Part shown: piece by piece, positions 1-46,555 of the stretch
How the letters are laid out: each line of letters starts with the position of its first letter
Numbering within the stretch: the first letter of the stretch is position 1
Assembly: GCA_017618175.1 (NCBI GenBank)
Contig: JAFZUT010000025.1
Coordinates: forward strand, 1-46,555
Direction of reading: 5' to 3'
Source of the DNA: Alphaproteobacteria bacterium
GTDB lineage: Bacteria > Pseudomonadota > Alphaproteobacteria > Rs-D84
Length of the DNA: 46,555 nt
The notes under the pieces: generated by a model
The model's database searches: none
What the model saw: the letters and a program-made list of their open reading frames with translations, nothing else
What the model was told of the DNA's origin: nothing
Translations under genes and position numbers: made by a program

Positions 1-77
1 AGTGGGACTTGAACCCACACGGTCGCAATGACCAAAGGATTTTAAGTCCTCAGCGTCTACCATTCCGCCATATCCCC
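1..77 (-). tRNA. tRNA-Leu (anticodon UAA), 3' end cut by window edge
   Basis: Read on the minus strand it starts with acceptor GGGGATA, has a D-arm of the TGGCGGAAT..GGTAGACGC type, an anticodon stem GAGGA/TCCTT around loop CTTAAAA (anticodon TAA), a long variable arm as in class II tRNAs, and a T-arm GTGGG-TTCAAGT-CCCAC. The matching 3' acceptor strand lies before base 1, so the gene is incomplete here. Confidence 0.93.
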
Positions 78-189
78 GTGTGACCGCGTGGTATAATACC
101 AGTATGTTTCGCCCCGCGCAAGAAAAATTTTGCTTATCGCTCGTCTTCGTGCGTTTCACGCGCTACGCCGAGACATGCTAAAATTTTTT

Positions 190-213
190 AAGCCCGCGCT
201 TTTATGCGCGGGC
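190..213 (-). terminator. GC-rich hairpin after the tRNA-Ala gene
   Basis: Inverted repeat GCCCGCGC/GCGCGGGC with a six-base loop, directly downstream of the tRNA-Ala gene read on the minus strand. A mixed A/T run rather than a clean T tract follows, so it may be a terminator or simply a processing or stability hairpin. Confidence 0.5.
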
Positions 214-226
214 CAACAAAATTTTG

Positions 227-302
227 TGGTGGAGCTGATGGGACTCAAACCCACGACCTCTACGATGCGAACGTAGCGCTCTATCAACTGAGCTACAACC
301 CC
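227..302 (-). tRNA. tRNA-Ala (anticodon CGC)
   Basis: Minus-strand cloverleaf: acceptor GGGGTTG pairs with CAGCTCC, D-arm AGCTCAGTTGATAGAGC, anticodon stem CTACG/CGTAG around TTCGCAT (anticodon CGC, reads GCG), T-loop TTTGAGT. The terminal CCA is encoded (227-229 in complement). Confidence 0.95.
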
Positions 303-314
303 AAAACTGTTATA

Positions 315-399
315 TGGTGGGCATAAGAAGACTCGAACTTCCAAGGGTTGCCCCACTAGTACCTGAAACTAGCGCGTCTACCAATTCCGCCATATGCCC
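315..399 (-). tRNA. tRNA-Leu (anticodon CAG)
   Basis: Minus-strand class II tRNA of 85 bases with encoded CCA: acceptor GGGCATA/TATGCCC, D-arm TGGCGGAATTGGTAGACGC, anticodon stem CTAGT/ACTAG around TTCAGGT (anticodon CAG), extended variable arm, T-loop TTCGAGT. It lies in the same orientation as the tRNA-Ala and the other tRNA-Leu, so the three may be one transcript. Confidence 0.95.
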
Positions 400-496
400 A
401 CAAGGCAACGCCAATAATAAATCAAATTCACGCATTTTGCAAGGGGAAAATACCAAAACAACGAAAAATCTGTTGAATAAATATGTAAAAATATGC

Positions 497-526
497 TTGC
501 CCCGGATTTACAAAATTTGCTAACAT
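497..526 (+). promoter_or_regulatory. Promoter of the large exported protein gene
   Basis: TTGCCC, 18-base spacer, TAACAT. The predicted start site (about 533) lies only about five bases before the ATG at 538, giving an almost leaderless mRNA. Confidence 0.45.
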
Positions 527-537
527 TTTTATCAGAG

Positions 538-3213
538 ATGAAGAAAATTCTAATTTTTGGCACAATTCTGGGCTTATTCGCCGGCGCGCCCGCGTATGCC
601 GCGGTGCGTGATGGCACCTCTTTGGCTACGCCCGCACGCAGTACGGGTTCAACCGTATCACGAACAGCAACCACCACCACCGCACGCGGGGCGGGGGACA
701 CCACGCGTGGCGACGCATCAACCCGCGCCCAGAAAACACTTGCCACACGCGCCGGAACTTTATCCATTGCGCCACGAAACGAAACCGTTACACGCACACG
801 AACGGCGGTAATCAATGGCCGCTCCGGAACGACCAATTCGCGAACCGCATCCACCACCGCCGCCCGCGGGGCGGTAACTGCGCGCGCCGCGGCAACGGCA
901 AATTCGACCGCAACCAATATGGCGGAAACCCGCACCGGCGCGGCATACAACCAATGCAAAAGCGCATATTTCCAATGCATGGATCAATTCTGCACATTAA
1001 AAAACGATGAATATCGCAGATGTTCTTGCAGTTCGCGCATCGGCGAATTGACCGATATGCGCAAAAGTTTAGACGACACAAACGCAAAATTGTCCGAATT
1101 TACGGAAAACCTTGATATGGTGGGAATGACCGCGGCCCAGGCAACCGCAATTCATACGGCGTCCGATGGCGAAAACGCATTAACGCGCGATGTTTCCGCG
1201 TCCAAGGCTTTATTGACCGCAATTATGAATTCAATCCGTGGTGAAGACACAACCGTTGGCGGCAAATGGTCTGATTTGAACAGTATAAATCTGTCGTTTG
1301 ATACGACAAACATGTTCGGCCTGAATGACACGGCCCAGGTTGTCGCATCATATAACGGTGTTGAACTTTACAATGCGGTTTATCCGTCATGCCGGACCGT
1401 TGTCGCATCTGATTGCAACGATGCATCACTGCAAAGGGCGGTGACGGCATACCTTATGGCAATTGAACAAGATTGCAACACCGTCCAGACCGCATTAGAA
1501 GGCAAAAAAAAGGAATTAAAAACCGCCATCCGCGAAGGTGATGCAATGTTGGATTTGGCACGTATAGAAAACCGAAAAAAACATAATTCATCCGATATGA
1601 CCACATGTATAAACGAAGTTGAATCCGCGGTGCTTAGCGAACAGGTGTGCGGTGCAAATTATCATAAATGCCTGGATAATGGCGAATTCATAGATGTGAC
1701 AACGGGCGCACCAATCGCGGGCGTCGTGAACTTTAACGAATTGGGCAAATTGTTAAAGTTCGATTTCAGCAAAGATGCGGTTGATCAAAAACTGTCGCAG
1801 AATCCGTACAATCAAAAGTTCCTTAAAAATTTCGAAAATAAAACCAAAAAGTTTGCGGCGGACGCGTTGGATAAATGTACAGAAATCGCCGATGCGGTAT
1901 GGGCAGAATATTTGGACAAGGCATTATTGGATATATATTATGCCCAGCAATCCAAGGTTCAAACCATACAAAACGGATGTTTTGATTTGATATCTGCGTG
2001 CTATGCCGAACGTGAAACCGCAATAACCGCGGCAATGGCGGCATTGATTGACGGCAATTCAGATACATCTTTGATTCCGGACAAAATCGTCCTTACACAA
2101 CAGATGTGCAGCGATTACATAAAATCATGTAACGGTCTGTTTGGTGATAATGTAATTGCCACATATATCGAATCGCAAACAGGTACCGACACATTGGCGG
2201 CGTGCCGTGCGGTTGCCCAACAATGCTTTGACATTTTCGGTGGCACAAATTACGAAAACTTCTATGCCCCGAACAGCGGTCTGTTCACGGCAAATGTTGT
2301 TGACACGTCCGAATCGGCCCTTGCCACAAGGACCGCATTGGATTGGTTCACATTATATTCATATGACGAAAACGGAAACCGAAACCCGGGGTATAAATCT
2401 TTGTGCGCACAACGTGTTGCCGATATTGCAAGTTGCGCCGACCAAATAGAAGAAGTATTTGGCGGATTAGATATGGTTGTTGCACACCAAGAAATATCCC
2501 CCACATTTGGTCAATATGAATACACCGCACCGAACGGGGGTAACATAAATGCGTACGGTTGGGCAATGCGCGATGCCGATGGTTCAATTGATTGGTTGGC
2601 CACAAATTATAAATTCAAGAATCGCCGTCTGCGTCCAACCGGTGTCGCAACCGAGGTTTATAATCAAATCATAGACGGCCTTATGACGCAATGTATGAAT
2701 GTCCAAGGCAAATTTATCGAACCACAATTTATTGATCATCGCTTGTACGGAGTTCAATTAAATCCTATCTGTTCTTTAAGCTGGCAGAGCGTAGACTACT
2801 ATGTGGGGCAAGAACTTGAAAGCAATTACGGAAATTCCGCCAGTAATTGGCACGAAAACATGTGTCCAAAAGGGTACATATTAAATGTAGACACCAATGC
2901 ATGGGGTGCCTGTCTATGTTGGGAAAATGGTGGTCGCAGAAGTAAAAACGGCCTATTTGGGAAATGTGTGGCTGGCATACCTGTGCAACCCCGTGAAGAA
3001 CCAGGTGGTGAAACATTCCCAGTGAATGACGGTGCATGTATTAACAGTTACACGATAGGAAATGCAAATGCAACGATTCAGGATTGGTGCACTTCGGCTG
3101 TCAATTCCGCAACTAATCAGGTGTGTCCGTTTGCTCATCAAGATGATTGCGAAGCATATATGTCCGCACATCAGGATGAATTCCAGGATCTGCCCGACGG
3201 TATATTACCATAA
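538..3213 (+). CDS. Large exported Cys-rich protein with Ala/Thr/Arg-rich linker
   Basis: Function unknown. The start at 538 is chosen because MKKILIFGTILGLFAGAPAYA (residues 1-21) is a clear Sec signal peptide; an in-frame ATG 45 bases upstream would bury it. Residues about 22-135 are low-complexity Ala/Thr/Arg/Ser. From about residue 137 comes a Cys motif with spacing C-x6-C-x4-C-x9-C-x1-C, identical in spacing to the exported protein at 25347-26291, so the two are paralogous in that module. The remainder (about 700 residues) carries many paired cysteines, suggesting disulfides and therefore an extracytoplasmic location. The last 130 residues are again Cys-rich (CPKGYIL and ACLCWENGG blocks). 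It is monocistronic, with its own promoter and terminator. The product could be periplasmic or surface-attached; no membrane anchor is visible after the signal peptide. Confidence 0.85.
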   Translation: MKKILIFGTILGLFAGAPAYAAVRDGTSLATPARSTGSTVSRTATTTTARGAGDTTRGDASTRAQKTLATRAGTLSIAPRNETVTRTRTAVINGRSGTTNSRTASTTAARGAVTARAAATANSTATNMAETRTGAAYNQCKSAYFQCMDQFCTLKNDEYRRCSCSSRIGELTDMRKSLDDTNAKLSEFTENLDMVGMTAAQATAIHTASDGENALTRDVSASKALLTAIMNSIRGEDTTVGGKWSDLNSINLSFDTTNMFGLNDTAQVVASYNGVELYNAVYPSCRTVVASDCNDASLQRAVTAYLMAIEQDCNTVQTALEGKKKELKTAIREGDAMLDLARIENRKKHNSSDMTTCINEVESAVLSEQVCGANYHKCLDNGEFIDVTTGAPIAGVVNFNELGKLLKFDFSKDAVDQKLSQNPYNQKFLKNFENKTKKFAADALDKCTEIADAVWAEYLDKALLDIYYAQQSKVQTIQNGCFDLISACYAERETAITAAMAALIDGNSDTSLIPDKIVLTQQMCSDYIKSCNGLFGDNVIATYIESQTGTDTLAACRAVAQQCFDIFGGTNYENFYAPNSGLFTANVVDTSESALATRTALDWFTLYSYDENGNRNPGYKSLCAQRVADIASCADQIEEVFGGLDMVVAHQEISPTFGQYEYTAPNGGNINAYGWAMRDADGSIDWLATNYKFKNRRLRPTGVATEVYNQIIDGLMTQCMNVQGKFIEPQFIDHRLYGVQLNPICSLSWQSVDYYVGQELESNYGNSASNWHENMCPKGYILNVDTNAWGACLCWENGGRRSKNGLFGKCVAGIPVQPREEPGGETFPVNDGACINSYTIGNANATIQDWCTSAVNSATNQVCPFAHQDDCEAYMSAHQDEFQDLPDGILP

Positions 3214-3240
3214 AAACCGGGGTGAAATGCCCCCGGTTTT
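3213..3240 (+). terminator. Rho-independent terminator of the 538-3213 gene
   Basis: AAAACCGGGG / CCCCGGTTTT inverted repeat overlapping the end of the stop codon and followed by a short T run. Confidence 0.8.
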
Positions 3241-3278
3241 CCTGTCCCACGAAGTTTTGGCGCTTGCGCCACGAAGTT

Positions 3279-4439
3279 TTAACGAAGTGGCGAAGACGGA
3301 TAAACACTTTTCACTATATCATCTGCAATAATCTTACTTGCCACGCCTTCGGGGCGAACCCACATATTATCCGCCGCCGATAAATCCTTAATCATTTTTG
3401 CACGATTTGCCGGCAAAATTATCGTATCAAATTCATTTATAATATTTTCCGCCGTTGCATCCCCACCCAAAAATTCGGGGTACACCGAACGATTTAACAA
3501 AATATTTACCAAAGACACCCAACGCACATTTATCAATATTCGCCCCACCAATGTCGTTATACGATTCATTTTATATGTGATTATTGCCGGCACGTGCATC
3601 ATTGCCAATTCCGCCGATACGGTGCCACTGGCCGCCACCGCGACATAGGTTCTTTGATATAAATCGTATCGCGCATCTGCGGCAACCAGTTCAGGTTTAA
3701 CAACCCAATCTTTGGTTTCACGCATTACATAATCCGCGGTCGTTTCAACAATTGGAATCGCAAATTTATACCCCATATACCCACAAGAATTTATCGTTTC
3801 AACAAATCGCCGAAATATTGGCATCAACTTTTTGACTTCGCTTAAACGACTGCCGGGAACCAATGTTATAATTTTATCATCCATTTGTTTCGCGCGGGGC
3901 AAATCCATAATATTTTCGGCAATCGGGTGACCAACCGCAATTGTCGGCAACCCATATTTGGTGAAATAGGGCACTTCGAAATCAAAAAACGCGTACAGTT
4001 TATCAAATGTTTGTGCATACCGTTCGGCCCGACCCGGTCGCCATGCCCAAACCTGGGGCGCAACAATATGATGGAACCGCAAACCCGATTCTATCATTTT
4101 TTGCCCCGCACGTGACGCACGCAATTTTTTAATCACGGCCTTGGCAAATCCGGGCGAATCCACCGTCAAAACCAAGTCCGGCCTTGTCGCAATGATTGCA
4201 TCAACCGTTTGATTTACGCGTCGCGTCAATGTCCGGGCATGCGCCAAAACCTCCATTATTCCCATTACCGACAAATCGGCCATTGGAAATATAGATTTTA
4301 ATCCGCATTTCGTCATTGCCGCGCCACCAATTCCAACAAATTCCGCGCACGATGCCATACGCCGCATAACACGCGCCGCCAACGCGTCACCCGAAACTTC
4401 CCCGGCAATTATAAAAATCTTGATTTTTTTATTCTGCAT
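3279..4439 (-). CDS. lpxB: Lipid-A-disaccharide synthase
   Basis: LpxB condenses UDP-2,3-diacylglucosamine with 2,3-diacylglucosamine 1-phosphate to make the beta-1,6 disaccharide of lipid A, at the inner face of the inner membrane. The N-terminus IFIIAGEVSGDALAARVMR is the family signature, and later blocks HHIVAPQVWAWRPGR, LVPGSRLSEVKKL and VAVAASGTVSAELAM also match GT19 enzymes. The start at 4439 gives 386 residues, normal for the family, and overlaps the lpxA stop by 11 bases, so translation is probably coupled. The gene ends in a short stretch with direct repeats of CCACGAAGTTTT (about 3247-3280) that also contributes its last codons. In many alphaproteobacteria lpxI sits between lpxA and lpxB; here it does not. 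Confidence 0.96.
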   Translation of the reverse strand: MQNKKIKIFIIAGEVSGDALAARVMRRMASCAEFVGIGGAAMTKCGLKSIFPMADLSVMGIMEVLAHARTLTRRVNQTVDAIIATRPDLVLTVDSPGFAKAVIKKLRASRAGQKMIESGLRFHHIVAPQVWAWRPGRAERYAQTFDKLYAFFDFEVPYFTKYGLPTIAVGHPIAENIMDLPRAKQMDDKIITLVPGSRLSEVKKLMPIFRRFVETINSCGYMGYKFAIPIVETTADYVMRETKDWVVKPELVAADARYDLYQRTYVAVAASGTVSAELAMMHVPAIITYKMNRITTLVGRILINVRWVSLVNILLNRSVYPEFLGGDATAENIINEFDTIILPANRAKMIKDLSAADNMWVRPEGVASKIIADDIVKSVYPSSPLR

Positions 4440-5229
4440 TATTCGACGTTCCAATTCCACGTTTAGAACGATTTTCTATAAAATCAATTGCGTCCATCGC
4501 GTATTTGTTATTTTTAACCTCGCGCCGGACACGGTTAAGACGTTCCGTCACCGTTCCTTCGGTTTCACGAAATACCGCATTATAGACCGAATGAATCGCG
4601 TGCATATCTTCGTTTGTGAACCCGTGCCGCATCAACCCAACACGATTGATGGTTCGGTATGTTGCACGTGGTCCATCATATATTGCATACGGCAAAATAT
4701 CATTAGACACACCCGACATTCCACCAATAAATGCGTTACGACCAATACGCGCAAATTGCAAAACCATAACATCGCCCGATAAAATTGCGAAATCTTCAAC
4801 CTCAACATGTCCGGCAACCTGGACCAGGTTAGACATAACTACACTGTTCCCAATCTTGCAATCGTGCCCCACATGCGCATTCACCATAATTTGACAATCA
4901 TCGCCAATTACCGTTCCATCGGATGCCGGTGTTCCCGAATGAATTGTCACATATTCACGAATTTTGCAACGCTTTCCAATGCGCAGACCCGTCATCGCGG
5001 CTTCATCTTGCCACTTCAAATCTTGGCTCATCACACCCAGTACGGCGAACGGATAAACAATAGAATCATCCCCAATCGATGTTTTACCATCAATAACAAC
5101 ATTGGAAACCAATTCTACGCGTTCGCCCAGAACGACATTCGGCCCAACAATACAGAACGGACCAATCTTGCAATCGGCACCAATAACGGCGCCTTCGCGA
5201 ATAATTGCGGTTGGATGTATATTTGTCAT
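4429..5229 (-). CDS. lpxA: UDP-N-acetylglucosamine acyltransferase
   Basis: LpxA catalyses the first step of lipid A synthesis, transferring an acyl chain from acyl-ACP to O3 of UDP-GlcNAc. The protein (266 residues) begins with hexapeptide repeats of the left-handed beta helix (IHPTAIIREGAVIGADCKIG), contains the catalytic region VNAHVGHDCKIGN with the essential histidine (H in NAHVGHD), and ends with the alpha-helical C-terminal domain (NRVGLMRHGFTNEDMHAIH). It heads a two-gene lpxAB operon on the minus strand with a well-formed promoter three bases from its start. Neither fabZ nor lpxD, the usual upstream partners, is present in the window. Confidence 0.97.
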   Translation of the reverse strand: MTNIHPTAIIREGAVIGADCKIGPFCIVGPNVVLGERVELVSNVVIDGKTSIGDDSIVYPFAVLGVMSQDLKWQDEAAMTGLRIGKRCKIREYVTIHSGTPASDGTVIGDDCQIMVNAHVGHDCKIGNSVVMSNLVQVAGHVEVEDFAILSGDVMVLQFARIGRNAFIGGMSGVSNDILPYAIYDGPRATYRTINRVGLMRHGFTNEDMHAIHSVYNAVFRETEGTVTERLNRVRREVKNNKYAMDAIDFIENRSKRGIGTSNNAE

Positions 5230-5238
5230 AAGTCAATC

Positions 5239-5267
5239 ACCATAATTTTAGTTATTTTCTTATGCAA
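5239..5267 (-). promoter_or_regulatory. Promoter of lpxAB
   Basis: Minus strand TTGCAT, 17-base spacer, TATGGT. The predicted start site is about base 5232, only three bases ahead of the lpxA ATG, and no Shine-Dalgarno sequence can fit. This is a leaderless-type start. Confidence 0.6.
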
Positions 5268-5314
5268 ATATTACACACACCGCGTCCAGATTTACATTCA
5301 ATAAATATAACGAA

Positions 5315-6334
5315 TTATAACAAGAATCCTGCGCCACCACGACATTCTTGGTCACGCAATACCGCGTACCACAATACGCCCATCGCGGTCACGACCACCA
5401 ATCCGGTCAACACCCCAAACGCGATAATGGTCAACGCAACCATTCGGTTCACCAATCCCAATGGGACAGATTCCGCATGCCAAATGGACATAGCAAACAA
5501 AATAAATGCCATTACAACCGCACCAATGAAAATTGGCACCGCCTCGGTCAAGACGAACAATATAATGGCCAACGCGGTCACAAATCGCATCAACCACTTT
5601 AATTTGATATATGCACTTTGGTGAATGCGCCCCCGTGGATTTACCACGTCCAATGCAAACGCCGCAGCCGCCAAAATTCCAATCCCCATAACCCAAATCA
5701 GATGCGCCGGTGTCAAATTGCCCAATTGCCCAAAACGCCATAATTCAGGCTGCATCAAAACACCAATTGTGGTTGCCAACATAACCCCAATTGCCCAGGC
5801 ATTCGCGCGCATATGCCACCCCGAACGGCGACCAATAATAAAACCAAGCAGAACCGCACCAATCTGTAATATCGGCCCCCACCAATTCAGTGTATCACTT
5901 AACCCCACCGGAACCATCGCAATTGCAAACACCAAAACATTCACCCACCAACGGCGGCGATTTGACACATCCCGCCGGCCGTACCAAATTGGCAATTTAA
6001 TCGCACGGGTATTTATTCCAATAAATATTGACGCGACAAACAAAATGGCGGCCGTAACCCACGGCAAAAGCGATACACCATCACGCAGCACTTCATAATT
6101 TCCGCCCATAAACACAACCCACAGTGCCGTGAACATTATTGTCCAAAATGTCACACGTGCACCCGTCACGTATGGACGCAAACCCGTTACATCCAGAAAT
6201 TTACGTCCAAAAACATATATTGCAACAAACAAAGGCGATGCCAACACCGCGTTCCATAAAAATGCGGGTCCAACAACCGCGGCATTATTAAATGCACTGA
6301 CCGCACTTGCCACCACTAAACTTTCGTCAAACAT
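5315..6334 (-). CDS. Polytopic inner-membrane protein of unknown function
   Basis: A 339-residue protein with about nine hydrophobic segments and short polar loops (for example WYGRRDVSNRRRW near residue 118 and VVNPRGRIHQSAYIKLKW near residue 230). I do not recognise a family. No signal peptide, nucleotide-binding motif or catalytic motif is evident. It is transcribed toward lpxA, but an 85-base gap with a separate lpxA promoter argues against a strict operon. It is divergent from the methyltransferase gene, with only 20 bases between the start codons, so the promoters of both must overlap coding sequence. Confidence 0.75.
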   Translation of the reverse strand: MFDESLVVASAVSAFNNAAVVGPAFLWNAVLASPLFVAIYVFGRKFLDVTGLRPYVTGARVTFWTIMFTALWVVFMGGNYEVLRDGVSLLPWVTAAILFVASIFIGINTRAIKLPIWYGRRDVSNRRRWWVNVLVFAIAMVPVGLSDTLNWWGPILQIGAVLLGFIIGRRSGWHMRANAWAIGVMLATTIGVLMQPELWRFGQLGNLTPAHLIWVMGIGILAAAAFALDVVNPRGRIHQSAYIKLKWLMRFVTALAIILFVLTEAVPIFIGAVVMAFILFAMSIWHAESVPLGLVNRMVALTIIAFGVLTGLVVVTAMGVLWYAVLRDQECRGGAGFLL

Positions 6335-6354
6335 AAACTTGCCTTTTATTTTTA

Positions 6355-7062
6355 ATGGATTATTATATAGGCGTGACAGAAAAACAAGACATTTTTACTA
6401 TTATGGGTGGCCGCGTGAAAATGCGGCGCGGAATATACAACCCAACAAGTGACGCCGTTTGGTTGGCGGCATTCGTTGACACCACGCCTAAAACGGTTTT
6501 AGATGTTGGCACGGGTTCCGGGGCGGTGGCACTGTGTTTAATGGCGCGCATACCGAATATTAAAATGACGGCAATTGATATATCACCCGATATGTTGGTC
6601 GCGGCCCGGGAAAATTTTGAACTGAACCATCAAACGGCAGAATTTATCAATACAGATATAATGACATGGCGCACCGGTCAAACATTTGATTTAGTTATCA
6701 CAAATCCGCCTTATTTTAACGGTACACCCGCCACACACAATGCGCACCATAACGCAGATTTGGTACAATGGACACGTAAATGCATCGCGCGCGTCAAACC
6801 GGGCGGAATGTTTGCCACAATTGTTGATGCCCAGAAAATTGCACCCGTTATTCACGAAACCACGCGTCACTGTGGCGATTTTCGTATTTTACCGTTATTC
6901 AGCAATAAAAACATTGCCGAACGTGTCTTGATATCCGCACGGGTGGGGCGCGCCCCAAATGCCAAAGTGTTTGATGGTATGTCCATGAATAACGATGATA
7001 TATTGCGTTACGGTAAATCCATATGTGACATTCTTGACATAAACCAAAGGACATCACGATAA
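6355..7062 (+). CDS. SAM-dependent N6-adenine methyltransferase, tRNA1(Val) m6A37 (YfiC/TrmN6) type
   Basis: A 235-residue class I Rossmann methyltransferase. The SAM-binding motif I is VLDVGTGSGAVALCL (about residues 47-61), followed by an acidic residue ending beta 2 (TAIDIS) and the amino-methyltransferase motif NPPY at residues 117-120, typical of enzymes that methylate exocyclic adenine nitrogens. An N-terminal block RRGIYNPTSDAVWLAA resembles the YfiC/TrmN6 group, which modifies A37 of tRNA-Val; a ribosomal RNA substrate cannot be excluded from sequence alone. It has no close upstream Shine-Dalgarno and sits 20 bases from the divergent membrane-protein gene. Confidence 0.82.
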   Translation: MDYYIGVTEKQDIFTIMGGRVKMRRGIYNPTSDAVWLAAFVDTTPKTVLDVGTGSGAVALCLMARIPNIKMTAIDISPDMLVAARENFELNHQTAEFINTDIMTWRTGQTFDLVITNPPYFNGTPATHNAHHNADLVQWTRKCIARVKPGGMFATIVDAQKIAPVIHETTRHCGDFRILPLFSNKNIAERVLISARVGRAPNAKVFDGMSMNNDDILRYGKSICDILDINQRTSR

Positions 7063-7073
7063 ATGGTGATGAC

Positions 7074-7102
7074 TTGACTATCACGGATTATTCTACTATG
7101 CT
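7074..7102 (+). promoter_or_regulatory. Promoter of the M23 peptidase-bactofilin operon
   Basis: TTGACT, exactly 17-base spacer, TATGCT. The predicted start site (about 7109) lies three bases before the ATG at 7112, so the mRNA would be near leaderless. Confidence 0.6.
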
Positions 7103-7111
7103 GTTTCTGTT

Positions 7112-8389
7112 ATGATAAACTTTATAACACGATATTTTACATCACTGTGGGCGTTTATAACGGCGCCTTTTCGTGCCGTTTGGCGCGTAATTGTGCGTAT
7201 TTTCCCACCGCGTGAATTCACGGTTATGGATACCCCGCGCGGCAATGTTTATACTTTTAATCAAAGCAGTTTTTGGCGTTTCACAAAATTCTGTGCCAAG
7301 GCCGGATTGATTATATGGGCATCTTGGTCAACATATGTGTTTGTATACCACCGTCCAATGTTGCAAAACCGGACCCAGCAATTAGAACAGATGCGGGAAA
7401 AATACGCCACCCATATGATAGATTTACGGAATTACCTGGGCAAATACAACGACCTGACCAAGAATATAAATGTTATAGATGACAAACTGTTAAAAGACAA
7501 AAAATTGACCGATGCCCAGAAAGAAGATTTAATCAATGAACGTCTTAAAACGTGGGGTGAATTAGATTTCTTGAAAACCCGCATAACCGAAATGTTCACG
7601 AACGAAGATTATGCACCCGAATATTCGAAAATATCTGATTTGGCAATCGAATACGAATTAACCCGTGCCGAAAACATAGAAATCAAAAAGCGCGACATTG
7701 AAATATTGGAAACCGTGGCCAAGGTTGTTGAGGCCGACACAAAAATCATAGATACGGTATCAAAATTGGCCGCCGATAACACCGCCGAATTACGCAGTGA
7801 ATTAAAGCGTATAAACGGGGCGTTAAGCGCACTGGGCCTGGGCGAGGCCGAATTGGTCAAAAACGCAAATAAATATTCAAACCAATTGGTCGGTGCGGCA
7901 TTTAATCCGTTGGAAATAGATAAAGAATTGGACGAAAAATATCAAAAATTGGCGAATGATATCACGCTGTGGAATGGGCTTAACAAACTGCGCCGCATTT
8001 TGCCGTTGGGTGCGCCGGTAAAAAACGTGCGCGTAACATCGAAATATGGCACACGCCAAGACCCATTTACGGGCACGCCTAAATTCCACCGTGGCATAGA
8101 TTTTGCCGGCAAAATCGGCACAGAACTGATGGCGGTCGCGCCGGGACGCGTCATATCGGCCGGCGAACGCGTGGGGTACGGCACAACGGTTGAAATTGAC
8201 CACGGACTTGGGTTCACAACGCTTTATGCGCACCTGTCGAAAATAACCGTGTCGCGTGGTGATTGGGTGCGGCCGGGAACAATTGTTGGGCTTGGTGGGT
8301 CATCCGGGCGTTCAACGGGGCCACACCTGCATTACGAAATTCGGTACAAAGGCAACCCGTTTGACCCAGAAAAATTCGTAAAAGAATAA
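7112..8389 (+). CDS. Membrane-anchored M23 (LytM) peptidoglycan endopeptidase, LmdC-like
   Basis: Predicted cell-wall hydrolase of 425 residues. The N-terminal cytoplasmic part is followed by one transmembrane segment (about residues 58-76, FCAKAGLIIWASWSTYVFVY), then a long charged coiled-coil region (about 85-250) and a C-terminal LytM domain. Zinc and catalytic residues are intact: H326 and D330 in HRGID, H374 in YAHLS, and H405/H407 in PHLHYEI, so it should be an active endopeptidase rather than a degenerate LytM activator. The next gene encodes a bactofilin, 13 bases downstream. Bactofilin/M23 pairing is a known arrangement (BacA-LmdC in stalked and budding alphaproteobacteria, CcmA-Csd in Helicobacter) in which the bactofilin positions the hydrolase to shape the cell. 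Confidence 0.9.
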   Translation: MINFITRYFTSLWAFITAPFRAVWRVIVRIFPPREFTVMDTPRGNVYTFNQSSFWRFTKFCAKAGLIIWASWSTYVFVYHRPMLQNRTQQLEQMREKYATHMIDLRNYLGKYNDLTKNINVIDDKLLKDKKLTDAQKEDLINERLKTWGELDFLKTRITEMFTNEDYAPEYSKISDLAIEYELTRAENIEIKKRDIEILETVAKVVEADTKIIDTVSKLAADNTAELRSELKRINGALSALGLGEAELVKNANKYSNQLVGAAFNPLEIDKELDEKYQKLANDITLWNGLNKLRRILPLGAPVKNVRVTSKYGTRQDPFTGTPKFHRGIDFAGKIGTELMAVAPGRVISAGERVGYGTTVEIDHGLGFTTLYAHLSKITVSRGDWVRPGTIVGLGGSSGRSTGPHLHYEIRYKGNPFDPEKFVKE

Positions 8390-8402
8390 AAAGGAAAGGA
8401 AA

Positions 8403-8756
8403 ATGTTGGCATTTACAAACGCAGATGAAAAAACTTCACCGACCATTATTGGGGCGGGATGTAAATTGACCGGCGATATCAAAACGGACCATAGTGTCCA
8501 AATTCACGGTCATGTCGTTGGCGACATTGTTGCCGAAACGGTCGTCATTGGTCGTGGTGGCATGGTTGAAGGCAAAGTGGTTGCGGACAATTTGTTTTTA
8601 CACGGAACGTTGAACGGACCGGCAACGGTTGAAATTGCGAACGTTTTTTCCCACGCACAAATGACCGGCGTATTATCGTACAGGACATTAAACATAACCG
8701 CCAATACGGGTCTGGAATGCAAATTGGCAAAACGCAAGGATAAAAAACATGAATAA
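8403..8756 (+). CDS. Bactofilin (polymer-forming cytoskeletal protein)
   Basis: A 117-residue protein almost entirely made of the bactofilin beta-helix domain: TIIGAGCKLTGDIKTD at the start, then repeated turns with alternating hydrophobic residues (VQIHGHVVGDIVAETVVIG, GMVEGKVVADNLFLHG). Bactofilins polymerise without nucleotide into membrane-associated filaments. A good Shine-Dalgarno (AAAGGAAAGGAAA) precedes the ATG. It is sandwiched between the M23 peptidase gene (13 bases upstream) and rpiB (start overlaps its last eight bases), so the three genes form an operon. By analogy with BacA-LmdC its likely job is to localise the neighbouring endopeptidase. Confidence 0.92.
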   Translation: MLAFTNADEKTSPTIIGAGCKLTGDIKTDHSVQIHGHVVGDIVAETVVIGRGGMVEGKVVADNLFLHGTLNGPATVEIANVFSHAQMTGVLSYRTLNITANTGLECKLAKRKDKKHE

Positions 8757-9195
8757 AACAATTAAAAAAGTATTTATCGCGGCCGACCATCGTGGGGTAG
8801 GGTTGAAATTATATTTAATCGAAATGTTAAGTGCACTGGGTTATAATATGGTAAACCTTGGCACCGATGATTTGAATACGCCGGTGGATTTTCCCGATGT
8901 TGCCAAGACATTGGCCGATGCCATGCTGGACGAACCAGACACACGCGGTATATTGGTGTGTGGTACGGGTGCCGGGGTCCAAATTGCCGCGAATCGTTAT
9001 CGCCATATTCGTGCATCGCGCTGTGATAGACCGGACCAGGCACGCGACGACCGTTTCCATGATGATATAAATGTTTTGGCATTTGGTGCAGACGACATTG
9101 ATATCGAAATGGCGTTCCTTTGCGCGCAGGCTTTCCTTGAAAGCCCATTTGACGATTGCGAAAAACGTCGCCGCCGGTTGGAAAAGATTTCATAG
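8749..9195 (+). CDS. rpiB: Ribose-5-phosphate isomerase B
   Basis: RpiB interconverts ribulose 5-phosphate and ribose 5-phosphate in the non-oxidative pentose phosphate pathway. Family landmarks in the 148 residues are AADHRG near the N-terminus, LGTDD, the active-site block GILVCGTGAGVQIAANR (the Cys is the catalytic base), and the HDDINVLAFGA block. The start codon overlaps the end of the bactofilin gene, so it is translationally coupled to an otherwise cell-shape operon. The active-site loop GTGAGVQ differs slightly from the common GTGIGMS. Confidence 0.93.
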   Translation: MNKTIKKVFIAADHRGVGLKLYLIEMLSALGYNMVNLGTDDLNTPVDFPDVAKTLADAMLDEPDTRGILVCGTGAGVQIAANRYRHIRASRCDRPDQARDDRFHDDINVLAFGADDIDIEMAFLCAQAFLESPFDDCEKRRRRLEKIS

Positions 9196-9202
9196 TTTGA
9201 AT

Positions 9203-10168
9203 ATGGACACTATTGTACACGAAATTCGCAAATCAATTGAGCCAAAGTATGATTTGGCTTATTGGCGGTACAAAATGGGCGGACGGCTACTATGCCTTAA
9301 CAGATTGAGTGAATGGCATGATTACCGTCTTTGGAACGGATTGGTTCCCAAGGAAGAATGCACCCCCGAATTTATGTTATTTTGCATTAAATATATCGGT
9401 TCATCCGTATTTCCTTACTTTCTTGATATTCTCCCAGAAAACGAAATCCCAGATTTTGTTAAAATAGCCGCATTACGCCAAGATACCTATGGGTCATATT
9501 TGAGGCTTTTACACAACCCATCCAATGAAGTTATTACCGCGGCACTTACAACCGCAGGCCAAGCCATAAAAGGCCTTGCGCATCCAACCAATAAACAGTG
9601 GGAATTGGCGTTGCGCTGTTCTACCGAAAGTCCCGAACTTATCAAAAAACGCAAAAAACCAACAATTAAAGAACAAATCATCCACATAACAAAATATGGT
9701 CTGGATGGGATTAATTATTTACCAAACCCACTGTGCGAAAGGGTAAAATTGGCCGCAGCCAAGGAACACGGTATCCAGATTTTAAAATCCCAAAAAATGA
9801 AAAACCCCAGCGAGCAAGTATTACTGACCGCTATTTCTGCCACATATGGTCCAACAGAATTAAAATATTTTTTAGACCATATTCCGCACCCAAATCACAA
9901 AATTATGTGCGCAATAAGGCATCAAATAAATATAAATAAAACGTTACGTGCAAAATGGGCGGCTGAAAATTTCCAACGACACCACCAAGAAGAACCCCCA
10001 AAAGAACAATTAAACTGGTTGCGCCAGGCATGCCTTGACCCGATTGCCGCGGTAAAAATAGGCGAAAGCACCAAATCAGTTCCAGAACAAATAGAAAAAC
10101 TAGAAGCATTACGAATACAAATGACAAACAAGTTTTTTAACTATAAAAATCCCGCACTTGCCATGTAA
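9203..10168 (+). CDS. Hypothetical protein with helical repeats (HEAT/DUF4116-like)
   Basis: A 321-residue soluble protein starting at the ATG at 9203, seven bases after rpiB; in-frame starts upstream would overlap rpiB heavily. I do not recognise a specific family. From about residue 110 it contains repeating alpha-helical units of the form NPS-x-E/Q-V-x-x-A-A-x-x-x-G (for example NPSNEVITAALTTAGQAIKG, NPLCERVKLAAAKEHG, NPSEQVLLTAISATYG), which resemble the DUF4116 or HEAT-like repeats of scaffold proteins. No signal peptide or membrane segment. It ends at a bidirectional terminator shared with leuS and may be the last gene of the M23-bactofilin-rpiB operon. Confidence 0.75.
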   Translation: MDTIVHEIRKSIEPKYDLAYWRYKMGGRLLCLNRLSEWHDYRLWNGLVPKEECTPEFMLFCIKYIGSSVFPYFLDILPENEIPDFVKIAALRQDTYGSYLRLLHNPSNEVITAALTTAGQAIKGLAHPTNKQWELALRCSTESPELIKKRKKPTIKEQIIHITKYGLDGINYLPNPLCERVKLAAAKEHGIQILKSQKMKNPSEQVLLTAISATYGPTELKYFLDHIPHPNHKIMCAIRHQININKTLRAKWAAENFQRHHQEEPPKEQLNWLRQACLDPIAAVKIGESTKSVPEQIEKLEALRIQMTNKFFNYKNPALAM

Positions 10169-10195
10169 AAACCGCCCGTTTGGGCGGTTGTTTTA
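10167..10195. terminator. Bidirectional terminator between the repeat protein gene and leuS
   Basis: AACCGCCC-gtt-GGGCGGTT with A-rich and T-rich flanks on both sides; it lies between two convergent genes. Confidence 0.85.
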
Positions 10196-12595
10196 TTTCT
10201 TGATAACAAAATTCACCAATTTCTTTGGCACGACAATGGTTTTGATAATTTCGGCGCCGGCAATCCGGGCACCCGCCGCCGCGCGCGCCAACGCAATCAA
10301 TTCTTCATTGTTCGCGTTCAAATCCGCGACAAATTCGGCCACGCGTTTGCCATTTATCGTCACCGCAAATGTGGCGGTTGTTTCAACCAATTTAGACGCA
10401 TCAAATGTCGGCCACGGTTCAAACACCAACATATCCGCGTGCCCCAATTTTTCCCACATTTCTTCGGTCAAATGTGGTGCAAACGGGTTCAGCATTTGAA
10501 TCAACATTTCATATGCACGGCGTGGCATTTTTCCACCCGGAAATTCATTGATAAATTCCATCATTGCCGATATAGACGTGTTAAATCCCATATTTTCAAT
10601 ACGTTCCGTCACATCTGCAATCAATTTATTAACCAATTTATCCTGTTCAGGGCTAAGTTCTTCATCGGTCAAGTTATCCGCAAAATTCTCAACACGTTTC
10701 AAGAATCTTTGCACCCCGGCCAACGCACCATCGGACCAAATGGTATTATTTTTCCACGGCCCCAATGACAAAATTGTCACACGCGCAACATCTGCGCCAA
10801 CGGATTGCAACAGTTCGGTAACCTGGAACCCATTGCCGCGCGATTTTGAAATCTTGTATCCGTCACTGCCCAACACCAAACCTTGGGCGGTACGTTTCGC
10901 ATACGGTTCCGGCGTATTCACTAACCCCAAATCGTACAATGCATGTTGCCAGAATCGTGAATAAATCAAATGCCGCGTATTGTGTTCATGCCCGCCGTTA
11001 TAATGCGTGACCGGCATCCAATTTTCCATCTGTTGTCGCGAACAGAATTCTGTATCATTTTTCGGGTCCAAATAGCGCATAAAATACCACGAAGACCCCG
11101 CCCAACCGGGCATAGTATCCGTTTCGCGCCGCGCCACGCCACCACAGCACGGACATTTCGTATTCACCCAATCGGTTGCACGGGCCAATGGACTTTCGCC
11201 TTCATCGGTTGGGCGATAATCCGTCATATATGGTTGCAACACCGGTAATTCATTATCCGGCATGGGTTGCCAACCGCATTTTTCACAATGTACCAACGGT
11301 ATCGGTTCACCCCAATACATTTGACGTGAAAAACCCCAATCTTTTAATTTATACTTTGTTGTCCCGCGCGCGAATCCGTGTTCAGAACCATATTTTATTG
11401 CGGTGGCAATCGCGGTATCTTTATCCATACCGTCCAAGAATTCTGAATTTATATGCACACCATCGCCCGTCCAAACTTTGTCGGGTTCACCACCCGAAAG
11501 CACCGGAATAATTTCCAGACCGAATTTCTTGGCAAATTCCCAATCGCGTTCATCATGTGCCGGCACCGCCATAATTATTCCATACGCATAATCCACCAAC
11601 ACATAGTCCGATGTGAACACAGGAATTTCAGTATTTGTAAACGGATTAACCGCACGAATCCCCTTTAATTCCACACCCGTTTTTTCGCGCGACGCATCGG
11701 TGCGTTCGATTTCAGTTTTCGCGGCAGATTCGCGAATATATTTTTCCACTTCATCTTTATTTGTTATTTTTCCAGAATCCAACCATTTGCGCAACAATTT
11801 ATGTTCCGGCGCAATCACACAGAAGGTCACACCAAATATAGTATCAACACGCGTTGTGTAAATTGTCATAACATCGTCACCAACACGAAAATCTACGTCC
11901 GCGCCGTTTGATTTACCGATAAGATTTATTTCATCTTTTTTAACGCGTTCATCAAAGTCCAAATCTTTCAACCCATCCAACAATTTGTCGGCATATCTCG
12001 ACAGCGCCAAATTCCACTGCATTTTTTCTTTTTTCTCAATCTCGCCATGACAACGCGGACATTTATTATCTTCCAGTTCTTCGTTGGTCAGTGTTGTGCG
12101 ACAATTCGGGCACCAATTCATCGGCAGGGCGGATTTATATGCCAACCCGGCCTTAAAGAATTGAATAAACATCCATTGTGTCCACTTAACATATTCCGGA
12201 TCAGATGTCGCGACACGCGTTTCCGGGTCAACCGACCAACCGGCCGAATCTATTACCGCGGCATAAGATTTTTTTAATTCATTTGCAACATCCGCCGGAT
12301 GCCGGCCAATCTTGGTTGCATAGTGTTCCGCCGCAATTCCCATTGCGTCAAACCCCATGGGGTACAGCACATCATAGCCCCGGTGGCGGCGAAAACGCGA
12401 CATAACATCCATCCCCGTATAAATCAGCAAATGCCCCGCATGCAAACCGGCGCCCGACAAAAACGGAAATTCCACCAAATTATAAAAACGTGGCTTTGAA
12501 CCGTCGTTTTTTGGCACAAACGCGCGCGCATCGCGCCATTTGTGTTGCCATTTTTCTTCGCGTTCAATTACTTTCTTTATATCATCTGTTGCCAT
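10193..12595 (-). CDS. leuS: Leucyl-tRNA synthetase
   Basis: LeuRS charges tRNA-Leu, two genes for which lie at the left end of the window. The class I signature HIGH is HAGH at residues 52-55 (LSGAGLHAGH); the KMSKS loop is KISKS in the block SDGYKISKSRGN. A zinc-type knuckle CPNC..CPRC follows the first half of the Rossmann fold, and the CP1 editing domain has the threonine-rich TTRVDTIFGVTF and the aspartate-containing AVPAHDERDW. The chosen start (MATDDIKK, 12595) follows a purine-rich stretch and gives 800 residues, shorter than the roughly 860 of E. coli LeuRS. The block HYNGGHEHNTRHLIYSRFW differs from the common VGGAEHAxLHLLYxRFW form, hinting at a LeuRS type acquired from outside Proteobacteria; that is inference. 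Confidence 0.96.
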   Translation of the reverse strand: MATDDIKKVIEREEKWQHKWRDARAFVPKNDGSKPRFYNLVEFPFLSGAGLHAGHLLIYTGMDVMSRFRRHRGYDVLYPMGFDAMGIAAEHYATKIGRHPADVANELKKSYAAVIDSAGWSVDPETRVATSDPEYVKWTQWMFIQFFKAGLAYKSALPMNWCPNCRTTLTNEELEDNKCPRCHGEIEKKEKMQWNLALSRYADKLLDGLKDLDFDERVKKDEINLIGKSNGADVDFRVGDDVMTIYTTRVDTIFGVTFCVIAPEHKLLRKWLDSGKITNKDEVEKYIRESAAKTEIERTDASREKTGVELKGIRAVNPFTNTEIPVFTSDYVLVDYAYGIIMAVPAHDERDWEFAKKFGLEIIPVLSGGEPDKVWTGDGVHINSEFLDGMDKDTAIATAIKYGSEHGFARGTTKYKLKDWGFSRQMYWGEPIPLVHCEKCGWQPMPDNELPVLQPYMTDYRPTDEGESPLARATDWVNTKCPCCGGVARRETDTMPGWAGSSWYFMRYLDPKNDTEFCSRQQMENWMPVTHYNGGHEHNTRHLIYSRFWQHALYDLGLVNTPEPYAKRTAQGLVLGSDGYKISKSRGNGFQVTELLQSVGADVARVTILSLGPWKNNTIWSDGALAGVQRFLKRVENFADNLTDEELSPEQDKLVNKLIADVTERIENMGFNTSISAMMEFINEFPGGKMPRRAYEMLIQMLNPFAPHLTEEMWEKLGHADMLVFEPWPTFDASKLVETTATFAVTINGKRVAEFVADLNANNEELIALARAAAGARIAGAEIIKTIVVPKKLVNFVIKK

Positions 12596-12698
12596 AATGC
12601 ACCCCTGTAATAAACTAAGCAGATACAAGGTTATCAAACAATTGCGCCATTATCAAGTTTTTTTATTTTACGGTATAATAATACCATATCGATTTTTC

Positions 12699-12727
12699 TT
12701 GACTTTTCTGCGGGCTTGCGACATAAT
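12699..12727 (+). promoter_or_regulatory. Promoter of rplM-rpsI
   Basis: TTGACT, 17-base spacer, CATAAT, with the predicted start at about 12734 and a leader of about 32 bases before rplM. Confidence 0.6.
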
Positions 12728-12765
12728 AGGGCGAACTTTTTAATAAACAAAAGGGTAAAACAAAA

Positions 12766-13239
12766 ATGATGGCGACAAAATCGTTAAAAAAGTGCGAATT
12801 AGATGCCAAATGGTATTTGATTGACGCAACCGATTGCACGCTGGGGCGTTTGGCGGCATATACTGCGAACATCCTGCGCGGCAAGAACAAAGCCACATGG
12901 ACACCGAATATGGATTGCGGTGACCACGTGATTATTATCAACGCCGACAAAGTGGCATTATCTGGCACCAAGGCCGACAAGACAAAATTCTATTGGCACA
13001 CAACATACCCGGGCGGCATCAAAGAACGCACATTGGGTCAAATGCGCGCGGAAAAACCGACTTTGTTGGTTAAAAACGCGGTTAAACGCATGATGGGTCG
13101 TCGCACCGCGGTCGCATTGGCGGACAAACGTTTGACCAAGTTGCACGTCTATGCGGGCGCCGAACACAAACACGCCGCACAAAATCCAATTGTTATTGAT
13201 TTTGCGGGTTTGAATCGTAAAAACAAAAGGGGCGAATAA
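12766..13239 (+). CDS. rplM: 50S ribosomal protein L13
   Basis: L13 is an early-assembly protein of the large subunit that binds 23S rRNA. The 157 residues contain the family blocks [59 protein letters not shown] and AVKRMMGR. Two consecutive ATG codons open the gene; the second (12769) is equally possible. The stop codon overlaps the ATG of rpsI by one base (TAATG), the usual coupled rplM-rpsI arrangement. Confidence 0.97.
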
Positions 13240-13781
13240 TGGCAACAGAGACAAAGAAAACAACCGCCGCAAAAAAGGCGACAACTGTTAAAAAGGCGGC
13301 CCCGGCAACCAAAAAGGCTACGGCGGCAAAAAAACCAACCACAAAAACCACGGCGACAAAACAGGCCGGCGCAACCGTTACCACACCGAAATTAAACAAC
13401 GCGGTCTATGCAACCGGAAAACGTAAAGATTCCATTGCACGCGTATATTTGATGCCGGGCCGTGGCAACATTGTTATCAATGAACGCCCAATGACGGAAT
13501 ATTTCCGCCGCCCGGTGTTGCAAATGATTTTGAATCAACCTTTTGCCGTCACCAAACGCGAAGGCGCATATGATGCATTTGTAATGGTTATGGGTGGTGG
13601 TTTATCGGGCCAGGCCGGCGCGGTAAAACACGGTATTTCCAAAGCATTGGAAAAATCTGAACCGGATTTGCGTCCGGCATTGAAATCTGCCGGGTTCCTG
13701 ACCCGCGACAGCCGTGTTGTCGAACGTAAACACTACGGTTTCCGCAAGGCACGTCGTTCAACCCAGTTCAGCAAACGTTAA
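13239..13781 (+). CDS. rpsI: 30S ribosomal protein S9 with Lys/Ala/Thr-rich N-terminal extension
   Basis: S9 contacts the anticodon stem of P-site tRNA through its C-terminal tail. The conserved body begins near residue 52 ([19 protein letters not shown]) and ends with the normal [11 protein letters not shown] tail. What is odd is the first 50 residues, a histone-H1-like run of AAKKAT-type repeats; S9 proteins are usually about 130 residues and this one is 180. The extension is translated in the same frame directly from the ATG that overlaps the rplM stop, so it is not a misplaced start: no ATG is found at the start of the conserved body. It could bind rRNA or DNA; the sequence does not say which. 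Confidence 0.96.
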
Positions 13782-13800
13782 TGACGGCGACCATTGTTAT

Positions 13801-13827
13801 AAAACGGCCGGTTTTCGGCCGTTTTTC
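13801..13827 (+). terminator. Terminator of rplM-rpsI
   Basis: AAAACGGCCG / CGGCCGTTTTT perfect stem with a five-base loop and T run, 20 bases after the rpsI stop. Confidence 0.9.
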
Positions 13828-13841
13828 TTTGTGTTTGAACA

Positions 13842-14034
13842 CGGGCAAAAACGTACGTTTGTGCCCAGTACTTTTTTCACAAAAATTTTGCAGTAAAATC
13901 AATGACCGGATTTTTCAAAATGGGGGTGGGCACAAACGTACCTTTTTGTCCACCACTTTTTTTAGAAAGTGCGATTCAGTAAAATCAATGACTTACGAAA
14001 TCTGATACCTGGTCACAAAAAAGGTACGTTTTTG
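13842..14034 (+). repeat. Repeat element copy A: two head-to-tail units with palindromic ends
   Basis: Two related units share a palindromic junction. The second unit (about 13928-14034) is almost the same as copies at 41000-41110 (inverted) and 46456-46555: it starts with a palindrome around ACGTACCTTTTTGTCC, runs through CCACTTTTTTTAGAAAGTGC and GATTCAGTAAAATCAATGAC, and ends in a second palindrome around AAAAAAGGTACGTTTTTG. The first unit (about 13842-13944) is a diverged version that keeps CAGTAAAATCAATGAC. The right end abuts the leader of the exported-protein gene at 14075. Confidence 0.85.
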
Positions 14035-14074
14035 CTACACTGTTTTTATAAAGAAAAAGGGGGATTTTTTGGCC

Positions 14075-14677
14075 ATGAAACGTACATTTTTATTTGCAAC
14101 AATTGCATCAATTTTATCAATAAATGCATTTGCCGACCCGGCAACAATAACCACCCAGGATTATGTGGATACAAATTTTCAAACAAAAATCCCCGCCGGA
14201 ACCATCAGTAGTGCCGGTTCCGTTGGTGGCAGTATTGTTGCATATACCAGTGATGCCGGCACAGTCGGCGAACGGGGAATATATAACACAGCTGCCGAAA
14301 CTGCCGGGGCCTATGGAGTTTATCTGGTGCAGAGTCAAAATTCAAATTATGCACATTATAAAGATTATTTACCAACGATGAAAACGTTAAATACCGGGCT
14401 TACTTATATTTCCAGTTCAACCGGTACAAGCGGCGTAGCACCTGCTACATCCGGTAATCAAAAGAACCGGGTTTTGGTGCCGAATGATAGCGCCGTCGGA
14501 TTTAACCATTTGCTCACGGTAAATTCTGCGGATGCCATGTCGGCTTCTCTTGACGCATCCCAGTATATCCCAACTATGGCGGCAATGACAGAAAAACAAA
14601 ACAAAATGACATGTACGCGATGGTTGGACAATGCCGAACACACCGATGAAAACTGTCTGCTGTGGAGTATTGAATAG
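14075..14677 (+). CDS. Small exported protein, YVDT/ENCLLW family (member 1)
   Basis: Function unknown; 200 residues. The ATG at 14075 follows AAAGGGGGAT at a good distance and gives a clean Sec signal peptide (MKRTFLFATIASILSINAFA). The mature part starts with TITTQDYVDTNFQTKIPAG, has a VAYTSDAGTVGERG block, a variable middle, a YKDYLPTM block, and a conserved C-terminus with two cysteines (MTCTRWLDNAEHTDENCLLW). It shares all these blocks with the protein at 40395-40967 and the two ends with the one at 18619-19131. The YVDT..QTK motif resembles stalk segments of phage tail-fibre-like proteins, but that is only a resemblance. A repeat element ends about 40 bases upstream, and an extended -10-like TGCTACACT sits at its edge. 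Confidence 0.88.
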   Translation: MKRTFLFATIASILSINAFADPATITTQDYVDTNFQTKIPAGTISSAGSVGGSIVAYTSDAGTVGERGIYNTAAETAGAYGVYLVQSQNSNYAHYKDYLPTMKTLNTGLTYISSSTGTSGVAPATSGNQKNRVLVPNDSAVGFNHLLTVNSADAMSASLDASQYIPTMAAMTEKQNKMTCTRWLDNAEHTDENCLLWSIE

Positions 14678-14689
14678 TCAAACAGCCGG

Positions 14690-14710
14690 CCGCCCAATTG
14701 GGCGGTTTTT
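14690..14710 (+). terminator. Terminator of the 14075 gene
   Basis: CCGCCC-aatt-GGGCGG followed by five T. Confidence 0.88.
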
Positions 14711-14738
14711 ATTCACAAAAAACCAATTGCAAAATATG

Positions 14739-14767
14739 TTGAATTCGTAAAAAAATGCGTGTATAAT
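14739..14767 (+). promoter_or_regulatory. Promoter of tig
   Basis: TTGAAT, 17-base spacer, TATAAT; predicted start about 14774, then a 26-base leader with an AAAGGG Shine-Dalgarno before the tig ATG. Confidence 0.75.
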
Positions 14768-14799
14768 TGCCCGGCAAATCTGTATATAAAGGGAAAATT

Positions 14800-16110
14800 A
14801 TGATTAAAAAAGAAAAAATCAAAGATTTACATTATTCTGTGACCGGCGTGCTGACCGCCGATGAGATTCAGGCGGCCGCCGATAAAATACTGGAAAAATA
14901 CGGTGCGGATGCCAAAATGCCTGGGTTCCGGGCGGGTCACGTGCCATTGACCGTTTTGCGTCAAAAATATAATGCGTCCGCCATGGCCGATGCCATCGAT
15001 AAATTGATGAACGCGGATTTGGAAAAATATGCAACCGAGAAAAAAATCCGTCTTGCGGGTGCGCCACGTGCCGACCTGGGGAAATGGGAAATCGGGGCGG
15101 ATGCCGAATATACTTTGGAATTTGACATTTTGCCGACTTTGCCAGAAATCGATTTGGAAAAATTCACGGTCACCAAGAAAACAACCAAATTGGACGAAGC
15201 CGAAGTGGACAAAGCCATTGAAAACCTGCGTCGTGCGCGGTCAACCGCCGAAAAGCAACCCGAAAATTACAAGGCCGAAAACGGTGACACCGCGGTTATC
15301 GACTTTACCGGATACATTGGCCAAGACGCATTCGAAGGCGGTGCCGCAAAAATGCATCACTTGGTTTTGGGTTCGGGTTCTTTTATTCCGGGTTTCGAAG
15401 ACCAAATCATTGGCCACAAATCGGGCGATGAATTTGATGTCAATGTTAAATTCCCACGGGATTATCACGCCGACAACTTGGCGGGCAAATCGGCACGTTT
15501 CGCGGTCAAGGTTCATGAAGTTCGCAAACATATCTTGCCGGAATTAAATGATGAATTCGCAAAATCTATTGGTCAAGAAACTGTCGATAAATTGCGCGAA
15601 CACATCCGCAATATATTGAACGAACAATATAGCGAGGCCGCCAAAGCCGAAATGCGCAATGAATTATTGGATATCTTGGCGGACAAGGTTAAATTGGATT
15701 TACCCGAAGTCGTGGTCGCCCAAGAATTACAAATGGCCAAAGATGAACACGAACATCATCACGCGCACTGTGAGGGCAAATGCGAAGGCGATTGCAAATT
15801 TGATGAAAAGAAAGAACGCAAAGAGGCCGAACGCCGCGTGAAATTGGGATTGATTCTGGCCGAATGGGGCAGTGCGAACAAGGTCGAAGTCACACGTGAT
15901 GATTTGCAGAATGCCATCTGGGCCGAGGCCGCACGTTATCCGGACCCAAAACAAATTTTTGAATTCTATAACAAGAATCAAAACGCCCTGACCATGCTGC
16001 GCGGAATGATTTTCGAACGCAAGGCATTGGATGCAATGCTGACACACGTTAAAACAAAAGAAAAGGCGGTTAAACCGACCGAACTGTTTGAACAGGCGAA
16101 GGCAAAATAA
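14800..16110 (+). CDS. tig: Trigger factor with Cys/His-rich insertion
   Basis: Ribosome-associated chaperone and peptidyl-prolyl isomerase that receives nascent chains. The start at 14800 (MIKKEKIKD) follows AAAGGGAAAATT and gives 436 residues. The ribosome-binding signature GFRAGHVP lies near residue 43, the FKBP-type domain spans about 150-240 (GDTAVIDFTGYIG, LGSGSFIPGFEDQIIG), and the rest is the helical substrate-binding domain. Unusually, about residues 316-334 carry a cluster of His and Cys (HEHHHAHCEGKCEGDC), a potential metal site in the C-terminal domain that ordinary trigger factors lack. It stands alone; clpP and clpX, which often follow tig, are absent. Own promoter and terminator. 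Confidence 0.95.
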   Translation: MIKKEKIKDLHYSVTGVLTADEIQAAADKILEKYGADAKMPGFRAGHVPLTVLRQKYNASAMADAIDKLMNADLEKYATEKKIRLAGAPRADLGKWEIGADAEYTLEFDILPTLPEIDLEKFTVTKKTTKLDEAEVDKAIENLRRARSTAEKQPENYKAENGDTAVIDFTGYIGQDAFEGGAAKMHHLVLGSGSFIPGFEDQIIGHKSGDEFDVNVKFPRDYHADNLAGKSARFAVKVHEVRKHILPELNDEFAKSIGQETVDKLREHIRNILNEQYSEAAKAEMRNELLDILADKVKLDLPEVVVAQELQMAKDEHEHHHAHCEGKCEGDCKFDEKKERKEAERRVKLGLILAEWGSANKVEVTRDDLQNAIWAEAARYPDPKQIFEFYNKNQNALTMLRGMIFERKALDAMLTHVKTKEKAVKPTELFEQAKAK

Positions 16111-16125
16111 TAGAAAAAACAAAAC

Positions 16126-16156
16126 AAAAACCGCCAAAAATAGGGCGGTTTTTTTA
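16126..16156. terminator. Terminator after tig, shared with the convergent gene
   Basis: AAAACCGCC / GGCGGTTTTTTT stem; works for tig and, in reverse, for the minus-strand gene ending at 16170. Confidence 0.82.
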
Positions 16157-16169
16157 TATATCTCAAAAA

Positions 16170-17177
16170 CTAATTACATAAATTGGAATCGGTACCCAAT
16201 TTGAAAAACCCGGTTGCGTCTTCGTACAGCACACCACGGGGCAGGCAATCATTCTCGCTGGTTGCACCATTTTCGACCGTTTCCATATTGTCCGGACAAT
16301 CTTCGCGACACATATTCGACCCGGGATTATTCAAAGGATAATTAATATCACATCCCGGTGTATAATACGGCTTTGAAACCATATTTTTGCAAACCCGTAC
16401 ACCATATGCCGAATTCACGCCCGCCGGTGCAATAATCAATCCATCAAGTGGCGATGTTTCAACATATGGCAAATACCCGGGATAACATTTTGTGCAATAT
16501 TGTCTTTCCACGGTATAATGAATAGAATCCGTTAAACGTGTTGTGCTGTGGCTGTGCGCGGACGAAATGAAATACTCTGCATTTGCTTTTTTGCACTTGA
16601 CCAAGGTATTGGCAATATCCATATCAATATCTTTGTTTGTCACGGAACAACGACACAACGATGTATCCCATGCATTCCCATCCCAAGTCGCACGCCCGGT
16701 TTGAGATGCTGTATCGCAACTCCATGCCCCATAATCAACAGATATTTCAAAACTGGAACAATCCGTTTCGTTTGCATAACAATTGTTGTCTTCTTCGTGA
16801 CACGCCCCCAGCATATGTGTTTCAATATTGCTGTTCACGGGGTTACATATTTCATATTTTTGACATGGGGCCGGGCAACTTCCAACCTTTTTACATTTCA
16901 ATCCCGTTGGCGTTCCGGCCGGACATGGCGCATCATACCCCGCACATGCCGCAGTACATGCAAAGCACGTATCATCATGGGCCTGACCGACTGGGCAACG
17001 CTCACAACTGTATACATCTTCTAACATTTGGGCATCTGGGTCCCAAACCTGATTTACAACACAGTATTCCGTGGTTGAACAAGTTTCCCAACCACACTGA
17101 CACGTGTCGGCTAATACTGTCCTAGCAGTAAAAACGCCAATCAATGCAACACAAATGTATTTTATGCGAAATCCCAC
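16170..17177 (-). CDS. Cys-rich exported protein
   Basis: Function unknown; about 335 residues with more than 30 cysteines. Start codon is unsure: TTG (17183), TTG (17180) and GTG (17177) are in frame after AAGGA; GTG has the best spacing and is used here. The N-terminus is a signal peptide (IKYICVALIGVFTARTVLA). The mature part opens with CQCGWETC and has repeated CxxCP-type modules (YSCERCPVGQAHDDTCFAC, CTKCYPGYLPY, CREDCPDNMET) reminiscent of EGF- or TNFR-like Cys-rich repeats. Disulfide-rich, so presumably periplasmic or surface exposed. Monocistronic, convergent with tig. The non-ATG start may hold expression low. Confidence 0.82.
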   Translation of the reverse strand: MGFRIKYICVALIGVFTARTVLADTCQCGWETCSTTEYCVVNQVWDPDAQMLEDVYSCERCPVGQAHDDTCFACTAACAGYDAPCPAGTPTGLKCKKVGSCPAPCQKYEICNPVNSNIETHMLGACHEEDNNCYANETDCSSFEISVDYGAWSCDTASQTGRATWDGNAWDTSLCRCSVTNKDIDMDIANTLVKCKKANAEYFISSAHSHSTTRLTDSIHYTVERQYCTKCYPGYLPYVETSPLDGLIIAPAGVNSAYGVRVCKNMVSKPYYTPGCDINYPLNNPGSNMCREDCPDNMETVENGATSENDCLPRGVLYEDATGFFKLGTDSNLCN

Positions 17178-17576
17178 CAACAATCCTTATCTTTCACGAA
17201 ATTGTACCACGCGACGGGTTTGCGGCGCAAGCACAAAATAAAATTACTAGAATACACGCGAAAATTCTAATAAACCTACCAGAAATATGCGTAAAAGGGT
17301 GTTTTTAACCACAAAAACCACCGAAAACCCGCAGAAATCCGCCATTTTTTCAATTTTTTCGGGCCAGAATAGGGCGATTTTCACAAAAATCCACCCATAA
17401 ACACACATAAATGCGTTTTTTATAAATGGGGCCCCACGCGCCACCAAACCACAAAACCAACAGAAACAAAAAAATGAACCACACACAAATAAAATGCAAA
17501 CCGAAAATCTAAAATTTTCGCAAAATTTATTTGATATTGGGCATCACAAAAATAAAACACCCAAAAGCACCAAACG

Positions 17577-17736
17577 CTAATGGCGCGCAAAATTACAAAC
17601 GGCATATATTTATATGTCCGGCGCGCCCAGAAGAAAAATAAAATCCGGCAAAGCAGGCCAAGTTATATTCAAATCGACCGCACGGCTAATAGCGCGCAAA
17701 ATCCAAAAAGACACACATTTATATGTCATGCGCGCC
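17577..17736. repeat. Pair of ~52-bp direct repeats with GGCGCGC/GCGCGCC ends
   Basis: Copy 1 at about 17577-17629 and copy 2 at about 17685-17736 both run GCTAAT(G/A)GCGCGCAAAAT ... ATTTATATGTC ... GCGCGCC. Each copy has inverted GC-rich ends (GCGCGC near both) around an AT-rich middle, so each could form a stem or be a small recombination or protein-binding site. Confidence 0.75.
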
Positions 17737-17754
17737 ATACGAAAATTGATTTAT

Positions 17755-17885
17755 TATAGTTTGGATGCGTTAGCATACATAACTATTATGGGATTATATT
17801 ATGTATAGTTTGGATGCGTTAGCACACATAACTATTATGGGATTATATTATGTATAGTTTGGATGCGTTAGCATACATAACTATA
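17755..17885 (+). repeat. 49-bp tandem repeat, about 2.6 copies
   Basis: The unit starts TATAGTTTGGATGCGTTAGC and is repeated at 17755, 17804 and 17853 with an exact 49-base period; only an A/C change (CATACAT versus CACACAT) separates the first two. The third copy is cut short after ACATAACTAT and runs into CATAATATACATTATG. Confidence 0.92.
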
Positions 17886-18343
17886 CATAATATACATTAT
17901 GCGCCTTTTGCATGTCACCGCCTATTTATCGCCCAAACGTCGTTTTTACACCAACCTGTTTTCAAAGAAAAAACATTGTGTTATGTTGCAAACTTTACAA
18001 AATATTTTAACATAATTCCCCGAACAGATGGGAAAATTGCGATAACCGAATACAAAATGCCGCGTTTCATTTTTCAAAAATCATTTATAACAAGATACCG
18101 ACTATTTAACACCCCGTTTTTACCACAAACACCACAAAAAAATGCTGATTTTGACCAAATCTGGGAAACCCACGCCCCGCCCCACCCCAAAAATAAAGCA
18201 AATTTTCACCAAACAGAAACAACCGCCCAATTTTACTAATATTTTTTAATTTATCTAAAATTTATTTTTGCCCCGAAAAACGCCCATTTTTGGCAAAAAT
18301 TAGCTGTTTTTAATAAACAAAACGCCCCCGCAAAAAAATGTTC

Positions 18344-18373
18344 TTGCACCACACCATAAAAATATGATATTAT
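18344..18373 (+). promoter_or_regulatory. Promoter of the structured RNA and the 18619 gene
   Basis: TTGCAC, 18-base spacer, TATTAT; the predicted start, about base 18380, coincides with the first base of the first RNA hairpin. Confidence 0.6.
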
Positions 18374-18379
18374 AACATT

Positions 18380-18597
18380 GAACCAGGATGGGAATCCGGT
18401 TCGGGGTCGTAGCTGGCCCACATACGTTCGGTGCAAAGCATCGTAATCCGCGCGATTTTCATGTTTTTGCACCGTGATAATCCCCCGATATTGGTCGGGG
18501 TGCCGTTGGTGTATATCAGGTAAGATCAATGGAATCATTAACGTATGTGATTAGCTAACACCCCGACCGTCAATTTCCCATTGACGGTTGTTTTATT
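18380..18597 (+). ncRNA. Structured leader or independent RNA, cloverleaf-like, unknown family
   Basis: By hand folding: 5' hairpin GAACC-a-GGAT/ATCC-GGTTC (18380-18402, GGGA loop); a long closing helix made of GGGGT/ACCCC (18403-18407 with 18560-18564), TAGCT/AGCTA (18410-18414 with 18553-18557) and CACATACGTT/AACGTATGTG (18419-18428 with 18540-18549, perfect 10 bp); inside it three hairpins: CGGTGCAAA/TTTTGCACCG (18429-18474), CCCCGA/TCGGGG (18483-18500) and CCGTTG/CAATGG (18503-18532). A terminator follows at once. It does not match RNase P, tmRNA, SRP RNA, 6S RNA or the common riboswitch consensus I know. The exported-protein gene at 18619 begins 21 bases after the terminator with no room for another promoter, which favours a cis-acting attenuator; a free small RNA is the alternative. 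Confidence 0.7.
18566..18597 (+). terminator. Terminator at the end of the structured RNA
   Basis: CCGTCAAT-ttccc-ATTGACGG followed by TTGTTTTATTT. It immediately abuts the 3' strand of the closing helix of the RNA, and precedes the Shine-Dalgarno of the next gene. Confidence 0.85.
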
Positions 18598-18618
18598 TGG
18601 AACAAAAAGGGGGAATCT

Positions 18619-19131
18619 ATGAACAAAAAATTATTATTCGGGGCAATTGCATCCGTTTTCACATTAAACGTATTTGCGGACCCGGTCACAATTACAACAC
18701 AAGATTATGTTGATACCGCGGTCGCCACCAAACAAGATAAAATCGCCGGAAGTGGCACAGAATCTACATACGGTATGCCTTTGCCCGCCTCGGTCATCAC
18801 CGACACCGATACAGATGGGGTTGTTGCAAAACGCGTGATTATATATGGCGATGATTATGATGGTTGGTATACAAGCCCTCAAACCATTGGTAATGCGATT
18901 TTTGCTGGGAATCTGCTTACACAGACACAGGTAAAAGGAATGAAAGACCTTTATGGCTATAGTGATGACGATATGAAAAACGCCATAGTTTCTGCTGATA
19001 TGCTTATGGCGGCTTTTGCACGTACGCGTGAAGTGCTAAACTACAAACAAAAAACTAAAGTCTGTGTTCAATATATTGAAAACGCGGCACAAACCAGTGA
19101 AAACTGCCTGCTGTGGAATTTGCCGGATTAA
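18619..19131 (+). CDS. Small exported protein, YVDT/ENCLLW family (member 2)
   Basis: A 170-residue protein with signal peptide MNKKLLFGAIASVFTLNVFA; the first half of that peptide is nearly identical to the member at 40395-40967. Mature N-terminus TITTQDYVDTAVATKQDKIAG matches the family; C-terminus KVCVQYIENAAQTSENCLLW keeps both cysteines. The middle is unlike the other two members, which share SDAGTVGERG and YKDYLPTM blocks missing here. Strong ribosome-binding site AAAAAGGGGG. Unlike members 1 and 3 there is no palindrome-bounded repeat upstream; a structured RNA with a terminator stands there instead. Function unknown. Confidence 0.88.
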   Translation: MNKKLLFGAIASVFTLNVFADPVTITTQDYVDTAVATKQDKIAGSGTESTYGMPLPASVITDTDTDGVVAKRVIIYGDDYDGWYTSPQTIGNAIFAGNLLTQTQVKGMKDLYGYSDDDMKNAIVSADMLMAAFARTREVLNYKQKTKVCVQYIENAAQTSENCLLWNLPD

Positions 19132-19158
19132 AAAAACGCCTTTCCAAAGGCGTTTTTT
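19131..19158. terminator. Terminator of the 18619 gene
   Basis: AAAAAACGCC / GGCGTTTTTT stem starting at the stop codon; symmetrical, so usable from both sides. Confidence 0.88.
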
Positions 19159-19215
19159 ACTAAACCCTTGTCGCGACGGAGCGTAAGCGTAGACGGAACA
19201 ATCACTAACCGTCCC

Positions 19216-20280
19216 CTATTCCATTGCGCTCAGGCGCTCCAATTGGTCTGCGGAAATCAACGCATCGATCATCTCGTCCAACCCCGGCCCACCCGCCAGA
19301 ATATCGTCCAATTTGTACAGTGTCAATTTAATACGATGATCCGTCACACGTTGTTCTGGGAAATTATATGTACGGATTTTTTCGCTGCGGTCGCCTGAAC
19401 CAACCATACTGCGCCGTGAATTGGTGCGTGCCGCATCTTGTTCGTTGCGTTGCTTTTCATACAATTTAGAACGCAATACCGCCATGGCGGTCGCCTTGTT
19501 TTGAATTTGGCTGCGTTCATTTTGACACGTGACGACAATACCGGTTGGAAAGTGCGTAATACGAACGGCGCTATCGGTTTTATTGACGTGTTGACCACCC
19601 GCGCCCGATGCACGAAACACATCGATACGAATATCTTTTTCTTCTATTTGGACATCGATATCTTGGGCCTCGGGCATGACGGCCACCGAAACCGCCGATG
19701 TATGGATACGACCGCCCGCCTCGGTTTCCGGCACGCGTTGAACACGATGAATGCCCGATTCAAATTTCATACGCGCATACACCCCGTCACCGTCAATTTT
19801 GAATATAATTTCTTTGTATCCATGCAACGAAGTCGCATTTTCTTCCACAACTTCGATTTTCCATCCATGCCGCAAAGCATAAGATTTATATTGATTAAAT
19901 AAATCGCCCGCAAACAGCGCGGATTCTTCGCCACCCACCCCGGCGCGAATTTCCATAATGGCACTGTTATCGTCCGCATCGTCCCGCGGCAGCAAGGCAA
20001 TCTGTAACCGTTTTTCCACGTCAGGCATACGATGTTTCAAATCTTCCAATTGTTCAGTGGCAATTTCGCGAAGTTCCGCATCATGCTGCATTTCGATTGC
20101 GTCGGTTATGCCCTGCTTTATTTGAAAATATTCATTAACCAATGGCAAAATTTCGTTCAGGCGCGAATATTCACGCGCCAATTTGGTCAATTCGTCACCC
20201 GAAACATCACCCGAATTCATCGCGGTTTGAATATCATCTGCGCGGCGTTTTATATCCAAAAGTTTTTGATCAATCACCAT
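19216..20280 (-). CDS. prfA: Peptide chain release factor 1
   Basis: RF1 recognises UAA and UAG stop codons and triggers peptide release. The GGQ motif is at residues 228-230 ([19 protein letters not shown]) and the stop-codon recognition tripeptide is of the RF1 P-x-T type (PET in [13 protein letters not shown]), not the RF2 SPF type. Length 354 is normal. It follows hisS by 10 bases on the minus strand, so they form an operon; prmC, the methyltransferase that modifies the GGQ glutamine and often follows prfA, is not here. Confidence 0.97.
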
Positions 20281-20290
20281 TTTTAACCCA

Positions 20291-21586
20291 TTATTTAACC
20301 AATTTTATGGCGTCCGCAATCGGCAAAGCCTGCTGGTTCCCGGTTGCCATATCTTTGACGGTCACAATCTTATTTTTAACTTCATCTTCGCCAATTATCA
20401 TACTGAATTTAGCCATAATTTTATCGGCGTATTCAATTTGATTTTTGAACTTCTTGTCGGTGTCCAGGTATGCCACAGAAGGCACTTTTTTATCTCGTAA
20501 GGCGTTCAAAACCGACATAGCATATGGCATATTTTCGTCACCCATAACCAACACCGCAACATCCGTTCCGGATTCAAATTGTGTCAGGTCAATCTTGCCC
20601 GATTCCATCAATGCAACAAAGATTCTTGAAAAACCGATTGCCGCCCCAACCCCAATAATTTTGGTTTTAGAAAATTTACCAGCCAAATCGGCATAGCGTC
20701 CACCACCGGCCGCCGTTCCCAATTCTGGGAATTTTGTCAGGCCAAATTCGAACACCAAGCCAGTATAATACGCCAACCCACGTGTCACAGACAAATCTAT
20801 TGTCGCATTTTTAACACCCATAACATCCAGTTTCTGCATAAAATCGTTCAATTCAGCAATCGCCACATCCAAATCCGCCGATTTACCACGAACACCAGTA
20901 TAACCATTTTCAAACACATCCAAAATCACTTTTTCTTTCTTGGCATCCGCAACCGTATCGGCAATACCCGCGACAAATTCCGCCGGAACCATTTTGTCTT
21001 TTTTATCAATCAAAACGAACACTGCCTTTTTCTGATCAGCATCCAAATTCAACCAATTGAACAACGCATCCCAAAATGGGCGACTGCCGATTCTAACGAA
21101 ATTATCACCAATAAATTCACCCACAGAATTTAATGCTCGCCCTATTACCGATATAATTTCAGCATCATAATTTGTAGATAATGAATTTATGCCCATTATA
21201 TCCATATCCATTTGGTAAAATTCGCGATAGCGCCCGCGTTGCGCACGTTCGCCACGATAACGTTTGGAAAATTGTCCCGCGCGGAACGGAAAAGTCAAAT
21301 CATTCAGGTGACCCGCAACGTACCGCGACAAACCAACCGTTCCATCATATCGCAGGCCCATTTTTGTGTCACCTTTTTGAAACAAGAATATTTGTGTTTC
21401 TATTTCGTCCCAGTTATCTTTATCGGTCAAAACCTCGGCCCGCTCTATGGCCGGCAAATCCAACATAGAAAAACCACATTCACGCAAAACGCCCAGCATC
21501 CGACGCGCGCATTCATCAAAGCAACGCTGCTGCGCCGGCAGAAGTTCTATAAATCCCGATAAAGGTTTTGTTGGTTTTAAGTCCAT
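20291..21586 (-). CDS. hisS: Histidyl-tRNA synthetase
   Basis: Class II synthetase charging tRNA-His; 431 residues. Motif 2 is [32 protein letters not shown] region (about residues 105-135), the histidine-binding [14 protein letters not shown] block is near residue 270, and motif 3 [12 protein letters not shown] near residue 310; a C-terminal anticodon-binding domain follows ([22 protein letters not shown]). The ATG is preceded by AAGGA at a suitable distance. First gene of a hisS-prfA operon. HisZ-type paralogues lack the TRGLAYYTG block, so it is a true synthetase. Confidence 0.96.
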
Positions 21587-21777
21587 TTTTTATTCCTTAT
21601 TCTTTATTATTGTTTAGATTCGGGCATCACGCCCAACCAAATTATTTTATGATTTGTTGCACTAGAAACACTTGCCCAAACGGGCATGATGGACGAAATA
21701 AAAAACACATTCTTTCATAAACATACGCAGATTATACACCACGCGTATTATATTTTCAATAATTTTATGCGTGTGTC

Positions 21778-22377
21778 CTAATCCATATCGCGAATCATAC
21801 GCTTTATTTGCCGCAGGCGTATGAACATATATATGTCTGCGCCGGCATACAACAATAAATATATCGCCAAGAACCACACCAACACACCAATCGCCAAATT
21901 CGGCATGAACATCAATATCAACGACAACAATATCAATGCAACCGAAACCAAAATATCTGCAATATTACGCCGAACCCCGGCCCGCGCCACATTCAACGCA
22001 AAGAACAACATCCGTAACGCGTTCATTAAAAACATTACTACAAATATATAGATGACCCCAACGGTTGCCCCATATGGATATATGCAAAACACAACACCCA
22101 ATACGAATGTGACCAACCCAAAGAAAACATCAAACGTACCGGCGGTAAAACCCTGGGTTGAAACGAAAACCATACTAACACGATACAACCCAAACAACAC
22201 CAACATTGCGCCCACAACAAATGTCACCGCAGATAAAATTTCGACCGGCTTTATCATCATAAGCAACGCAACAGAGATAAACAAAACCGCCTCGCCCAGC
22301 AACAACGGTGCAGTATGACGATAGACCCGCTTAGCCAAGCGAATCAAATCTTTTTTCTTGCTTCTAATTTTTTTCAT
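21778..22377 (-). CDS. HdeD/DUF308-type multi-pass membrane protein
   Basis: A 199-residue inner-membrane protein starting at MKKIRSKKKDL (22377), which follows GGGGGATTTT; earlier in-frame ATG codons have no such site. After a basic N-terminus it has six predicted membrane segments arranged in pairs, with the repeated pattern LVLFGLYRV / LVSVALILLSLILMF typical of the DUF308/HdeD family (membrane proteins linked in enterobacteria to acid resistance, role here unknown). The 190 bases between it and hisS hold only a short GCCC-aaa-GGGC hairpin and no gene. Confidence 0.78.
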   Translation of the reverse strand: MKKIRSKKKDLIRLAKRVYRHTAPLLLGEAVLFISVALLMMIKPVEILSAVTFVVGAMLVLFGLYRVSMVFVSTQGFTAGTFDVFFGLVTFVLGVVFCIYPYGATVGVIYIFVVMFLMNALRMLFFALNVARAGVRRNIADILVSVALILLSLILMFMPNLAIGVLVWFLAIYLLLYAGADIYMFIRLRQIKRMIRDMD

Positions 22378-22466
22378 AAAATCCCCCAAAAAATTTTGTA
22401 CTTCTTGAATATAATACCATATTTTCCAACACAATACAATAATAATAAAAGCACAAAAAATCTTTG

Positions 22467-22495
22467 TTGCGCCGGCGTAAATTTCTGCGTATAGT
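22467..22495 (+). promoter_or_regulatory. Promoter of tatD-tcdA, leaderless
   Basis: TTGCGC, 17-base spacer, TATAGT. The predicted start site (22502) is the A of the tatD ATG itself; there is no space for a ribosome-binding site. Confidence 0.55.
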
Positions 22496-22501
22496 CAAAT
22501 T

Positions 22502-23218
22502 ATGATATACTCAGATGCACATTGTCATTTGGCACCCGGCGCACAAAACCCTGAAATCGCGTGTCGAATTTATAATTCTGCGCACGTGGCCGATTGGGCG
22601 GTGGCAGTTGATATTTCCGAACGCGATGACGACAAGAACTTTGCCACCGTTGGTATTCACCCGTGGTATATTGCGGATGCCGACCCGGGTTTTGAATCCA
22701 TGATGATTGATATTTTGACGGCACACCCAAATATGATGGTCGGCGAAATCGGCCTGGATAAATTTCATCCGGATATGCCACGACAAATTGAGATTTTTAA
22801 CAAACAATTAGAAATTGCCACAAGTTTTCGCCGCCCAATACACCTGCACTGCGTGGGTGCATGGGACAAAATTCTGCACATATTCCGCGAACGCGGCGAA
22901 AAAATGCCCCCCGCCGTTGTGGCACATGGGTTTAATGGGGATGCGGGACAAATTCAAATGTTGGCGGACAAATATAATATGTATTTTTCTTATTCTGCGG
23001 CACATGATGACGATAAAGCCATCGCCCGAATATCTGCAACACCAAAAAACAGAATTTTGGTTGAAACCGACACATTCGAATCAATTGATGAAATTCCAGA
23101 ATTGGATTCGGCCATAAATGTGATTGCCGCACTGTACGGCCGGGACACCGAAGAAATTGCAGAACAAATATACCAAAATCTTCAAAGGGTTATAAGTTAT
23201 GTTCGACCAATTGACTAG
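22502..23218 (+). CDS. tatD: TatD-family metal-dependent hydrolase (DNase)
   Basis: A 238-residue amidohydrolase-fold protein. Metal ligands of the TatD family are visible: H7 and H9 in DAHCHL, the glutamate in GEIGLDKF (about residue 82), the histidine in IHLHCVGAW, HGF after residue 140, and the aspartate in ILVETDTF. Such enzymes are 3'-5' exonucleases or related hydrolases; the precise substrate is not defined by sequence. It is shorter than E. coli TatD (about 260). Its 3' end overlaps tcdA by 20 bases, so the two are co-translated. Confidence 0.87.
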   Translation: MIYSDAHCHLAPGAQNPEIACRIYNSAHVADWAVAVDISERDDDKNFATVGIHPWYIADADPGFESMMIDILTAHPNMMVGEIGLDKFHPDMPRQIEIFNKQLEIATSFRRPIHLHCVGAWDKILHIFRERGEKMPPAVVAHGFNGDAGQIQMLADKYNMYFSYSAAHDDDKAIARISATPKNRILVETDTFESIDEIPELDSAINVIAALYGRDTEEIAEQIYQNLQRVISYVRPID

Positions 23219-23879
23219 GATTCGCACGTTACTTGGTGACGAAAAAATCAAAAAATTACAAGATGCCACGGTCATGGTTTTTGGATGTGGCGCGGTTGGT
23301 TCTTTTGCCATCGAGGCATTGGCGCGTTCGGGCATCGGCAACATAATTTTATTAGACTTTGATGTGGTCGAAAAATCAAATATAAACCGACAATTGTTTG
23401 CCACAGAATCGACATTAGGACGCAAGAAAACAGATATTGCCCAGGAACGAATTGCCGATATAAATCCGAACATAAAAGTGACCGCCTTTGATATGTTTTT
23501 TGATAGTGACACCGCCCTGCCCGTTCAACCCGATTTTGTGATTGATGCCATTGATACGGTCAAATCAAAATTGGCAATTTATCGTTGGTGCAAACAAAAT
23601 AAAATACCGTTTATATCGTCTATGGGCGCGGCGCGCAAAACCGACCCGACCAAGGTAAAAATAGATAAAATCTCAAAAACATTTGCGTGTCCCTTGGCGG
23701 CGACAATCCGCAAAGCCATCCGGGACGCGCGCATCGGCGATTTTCCGGTTGTTTTTTCAACCGAGGCGCCCGCGGCACATAAATCCACATCAAAAGATTT
23801 CGGTTCAATCATAACCGTCACCGGAACATTCGGTTTATTTATGGCGAATTATGCAATTAAATATTTAACAAAAAATTAG
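23199..23879 (+). CDS. tcdA: tRNA threonylcarbamoyladenosine dehydratase (E1-like ThiF family)
   Basis: TcdA (CsdL) cyclises t6A37 to ct6A37 in ANN-decoding tRNAs using ATP. The 226 residues contain the nucleotide-binding glycine loop VFGCGAVGSFAIEALARSG (about residues 28-46), the aspartate LLDFDVVEKSNINRQL, the lysine GRKKTDIA, and the DAIDTVKSKLAI block, all standard for the TcdA branch of E1 enzymes; no C-terminal rhodanese or ubiquitin-activating domain is present. The start overlaps tatD. Its stop codon overlaps that of the convergent PHP gene. Confidence 0.9.
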   Translation: MFDQLTRIRTLLGDEKIKKLQDATVMVFGCGAVGSFAIEALARSGIGNIILLDFDVVEKSNINRQLFATESTLGRKKTDIAQERIADINPNIKVTAFDMFFDSDTALPVQPDFVIDAIDTVKSKLAIYRWCKQNKIPFISSMGAARKTDPTKVKIDKISKTFACPLAATIRKAIRDARIGDFPVVFSTEAPAAHKSTSKDFGSIITVTGTFGLFMANYAIKYLTKN

Positions 23880-24769
23880 TACGCGCGGACACCGATTTTT
23901 TTCTTTAACATATTGAAATTATTGCAAAAGTTGATATTTTGCCATTCTGTCCAACTTTCCACCATATCAAAATTCAACCCCAAACGCGATGCATCATGTG
24001 CATCGTCACTGGCCAGGGTCACAATGCCGGAACCGGCAATTTGGGCAATTTTATCCGCCCGCCCTTTGACGACCGATGGATAATTTGGTCGTGTCATCAA
24101 TGCAGTATTTAATTCAATCGGCATACTGTTTCGTGCCAAATCATTCAACGCGGCATTTTCCATATCTTCGTAATACAGACCGACTTTGCGCGGCAAATCA
24201 AAGTGCGCCACCCAATTAAACCGAAAACCCATTGGTCGCCAATCAAATTCCGCCAACCGCATAAGGTTTTGATAATATTCGCGCAACAATCGCCCGGACT
24301 CCCGCGGGCCCGCATTTTTTATATCGTGAACATTCAACGCGCCGTCCGCGCCACGGTCTATGAAATGCATTGCACCAATCACATAATCCGGATTTAACCG
24401 CGCCACGGCATAGTTCGCCATATCACGCCACCCATCGTATTGGAACCAATCCATTTCCATACCGCACAGAATTTTCATATCTGGATATTTTTCGCGCAGA
24501 CTGCGGACCTCTTGATAGTGTTGCGCAAACCGCGTCATTGCATTATCGACATTATCGTTGTAAATATTTTCATACCCGCCACGTGCGGCATAGCCGTACA
24601 TTTTGGATTTTTTTATATTGGGATGAACAATAAAATGATTTGAAAAACCGATTGTATTGAATCCCAATGCTTTGGCCGCGATTACCATTTCTTCAACCGT
24701 ATTACGTCCATCAAACCCGCGTGTATGCGTATGCAGTGTATAATCAATTTTGTGATTTTTCGTACTCAT
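23876..24769 (-). CDS. PHP-domain phosphoesterase, histidinol-phosphatase-like
   Basis: PHP-fold metalloenzyme of 297 residues. The metal-binding motifs are HTHTRGFDG (first His pair), SNHF, GMEMDWF (catalytic glutamate), GAMHFID, HFDLPRK and ASDDAHDA near the C-terminus, in the order found in HisK-type histidinol phosphatases; no other histidine-biosynthesis gene is nearby, so the substrate may differ. The start at 24769 (MSTKNHK) is chosen because a good promoter lies just ahead and would put the RNA start three bases upstream; longer in-frame readings run into the promoter and a tRNA fragment. Convergent with tcdA, stops overlapping by four bases. Confidence 0.83.
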   Translation of the reverse strand: MSTKNHKIDYTLHTHTRGFDGRNTVEEMVIAAKALGFNTIGFSNHFIVHPNIKKSKMYGYAARGGYENIYNDNVDNAMTRFAQHYQEVRSLREKYPDMKILCGMEMDWFQYDGWRDMANYAVARLNPDYVIGAMHFIDRGADGALNVHDIKNAGPRESGRLLREYYQNLMRLAEFDWRPMGFRFNWVAHFDLPRKVGLYYEDMENAALNDLARNSMPIELNTALMTRPNYPSVVKGRADKIAQIAGSGIVTLASDDAHDASRLGLNFDMVESWTEWQNINFCNNFNMLKKKIGVRAY

Positions 24770-24778
24770 AGTGACCAT

Positions 24779-24807
24779 ATTATTGAACAAAATTAAACCC
24801 TGTGCAA
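24779..24807 (-). promoter_or_regulatory. Promoter of the PHP gene, near leaderless
   Basis: Minus strand TTGCAC, 17-base spacer, AATAAT; predicted start 24772, three bases before the ATG. The -35 hexamer falls in the loop of the hairpin that follows the truncated tRNA-Pro copy. Confidence 0.5.
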
Positions 24808-24810
24808 GGG

Positions 24811-24839
24811 CAATTTGAATTTTATGGTCGGGGCGACAG
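24811..24839 (-). repeat. Duplicated 3' fragment of tRNA-Pro plus terminator arm
   Basis: Twenty-seven bases (24813-24839) are identical to 25048-25074, that is the last bases of tRNA-Pro including its CCA, and the start of its terminator. No complete tRNA is present here. Followed, as in the intact gene, by a hairpin and T-rich tract on the minus strand. Confidence 0.9.
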
Positions 24840-25023
24840 TTGCCTTGATAAACAATAACCAAAATCTATAAAAAATCGCTGGAACAAAAATTTAGGGCAG
24901 CCCGGATTCGCTCGCTCGGCACGGTGTGCCGGCTGCGCGCAACCCGTGACGATTGCGGTTCGTTTCACTTCCGCAATCTACTTGGTTTCGAACCACGGTT
25001 CGCATCCACCGCTGCGCGGTCAT
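24840..25023. other. Spacer with short GC-rich inverted repeats between tRNA-Pro and its fragment
   Basis: No gene. It contains small inverted repeats (CGGCAC-ggt-GTGCCG near 24920; GATTGCGG..CCGCAATC near 24952-24979; GGTTCG..CGAACC) and on the minus strand a stretch GCGAATCCGGGCTGCCC that looks like the T-arm and acceptor end of another tRNA. Possibly debris of tRNA genes or of an integrated element. Confidence 0.45.
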
Positions 25024-25058
25024 AAAATTAAAATCGGCACACGGCCGATTTGAATTTT
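25024..25058 (-). terminator. Terminator of tRNA-Pro
   Basis: Minus strand AAATCGGC-cgtgt-GCCGATTTT followed by AATTTT, directly after the tRNA CCA. Confidence 0.75.
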
Positions 25059-25059
25059 A

Positions 25060-25136
25060 TGGTCGGGGCGACAGGATTCGAACCTACGACATCTTGCTCC
25101 CAAAGCAAGCACTCTACCAGACTGAGCTACGCCCCG
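25060..25136 (-). tRNA. tRNA-Pro (anticodon UGG)
   Basis: Minus-strand cloverleaf of 77 bases with encoded CCA: acceptor CGGGGCG/CGCCCCG, D-arm AGCTCAGTCTGGTAGAGT, anticodon stem CTTGC/GCAAG around TTTGGGA (anticodon TGG), T-arm with TTCGAAT. Its 3' end is duplicated 230 bases downstream. Confidence 0.97.
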
Positions 25137-25309
25137 AGTGAGCTAAATTATACCTTCTTTTTTACCAAACGCAAGTTATATTTGAAAACAAATACTTTTT
25201 GCCACACCCCAAACACATAAAACTACGCGGCAATTTGTTCCGGGCGATATTTAATATGCGCACGCAATAATATATTTTAACCTTGTATTAACATACGGTT
25301 CTTTTTTTA

Positions 25310-25339
25310 TTGCCTTGCATATGGATTTTCTACTAGAAT
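25310..25339 (+). promoter_or_regulatory. Promoter of the 25347 gene, leaderless
   Basis: TTGCCT, 18-base spacer, TAGAAT; predicted start 25346-25347, at the ATG. The rest of 25137-25309 shows no gene. Confidence 0.5.
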
Positions 25340-25346
25340 AAAAAAC

Positions 25347-26291
25347 ATGGGAAGGATTGTTTTATACTTATTTGTATTTATTTTAACCGCACCGTGTGCG
25401 GTTGCGGCGACCGCAGGCCGCGTATCAAAATATGTCGACCAACAATCCTATGCGTATATGTACCCGTATTTGAACAATAAAATGCGCACGGCAATGAATC
25501 CGGGCACCACGGTCAGTATGACAAACAATCCAATTGATGTAGTGGTCCGGACCAAGCCTATGGCCGAACCACGCCGCGTTGTTCCGCGCACACAAAAATC
25601 CACCAATACGAACTCTGCACGTGCTGCCACAAACACCACATCCCAACAAACAACCCGGCGTGTTGTCCAACGCACCGCCAACACATCGGCACGCGCCGCA
25701 ACATCGGTATCAACAACGGCCCGCGCCGTGTCCCCACGTGGCGCACGCAGTGACACATCGCGCACCGCAGAAACAACGACCACGATTACAACCGAACCGG
25801 TATCATCCACGCGTTGTTTGGCCGATTATACAACGTGTATGAATGGGTATTGTATGCGCGAAAACACGGCATATAATCGATGCTTTTGCAGTGCGAAATT
25901 ATCACAAATTGACGCCACATACCAACCACAAATCAGTGATTTAATTGTACAAATCATCAACCTTATGGGTGGTGGCACATGGACACCCGAAGAGATGAAC
26001 GAATATTGGATGGAATTGGTTGGTCAATATGCAGGCGAAAATTCTTGGGTGAACCTGGACAATGCATTGAACATAGATTGGCCAGAACCCGAAGAACGTA
26101 TGCGCGGTCAAAATGCATTTTTAACGGGTCACCAATATTGTATTCAACACCTGCGCGCGTGCGCATATATGTCGTCCAACCTGCGCGATGCATATCGTTC
26201 ACAAATATCACGCGATTGCGCCACATATGAACAAGCCATGGAACGAATCAAAAACGCGGCCGAGGCAATGGTTGAATATTACAGCGAATAA
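25347..26291 (+). CDS. Exported Cys-motif protein with Ala/Thr/Arg-rich linker
   Basis: Function unknown; 314 residues. Signal peptide MGRIVLYLFVFILTAPCAVA, then a short mature N-terminus, a low-complexity Ala/Thr/Arg/Ser region (about residues 70-150), and a Cys domain starting near residue 154 with the spacing C-x6-C-x4-C-x9-C-x1-C. That spacing is the same as in the 891-residue protein at 538-3213, with matching surrounding residues (RCFCSAKLSQID versus RCSCSSRIGELT). The C-terminal 100 residues are helical with four more cysteines. Extracytoplasmic location is expected. Single gene with a leaderless-type promoter. Confidence 0.83.
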   Translation: MGRIVLYLFVFILTAPCAVAATAGRVSKYVDQQSYAYMYPYLNNKMRTAMNPGTTVSMTNNPIDVVVRTKPMAEPRRVVPRTQKSTNTNSARAATNTTSQQTTRRVVQRTANTSARAATSVSTTARAVSPRGARSDTSRTAETTTTITTEPVSSTRCLADYTTCMNGYCMRENTAYNRCFCSAKLSQIDATYQPQISDLIVQIINLMGGGTWTPEEMNEYWMELVGQYAGENSWVNLDNALNIDWPEPEERMRGQNAFLTGHQYCIQHLRACAYMSSNLRDAYRSQISRDCATYEQAMERIKNAAEAMVEYYSE

Positions 26292-26489
26292 TTATTTCCC
26301 CATATTTTCACATATTAAATTATGCCGATAAATATTCCGCGCCAAATCATCACTTATTACATTCCAATCGATTGCGCGACCGCGAATTATATCGCAAGAC
26401 ATGGCGCACACCGCCCTATTCTGCGATGGTGTATTTTGTGTGCAAGATGCGGCGAATATCGCGCACACCGGTATTAAAAACTTTTTCAT
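26292..26489 (-). CDS. Small lipoprotein, Rz1/o-spanin-like
   Basis: A 65-residue protein starting MKKFLIPVCAIFAASC; the AASC lipobox makes it a lipoprotein with about 50 mature residues. Its C-terminus (DWNVISDDLARNIYRHNLIC) resembles a short phage-type sequence ending in an HN..C pattern that I associate with Rz1-like reading frames of alphaproteobacterial phages, from memory only. Its start lies inside the 3' end of the upstream membrane-anchored gene in another frame, overlapping by 74 bases. That nested architecture (membrane protein first, lipoprotein second) is that of phage Rz/Rz1 spanins. No holin or endolysin gene is in the window. Confidence 0.6.
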   Translation of the reverse strand: MKKFLIPVCAIFAASCTQNTPSQNRAVCAMSCDIIRGRAIDWNVISDDLARNIYRHNLICENMGK

Positions 26490-26640
26490 CTGTATTCCTT
26501 TTGATATCAAAAACATTTACCATTTCGCGCGATTGATTATGCACGGCATTCAATTCGCACCGCGCACGCCCCATACGCCAACAAAAAAAATAAGCCCCCA
26601 CGACAATCGCCGTGACGGCAATAATTAAATATTGTTTCAT
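26416..26640 (-). CDS. Small single-pass membrane protein, Rz/i-spanin-like
   Basis: A 74-residue protein with an N-terminal signal-anchor (MKQYLIIAVTAIVVGAYFFC) followed by a charged, helix-prone periplasmic tail (RCELNAVHNQSREMVNVFDIK...RRILHTKYTIAE). Good ribosome-binding site GGGGGC. Small for an inner-membrane spanin (usually 100-150 residues). It overlaps the following lipoprotein gene out of frame. It lies after rho, past rho's terminator, on the same strand. Alternative: an unrelated envelope pair in a compact genome. Confidence 0.6.
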   Translation of the reverse strand: MKQYLIIAVTAIVVGAYFFCWRMGRARCELNAVHNQSREMVNVFDIKRNTDEKVFNTGVRDIRRILHTKYTIAE

Positions 26641-26652
26641 ATTGCCCCCAAC

Positions 26653-26678
26653 AAAAAACGCACCAAATGGTGCGTTTT
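26653..26678 (-). terminator. Terminator of rho
   Basis: AAAACGCACC-aaat-GGTGCGTTTT stem right after the rho stop on the minus strand, then TTGTTGGGG; the next gene starts within 15 bases of it. Confidence 0.75.
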
Positions 26679-26680
26679 GC

Positions 26681-27949
26681 TTATTGATTCATCGAATTAA
26701 AAAAATCCGCATTTGTTTTGGTAACCCGCAATTTATCCAACAAAAATTCCATTGCTTCCAACGTTCCCATCGGGTTGATAATACGGCGCAACACATACAT
26801 TTTGGACAAAGTGTCTTTACCCACCAACAAATCTTCCTTGCGCGTACCAGACTTAGTAATATCAATCGCCGGATAGACGCGTTTATCGGACAATTTGCGG
26901 TCCAGAATGATTTCGCTGTTTCCGGTGCCTTTGAATTCTTCGAAAATAACTTCGTCCATTTTGGAACCGGTATCGACAAGTGCGGTTGCGATAATGGTCA
27001 AACTGCCACCACCTTCAATATTACGTGCGGCACCAAAGAACCGTTTTGGACGCTGTAACGCATATGCATCGACACCACCGGTTAAAACCTTGCCACTGGA
27101 CGGGACAACGGTGTTATACGCACGACCCAAACGGGTAATAGAATCCAACAAAATCACGACATCTTGTCCGGCCTCGACCAAGCGTTTGGCCTTTTCAATA
27201 ACCATTTCGGCGACCTGGATGTGGCGTGTTGCGGGTTCATCAAACGTAGAAGAAATCACTTCACCTTTGACACTGCGTTGCATATCGGTCACTTCTTCGG
27301 GTCGTTCGTCAATCAACAACACGATAAGTTTAACCTCGGGATAATTTGTCGCAATCGAATGCGCGATATTTTGCAGCATAATCGTTTTTCCGGTACGCGG
27401 CGGCGCCACAATCAGCGACCGTTGCCCCCGTCCCGTTGGCGATATCAGGTCGATTACACGCGCCGACAAATTGCGACCTTTGTCAGTATCACTTTCAACC
27501 TCCATCTTTAATTGTTCGTCCGGGTAAAGCGGTGTCATATCGTCAAAAGACACACGATGCCGCAACTTTTCCGGCACATCGCCATTTGCGCGTTCAATTG
27601 TTTCCAACGCGAAATAGCGTTCTGATTCATTTTGCGGTGCCTGGATTTGACCTTCGATATAATCGCCGGTTTTAAGTCCATATTTTTTAATCAGGTTCGG
27701 CGACACATACAAATCATCCGGCCCGGCCAAGTAATTACTTTCCGGCGCACGCAGGAAACCAAACCCATCCTGCATACGTTCCAAAACGCCGTCCCCAATC
27801 AGTGTTATTTTTTTATCGGCCGCGAACCCGCGCATAACGGCGAATCGCAATTGTTGCACATTTAATTGCGAAGGATTTTCAATACCCATATCTTCCGCCA
27901 TTTTCAACAACTGTTGCGGCGATTTAGCCTTGATTTCATTTATATGCAT
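26681..27949 (-). CDS. rho: Transcription termination factor Rho
   Basis: Hexameric RNA-dependent ATPase. The start at 27949 ([15 protein letters not shown]) follows AAAGGAAATTTT; longer readings have no ribosome-binding site and would run through the promoter. The 422 residues include the N-terminal helical domain, the RNA-binding CSD with DGFGFLR (the usual form is YGFLR), Walker A PPRTGKT (PPKAGKT in E. coli; the R is common in alphaproteobacteria), Walker [17 protein letters not shown], and the Q/R loops [21 protein letters not shown]. Own strong promoter and a 60-base leader with a GGCAC/GTGCC hairpin. Confidence 0.97.
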
Positions 27950-28018
27950 AAAATTTCCTTTTATAATATTTGGAATTTTTTGACGGCACAGAACGTGCCA
28001 CCCTCTTTCACACTCGAT

Positions 28019-28047
28019 ATTATAGTGATTTTTATGTAAAATGTCAA
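28019..28047 (-). promoter_or_regulatory. Consensus promoter of rho
   Basis: Minus strand TTGACA, exactly 17-base spacer, TATAAT: a perfect sigma70-type consensus, with the predicted start near 28012. Confidence 0.85.
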
Positions 28048-28143
28048 GTATTCCCGCATCGGTTGTGTTGATGGCGACATTTTTCTTGCTTTTTATCATT
28101 ATTATTGCTTCAATAAAAGTACATTGGAACAAAGGAAGTGAAT

Positions 28144-28596
28144 ATGGCAGGAAGCATAAATAAAGTAATATTGGTTGGAAACGTGGGCCAAGACCCGCAA
28201 ACACGCACAATGCAAAGTGGCCAAAAGGTGGTCAGTTTTTCACTGGCAACATCTGACCGTTGGCGCGACCGTGCGACCGGCGAACAGAAAGAACAAACCG
28301 AATGGCACCGCATTGTAATATTTAATCCAAATTTGGTCGAAGTTGCGGAACGTATGTTGCAAAAGGGAACAAAACTTTATATCGAAGGCGCCTTGCGCAC
28401 CCGCAAATGGCAAAATCAACAGGGCATCGACACATACACGACCGAGGTTGTTTTGAATCAATTCGGCGGCACAATGGTAATATTGTCTGGCGCAAAATCT
28501 ATGGATGCAATGGGCGGCGCATCATCTGCACCGGCGGCGCCGGCACCGGCCGAAGAAGTATCTATTTCCGAAATCGGCGACGACATTCCGTTTTAA
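28144..28596 (+). CDS. ssb: Single-stranded DNA-binding protein
   Basis: SSB coats single-stranded DNA in replication and repair and recruits partners through its acidic tip. The OB fold occupies residues 1-110 ([61 protein letters not shown]), followed by a short Ala/Pro linker and the interaction tip DDIPF. The ATG at 28144 follows AAGGAAGTGAAT; a GTG two codons upstream is less likely. 150 residues, normal length. Divergent from rho. Confidence 0.97.
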
Positions 28597-28623
28597 AATT
28601 CATTTTTATAAAGAATAAAACGT

Positions 28624-28649
28624 AAAACGGACGCGAACGCGTCCGTTTT
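28624..28649 (+). terminator. Terminator of ssb
   Basis: AAAACGGACGCG-aa-CGCGTCCGTTTT perfect inverted repeat 28 bases after the stop. Confidence 0.88.
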
Positions 28650-28764
28650 CACTGATCACTATCCACTAACACCTGTCGCGGCCGCGGCATATCTCACTGT
28701 AGCACAAGCGCAAGCGGATGCCGGGACGGACTAATCACTAACCACTTACACTAACCACTACCAA

Positions 28765-31700
28765 TTAGAACCTGTATTTCATAGATGCATGGATTTTGTG
28801 CATTTGGACATTGGCATTATATTGATAACGATACCCCAACCCAACATGCAAACCATTCACGGACAAGAATTCTACACCCGCACCGCCATTCGCCCACAAC
28901 GGGTCAATATCAATATTATAATCGGTCCATTTGTTCGCCAATGCAAATTTATACTTCATCGTATCCGGCGTTCCCAACAAATCATATTCCACCCCAACCG
29001 TCAAATACGGGCGGAATTCAAACCACGCCGATGGATAGACGCGTTTCTGGGCGGTCAAAGAATAACCCGGTGTCAAAATTGGGTACCCGTCAAATTCCAA
29101 TTTCATATAATCTGTGCCACCAACCTTTTCGGTCATATCAAACCCAAAGTTATACCCGGCACGCGCATACAGATTGCCAATAATATACTGATTCAACCAA
29201 TCGTGTATCAATCCAAATTCGGCCGCAATACCAAACGATGTAGCATCACCCTTTATCGTATCAACCCATGTTTGATTGCGTTCAACATCAATCATATTGA
29301 CATCAAACATCGCATCGCCGTAAAAACGCGCCTTGTTGCTTAACGTTTTCAAGAAATACAACCCACCGCCAACACTAAGGTTTGTCATATCCGATTCCAT
29401 ACGACCCGCAACCGGCCCAGAATCACCATAAGACAAATCTATGTCATCAACAACGTTCGCGTCTGTATAAGACCCGTGCAGCATCCACCCCAATATCAAC
29501 GTATTGTTCGCCTGCCAATCATACCCCAACGCCAAATTGAATCGTTCGCCATCACCGCGGATATCTTCAAAGTCATTTCTAAACATTGTATAACCGCCAT
29601 CAATCCACAATTTGTTCAAACGGCGATTACGATTCCAAATGGCTTCGTCAATAAACCGATCGGACATATCCAAGAAATTCGCATGGGTGTTCATGGCCAA
29701 ACTGTCCGCAATCTGGTTCGCTTCGCGCAATTGGAACAGACGGCTGAACGCACGAATAACATTTCCATTGCCACTTTGCGTGTAATCGTACATGCGCGCA
29801 TACAATTCCGTATCAATACGATCCAATGGGGTTCCGTCAAATAAAACCTGGACAACCGGCAACACCGCCGTTTCGTATGTGAAACCATTGTTGTTCAACA
29901 TTGCCTCAATCAAATCATCCAACGCACCGGCCGATTGCCATTCGCCCAATGTGTGTCCTGGTGTCGCACCAACAATTGGTTGCAATTTGAACAACCCAAG
30001 TGGTGTACCAAAACGCGTATCAAACACGACATATAAATCATTGCCCTGTTGCACTAAATAGACCGGCAAATCATCGTCCGTGTCGTTAAATCCACTGAAC
30101 GCATCCAAATAATTCACGCAACTTGTTCCATCGGCATTACAGAACCCAACACTTAACTGCAAAAATGTTCCTTGGATATCGTCCGCGGTCGCCAACCACA
30201 GTGCACTTGATTCCGTTACCGCCTGACGCAGGACTATACCAAACTGGCCGTCCGCCAATGTCGTGGGGCTTGATGTCATATTCGTACCCGATGTATTACT
30301 TATCAAAGAACCACCCACGGTTATCAATGCGGTTTCGCCACCCGTCAACGGGTTTATCACCGGGGTTTCGCCACTGAAATCTACGTCGGTCCAATAATCG
30401 TGCGTTGACGATGAATTCGCAATTGCCAATAAACGACTGTTGCCGTCAAAAGTATAATCACCCCCAACCGTCATATAATCCAGACCGATAATATCCAATC
30501 CGCCCGATACATTACCACCAACCGTAATGTTCACGCCATCCGCCGCATCAAGGTTAGATATTGTAAAATTATTCACATCTATATCACCACCAACATCAAC
30601 CGTATTCGCATTCAATGTGAAATTATTCGACACCATATTTACGGTGCCATCCTGGGTCAAAGACGAACCGTTTTGAACCAAATCACCCGCCGCAACCAAT
30701 GTCGGTGCATCAATAACATTGCGATTGAAATTCGCCAACGCACCGTCCGCAACAAATATACCCGTACCAAAGTTTGCCGTGCCGGTTATAGTGTATGTGC
30801 CGATACCGCCGTCTGCAACAAACGCATCAATATCCCAAGAATTCGCACTGAACGTAAATTCATCCGTCAACAAATTCAGCGAACTGGTTGAACCAGAACC
30901 TTGGTGCAACACGCCGCCACTCGTATTCACCGCACCGGCAATATTTATAACCGGCGCATCAATATCCATTGCGCCCGCGCCACCCGTGATATTCAAAGAA
31001 TTCGCCGCAACCGAAGACGCGCCAACAACGCGCAAACCGCCACCCGTTGCATTACCTGAACTTGCCGCGACCTCACCCAAAGACACCACCGCACCCGAAA
31101 TATCGGCCGCACCCGCATTGGTCAAAGATGCCAATGTCACGTTACCCGTGGACACCAAATTCAAATCTGCATTGGCGTTGTTTGTAATGGTGCCATTTGA
31201 AATCTGCGATGCCCAAACATTAAAGTCACCATTGTTGGCCAATGTCCCAAGTGTCACCACACCATATGCACGTTCCGCCGAACCGATATTCACGGTACCC
31301 GAATTTGTAAAATTCCCCGCCATCGTCAACGGCATTTGATTTCCAACACGCAATATATTTAATGTCTTACCCGATGCGACACTTCCGCCACCGTTTATGA
31401 TCGCCGTATCTGTATTCAGCGTAAACGCATTTCCAGAATCGATTACAAAACCGTTTGTATGCGTTGCGCCATCAAACCACAAACCATCCGCAATATTCAA
31501 TGAACCAGCCGTAATATTCACATCATCGGTAAATATCAATCCAGAATTTTCCGTGATTGTCCCAGACACCAATGCGTTATCGGTGTACAAATAGATTTCA
31601 CCGCCATTCGTTGCCGCAAGATTATTTTCAACCGTTAACGCATAATTCGTCCCACCGGCCACACCCAATGCAATCTTACCCGAATTTGTCGCCGAAACAC

Positions 31701-33333
31701 CGCCGTCAATTTCCATCGTGTGCGCGTCTATGTTCATTCCTGTGCCACTTCCGGTTGCCGTGACATTGTTTCCGACATACAATTTTTCATTATTATTTAT
31801 TGTAATATCAACCACACCGCCAGAGATGGCCATATCGCCCGCCGTGGCCGCACCCGCGCCCGCCGTCAAATTGTTTGCAATTGATATTTCGCCACCCGAC
31901 ACAATGTCGCCCGTCGTATTCAATGCGCCATTTGCCGCAACATTAATTCCAGATGTACCGATGTTCAATTCGGTTCCCGAAATGTTCATTGTCCCGGCAT
32001 TGACATCCAATCCCAACGCAGACAACGCGCCATCTGATTCGACACTCATTGTGCCGGCATCATTTATTATCAATCCCGTTGCCGTCACGGTCGAACCCGA
32101 AATCGATAAAGATTCACTTCCCGTCAAATTGCTGATTGCGTTCGCCGAAAACGCCCCAGACCCGGTAAATGTCGCCGCGCCTGAATTGTTTATATTCGCC
32201 AATGTGAACACGGTTCCCGAAACATCCAACGCACCCGAATTCACAACATCACCCGTCATCGTCACGACACCACTTGATGTTATGTTTAATGTGGCCAAAT
32301 TCTCGATGCCCGCCGCGGCAACACTTTGCGCCGTCAACGTCATACCGGCATTATTATTTGTTGTTCCATTTCGAATCGCGTTTGTTCCGGCATCTATACC
32401 GCCCGCCGTCACATTTAATACAAAAGAATTCAAATTATTTGTATAAAACGCACCGATTCGGTCGCCCAAAGACAACGTTCCAGTTGTCAAATTAAACGTG
32501 TTCGTTGCGCCCATCGTTCCCAAATCGAATCCGTGTGCCAATGTTGTTGCACCGGATATAACACCCGTAAAATTCCCCTTGTTCACAAATGACGCATTAT
32601 TCGTTGCATTACCACCACTTAGCGTCAAAGACGCCGCATTTATCACCAAATCACCCGTTGCACCGTCACCGGTCGCCTCGTTAGTAATTGTTTTGGCGGT
32701 AATCGCACCGGCGGTAATTGTCATATCGCCACTGGATTTATTTTCAATCGCGCCATTCGCAACATTAAACGCACCCGTTCCAACATTTACAATGGTATCC
32801 CCGGCCCCCAAACCTTGAAAATCATCGCTTCTTATTGTTAACGAATTTCCGTTTATTGTCGCATCCACATTGTTTGACACAAAACCCGCAAAAGACACCG
32901 CGTCCGCATTGGAAACCGTAAAATCACCATAGACATCAACCATACCTGCGGTCAAATCCACCGCAGAACCCGCCCCCCCAATGGTCAGGCTATATCCGGT
33001 TGCGGTCTGCGACCCAACCTGTAACGGTCCACCAATTGTAATCGCATCGGCCGCTGTGATCGTATACGGGCTGTTGATAGTAGATTCGGCATAAACCGCA
33101 CCGACATTGGGATTTGCCCCCGCATCTTGCCCAATATAGAACCCACCGGCCGTATTAATTCCACCGGTTACACCAATGCCGGTTCCATATACGAATCGAT
33201 ACGAATCGGTTGTGACATTAAGGTCACCGGAAATTGTTGTTATCTCGCCACTTACGCCGGTTTCTACAATCGTTTCTGCCAAGGCGCACAGCGGTGTCAA
33301 GCAGTATATAAAGGGGGCCAGTTTTTTTATCAT
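28765..33333 (-). CDS. Autotransporter (type Va) with C-terminal outer-membrane beta-barrel
   Basis: A 1,522-residue surface protein. Signal peptide MIKKLAPFIYCLTPLCALA; a passenger of about 1,200 residues made of short Gly/Asn/Thr/Ala-rich beta-strand repeats with recurring motifs (NITGGAG, ITNNAN, NSGTVNIGS) typical of a beta-helix; then a beta-barrel domain over about the last 270 residues (LWIDGGYTMFRNDFEDIRGDGERFNLALGYDW, alternating aromatic strands, final residue F in MKYRF) as needed for BAM-dependent insertion. The passenger is very poor in cysteine apart from one VGFCNADGTSCVN loop. Function of the passenger (adhesion, aggregation) is unknown. The upstream region it shares with enolase is 91 bases and contains GTTATA-t-TATAAC, a palindrome giving -10-like hexamers in both directions. 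Confidence 0.93.
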   Translation of the reverse strand: MIKKLAPFIYCLTPLCALAETIVETGVSGEITTISGDLNVTTDSYRFVYGTGIGVTGGINTAGGFYIGQDAGANPNVGAVYAESTINSPYTITAADAITIGGPLQVGSQTATGYSLTIGGAGSAVDLTAGMVDVYGDFTVSNADAVSFAGFVSNNVDATINGNSLTIRSDDFQGLGAGDTIVNVGTGAFNVANGAIENKSSGDMTITAGAITAKTITNEATGDGATGDLVINAASLTLSGGNATNNASFVNKGNFTGVISGATTLAHGFDLGTMGATNTFNLTTGTLSLGDRIGAFYTNNLNSFVLNVTAGGIDAGTNAIRNGTTNNNAGMTLTAQSVAAAGIENLATLNITSSGVVTMTGDVVNSGALDVSGTVFTLANINNSGAATFTGSGAFSANAISNLTGSESLSISGSTVTATGLIINDAGTMSVESDGALSALGLDVNAGTMNISGTELNIGTSGINVAANGALNTTGDIVSGGEISIANNLTAGAGAATAGDMAISGGVVDITINNNEKLYVGNNVTATGSGTGMNIDAHTMEIDGGVSATNSGKIALGVAGGTNYALTVENNLAATNGGEIYLYTDNALVSGTITENSGLIFTDDVNITAGSLNIADGLWFDGATHTNGFVIDSGNAFTLNTDTAIINGGGSVASGKTLNILRVGNQMPLTMAGNFTNSGTVNIGSAERAYGVVTLGTLANNGDFNVWASQISNGTITNNANADLNLVSTGNVTLASLTNAGAADISGAVVSLGEVAASSGNATGGGLRVVGASSVAANSLNITGGAGAMDIDAPVINIAGAVNTSGGVLHQGSGSTSSLNLLTDEFTFSANSWDIDAFVADGGIGTYTITGTANFGTGIFVADGALANFNRNVIDAPTLVAAGDLVQNGSSLTQDGTVNMVSNNFTLNANTVDVGGDIDVNNFTISNLDAADGVNITVGGNVSGGLDIIGLDYMTVGGDYTFDGNSRLLAIANSSSTHDYWTDVDFSGETPVINPLTGGETALITVGGSLISNTSGTNMTSSPTTLADGQFGIVLRQAVTESSALWLATADDIQGTFLQLSVGFCNADGTSCVNYLDAFSGFNDTDDDLPVYLVQQGNDLYVVFDTRFGTPLGLFKLQPIVGATPGHTLGEWQSAGALDDLIEAMLNNNGFTYETAVLPVVQVLFDGTPLDRIDTELYARMYDYTQSGNGNVIRAFSRLFQLREANQIADSLAMNTHANFLDMSDRFIDEAIWNRNRRLNKLWIDGGYTMFRNDFEDIRGDGERFNLALGYDWQANNTLILGWMLHGSYTDANVVDDIDLSYGDSGPVAGRMESDMTNLSVGGGLYFLKTLSNKARFYGDAMFDVNMIDVERNQTWVDTIKGDATSFGIAAEFGLIHDWLNQYIIGNLYARAGYNFGFDMTEKVGGTDYMKLEFDGYPILTPGYSLTAQKRVYPSAWFEFRPYLTVGVEYDLLGTPDTMKYKFALANKWTDYNIDIDPLWANGGAGVEFLSVNGLHVGLGYRYQYNANVQMHKIHASMKYRF

Positions 33334-33406
33334 ATTTTTTTATTCTTTTTCTCTGGTTTCGTTGTTATATTATAACACAATTAGACAAGAAAAAAAAGAA
33401 TATTAG

Positions 33407-34687
<1,281 letters not shown>

Positions 34688-34693
34688 TTTGCA

Positions 34694-34900
34694 ATGCAAA
34701 TCGATGCGGAAACAATTTTAATTATCAAATACGTGGCGGCAACGGTGTTGTTGGTGGCGATAATTATGGCGCCGGCATACCTTGCCGCACAAAACAAGAA
34801 AGGCAAAATCGACGCGATGCGCATCCGCGTTGCATCGTGGGTATTTGGTTGGACCGTCATCGGCTGGCTGCTTGCCCTGTTTTGGGCAATCAAAAAATAA
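34694..34900 (+). CDS. Small two-helix membrane protein, superinfection-immunity (Imm) family-like
   Basis: A 68-residue protein with two membrane segments (about residues 8-30 and 48-66) separated by a basic loop KKGKIDAMRIRVASW. The second segment FGWTVIGWLLALFWA matches the GWTxxGWxxALxWA pattern of the family that includes the T4 superinfection-immunity protein Imm and many bacterial homologues; whether it blocks phage DNA entry here is not known. It lies six bases after eno and ends at a strong terminator, so it is the second gene of an eno operon. Confidence 0.75.
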   Translation: MQIDAETILIIKYVAATVLLVAIIMAPAYLAAQNKKGKIDAMRIRVASWVFGWTVIGWLLALFWAIKK

Positions 34901-34924
34901 TCCCCGCACCCGCGGGGATTTTTT
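34899..34924. terminator. Terminator of the eno operon
   Basis: AATCCCCGC-accc-GCGGGGATTTTTT; lies just before the stop of the convergent gene as well. Confidence 0.9.
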
Positions 34925-34927
34925 GCA

Positions 34928-35665
34928 TTATTCTTGCAAGTCATCACAAATTTTTATCAAATCCGATTTTTTACTGTTACAAAATTCCGTACACCCTGCC
35001 TCTTGGTGTGCTGTGCCAGAACATACACCGTCCGTTTTTATTTTTCCGCTTTGTGCGCAATAGTTCGGCATATAAATATCACACCAACAAACCTGTCCAA
35101 TAAATCCTTCGCCGACTTCATTCAAACAGTAACCACTAATAATGGCCTCTCTATCATCATCATTTTGGACATTACCGACATATTCGTGATTATTGTCACC
35201 ATAATTAGCATCGCCATCGATATTTTCACCATTCGGGGTTTCATTTTGATTACCATTATCACCATCACCAGCTTGATTATTACCGCCCAAACCCCGACCA
35301 CCATCATTTTGAGCATTTAGCATTGCTGTTTCTTTGGTGGATATTTGCCCCTCGATGCGTGACAATCTTTCCTGTTGGCGTTCTAATTCTTGTTTGCTCT
35401 GCTCTATTTCACCTGATAATTTATTACTCTTATTCGCCTGGGCTATATTTACACCAACACCAACCGCCGTCAGACCAATCGTAGATATTCCCGCAATCAT
35501 CCATCCTTGCTTTTTACCTTCGCATTCTTCCAATTGTTTTATTTTTTCTTCTTTTTGATCCAATAAACGTTGTATCTGGGACGTCATGGTCGCGCCGTTC
35601 GATGGAAACGCAGACATCAAACCAACAATTGTTATCGCCAAGATTGATACAGGTTTTATCATCAT
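34928..35665 (-). CDS. Exported coiled-coil/glycine-zipper protein with Cys-rich tail
   Basis: Function unknown; 245 residues. Signal peptide (MMIKPVSILAITIVGLMSAFPSNGA); start at 35665 set by GGGGGCGAAA. Then a coiled coil (MTSQIQRLLDQKEEKIKQLEECEGKKQ), a hydrophobic glycine-containing segment (GWMIAGISTIGLTAVGVGVNIAQ), a second coiled coil (NKLSGEIEQSKQELERQQERLSRIEGQ), an Asn/Gly/Asp-rich linker, and about 80 C-terminal residues with nine cysteines (GQVCWCDIYMPNYC...CTEFCNSK). The coil-zipper-coil part matches the protein encoded just upstream (35681-36136), 15 bases away, so these are tandem paralogues in an operon. Confidence 0.82.
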   Translation of the reverse strand: MMIKPVSILAITIVGLMSAFPSNGATMTSQIQRLLDQKEEKIKQLEECEGKKQGWMIAGISTIGLTAVGVGVNIAQANKSNKLSGEIEQSKQELERQQERLSRIEGQISTKETAMLNAQNDGGRGLGGNNQAGDGDNGNQNETPNGENIDGDANYGDNNHEYVGNVQNDDDREAIISGYCLNEVGEGFIGQVCWCDIYMPNYCAQSGKIKTDGVCSGTAHQEAGCTEFCNSKKSDLIKICDDLQE

Positions 35666-35680
35666 TTTCGCCCCCATACT

Positions 35681-36136
35681 TTACATATTGTTCAAACGGT
35701 TTTCGGCATCTTTGACATTGGCCTTGGTGCCCGCAACTTCGCCTTGGACATGGCCAAGTTCACTCTTTTTATCTTGTATTTTATTATGTTGCACAATCGC
35801 ACCGATTCCGGTGCCAACAACCCCAACACCACCCACAACCGTTGCCGCAACCCAACCCTTGCGTTTACGATCGCATTTCATAATTTCTTCATCCAACAAT
35901 TGAATATCTTGACGCAGTGTTTGTACCACTTCCATTTCACTCATACCCTCGGTACCCGGAACTTCAATAGAGTATCCAGTGGTATCTGCGGTTTGCAGCC
36001 CCGCACCAAATTGGCGTTGTTTTAATTCAACCGAATAAGATTGACCCAGCATCAATAAATTCGAAATTAAAAAAATTCCACACAACACAAACGCGCGCAA
36101 CGGCGCATTTTTACGTGATTGCAAATGCTGTTTCAT
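35681..36136 (-). CDS. Exported coiled-coil/glycine-zipper protein
   Basis: Function unknown; 151 residues. After a basic N-terminus it has a hydrophobic signal (AFVLCGIFLISNLLMLGQSYS), then a coiled coil with one cysteine (LRQDIQLLDEEIMKCDRKRKG), a glycine-zipper membrane-like helix (GWVAATVVGGVGVVGTGIGAIV) and a C-terminal coiled coil. Same coil-zipper-coil layout and same KCDRKRKGW / ECEGKKQGW junction as the next gene. Could form paired membrane-spanning helices or homo-oligomers. Promoter TTGTTA-17-TATAAT at 36165-36193 and an AGAGGGAG ribosome-binding site. Confidence 0.82.
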   Translation of the reverse strand: MKQHLQSRKNAPLRAFVLCGIFLISNLLMLGQSYSVELKQRQFGAGLQTADTTGYSIEVPGTEGMSEMEVVQTLRQDIQLLDEEIMKCDRKRKGWVAATVVGGVGVVGTGIGAIVQHNKIQDKKSELGHVQGEVAGTKANVKDAENRLNNM

Positions 36137-36164
36137 TATGTGACTCCCTCTAACTTTTCAAAGT

Positions 36165-36193
36165 ATTATATCACATTTTTAACCTGCTAACAA
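36165..36193 (-). promoter_or_regulatory. Promoter of the glycine-zipper operon
   Basis: Minus strand TTGTTA, 17-base spacer, TATAAT; predicted start about 36158 and leader of 22 bases. Confidence 0.7.
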
Positions 36194-36202
36194 GAAACAA
36201 AA

Positions 36203-36236
36203 TAAAAAACGCGTGGTGATGCACACGCACCACCAC
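36203..36236 (-). terminator. Terminator after the 46-residue gene
   Basis: Minus strand GTGGTG..CACCAC stem followed by GCGTTTTTTATTTTG, 35 bases after the stop of the small gene. Confidence 0.65.
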
Positions 36237-36270
36237 ACAAAAATATAAAACCGATACTTTCCCCAAAAAA

Positions 36271-36411
36271 CTATCGCAATACTGTATCTTGTGGTTCTTG
36301 TAACCGGACACCACGTTTTTGCAATTCCGCCATAAGGTTCACAACATTCTCGGCCCCGGTGCGGAACGCCATTTTTGTATTTGCTTTCTTTACATCTTTT
36401 ACATCTGCCAT
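36271..36411 (-). CDS. 46-residue cytoplasmic protein of unknown function
   Basis: Short gene starting MADVKDVKKANTKMAFRTG and ending LQEPQDTVLR. It has a near-consensus promoter, an AAGGTG ribosome-binding site eight bases before the ATG, and a terminator, so it looks like a genuine monocistronic gene despite its size. Lys-rich N-terminus, amphipathic middle helix (ENVVNLMAELQKRG); no membrane segment. I do not recognise a family; a small regulatory or ribosome/nucleoid-binding protein is possible. Confidence 0.68.
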   Translation of the reverse strand: MADVKDVKKANTKMAFRTGAENVVNLMAELQKRGVRLQEPQDTVLR

Positions 36412-36450
36412 ATTCAACACCTTTTTCAAAGTATCTCTCTGGTGAAACCC

Positions 36451-36478
36451 ACTATATACTAATAAAAACTTTTGTCAA
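36451..36478 (-). promoter_or_regulatory. Promoter of the 46-residue gene
   Basis: Minus strand TTGACA, 16-base spacer, TATAGT; leader of about 33 bases containing CACCAGAGAGATAC. Confidence 0.75.
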
Positions 36479-36503
36479 GCATTTTTATACCCAACAAATC
36501 ACA

Positions 36504-38132
36504 TTACATACCGCACGCCGCACCATCACAATCTTCGACAAATTCTTCAACCGCGACATTTGCAACCGGCACCATTTTACCGCCATTCGGGTCGGTATAT
36601 GTGACCTCTTTCACGACACGCACACGGCGGTTTTCTGCATTCGGCACACCATCAGGCGTCCAAACTTTCAAATCTTCTTCACCGGCGGAAACCGCAACGA
36701 TTTGACTTGCCGGGATACCGCGCTCAATCAACATCTTTTGAACCGCCTCAGCACGACGCCCCCCAAGGGCATAATTATAAGATTTGCTGCCCGAAGTGTC
36801 GGTATGACCAACAACCGAAATCTTGACATTCTTGTTGTTCTGGGTCACGGTGGCCAATTTTCTTATAACATCATCATATTCCGGTTTAATCTTGGCCTTG
36901 TCAAAATCGAATCGAATTTCAAAGACCTCTTCCATAACATGTTGTTTTGGTTCCAACGGAATTTGTTGCACTTTGATTATGGTAGTTTCATCATAATCGT
37001 CTTTGGTTGCCGCCGGTTTCGCCGCGGCCAATTTATCCAAACGTGCATTAATTGCCGCCAATTCCGCACGCATTGCCATCATCATATTGATGAATTCTTG
37101 GCGTGAAACCAAATCATCTGCAACGATGGTGATTTCTTCGACATCATCGGCACAATCGCACGGTTCCGGTTCGGCAACAACGGTCGGTGCGCCATTAACC
37201 GTCACGGACACAGGTTGATAATTCATAGAATCACGATTCGCGGCACAGGGACAATCCGCCTTCAAATTTGTATTTTCGCTGTCGCGCTTGCTGTTATCAT
37301 TAAATGTCTTGTCACCACCATAGATATTTTGGTTGAATACCAACGGTTGTTGACTTTCCACCGGAACCGGGTTAATAAGGTGTTCCGGCACATTAACATT
37401 GTTCACGATAATGACACCTTCGCGTGTACGATTCGCACCACGCATTGCCACCATATTTCCAGTTTCCGGATAATATTCTGGTACAGACGCCCGTTGTGCA
37501 TTAGACGACACCATCATTTCGGTCGTGGTCGTTTCCGTGGTCATACGTGACGGGTTATTCACAATTTTGCCACCGCGACAATCGCGCAACGTGGTCAAAG
37601 TGCGTTCAAAACGCGCACGACATTCGCGTGCAGTTTTATCTTGGCCGGTGGCAACCGCAGAAATCCAACAATCATATTTCGCCTGCAATTCCGCCGCCAA
37701 TTCAGGGTGTGTATCACTGGCATCGTTTCTAAATAACTCTATCATATCATTATACGCCATAGACAATTCGTATGCCGTATTATCATTCGCAATTTCCCAA
37801 TTATTCAAAGATTCTGGGAAAGGAACCTCGCCTGCGAATGCGGACACCGCCTTGTTTGCAAACAATTCACCAACATCTGGGTGACCACTGGTCCGGGCAT
37901 TATAAATCGCATAAGAACGATAATTCATTGCCAACTGATTCAAAAAGGAATCTTGGTGTGGCGCAGAATAAACATCCAACCGTTCAACATAATCAACCGT
38001 TGGTGTTGCAACATACCCATCGGAATATTCCGAATCAACCGTAGACTGTGCGCATCCCGCGACCGCAAACGCCGCCGCACACGCCAACACGCGCGTTATA
38101 ACCCATACAGAAACCCCAGATTGTATTTTCAT
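36504..38132 (-). CDS. OmpA-family lipoprotein with long N-terminal region
   Basis: A 542-residue outer-membrane lipoprotein: signal peptide with lipobox VAGC (lipidated Cys near residue 27). Residues about 45-190 form a helical domain also seen in parts of a Pal-like surface lipoprotein family (DYVERLDVYSAPHQDSFLNQLAMNYRSY). The middle is low complexity with three CxC-type pairs (DCPCAAN, EPCDCADD) and a coiled-coil (EFINMMMAMRAELAAINARLDKL). The C-terminal OmpA domain (about 400-520) has the peptidoglycan-binding pattern VVGHTDTSGSKSYNYALGGRRAEAVQ, in which the diaminopimelate-contacting Asp and Arg are kept. It should tether the outer membrane to the cell wall. The tail after the OmpA domain ends in CDGAACGM. 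Promoter and AAAGGA site upstream. Confidence 0.92.
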   Translation of the reverse strand: MKIQSGVSVWVITRVLACAAAFAVAGCAQSTVDSEYSDGYVATPTVDYVERLDVYSAPHQDSFLNQLAMNYRSYAIYNARTSGHPDVGELFANKAVSAFAGEVPFPESLNNWEIANDNTAYELSMAYNDMIELFRNDASDTHPELAAELQAKYDCWISAVATGQDKTARECRARFERTLTTLRDCRGGKIVNNPSRMTTETTTTEMMVSSNAQRASVPEYYPETGNMVAMRGANRTREGVIIVNNVNVPEHLINPVPVESQQPLVFNQNIYGGDKTFNDNSKRDSENTNLKADCPCAANRDSMNYQPVSVTVNGAPTVVAEPEPCDCADDVEEITIVADDLVSRQEFINMMMAMRAELAAINARLDKLAAAKPAATKDDYDETTIIKVQQIPLEPKQHVMEEVFEIRFDFDKAKIKPEYDDVIRKLATVTQNNKNVKISVVGHTDTSGSKSYNYALGGRRAEAVQKMLIERGIPASQIVAVSAGEEDLKVWTPDGVPNAENRRVRVVKEVTYTDPNGGKMVPVANVAVEEFVEDCDGAACGM

Positions 38133-38162
38133 AATAAAATCCTTTCTCTTACCTTTTTGTAT

Positions 38163-38191
38163 ATTATACGCATTTTGTAATTTTTAGTAAA
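38163..38191 (-). promoter_or_regulatory. Promoter of the OmpA lipoprotein gene
   Basis: Minus strand TTTACT, 17-base spacer, TATAAT; predicted start about 38156, 24 bases before the ATG. Confidence 0.65.
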
Positions 38192-38226
38192 GCAAAAAAC
38201 AATCCTTGTTTTTATTTAATTGCAAA

Positions 38227-39066
38227 TTACTTATCTAAAAATTGACTGGCCATTGTTGCCAAACCGCCGATACCGCCAATACCAGATTGTCCAACGATAC
38301 CGGACACCGCGTTCATAACGTTGCCCGTGTTGGTTGGTTGACCCATATCACTGATAGTATTTGTTATAAAACCACCAAATGTTTCAAGACGTTTCGCGGC
38401 CAATTTATTTCCCGAACAATTTGTCGCCTTTTGCAACAAAGCAACCGCTTGGGATGCCTCGGTCCGGGTATAATCTTTGTTATCGAAATCAATCATATCG
38501 AATATTGTCCACATATTCGTCATTTTCTTGCGTTTATTTTTGCCACACATACTTAACGCGCCACCATCAGAACAATATTCAACAACCGCCGCCTTGGGAA
38601 AACGCGCCCAAACCGCGCCGCGTGCATCGGCATCCGAAAAAGTATCATAACACACACCGGATGGATCAACCGTCACACCCGTACCCGCGCGTGTCACAGT
38701 ATTTTCATATGTTTCGCCCGAATCCTTGTCACATTCGCGCAACCCGCGTGTACCACCCGTCAATGGGTTTGTTGCGCCGGCAATCGCCCACTCTTTGACC
38801 AAATTGTTCACAAACGTAATTTCGCGCGATGTCGGTTCGCATTCCGCGGTCAACGCCTTTTGTTGTTGATTTAGTGCGATAACATTTCCAACCAACGTTG
38901 CCGCCGTGGGCAACAAACTTGCCCCGACATTTGTCGTTGACGTGGACGCATCACGCTTTGCCACAGAATCCGCCTTTTTTGGCACCAACACGTTCGCCGC
39001 ACCAAACGCATTGGTTGCGCAACAAAACACGACCCCAATGGCACAAAAAATGAAAAGTTTTTTCAT
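38227..39066 (-). CDS. Exported protein of unknown function
   Basis: A 279-residue protein starting MKKLFIFCAIGVVFCCATNAFG (signal peptide); the start at 39066 follows GAGAGAGTGCATAT. The mature part has seven cysteines, a hydrophobic stretch ASLLPTAATLVGNVIALNQQ, and a glycine-rich hydrophobic C-terminus (VSGIVGQSGIGGIGGLATMASQFL). No family recognised. It lies upstream of the OmpA lipoprotein gene on the same strand with a 94-base gap that contains a separate promoter. Confidence 0.82.
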   Translation of the reverse strand: MKKLFIFCAIGVVFCCATNAFGAANVLVPKKADSVAKRDASTSTTNVGASLLPTAATLVGNVIALNQQQKALTAECEPTSREITFVNNLVKEWAIAGATNPLTGGTRGLRECDKDSGETYENTVTRAGTGVTVDPSGVCYDTFSDADARGAVWARFPKAAVVEYCSDGGALSMCGKNKRKKMTNMWTIFDMIDFDNKDYTRTEASQAVALLQKATNCSGNKLAAKRLETFGGFITNTISDMGQPTNTGNVMNAVSGIVGQSGIGGIGGLATMASQFLDK

Positions 39067-39088
39067 ATATGCACTCTCTCTGGTAAAA

Positions 39089-39117
39089 ATTATATCATAA
39101 AAAAGACAAATGAACAA
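39089..39117 (-). promoter_or_regulatory. Promoter of the 38227-39066 gene
   Basis: Minus strand TTGTTC, 17-base spacer, TATAAT; leader of about 16 bases. Confidence 0.65.
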
Positions 39118-39127
39118 ACATAAAAAA

Positions 39128-39156
39128 TTGCTTTTTTAATTATATCGGGCTAACAT
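39128..39156 (+). promoter_or_regulatory. Promoter of lptCB, near leaderless
   Basis: TTGCTT, 17-base spacer, TAACAT; predicted start 39163, two bases before the lptC ATG. A TATAAT at 39156-39161 overlaps and would start inside the gene, so TAACAT is preferred. Confidence 0.45.
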
Positions 39157-39164
39157 ATAATCAT

Positions 39165-39644
39165 ATGAAGAAAGACAAACGTAATTTTATTATAATCAAC
39201 AAGCATCGCCGTTGGCAACGTCTGTGGCAATTTTTCTTTACAGGATGGGGTTTGGTAATGGTTGCGGCGTTGGTTGCGGGCGCACTTTTCACGCGGCAAT
39301 TGTTGTGGTCACCAATATCTGCAATAAATATGACGGACGTTATCAGCAATCAATTCAAAATGTCCGGCGCATCATTCCAAGGAACAGATTCCAACGGCGA
39401 ACCTTTCAAAATAACCGCTGCAACCGGTCGTCAAGAATACGATAAACCCGACATCATATTTTTGGAGCGCATTTCCGGATATACAACACAAATTCAAAAC
39501 GGAAAGAAAGTCGTTTATAATTTTTCTGCGGACGCGGGTGAATATAATCGCGTAAAAAAAAGTATCAAAATGATTGGCAAAGTTCGTATAAAATCAAATG
39601 ACGGCAACGAACTGCAAACAAAAGAATTGGTGGTAAAGATATGA
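39165..39644 (+). CDS. lptC: LPS export protein LptC
   Basis: LptC is the bitopic inner-membrane protein that passes LPS from the LptB2FG transporter to the periplasmic bridge. Residues about 28-48 form the single membrane helix (GWGLVMVAALVAGALFTRQLLW); the periplasmic part is a beta-jellyroll with SGASFQGTDSNGEPFKITAATG and NFSADAGEYNRVKKSIKMIGKVRIKSNDG, typical LptC/OstA strands. 159 residues, slightly short. The next gene, lptB, overlaps its stop by four bases. lptA, usually found between them, is missing. Confidence 0.85.
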   Translation: MKKDKRNFIIINKHRRWQRLWQFFFTGWGLVMVAALVAGALFTRQLLWSPISAINMTDVISNQFKMSGASFQGTDSNGEPFKITAATGRQEYDKPDIIFLERISGYTTQIQNGKKVVYNFSADAGEYNRVKKSIKMIGKVRIKSNDGNELQTKELVVKI

Positions 39645-40369
39645 AGCAATCTGTATTAAAAGTTGAACATTTATCAAAATCGTACGGCAACCGTATGGTT
39701 CTGCGCGACATATCAATGACCGCGCGCCAGGGTGAATCGGTCGGCCTGCTGGGGCCGAACGGCGCGGGAAAAACAACGGCGTTTTACTGCATCACGGGCC
39801 AATTACGCGCAACCGGCGGTCAAATATTCCTTGGGTCCCAAGATATAACGCACCTGCCGTTTTATCAAAGGGCGCGCCTGCATATTGGTTATTTGCCCCA
39901 GGAAAACAGTGTTTTCCGCGGCCTGACCGTGGAACAGAATATTATGGCGATATTGGAAGTTGTCGAACCCAGTTACAAAAAACGCAAACAAAAATTGGAT
40001 GCATTGTTGGAAGAATTTTCTATTGCGCACCTGCGGCGCAGTCCGGCAACCGCCCTTTCGGGTGGCGAACGCCGCCGTACCGAAATTGCACGCGCATTGG
40101 CGAACGACCCAAAATTTATTTTATTGGACGAACCGTTTGCCGGGATTGACCCAATTGCGGTGAATGAAATTCGTTGTTTGGTGTCGCAATTAAAAAATCG
40201 CGGACTGGGCGTGATTATTACCGACCATAATGTGCGTGAAACTTTGGGAATTACCGACCGCAGTTATGTTCTGCACGACGGAAAAATTTTGAAACACGGA
40301 ACCAGTGACGAAATCATCCGCGATGAAATGGTTAAAAAAGTGTACCTTGGCGAAGATTTCACAATGTAA
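39641..40369 (+). CDS. lptB: LPS export ABC transporter ATP-binding protein LptB
   Basis: ATPase of the LptB2FG complex that extracts LPS from the inner membrane. The 242 residues contain Walker A LLGPNGAGKTTAFY, Q-loop GYLPQENSVFRGLTVEQN, signature ALSGGERRRTEIARAL, Walker B FILLDEPFAGIDPIAV and switch histidine ITDHNVRETL; GPNGAGKTT plus the DPIAV and HNVRETL blocks distinguish LptB from other ABC ATPases. Overlaps lptC by four bases (ATGA). Ends at a terminator. Confidence 0.96.
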   Translation: MKQSVLKVEHLSKSYGNRMVLRDISMTARQGESVGLLGPNGAGKTTAFYCITGQLRATGGQIFLGSQDITHLPFYQRARLHIGYLPQENSVFRGLTVEQNIMAILEVVEPSYKKRKQKLDALLEEFSIAHLRRSPATALSGGERRRTEIARALANDPKFILLDEPFAGIDPIAVNEIRCLVSQLKNRGLGVIITDHNVRETLGITDRSYVLHDGKILKHGTSDEIIRDEMVKKVYLGEDFTM

Positions 40370-40372
40370 AAC

Positions 40373-40396
40373 AACCGCCCGATTGGGCGGTTTTTT
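40373..40396. terminator. Bidirectional terminator after lptB
   Basis: AACCGCCC-gatt-GGGCGGTTTTTT between lptB and the convergent exported-protein gene. Confidence 0.88.
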
Positions 40397-40967
40397 AATT
40401 TGCGATACTCCACAGTAAACAATTTTCGTCCGTTTCTTCGGCGTTGTCCAGATAGCGCGTACAGGTCATTTTGTTTTGTTTTTCTGTCATTGCCGCCATA
40501 GTTGGAATATATAGGGATGCATCAAGAGAAGAAAGCATGTCATCCGCAGAATTTACCGTTACCACATGGTTAAACGTGGTTTGATTATCACTAGAAAATA
40601 CCGGAATCCAGTGAACCCCAGCAGATGCAAGAGGGGACTGTCCTAACGTAGTACTGGTAAGATAAGTAAGCGCTTTAGTTAACATATCCATTGTTGGTAA
40701 ATAATCTTTATAATATGCATAATTTGAATTTGCAGTTTGTGTCAAATAACGGGTATAGGTGGAATTATATAATCCCCGTTCGCCAACTGTGCCGGCATCA
40801 CTGGTATATGCAACAACACTGCCCGTATTAACGGTTCCTGCGGGAATTTTGGTTTGGAAATTTGTATCAACATAACTTTGTGTTGGAATGGTTGACGTTG
40901 TTGTTTCTGCAAATGCATTTAATGTTAAAACAGATACGATTGCACCGAATAATAAAGTTTTGTTCAT
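40395..40967 (-). CDS. Small exported protein, YVDT/ENCLLW family (member 3)
   Basis: A 190-residue protein with signal peptide MNKTLLFGAIVSVLTLNAFA, then IPTQSYVDTNFQTKIPAG, VAYTSDAGTVGERG, YKDYLPTM, VNSADDMLSSLDAS and the C-terminus MTCTRYLDNAEETDENCLLW. It is the closest relative of member 1 (14075-14677): 41 consecutive bases encoding MAAMTEKQNKM are identical while the middle differs in sequence and length. The start at 40967 follows AAAGGGGAAAAT; an upstream in-frame reading would translate the repeat element, but the same reading is out of frame at copy A, so it is rejected. One repeat element (41000-41110) ends about 33 bases upstream, with TGTTACACTATAAT at its edge as a likely promoter. 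Function unknown. Confidence 0.88.
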   Translation of the reverse strand: MNKTLLFGAIVSVLTLNAFAETTTSTIPTQSYVDTNFQTKIPAGTVNTGSVVAYTSDAGTVGERGLYNSTYTRYLTQTANSNYAYYKDYLPTMDMLTKALTYLTSTTLGQSPLASAGVHWIPVFSSDNQTTFNHVVTVNSADDMLSSLDASLYIPTMAAMTEKQNKMTCTRYLDNAEETDENCLLWSIAN

Positions 40968-40999
40968 ATTTTCCCCTTTATTCCTCGCATTATAGTGTA

Positions 41000-41110
41000 A
41001 CAAAAAGGTACCTTTTTTTGACCACCCTGTGAGATTTTGTAAGTCATTGATTTTACTGAATCGCACTTTCTAAAAAAAGTGGTGGACAAAAAGGTACCTT
41101 TTTGTGACCA
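41000..41110 (-). repeat. Repeat element copy B (inverted)
   Basis: Complete single unit in minus orientation, bounded by two palindromes with core CAAAAAGGTACCTTTTTG. The interior (CCACTTTTTTTAGAAAGTGC, then GATTCAGTAAAATCAATGAC) is base-for-base the same as the second unit of copy A. It points toward the exported-protein gene at 40395-40967. Confidence 0.9.
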
Positions 41111-41120
41111 GTTCGCACAC

Positions 41121-41149
41121 AAAAACCGGCGGTTTCCCGCCGGTTTTTA
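41121..41149 (-). terminator. Terminator of carD
   Basis: AAAAACCGGCGG-ttt-CCCGCCGGTTTTT, 15 bases past the carD stop on the minus strand, just before repeat copy B. Confidence 0.85.
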
Positions 41150-41163
41150 CTAATCACTAACCA

Positions 41164-41733
41164 CTAATCACTATTCTCGGAATAATCTTCTTCCTCTTCT
41201 TCATCCTCTTCAACCGCATTCAGGTCGATTTCCTTTGGAATACCCAAAATGTCTTCTATCTTTTCAGACGCCGCATCCACATCCATTTTATGCAGAACGG
41301 CGAATTCCTGGGCCATACGTTCCAACGCGCGCATATATAAGCGCCGTGCAGAAAATGGCATAGTATCGGTTGGATTGCGCCGTTGCAGGTCGCGTACAAC
41401 CTCGGCCAACCGCATTGGGTCACCCGAATTGATATTTTCTTCGTATTGTGCCGCACGCCGCGCCCAAATCATACGTTTGGCGCCGGCCTTGCCTTTGGCC
41501 GATGCGATTGCTTCATCCATTTTTTTCGCACTGGTCAACGGGCGCAGACCAGAAATTTCCGCGCGTTCCAATGGCACCCGCAATGTCATACGGCTTTTTT
41601 CAAAATCAATAACCAACATTTTAATTTTTTGGTCACCAATCACCTGGTCTTCGGTGCGCACCAATTTACCCACGCCTTGGGTGGGATACACAACATATTG
41701 ACCAGTCTTGAAATCTAATTTTTTACTTGGCAT
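41164..41733 (-). CDS. carD: CarD/CdnL-family RNA polymerase-binding regulator
   Basis: CarD-type proteins bind the RNA polymerase beta subunit and stabilise open promoter complexes, often at rRNA promoters. The N-terminal RNA-polymerase-interacting Tudor-like domain is FKTGQYVVYPTQGVGKLVR...MLVIDFEKSRMTLRVPLERA; the helical C-terminal domain contains RMIWARRAAQYEENINSGDPMRLAEVVRDL, and an acidic tail (EEDEEEEEDYSE) is added. Start at 41733 (MPSKKLDF, 189 residues) preferred; ATG at 41754 adding MAKKENT is also preceded by GAGAGA. Alphaproteobacteria usually carry one such gene. Confidence 0.93.
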   Translation of the reverse strand: MPSKKLDFKTGQYVVYPTQGVGKLVRTEDQVIGDQKIKMLVIDFEKSRMTLRVPLERAEISGLRPLTSAKKMDEAIASAKGKAGAKRMIWARRAAQYEENINSGDPMRLAEVVRDLQRRNPTDTMPFSARRLYMRALERMAQEFAVLHKMDVDAASEKIEDILGIPKEIDLNAVEEDEEEEEDYSENSD

Positions 41734-41814
41734 AGTGTTCTCTTTCTTTGCCATTCTCTCTGCCCTTTACGCGGATTATAACACAAAAATATTGAAAAAA
41801 CAAATTTAATAGAC

Positions 41815-41840
41815 AAAAAAATGCCCCCGTCCGGGGGCAT
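41815..41840 (-). terminator. Terminator of the Cys-rich 41847 gene
   Basis: Minus strand ATGCCCCC-ggac-GGGGGCAT followed by TTTTTTTG. Confidence 0.85.
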
Positions 41841-41846
41841 ACAAAA

Positions 41847-42377
41847 TTACTTTTTAAGTGTTCGCCGCATTGTGCCCGTTCTGCGCACCGCAGAACCGTG
41901 ACCGATATTTGCACTGGGGCTGGCCACGGCACAAATCCACTCGCCATTTTTCAAAATCGCGTTTTCGCCCACGCCGCACTTTGGCTTTTCCAATTTCCAT
42001 GTAAAACATCCGCCTTTTTGTTCAGACCCGTATGTCGCGCTATCGTTACCACCGCGGGTATATGCACCATATTCCGGATTCCATACACCACGAACAATGC
42101 CCGTACACCATTTCCGGTCACCAAAGCATTCAATACACTTGCCCGATGCATCGCACAATTCATTCGGCGCGGCCGTTGCAACATATCCATTATTTGCCCG
42201 GTCACCGGACCCCATTGCTTTGCCGGTTTCCAAATCAACACACCATAATTTTTGACATTCTTGGGTTACCATACCATCAATTTTTGCATGTGAATTCAAC
42301 ACATATCCCGGTCCACAATCGCCCGCGAACGCCGGCCCACACATACAAACCATCGCAAAAACTAAGATTTTCTTCAT
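41847..42377 (-). CDS. Cys-rich exported protein
   Basis: Function unknown; 176 residues with signal peptide MKKILVFAMVCMCGPAFA. Mature part has a dozen cysteines in short motifs (DCGPGYVLN, CQKLWCVDLETG, CDASGKCIECFGDRKWC, GGCFTWKLEKPKCGVGENAILKNGEWIC) and a basic C-terminus RRTGTMRRTLKK. The GYVLN / NGEWICA elements resemble the C-terminal Cys region of the 538-3213 protein (KGYILN, WGACLCW), suggesting a shared module. Ribosome-binding site AAGGGGG. It lies 63 bases after the BamE-like gene on the same strand and may be read through from it. Confidence 0.82.
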   Translation of the reverse strand: MKKILVFAMVCMCGPAFAGDCGPGYVLNSHAKIDGMVTQECQKLWCVDLETGKAMGSGDRANNGYVATAAPNELCDASGKCIECFGDRKWCTGIVRGVWNPEYGAYTRGGNDSATYGSEQKGGCFTWKLEKPKCGVGENAILKNGEWICAVASPSANIGHGSAVRRTGTMRRTLKK

Positions 42378-42440
42378 TGTGCCCCCTTACCTGCTTATGT
42401 GCATTCTAACACATAACAACCGGTTTTTACAAGCGACTTT

Positions 42441-42872
42441 TTATTGTCCCAATCCCGCCGGGCTGAATCGACCGATATTATTGAACAATTCCTGCATCGC
42501 GTTCAGTTCGATTGCCGCCGGAATTTCGGTTTCATCATCGTCAATGTCTATATCCGGCAGATCATCATCGTGCAGAATCTGTGTCCGCGTCACGCGCGCC
42601 CCGTCAACCCACGCCAACAATACGGTTTTATTATCATACGTCAACGGGAACGGCCCGTGATAGTTTTCATCTTCACCAAAATAAATCCATACTTGGTCAC
42701 CATATATGGTTTTAACCTGGGGCGAACCAATCAGGTCTTCCAATTGTCGGGTTGTTTTAATGGTTGCGACCTTGGTTTCCAAATCATCGGGGAAAACATA
42801 CCCACGATGTTTTGTTTGAAAAGTACACGCCGCCATAACCACACAGCATAAAATCAAAATTATCTTTTTCAT
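42441..42872 (-). CDS. BamE/SmpA-like outer-membrane lipoprotein
   Basis: A 143-residue lipoprotein: MKKIILILCCVVMAAC ends in a lipobox with Cys16. The mature part GYVFPDDLETKVATIKTTRQLEDLIGSPQVKTIYGDQVWIYF matches the BamE fold (helix-turn-helix then beta strands, with the GSP and W-IYF elements); an acidic tail DDDLPDIDIDDDETE follows. BamE helps the BamA machine insert barrels such as the autotransporter encoded in this window. Its ATG is one base after the nifJ stop, an odd coupling of an envelope gene to a metabolic one. Confidence 0.85.
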   Translation of the reverse strand: MKKIILILCCVVMAACTFQTKHRGYVFPDDLETKVATIKTTRQLEDLIGSPQVKTIYGDQVWIYFGEDENYHGPFPLTYDNKTVLLAWVDGARVTRTQILHDDDLPDIDIDDDETEIPAAIELNAMQELFNNIGRFSPAGLGQ

Positions 42873-42873
42873 T

Positions 42874-45800
42874 TTACCCTTCCCCATTTTCTTTTGTTGC
42901 ACGCATCATCGCAAAGTGTGCGATATATTTCTTTAACTGAGTTTTATATTGATTGTTTTCTTTGGCATATTCAACCAATTTATCAAAGTTTGGATTTGCC
43001 GCACGCGCCGCACCAAAACGCGTTTCGGTTTTCAAGAAATCTTCCAATGGTGATAAATCATCAACATTTGAATCCATCATCAATGGGTTATGGCCTTCGA
43101 CAATCAATCGTGGGTCAAACCGATACAGTGGCCATGCCCCCGTATTTACCATCTGCATTTGATGTTCTGGTCCGTTTTGCAATGCAAACCCATGCGCGAT
43201 ACATGGTGCATACGCCAATATAATTGATGGCCCGTTGAACGAAGCCGCCTCGCGAAAAGCACGCGATGCCTGAACCGGGTTTGCGCCGATTGCAATTTGC
43301 GCGACATATGCACCCGACATCATCGCAATCATACCCAAATCTTTCTTGGCGTGATTTTTTCCACCAATTGCAAACTTCATACTGGCCCCGAACGGCGTTG
43401 CCTTGGACTGTTGCCCGCCGGTGTTCGAATAACCTTCGGTATCCAAAACCAAGATGTTCACATTTTCACCACTGTGCAGAACATGGTCCAAACCGCCGTA
43501 ACCAATATCGTACGCCCAACCGTCACCACCAACAATCCACACAGATTTATTCACTATATCACCCAACATACTTTCCGCCAAACGCGCATCGGGCGAATCG
43601 ATTTTTGCCAATTTCTTTGCCAAATCGTCTTTGATTTTTCGTTGGGCATCTATATCGGTTTCGTTAAATATATCCTCGACATTTTTAATACCCAATTCGA
43701 ACAACAAACCCTTTAACATTTCACGCCGCCCGTTCAATGCGACACGCATACCCAAACCATATTCCGCATTATCTTCGAACAGCGAATTCGACCATGCCGG
43801 CCCGCGTCCATTCGCGTCCGTTGTCCACGGCGTTGTCGGCAAATTCGCCCCATAAATCGAAGAACACCCCGTTGCATTTGCCACAACCATATGATCCCCA
43901 AACAAATGCGCCATCATTTTAATATATGGTGTTTCACCACATCCCGCACACGCACCCGGAAATTCGAAATAATGTGGCAACAATTCAATATGCTTTGGTA
44001 AATTCAGGTTTAATTTTTCGCGCGGGAAATCGGGTAATTTCACGGTTTCGTCAAATCGTTTTTGTTCGTCTGCATCCGCATCGGTCATAGACAACGCACC
44101 AACCGGACAATTTTTCACACACAGCCCACACCCCGTACAATCCGCCGGCGAAATAGCAATTGTGAAATACATATCCGGACCCAATTCTGGGGTTTTCATT
44201 GGCACGACTATTATGCCCTGCTTCTTGGCTTTAGCAGCTTCCGCTTTGGTCAACGCCTTTATACGAATCGCCGCGTGCGGGCACAGCATTGAACATTTTC
44301 CGCACTGGATACATTTTTCCAAATCGCACTTTGCCACACGCGTTGAAATCGCACGTTTTTCGTATCTGGATGTTCCAACCGGATACTGACCCGCACCAAA
44401 TTCGCCCCCAACACGGAATCGCGACACCGGCAAATCGTCACCGCGTCCGGCCGCCATTTCACCCAGGGTTCCGGCAATACTGTTCGGGGCATCTGCGGTC
44501 ATTGCAGGCACAAAGTCCGGTGCAAAATTCGACACAGACGAAGGCAAATCAAAATGCCGCAAATAATCGGCCGCCCGGTCCACCGCCGCCCAGTTTGCCG
44601 CAACAACATCCATACCCTTCTTTTTATAAGTTTTTTCAATCGCCGCCTTGGCGGATTCTGCAGCCGTCTTGGGATCAATTACCCGTGTCAAATTAAAGAA
44701 GTTCAACATAATAAACGTATTGATTCGGTTGCCCAAACCCAATTCTGCGGCCGCGCTGTTCGCGTCCAAGAAATACACGTTTGCCCGCATCCGCATAAGG
44801 TGTTCTTGCACCCCCCGCGGCAAGTTCGCAAATGCCACATCCGGTGCCATCGGGGTATTTATCATAACCGTTCCACCGGCACGCAGCCCCCGAAACACAT
44901 CAAACCTTTGTGCAATCATAAAGTTCAAAACACTTATAAAGTCCGCAACTTCGACCAAATATTGACTTTTTATTGGTTTATCCGCAAACCGAATATGCGA
45001 TGCGGTCAATCCCCCAGATTTTTTCGAATCATACACCGCATAAGATTGCGGATACAGGTCCGAATTTTCCCCAACAATTTTCACAATATTTTTAACGGCG
45101 CCAACGGTCCCATCACTGCCGATACCATACAGAATCGCGGTTTTGAAATTCGGGTCTTCGATTGAAAACGCCGGGTCGGTTTTAAGCGACAGATTCGTTA
45201 AATCGTCTTCAATGCCGACCGTAAAATTATGATGCAATTTTTTGCGCTTCATATTTTCGAATATTGCGGCCACATCGCGCGGTTTGAATTCTTTGGACCC
45301 CAAACCATATCGCCCGCCAAATACCGCCGCCCGGTCACCAACCACAGACTTCACATCCATATACAACGGTTCACCAATCGCCCCAGATTCTTTTGTTCTA
45401 TCCAAAACGGCAATTTGTTTTACGGTTTTCGGCAAAGCGCGCAAAAACGCATCAACCGGGAATGGCCGATACAAATGAATCTTGACCAAACCGAATCCGG
45501 CCGGCAAATGCTCAATTGTTTCTTCAATTGTTTCGCAAGCCGAGCCCATCGCAACGATAATATTTTCGGCCCGCCGGTCACCAAAGTATTCAACCAAACC
45601 GTATTTGCGACCCGTAAGACTTGCAAATTCATCCATACATTCGGCAACAATCGCCGGCACCGCATTGTACAGTTCATTTGCGGCCTCGCGTCCCTGGAAA
45701 TACACATCGGGGTTTTGGGCCGTGCCGCGAATCTTTGGGTTATCGGGATTCATACCCGCCGCGTGATATCTTGCAACCAAATCTTCAGGAATCATTTTAC

Positions 45801-46368
45801 GTAAAACTTCATCATCAATGCGCACCAATCTGGATTCTTCGTGACTTGTCCGGAAACCGTCAAAAAAATGCAAAAACGGTACGCGTGCGCGCAGTGTCGC
45901 CGCATGTGCAATGGCCGCCATATCGTGCGCCTGTTGCACATTGTGCGATGATAACATTGCAAAACCCGTACCCCGCACCGACATAACATCACTGTGGTCG
46001 CCAAAGATAGAAAGCGCATGTGTCGCCAATGCGCGTGCGGCAACATGCATAACAAACGGTGTTTGTTCACCGGCGATTTTATACATATTGGGAATCATCA
46101 ACAATAGACCCTGGGACGCGGTGAATGTTGTGGCCAACGCCCCCATTTGCAACGCACCATGCATTGCGCCGGCGGCCCCGCCTTCGGATTCCATTTCAAT
46201 TATTTGCGGTATCGCGCCCCAAATATTTTTCTTATGCTGAAACGACCATTCGTCCGCCAATTCGCCCATAGTACTGCTTGGCGTAATTGGGTAAATCGCC
46301 GCAAAATCCACACAGCGATATGCGACATCGGCCGCCGCCCAATTACCATCAACAATTAAATTTGCCAT
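42874..46368 (-). CDS. nifJ: Pyruvate:ferredoxin (flavodoxin) oxidoreductase
   Basis: Oxygen-sensitive enzyme that converts pyruvate and CoA to acetyl-CoA and CO2, reducing ferredoxin. One 1,164-residue chain with all domains of the homodimeric type: N-terminal domain I (YPITPSSTMGELADEW), domain II, the CoA/gamma region, two 4Fe-4S motifs (CIQCGKCSMLCP and CTGCGLCVKNCP), a third cluster region GACAGCGETPY, and the TPP-binding C-terminal domain GGDGWAYDIGYGGLDH...NTGGQQSKATPFG. Start at 46368 (MANLIVDGNW) follows AAGGTA; the longer in-frame reading has no site. It marks an anaerobic lifestyle. The downstream BamE-like gene is coupled. Confidence 0.97.
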   Translation of the reverse strand: MANLIVDGNWAAADVAYRCVDFAAIYPITPSSTMGELADEWSFQHKKNIWGAIPQIIEMESEGGAAGAMHGALQMGALATTFTASQGLLLMIPNMYKIAGEQTPFVMHVAARALATHALSIFGDHSDVMSVRGTGFAMLSSHNVQQAHDMAAIAHAATLRARVPFLHFFDGFRTSHEESRLVRIDDEVLRKMIPEDLVARYHAAGMNPDNPKIRGTAQNPDVYFQGREAANELYNAVPAIVAECMDEFASLTGRKYGLVEYFGDRRAENIIVAMGSACETIEETIEHLPAGFGLVKIHLYRPFPVDAFLRALPKTVKQIAVLDRTKESGAIGEPLYMDVKSVVGDRAAVFGGRYGLGSKEFKPRDVAAIFENMKRKKLHHNFTVGIEDDLTNLSLKTDPAFSIEDPNFKTAILYGIGSDGTVGAVKNIVKIVGENSDLYPQSYAVYDSKKSGGLTASHIRFADKPIKSQYLVEVADFISVLNFMIAQRFDVFRGLRAGGTVMINTPMAPDVAFANLPRGVQEHLMRMRANVYFLDANSAAAELGLGNRINTFIMLNFFNLTRVIDPKTAAESAKAAIEKTYKKKGMDVVAANWAAVDRAADYLRHFDLPSSVSNFAPDFVPAMTADAPNSIAGTLGEMAAGRGDDLPVSRFRVGGEFGAGQYPVGTSRYEKRAISTRVAKCDLEKCIQCGKCSMLCPHAAIRIKALTKAEAAKAKKQGIIVVPMKTPELGPDMYFTIAISPADCTGCGLCVKNCPVGALSMTDADADEQKRFDETVKLPDFPREKLNLNLPKHIELLPHYFEFPGACAGCGETPYIKMMAHLFGDHMVVANATGCSSIYGANLPTTPWTTDANGRGPAWSNSLFEDNAEYGLGMRVALNGRREMLKGLLFELGIKNVEDIFNETDIDAQRKIKDDLAKKLAKIDSPDARLAESMLGDIVNKSVWIVGGDGWAYDIGYGGLDHVLHSGENVNILVLDTEGYSNTGGQQSKATPFGASMKFAIGGKNHAKKDLGMIAMMSGAYVAQIAIGANPVQASRAFREAASFNGPSIILAYAPCIAHGFALQNGPEHQMQMVNTGAWPLYRFDPRLIVEGHNPLMMDSNVDDLSPLEDFLKTETRFGAARAANPNFDKLVEYAKENNQYKTQLKKYIAHFAMMRATKENGEG

Positions 46369-46455
46369 TACCTTAATCCCCTTACGATTTTTACACCGCC
46401 CAATAATACCCTGAAATAAATATAAAGGCAAGGGATTAAAAATATTGATTTAACC

Positions 46456-46555
46456 TGGTCACAAAAAGGTACCTTTTTGTCCACCACTTTTTTTAGAAAA
46501 TGTGATTCAGTAAAATCAATGACTTACGAAATCTTGCGGGGTGGTCAAAAAAAGG
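46456..46555 (+). repeat. Repeat element copy C, cut by window end
   Basis: Starts with the palindrome GGTCACAAAAAGGTACCTTT, has the same interior as copies A and B with two changes (AGAAAATGTG instead of AGAAAGTGCG), and runs off the window in GGTGGTCAAAAAAAGG just before the second palindrome. Plus orientation, pointing out of the window. Confidence 0.9.

Follow-up and report, generated by a model that had tools for sequence, protein, structure and literature searches.

A candidate cis-acting leader RNA of the sRNA-Xcc1 lineage, with a C4-like layout, in Alphaproteobacteria

C4 antisense RNAs are used by phages to keep a gene silent, and in phages P1 and P7 their pairing scheme is described by the sites a1/b1, a'/b' and a2/b2. 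The C4 RNA itself, which has three stems and ~77 nt, is released from a longer precursor by RNase P and binds the region around a ribosome-binding site (RBS); Acinetobacter baumannii has many variable copies of it (PMC5320573). Another small RNA, sRNA-Xcc1 (Rfam RF02221), was detected in Xanthomonas as an RNA of ~100 nt on a Northern blot, with mapped ends that give 88 nt (PMC2996969). Titles and citations present sRNA-Xcc1 as a small RNA that acts in trans, and it lies upstream of symE in Xanthomonas and in integron cassettes (PMC12444791).

The window analysed here, a stretch of 46,555 nt (contig JAFZUT010000025.1), belongs to a lineage of reduced-genome gut bacteria, probably Candidatus Enterousia of the order Rs-D84, with genomes of ~0.9 Mb, whose named relatives come from goat reticulum and a RUG-series MAG (PMC12306168). 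Between 18344 and 19131 it carries a promoter, a structured RNA and a gene, all on the + strand. We read the RNA, with a probability of about 0.62, as a cis-acting leader of the sRNA-Xcc1 lineage with a C4-like, copy-specific layout, which would control accessory, mostly exported, proteins.

Layout and folding of the leader

The element extends over ~18379-18597, with the promoter at 18344-18378 and the RBS region at 18598-18619. A preliminary description, made from this one sequence, had placed a promoter directly ahead of a hairpin. That promoter, TTGCAC-18 nt-TATTAT (18344-18373), is under the threshold of a generic consensus scan in the window; among 135 aligned copies, TTG and TATAAT stand at fixed distances upstream of the same 5' hairpin, which bears the assignment out. 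Transcription would start near 18379-18380, where the hairpin (18380-18402) begins. The terminator proposed earlier was also found by a generic scan, as an intrinsic terminator (18564-18590) with an 11-bp stem (18564-18574 x 18580-18590) and a U-run to 18597.

The putative regulated gene begins 21 bases past the terminator region and 28 nt from the terminator stem, with a Shine-Dalgarno AGGGGG and start codon at 18605-18622 and the ATG at 18619. Since the median distance from terminator stem to start codon is likewise 28 nt across copies, a second promoter would not fit in between, in agreement with the proposal that the gene has none of its own. The reading frame (18619-19131) encodes a predicted exported protein of 170 amino acids (...FADPVTITTQDYVD...) with no Pfam match. 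Among six related proteins of named genomes, two, both in MAG RUG14636, have the element 47-51 nt upstream, and the other four have no element upstream. Between the minus-strand gene at 16170-17183 and the RNA element, a 49-nt unit was observed to be repeated three times in tandem at 17755-17901, with copies 98% and 82% alike.

The predicted minimum free energy (MFE) is -92.4 kcal/mol, against a mean of -68.8 (sd 4.7) for dinucleotide-shuffled sequences, with z = -5.0, and none of the 200 shuffles reaches this value. All ten helices, the terminator included, are fully paired in the window. The 5' hairpin P1 (GAACC...GGTTC, 18380-18402) comes from the fold; it is present in most copies by eye and missing from short variants. 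The P2 hairpin (18404-18408 x 18415-18419) is paired in 93.9% of alignment cells, with two-sided changes at 5/5 pairs. The closing helix P3 (18419-18428 x 18540-18549) is the perfect 10-bp helix of the preliminary description (10/10 pairs); it is 97.7-100% paired and covaries at nearly every pair. The three hairpins that it was said to enclose are P4, P5 and P6. The base of P4 (18429-18434 x 18469-18474) is 97.7% paired with two-sided changes at 6/6 pairs, and P5 (18483-18488 x 18495-18500), assigned to the terminator-permitting state, is 97.7% paired with two-sided changes at 4/6. P6 (18503-18510 x 18525-18532) changes on both sides at 8/8 pairs, and its loop holds a conserved UAUA. Over P2-P6 together, 31/33 pairs change on both sides among 100 distinct sequences, and the covariation in the same set is 0.533; shuffling lowers it to 0.200, and slid helices do not exceed 0.10. 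For a class-wide set of 40 sequences the values are 0.715 and 0.228 (shuffled). Compensatory changes in homologues are thus abundant in the covariance search of related genomes.

The term cloverleaf, used in the preliminary description, captures the enclosed hairpins and is incomplete, because the tail pairs in two further helices, both supported by covariation. The pseudoknot PK joins a strand in the P2 loop (UAGCU, 18410-18414) to AGCUA at 18553-18557; it is 95.2% paired and shows all four Watson-Crick pair types at three positions. P7 joins 18493-18502 (GGUCGGGGUG) to 18559-18568 (CACCCCGACC); it is 94.7-97.7% paired and covarying, with U-A, A-U, G-C and G-U all found at one position. Both PK and P7 lie outside the model that built the alignment, and together they are 96.5% paired. 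A further helix, P8 (AAUCA 18533-18537 x UGAUU 18548-18552), flanks the 3' strand of P3 and is 95.2% paired; its covariation is modest by the alignment count, which is a better measure here than a crude flank test that gave no clear signal. P3 and P8 may be mutually incompatible in time.

A nested cloverleaf with a 5' GGGG paired to a CCCC in the tail, as in the MFE fold, was considered and set aside, as covariation gave P2, PK and P7 instead. A protein frame was considered as well. A 95-aa minus-strand ORF does lie over 18251-18538; ORF conservation aside, the compensatory pairs favour an RNA, and insertions within loops and short variants that lack P1 also speak against a coding frame. Judged by its covariation, the structure is a genuine folded RNA, richer than a cloverleaf.

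Exclusive helices, the terminator and the downstream genes

The strand UCGGGG is common to P5 and P7, both of which are conserved, and the two helices are therefore mutually exclusive. The middle strand GGUCGGGG pairs either backward, in P5, or with the tail, in P7. P7 takes four nucleotides, GACC, from the 5' arm of the terminator in 146 of 185 copies, and 173 of the 185 have an overlap of 3 nt or more. In the window, the P7 duplex is predicted at -20.4 kcal/mol and P5 alone at -12.1; the part of the terminator broken by P7 is worth 12.5 - 3.1 = 9.4 kcal/mol, which with P5 gives a sum of -21.5, all energies leaving out pseudoknot and tertiary costs. On this estimate the P7 state and the state with P5 and the terminator are balanced in the window. 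From the shared strand, the terminator overlap and the balanced energies together, it follows that P7 would have antiterminator properties. The arrangement is that of an attenuator, in which a conserved antiterminator helix (P7, 97.7% paired and covarying) overlaps the terminator stem.

Among 200 distinct copies, an ATG with a Shine-Dalgarno was found 25-70 nt downstream in 157 (random, 7), and a terminator-like hairpin directly after the element in 183 (random, 10.2). The downstream proteins are mutually unrelated. They include signal-bearing, Cys-rich and outer-membrane beta-barrel proteins, lipoproteins and pilin-like gene products, and also DNA methyltransferases, glycosyltransferases, PLD nucleases and ThyA. 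With a crude signal test, 77% of the downstream proteins were predicted to be exported, compared with 31% of other nearby ORFs. A leader of defence genes was considered for this set, and PADLOC and Pfam do give methyltransferases and PLD nucleases, yet exported proteins dominate. Since a few copies (6/200) have no same-strand gene within 260 nt, some may be stand-alone RNAs. Four loci (L034, L111, L151, L156) were observed with no convincing same-strand gene directly 3'.

Two roles had been left open in the preliminary description, attenuation in cis and a small RNA with readthrough expression of the gene, and it is attenuation in cis that is better supported. A trans-acting small RNA gene, of which the terminated transcript or a processed 88-nt core acts on other mRNAs while leak-through expresses the gene, would agree with the ~100-nt RNA and the 88-nt ends of sRNA-Xcc1 (PMC2996969) and with the terminator-like hairpin in 183/200 copies. 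Against it stands the distance to a same-strand start codon, which hardly varies among most copies; the strong association with exported proteins is unexpected under it, and the docking strands of each copy match their own 5' domain. A separate small RNA, terminated or processed, is thus a rather improbable account of this locus.

A small-molecule riboswitch of a new aptamer class would explain part of the same observations. A metabolite or second messenger would stabilise the double pseudoknot and set P7 against P5 and the terminator, and the regulon would comprise surface, exported and mobile genes. The logic of an expression platform is present, P6 has a conserved unpaired UAUA region, and many copies stand before exported-protein, pilin-like and glycosyltransferase genes. 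However, the downstream genes share no common pathway, as the methyltransferases, ThyA, nucleases and lipoproteins illustrate. P3 and PK, moreover, are the most variable parts and covary strongly, which suggests copy-specific RNA-RNA addressing instead, and relatives occur in integrons, on plasmids and beside phage-type genes. The existence of two downstream arrangements on one conserved core (the terminator, and the RBS pairing described below) is typical of riboswitches, and this reading, although unlikely, keeps some weight next to the preferred one of a copy-specific leader acting in cis.

Distribution, kinship with sRNA-Xcc1 and copy-specific strands

A nucleotide search found more copies in the same genome and hinted at a family restricted to the genus. 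Covariance models gave an order-wide and then a class-wide spread instead. With a model built from 16 copies (R1), 10 good copies were found in the genome of the window, and 141 of 156 genomes of the genus carry the element, with full counts of 23, 20, 19, 15, 13 and 9 copies in selected genomes. The element is also present in other genera of the order, in two families, and selected genomes beyond the genus have 38, 30, 13, 13, 11, 11, 11 and 10 copies. A broader model for the class-wide search (R2) found it in 32 of 385 genomes across Alphaproteobacteria. Of these, 28 lie beyond the window's genus, most of them with 1.2-6.5 Mb. A shortened form of ~129 nt, with no P1 and a small P4, was observed in four genomes of the genus (L201, L203, L204 and L017:718-846), where it stands before related genes for PLD-type nucleases. 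Five viral-collection contigs of IMG/VR (L268-L272) also have the element, and one of them carries two.

Plasmids of Rhizobium, Methylorubrum, Novosphingobium, Ketogulonicigenium and Agrobacterium (L315-L319) were observed to carry related, unannotated elements, near replication or partition genes in several of those viewed, and 274 plasmid records match one of these five. The range of the family thus takes in phage-type genes, integron cassettes, rhizobial and agrobacterial plasmids, and uncultured gut bacteria with up to ~38 copies. Culturable carriers of the plasmids, e.g. Rhizobium etli CIAT 652 and Methylorubrum extorquens DM4, allow testing. Multiple copies before unrelated genes, together with relatives on plasmids and in integron cassettes, could also point to a DNA-level recombination or transposition end, recognised as a folded single strand like an integron attC. 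Such an end is highly improbable, given a promoter that keeps a constant distance to the first helix, a terminator at the opposite end, G-U pairs throughout the helices, and the overlap of terminator and P7; no cassette boundaries or integrase were noticed, short of a systematic search.

The preliminary description recognised no known RNA at the locus. For the window copy this holds at Rfam thresholds, as no tRNA, tmRNA or other known RNA was matched, and RF02221 is unmatched in 18300-18650 (cmscan to E = 10). It does not hold for a sister copy, since the copy at contig C9:90443-90532 of the same genome matches RF02221 at 40.4 bits (E 4e-6; cut-off 53), and our own model puts the element in the same position. 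Relatives in larger genomes match RF02221 as well. Other RF02221 matches in other genomes score 28-53 bits, again coinciding with hits of our own model, and Alphaproteobacteria include RF02221 members above the cut-off. Reciprocally, R2 matches RF02221 loci of other proteobacteria with E values of 3e-8 and 5e-8. The outer helix of RF02221 corresponds to P7 and its hairpins to P6 and P8, of which P7 and P6 are strongly and P8 modestly supported here, so that the sRNA-Xcc1-like core P7-P6-P8 is placed by alignment to relatives at 18493-18568 of the window. These matches support a common descent of the window RNA and RF02221.

The likeness extends upstream of the catalogued sRNA. In most of 33 RF02221 loci, by eye, the sequence ahead of the core forms a P2 hairpin with a loop complementary to the tail, and the strand after the P2 hairpin pairs with the P8 loop. 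Pairing with the 5' domain is above the swapped 95% level in 22 of the 33. As RF02221 loci carry P2 and P3-like strands upstream, sRNA-Xcc1 in its catalogued form is the 3' half of this longer RNA. By homology, the element is a distant, longer form of the known, poorly understood sRNA-Xcc1 family, and not unprecedented. On this view the named but unexplained sRNA-Xcc1 forms the tail portion of a larger switch that is precisely defined and whose pairings can be tested, and the arrangement suggests that it acts in cis on the gene that follows, and not solely in trans as a free RNA. In most canonical loci (L285-L314), a hairpin with a T-run was observed by eye between the 5' domain and the core; it resembles an intrinsic terminator, and the 5' domain might be released as a short RNA. 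Judged by eye, the gene after the RNA resembles a phage antirepressor (BRO/KilA-N type) or SymE at L286, L291, L293, L294 and others, all non-alphaproteobacterial.

Two downstream ARRANGEMENTS are found in this lineage of RNAs, RBS pairing in RF02221 loci and a P7-overlapping terminator in the window's lineage. In the RF02221 loci, both 5'-domain strands recur around the Shine-Dalgarno of the next gene, above the swapped 95% level in 19 of 33; at L296, for example, the upstream TCGAAAAccccaATAGTAG returns as TCGAAAAggagaATAGTAG ahead of the ATG. From these complementarities, the tail and loop of the RF02221 core have two alternative partners, the 5' domain and the RBS, which they can capture. 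In the window's lineage the RBS repeat is above the swapped 95% level in 16 of 199 copies, which is about chance, and therefore the part of the C4 scheme that concerns a target in trans finds no support there.

The strands that dock differ from copy to copy. Among the ten copies of the window's genome, mean identity is 0.36 for the P3 strand and 56% for the PK strand, and 0.80-0.90 for P4, the P5/P7 strand and the tail. The docking strands nevertheless match the 5' domain of their own copy above the swapped 95% level in 173 of 199 order copies and 35 of 39 class copies. Strands that drift yet keep their complementarity within a copy are the pattern that would be expected of mutually insulated antisense devices. 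With docking strands that no two copies share, a given RNA would act on its own gene alone. Taken further, 10 to nearly 40 such leaders might form a genome-wide, mutually orthogonal set, in which the processed core of a leader addresses that leader by way of a hypervariable double-pseudoknot 'barcode', and every leader switches one accessory gene by attenuation. This would be a phage-style silencing device domesticated into chromosomal regulation, with the same core capturing the RBS in other proteobacteria; we offer this extension tentatively, as a possibility well short of even odds.

Proposed mechanism and comparison with known systems

In the mechanism that we favour for the window, the promoter would start an RNA with a 5' domain (P1, P2, the first P3 strand and P4) followed by the core (P7-P6-P8). 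By their covariation, the core's hairpin loop and the tail pair with two copy-specific strands of the 5' domain, as P3 and PK, and would thereby dock on it. With the tail docked and P7 formed, we infer that the terminator would be spoiled and the gene read. With docking broken, P5 and the terminator would form and an RNA of ~200 nt would be released. Candidates for breaking the docking are a processed core acting in trans, cleavage by RNase P, a ligand or a protein. In related proteobacteria the loop and tail may pair with sequence that flanks the RBS instead, and the same RNA would therefore control translation there.

The closest parallel in layout is C4 of phages P1 and P7 (RF01695; c4-a1b1), which likewise has a promoter, upstream strands and an RNA with two variable pairing sites. 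As with a1 and b1 of C4, the pairing sites here match upstream strands of the same transcript. The RBS-flanking sites a2 and b2 are paralleled in the RF02221 loci, and the window's lineage is without them. RF01695 has 0 matches in the window's own genome at E<=1 and none by cmscan, and the claim is therefore that the element works like C4, not that it is a member of that family.

With sRNA-Xcc1 the element shares more. The core P7-P6-P8 and the tail align, and in both there are docking strands upstream and a gene downstream. Rfam and the original report cover just an 87-88-nt 3' half, while the window form has ~190 nt. The window's lineage also differs from the sRNA-Xcc1 loci by having the P7-overlapping terminator and by lacking the RBS repeat. 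Attenuating riboswitches and leaders, finally, have in common with this element two helices that exclude each other, an overlap of one of them with an intrinsic terminator, and a gene directly downstream; they differ in that the pairing strands here are hypervariable and copy-specific, which is unusual for an aptamer.
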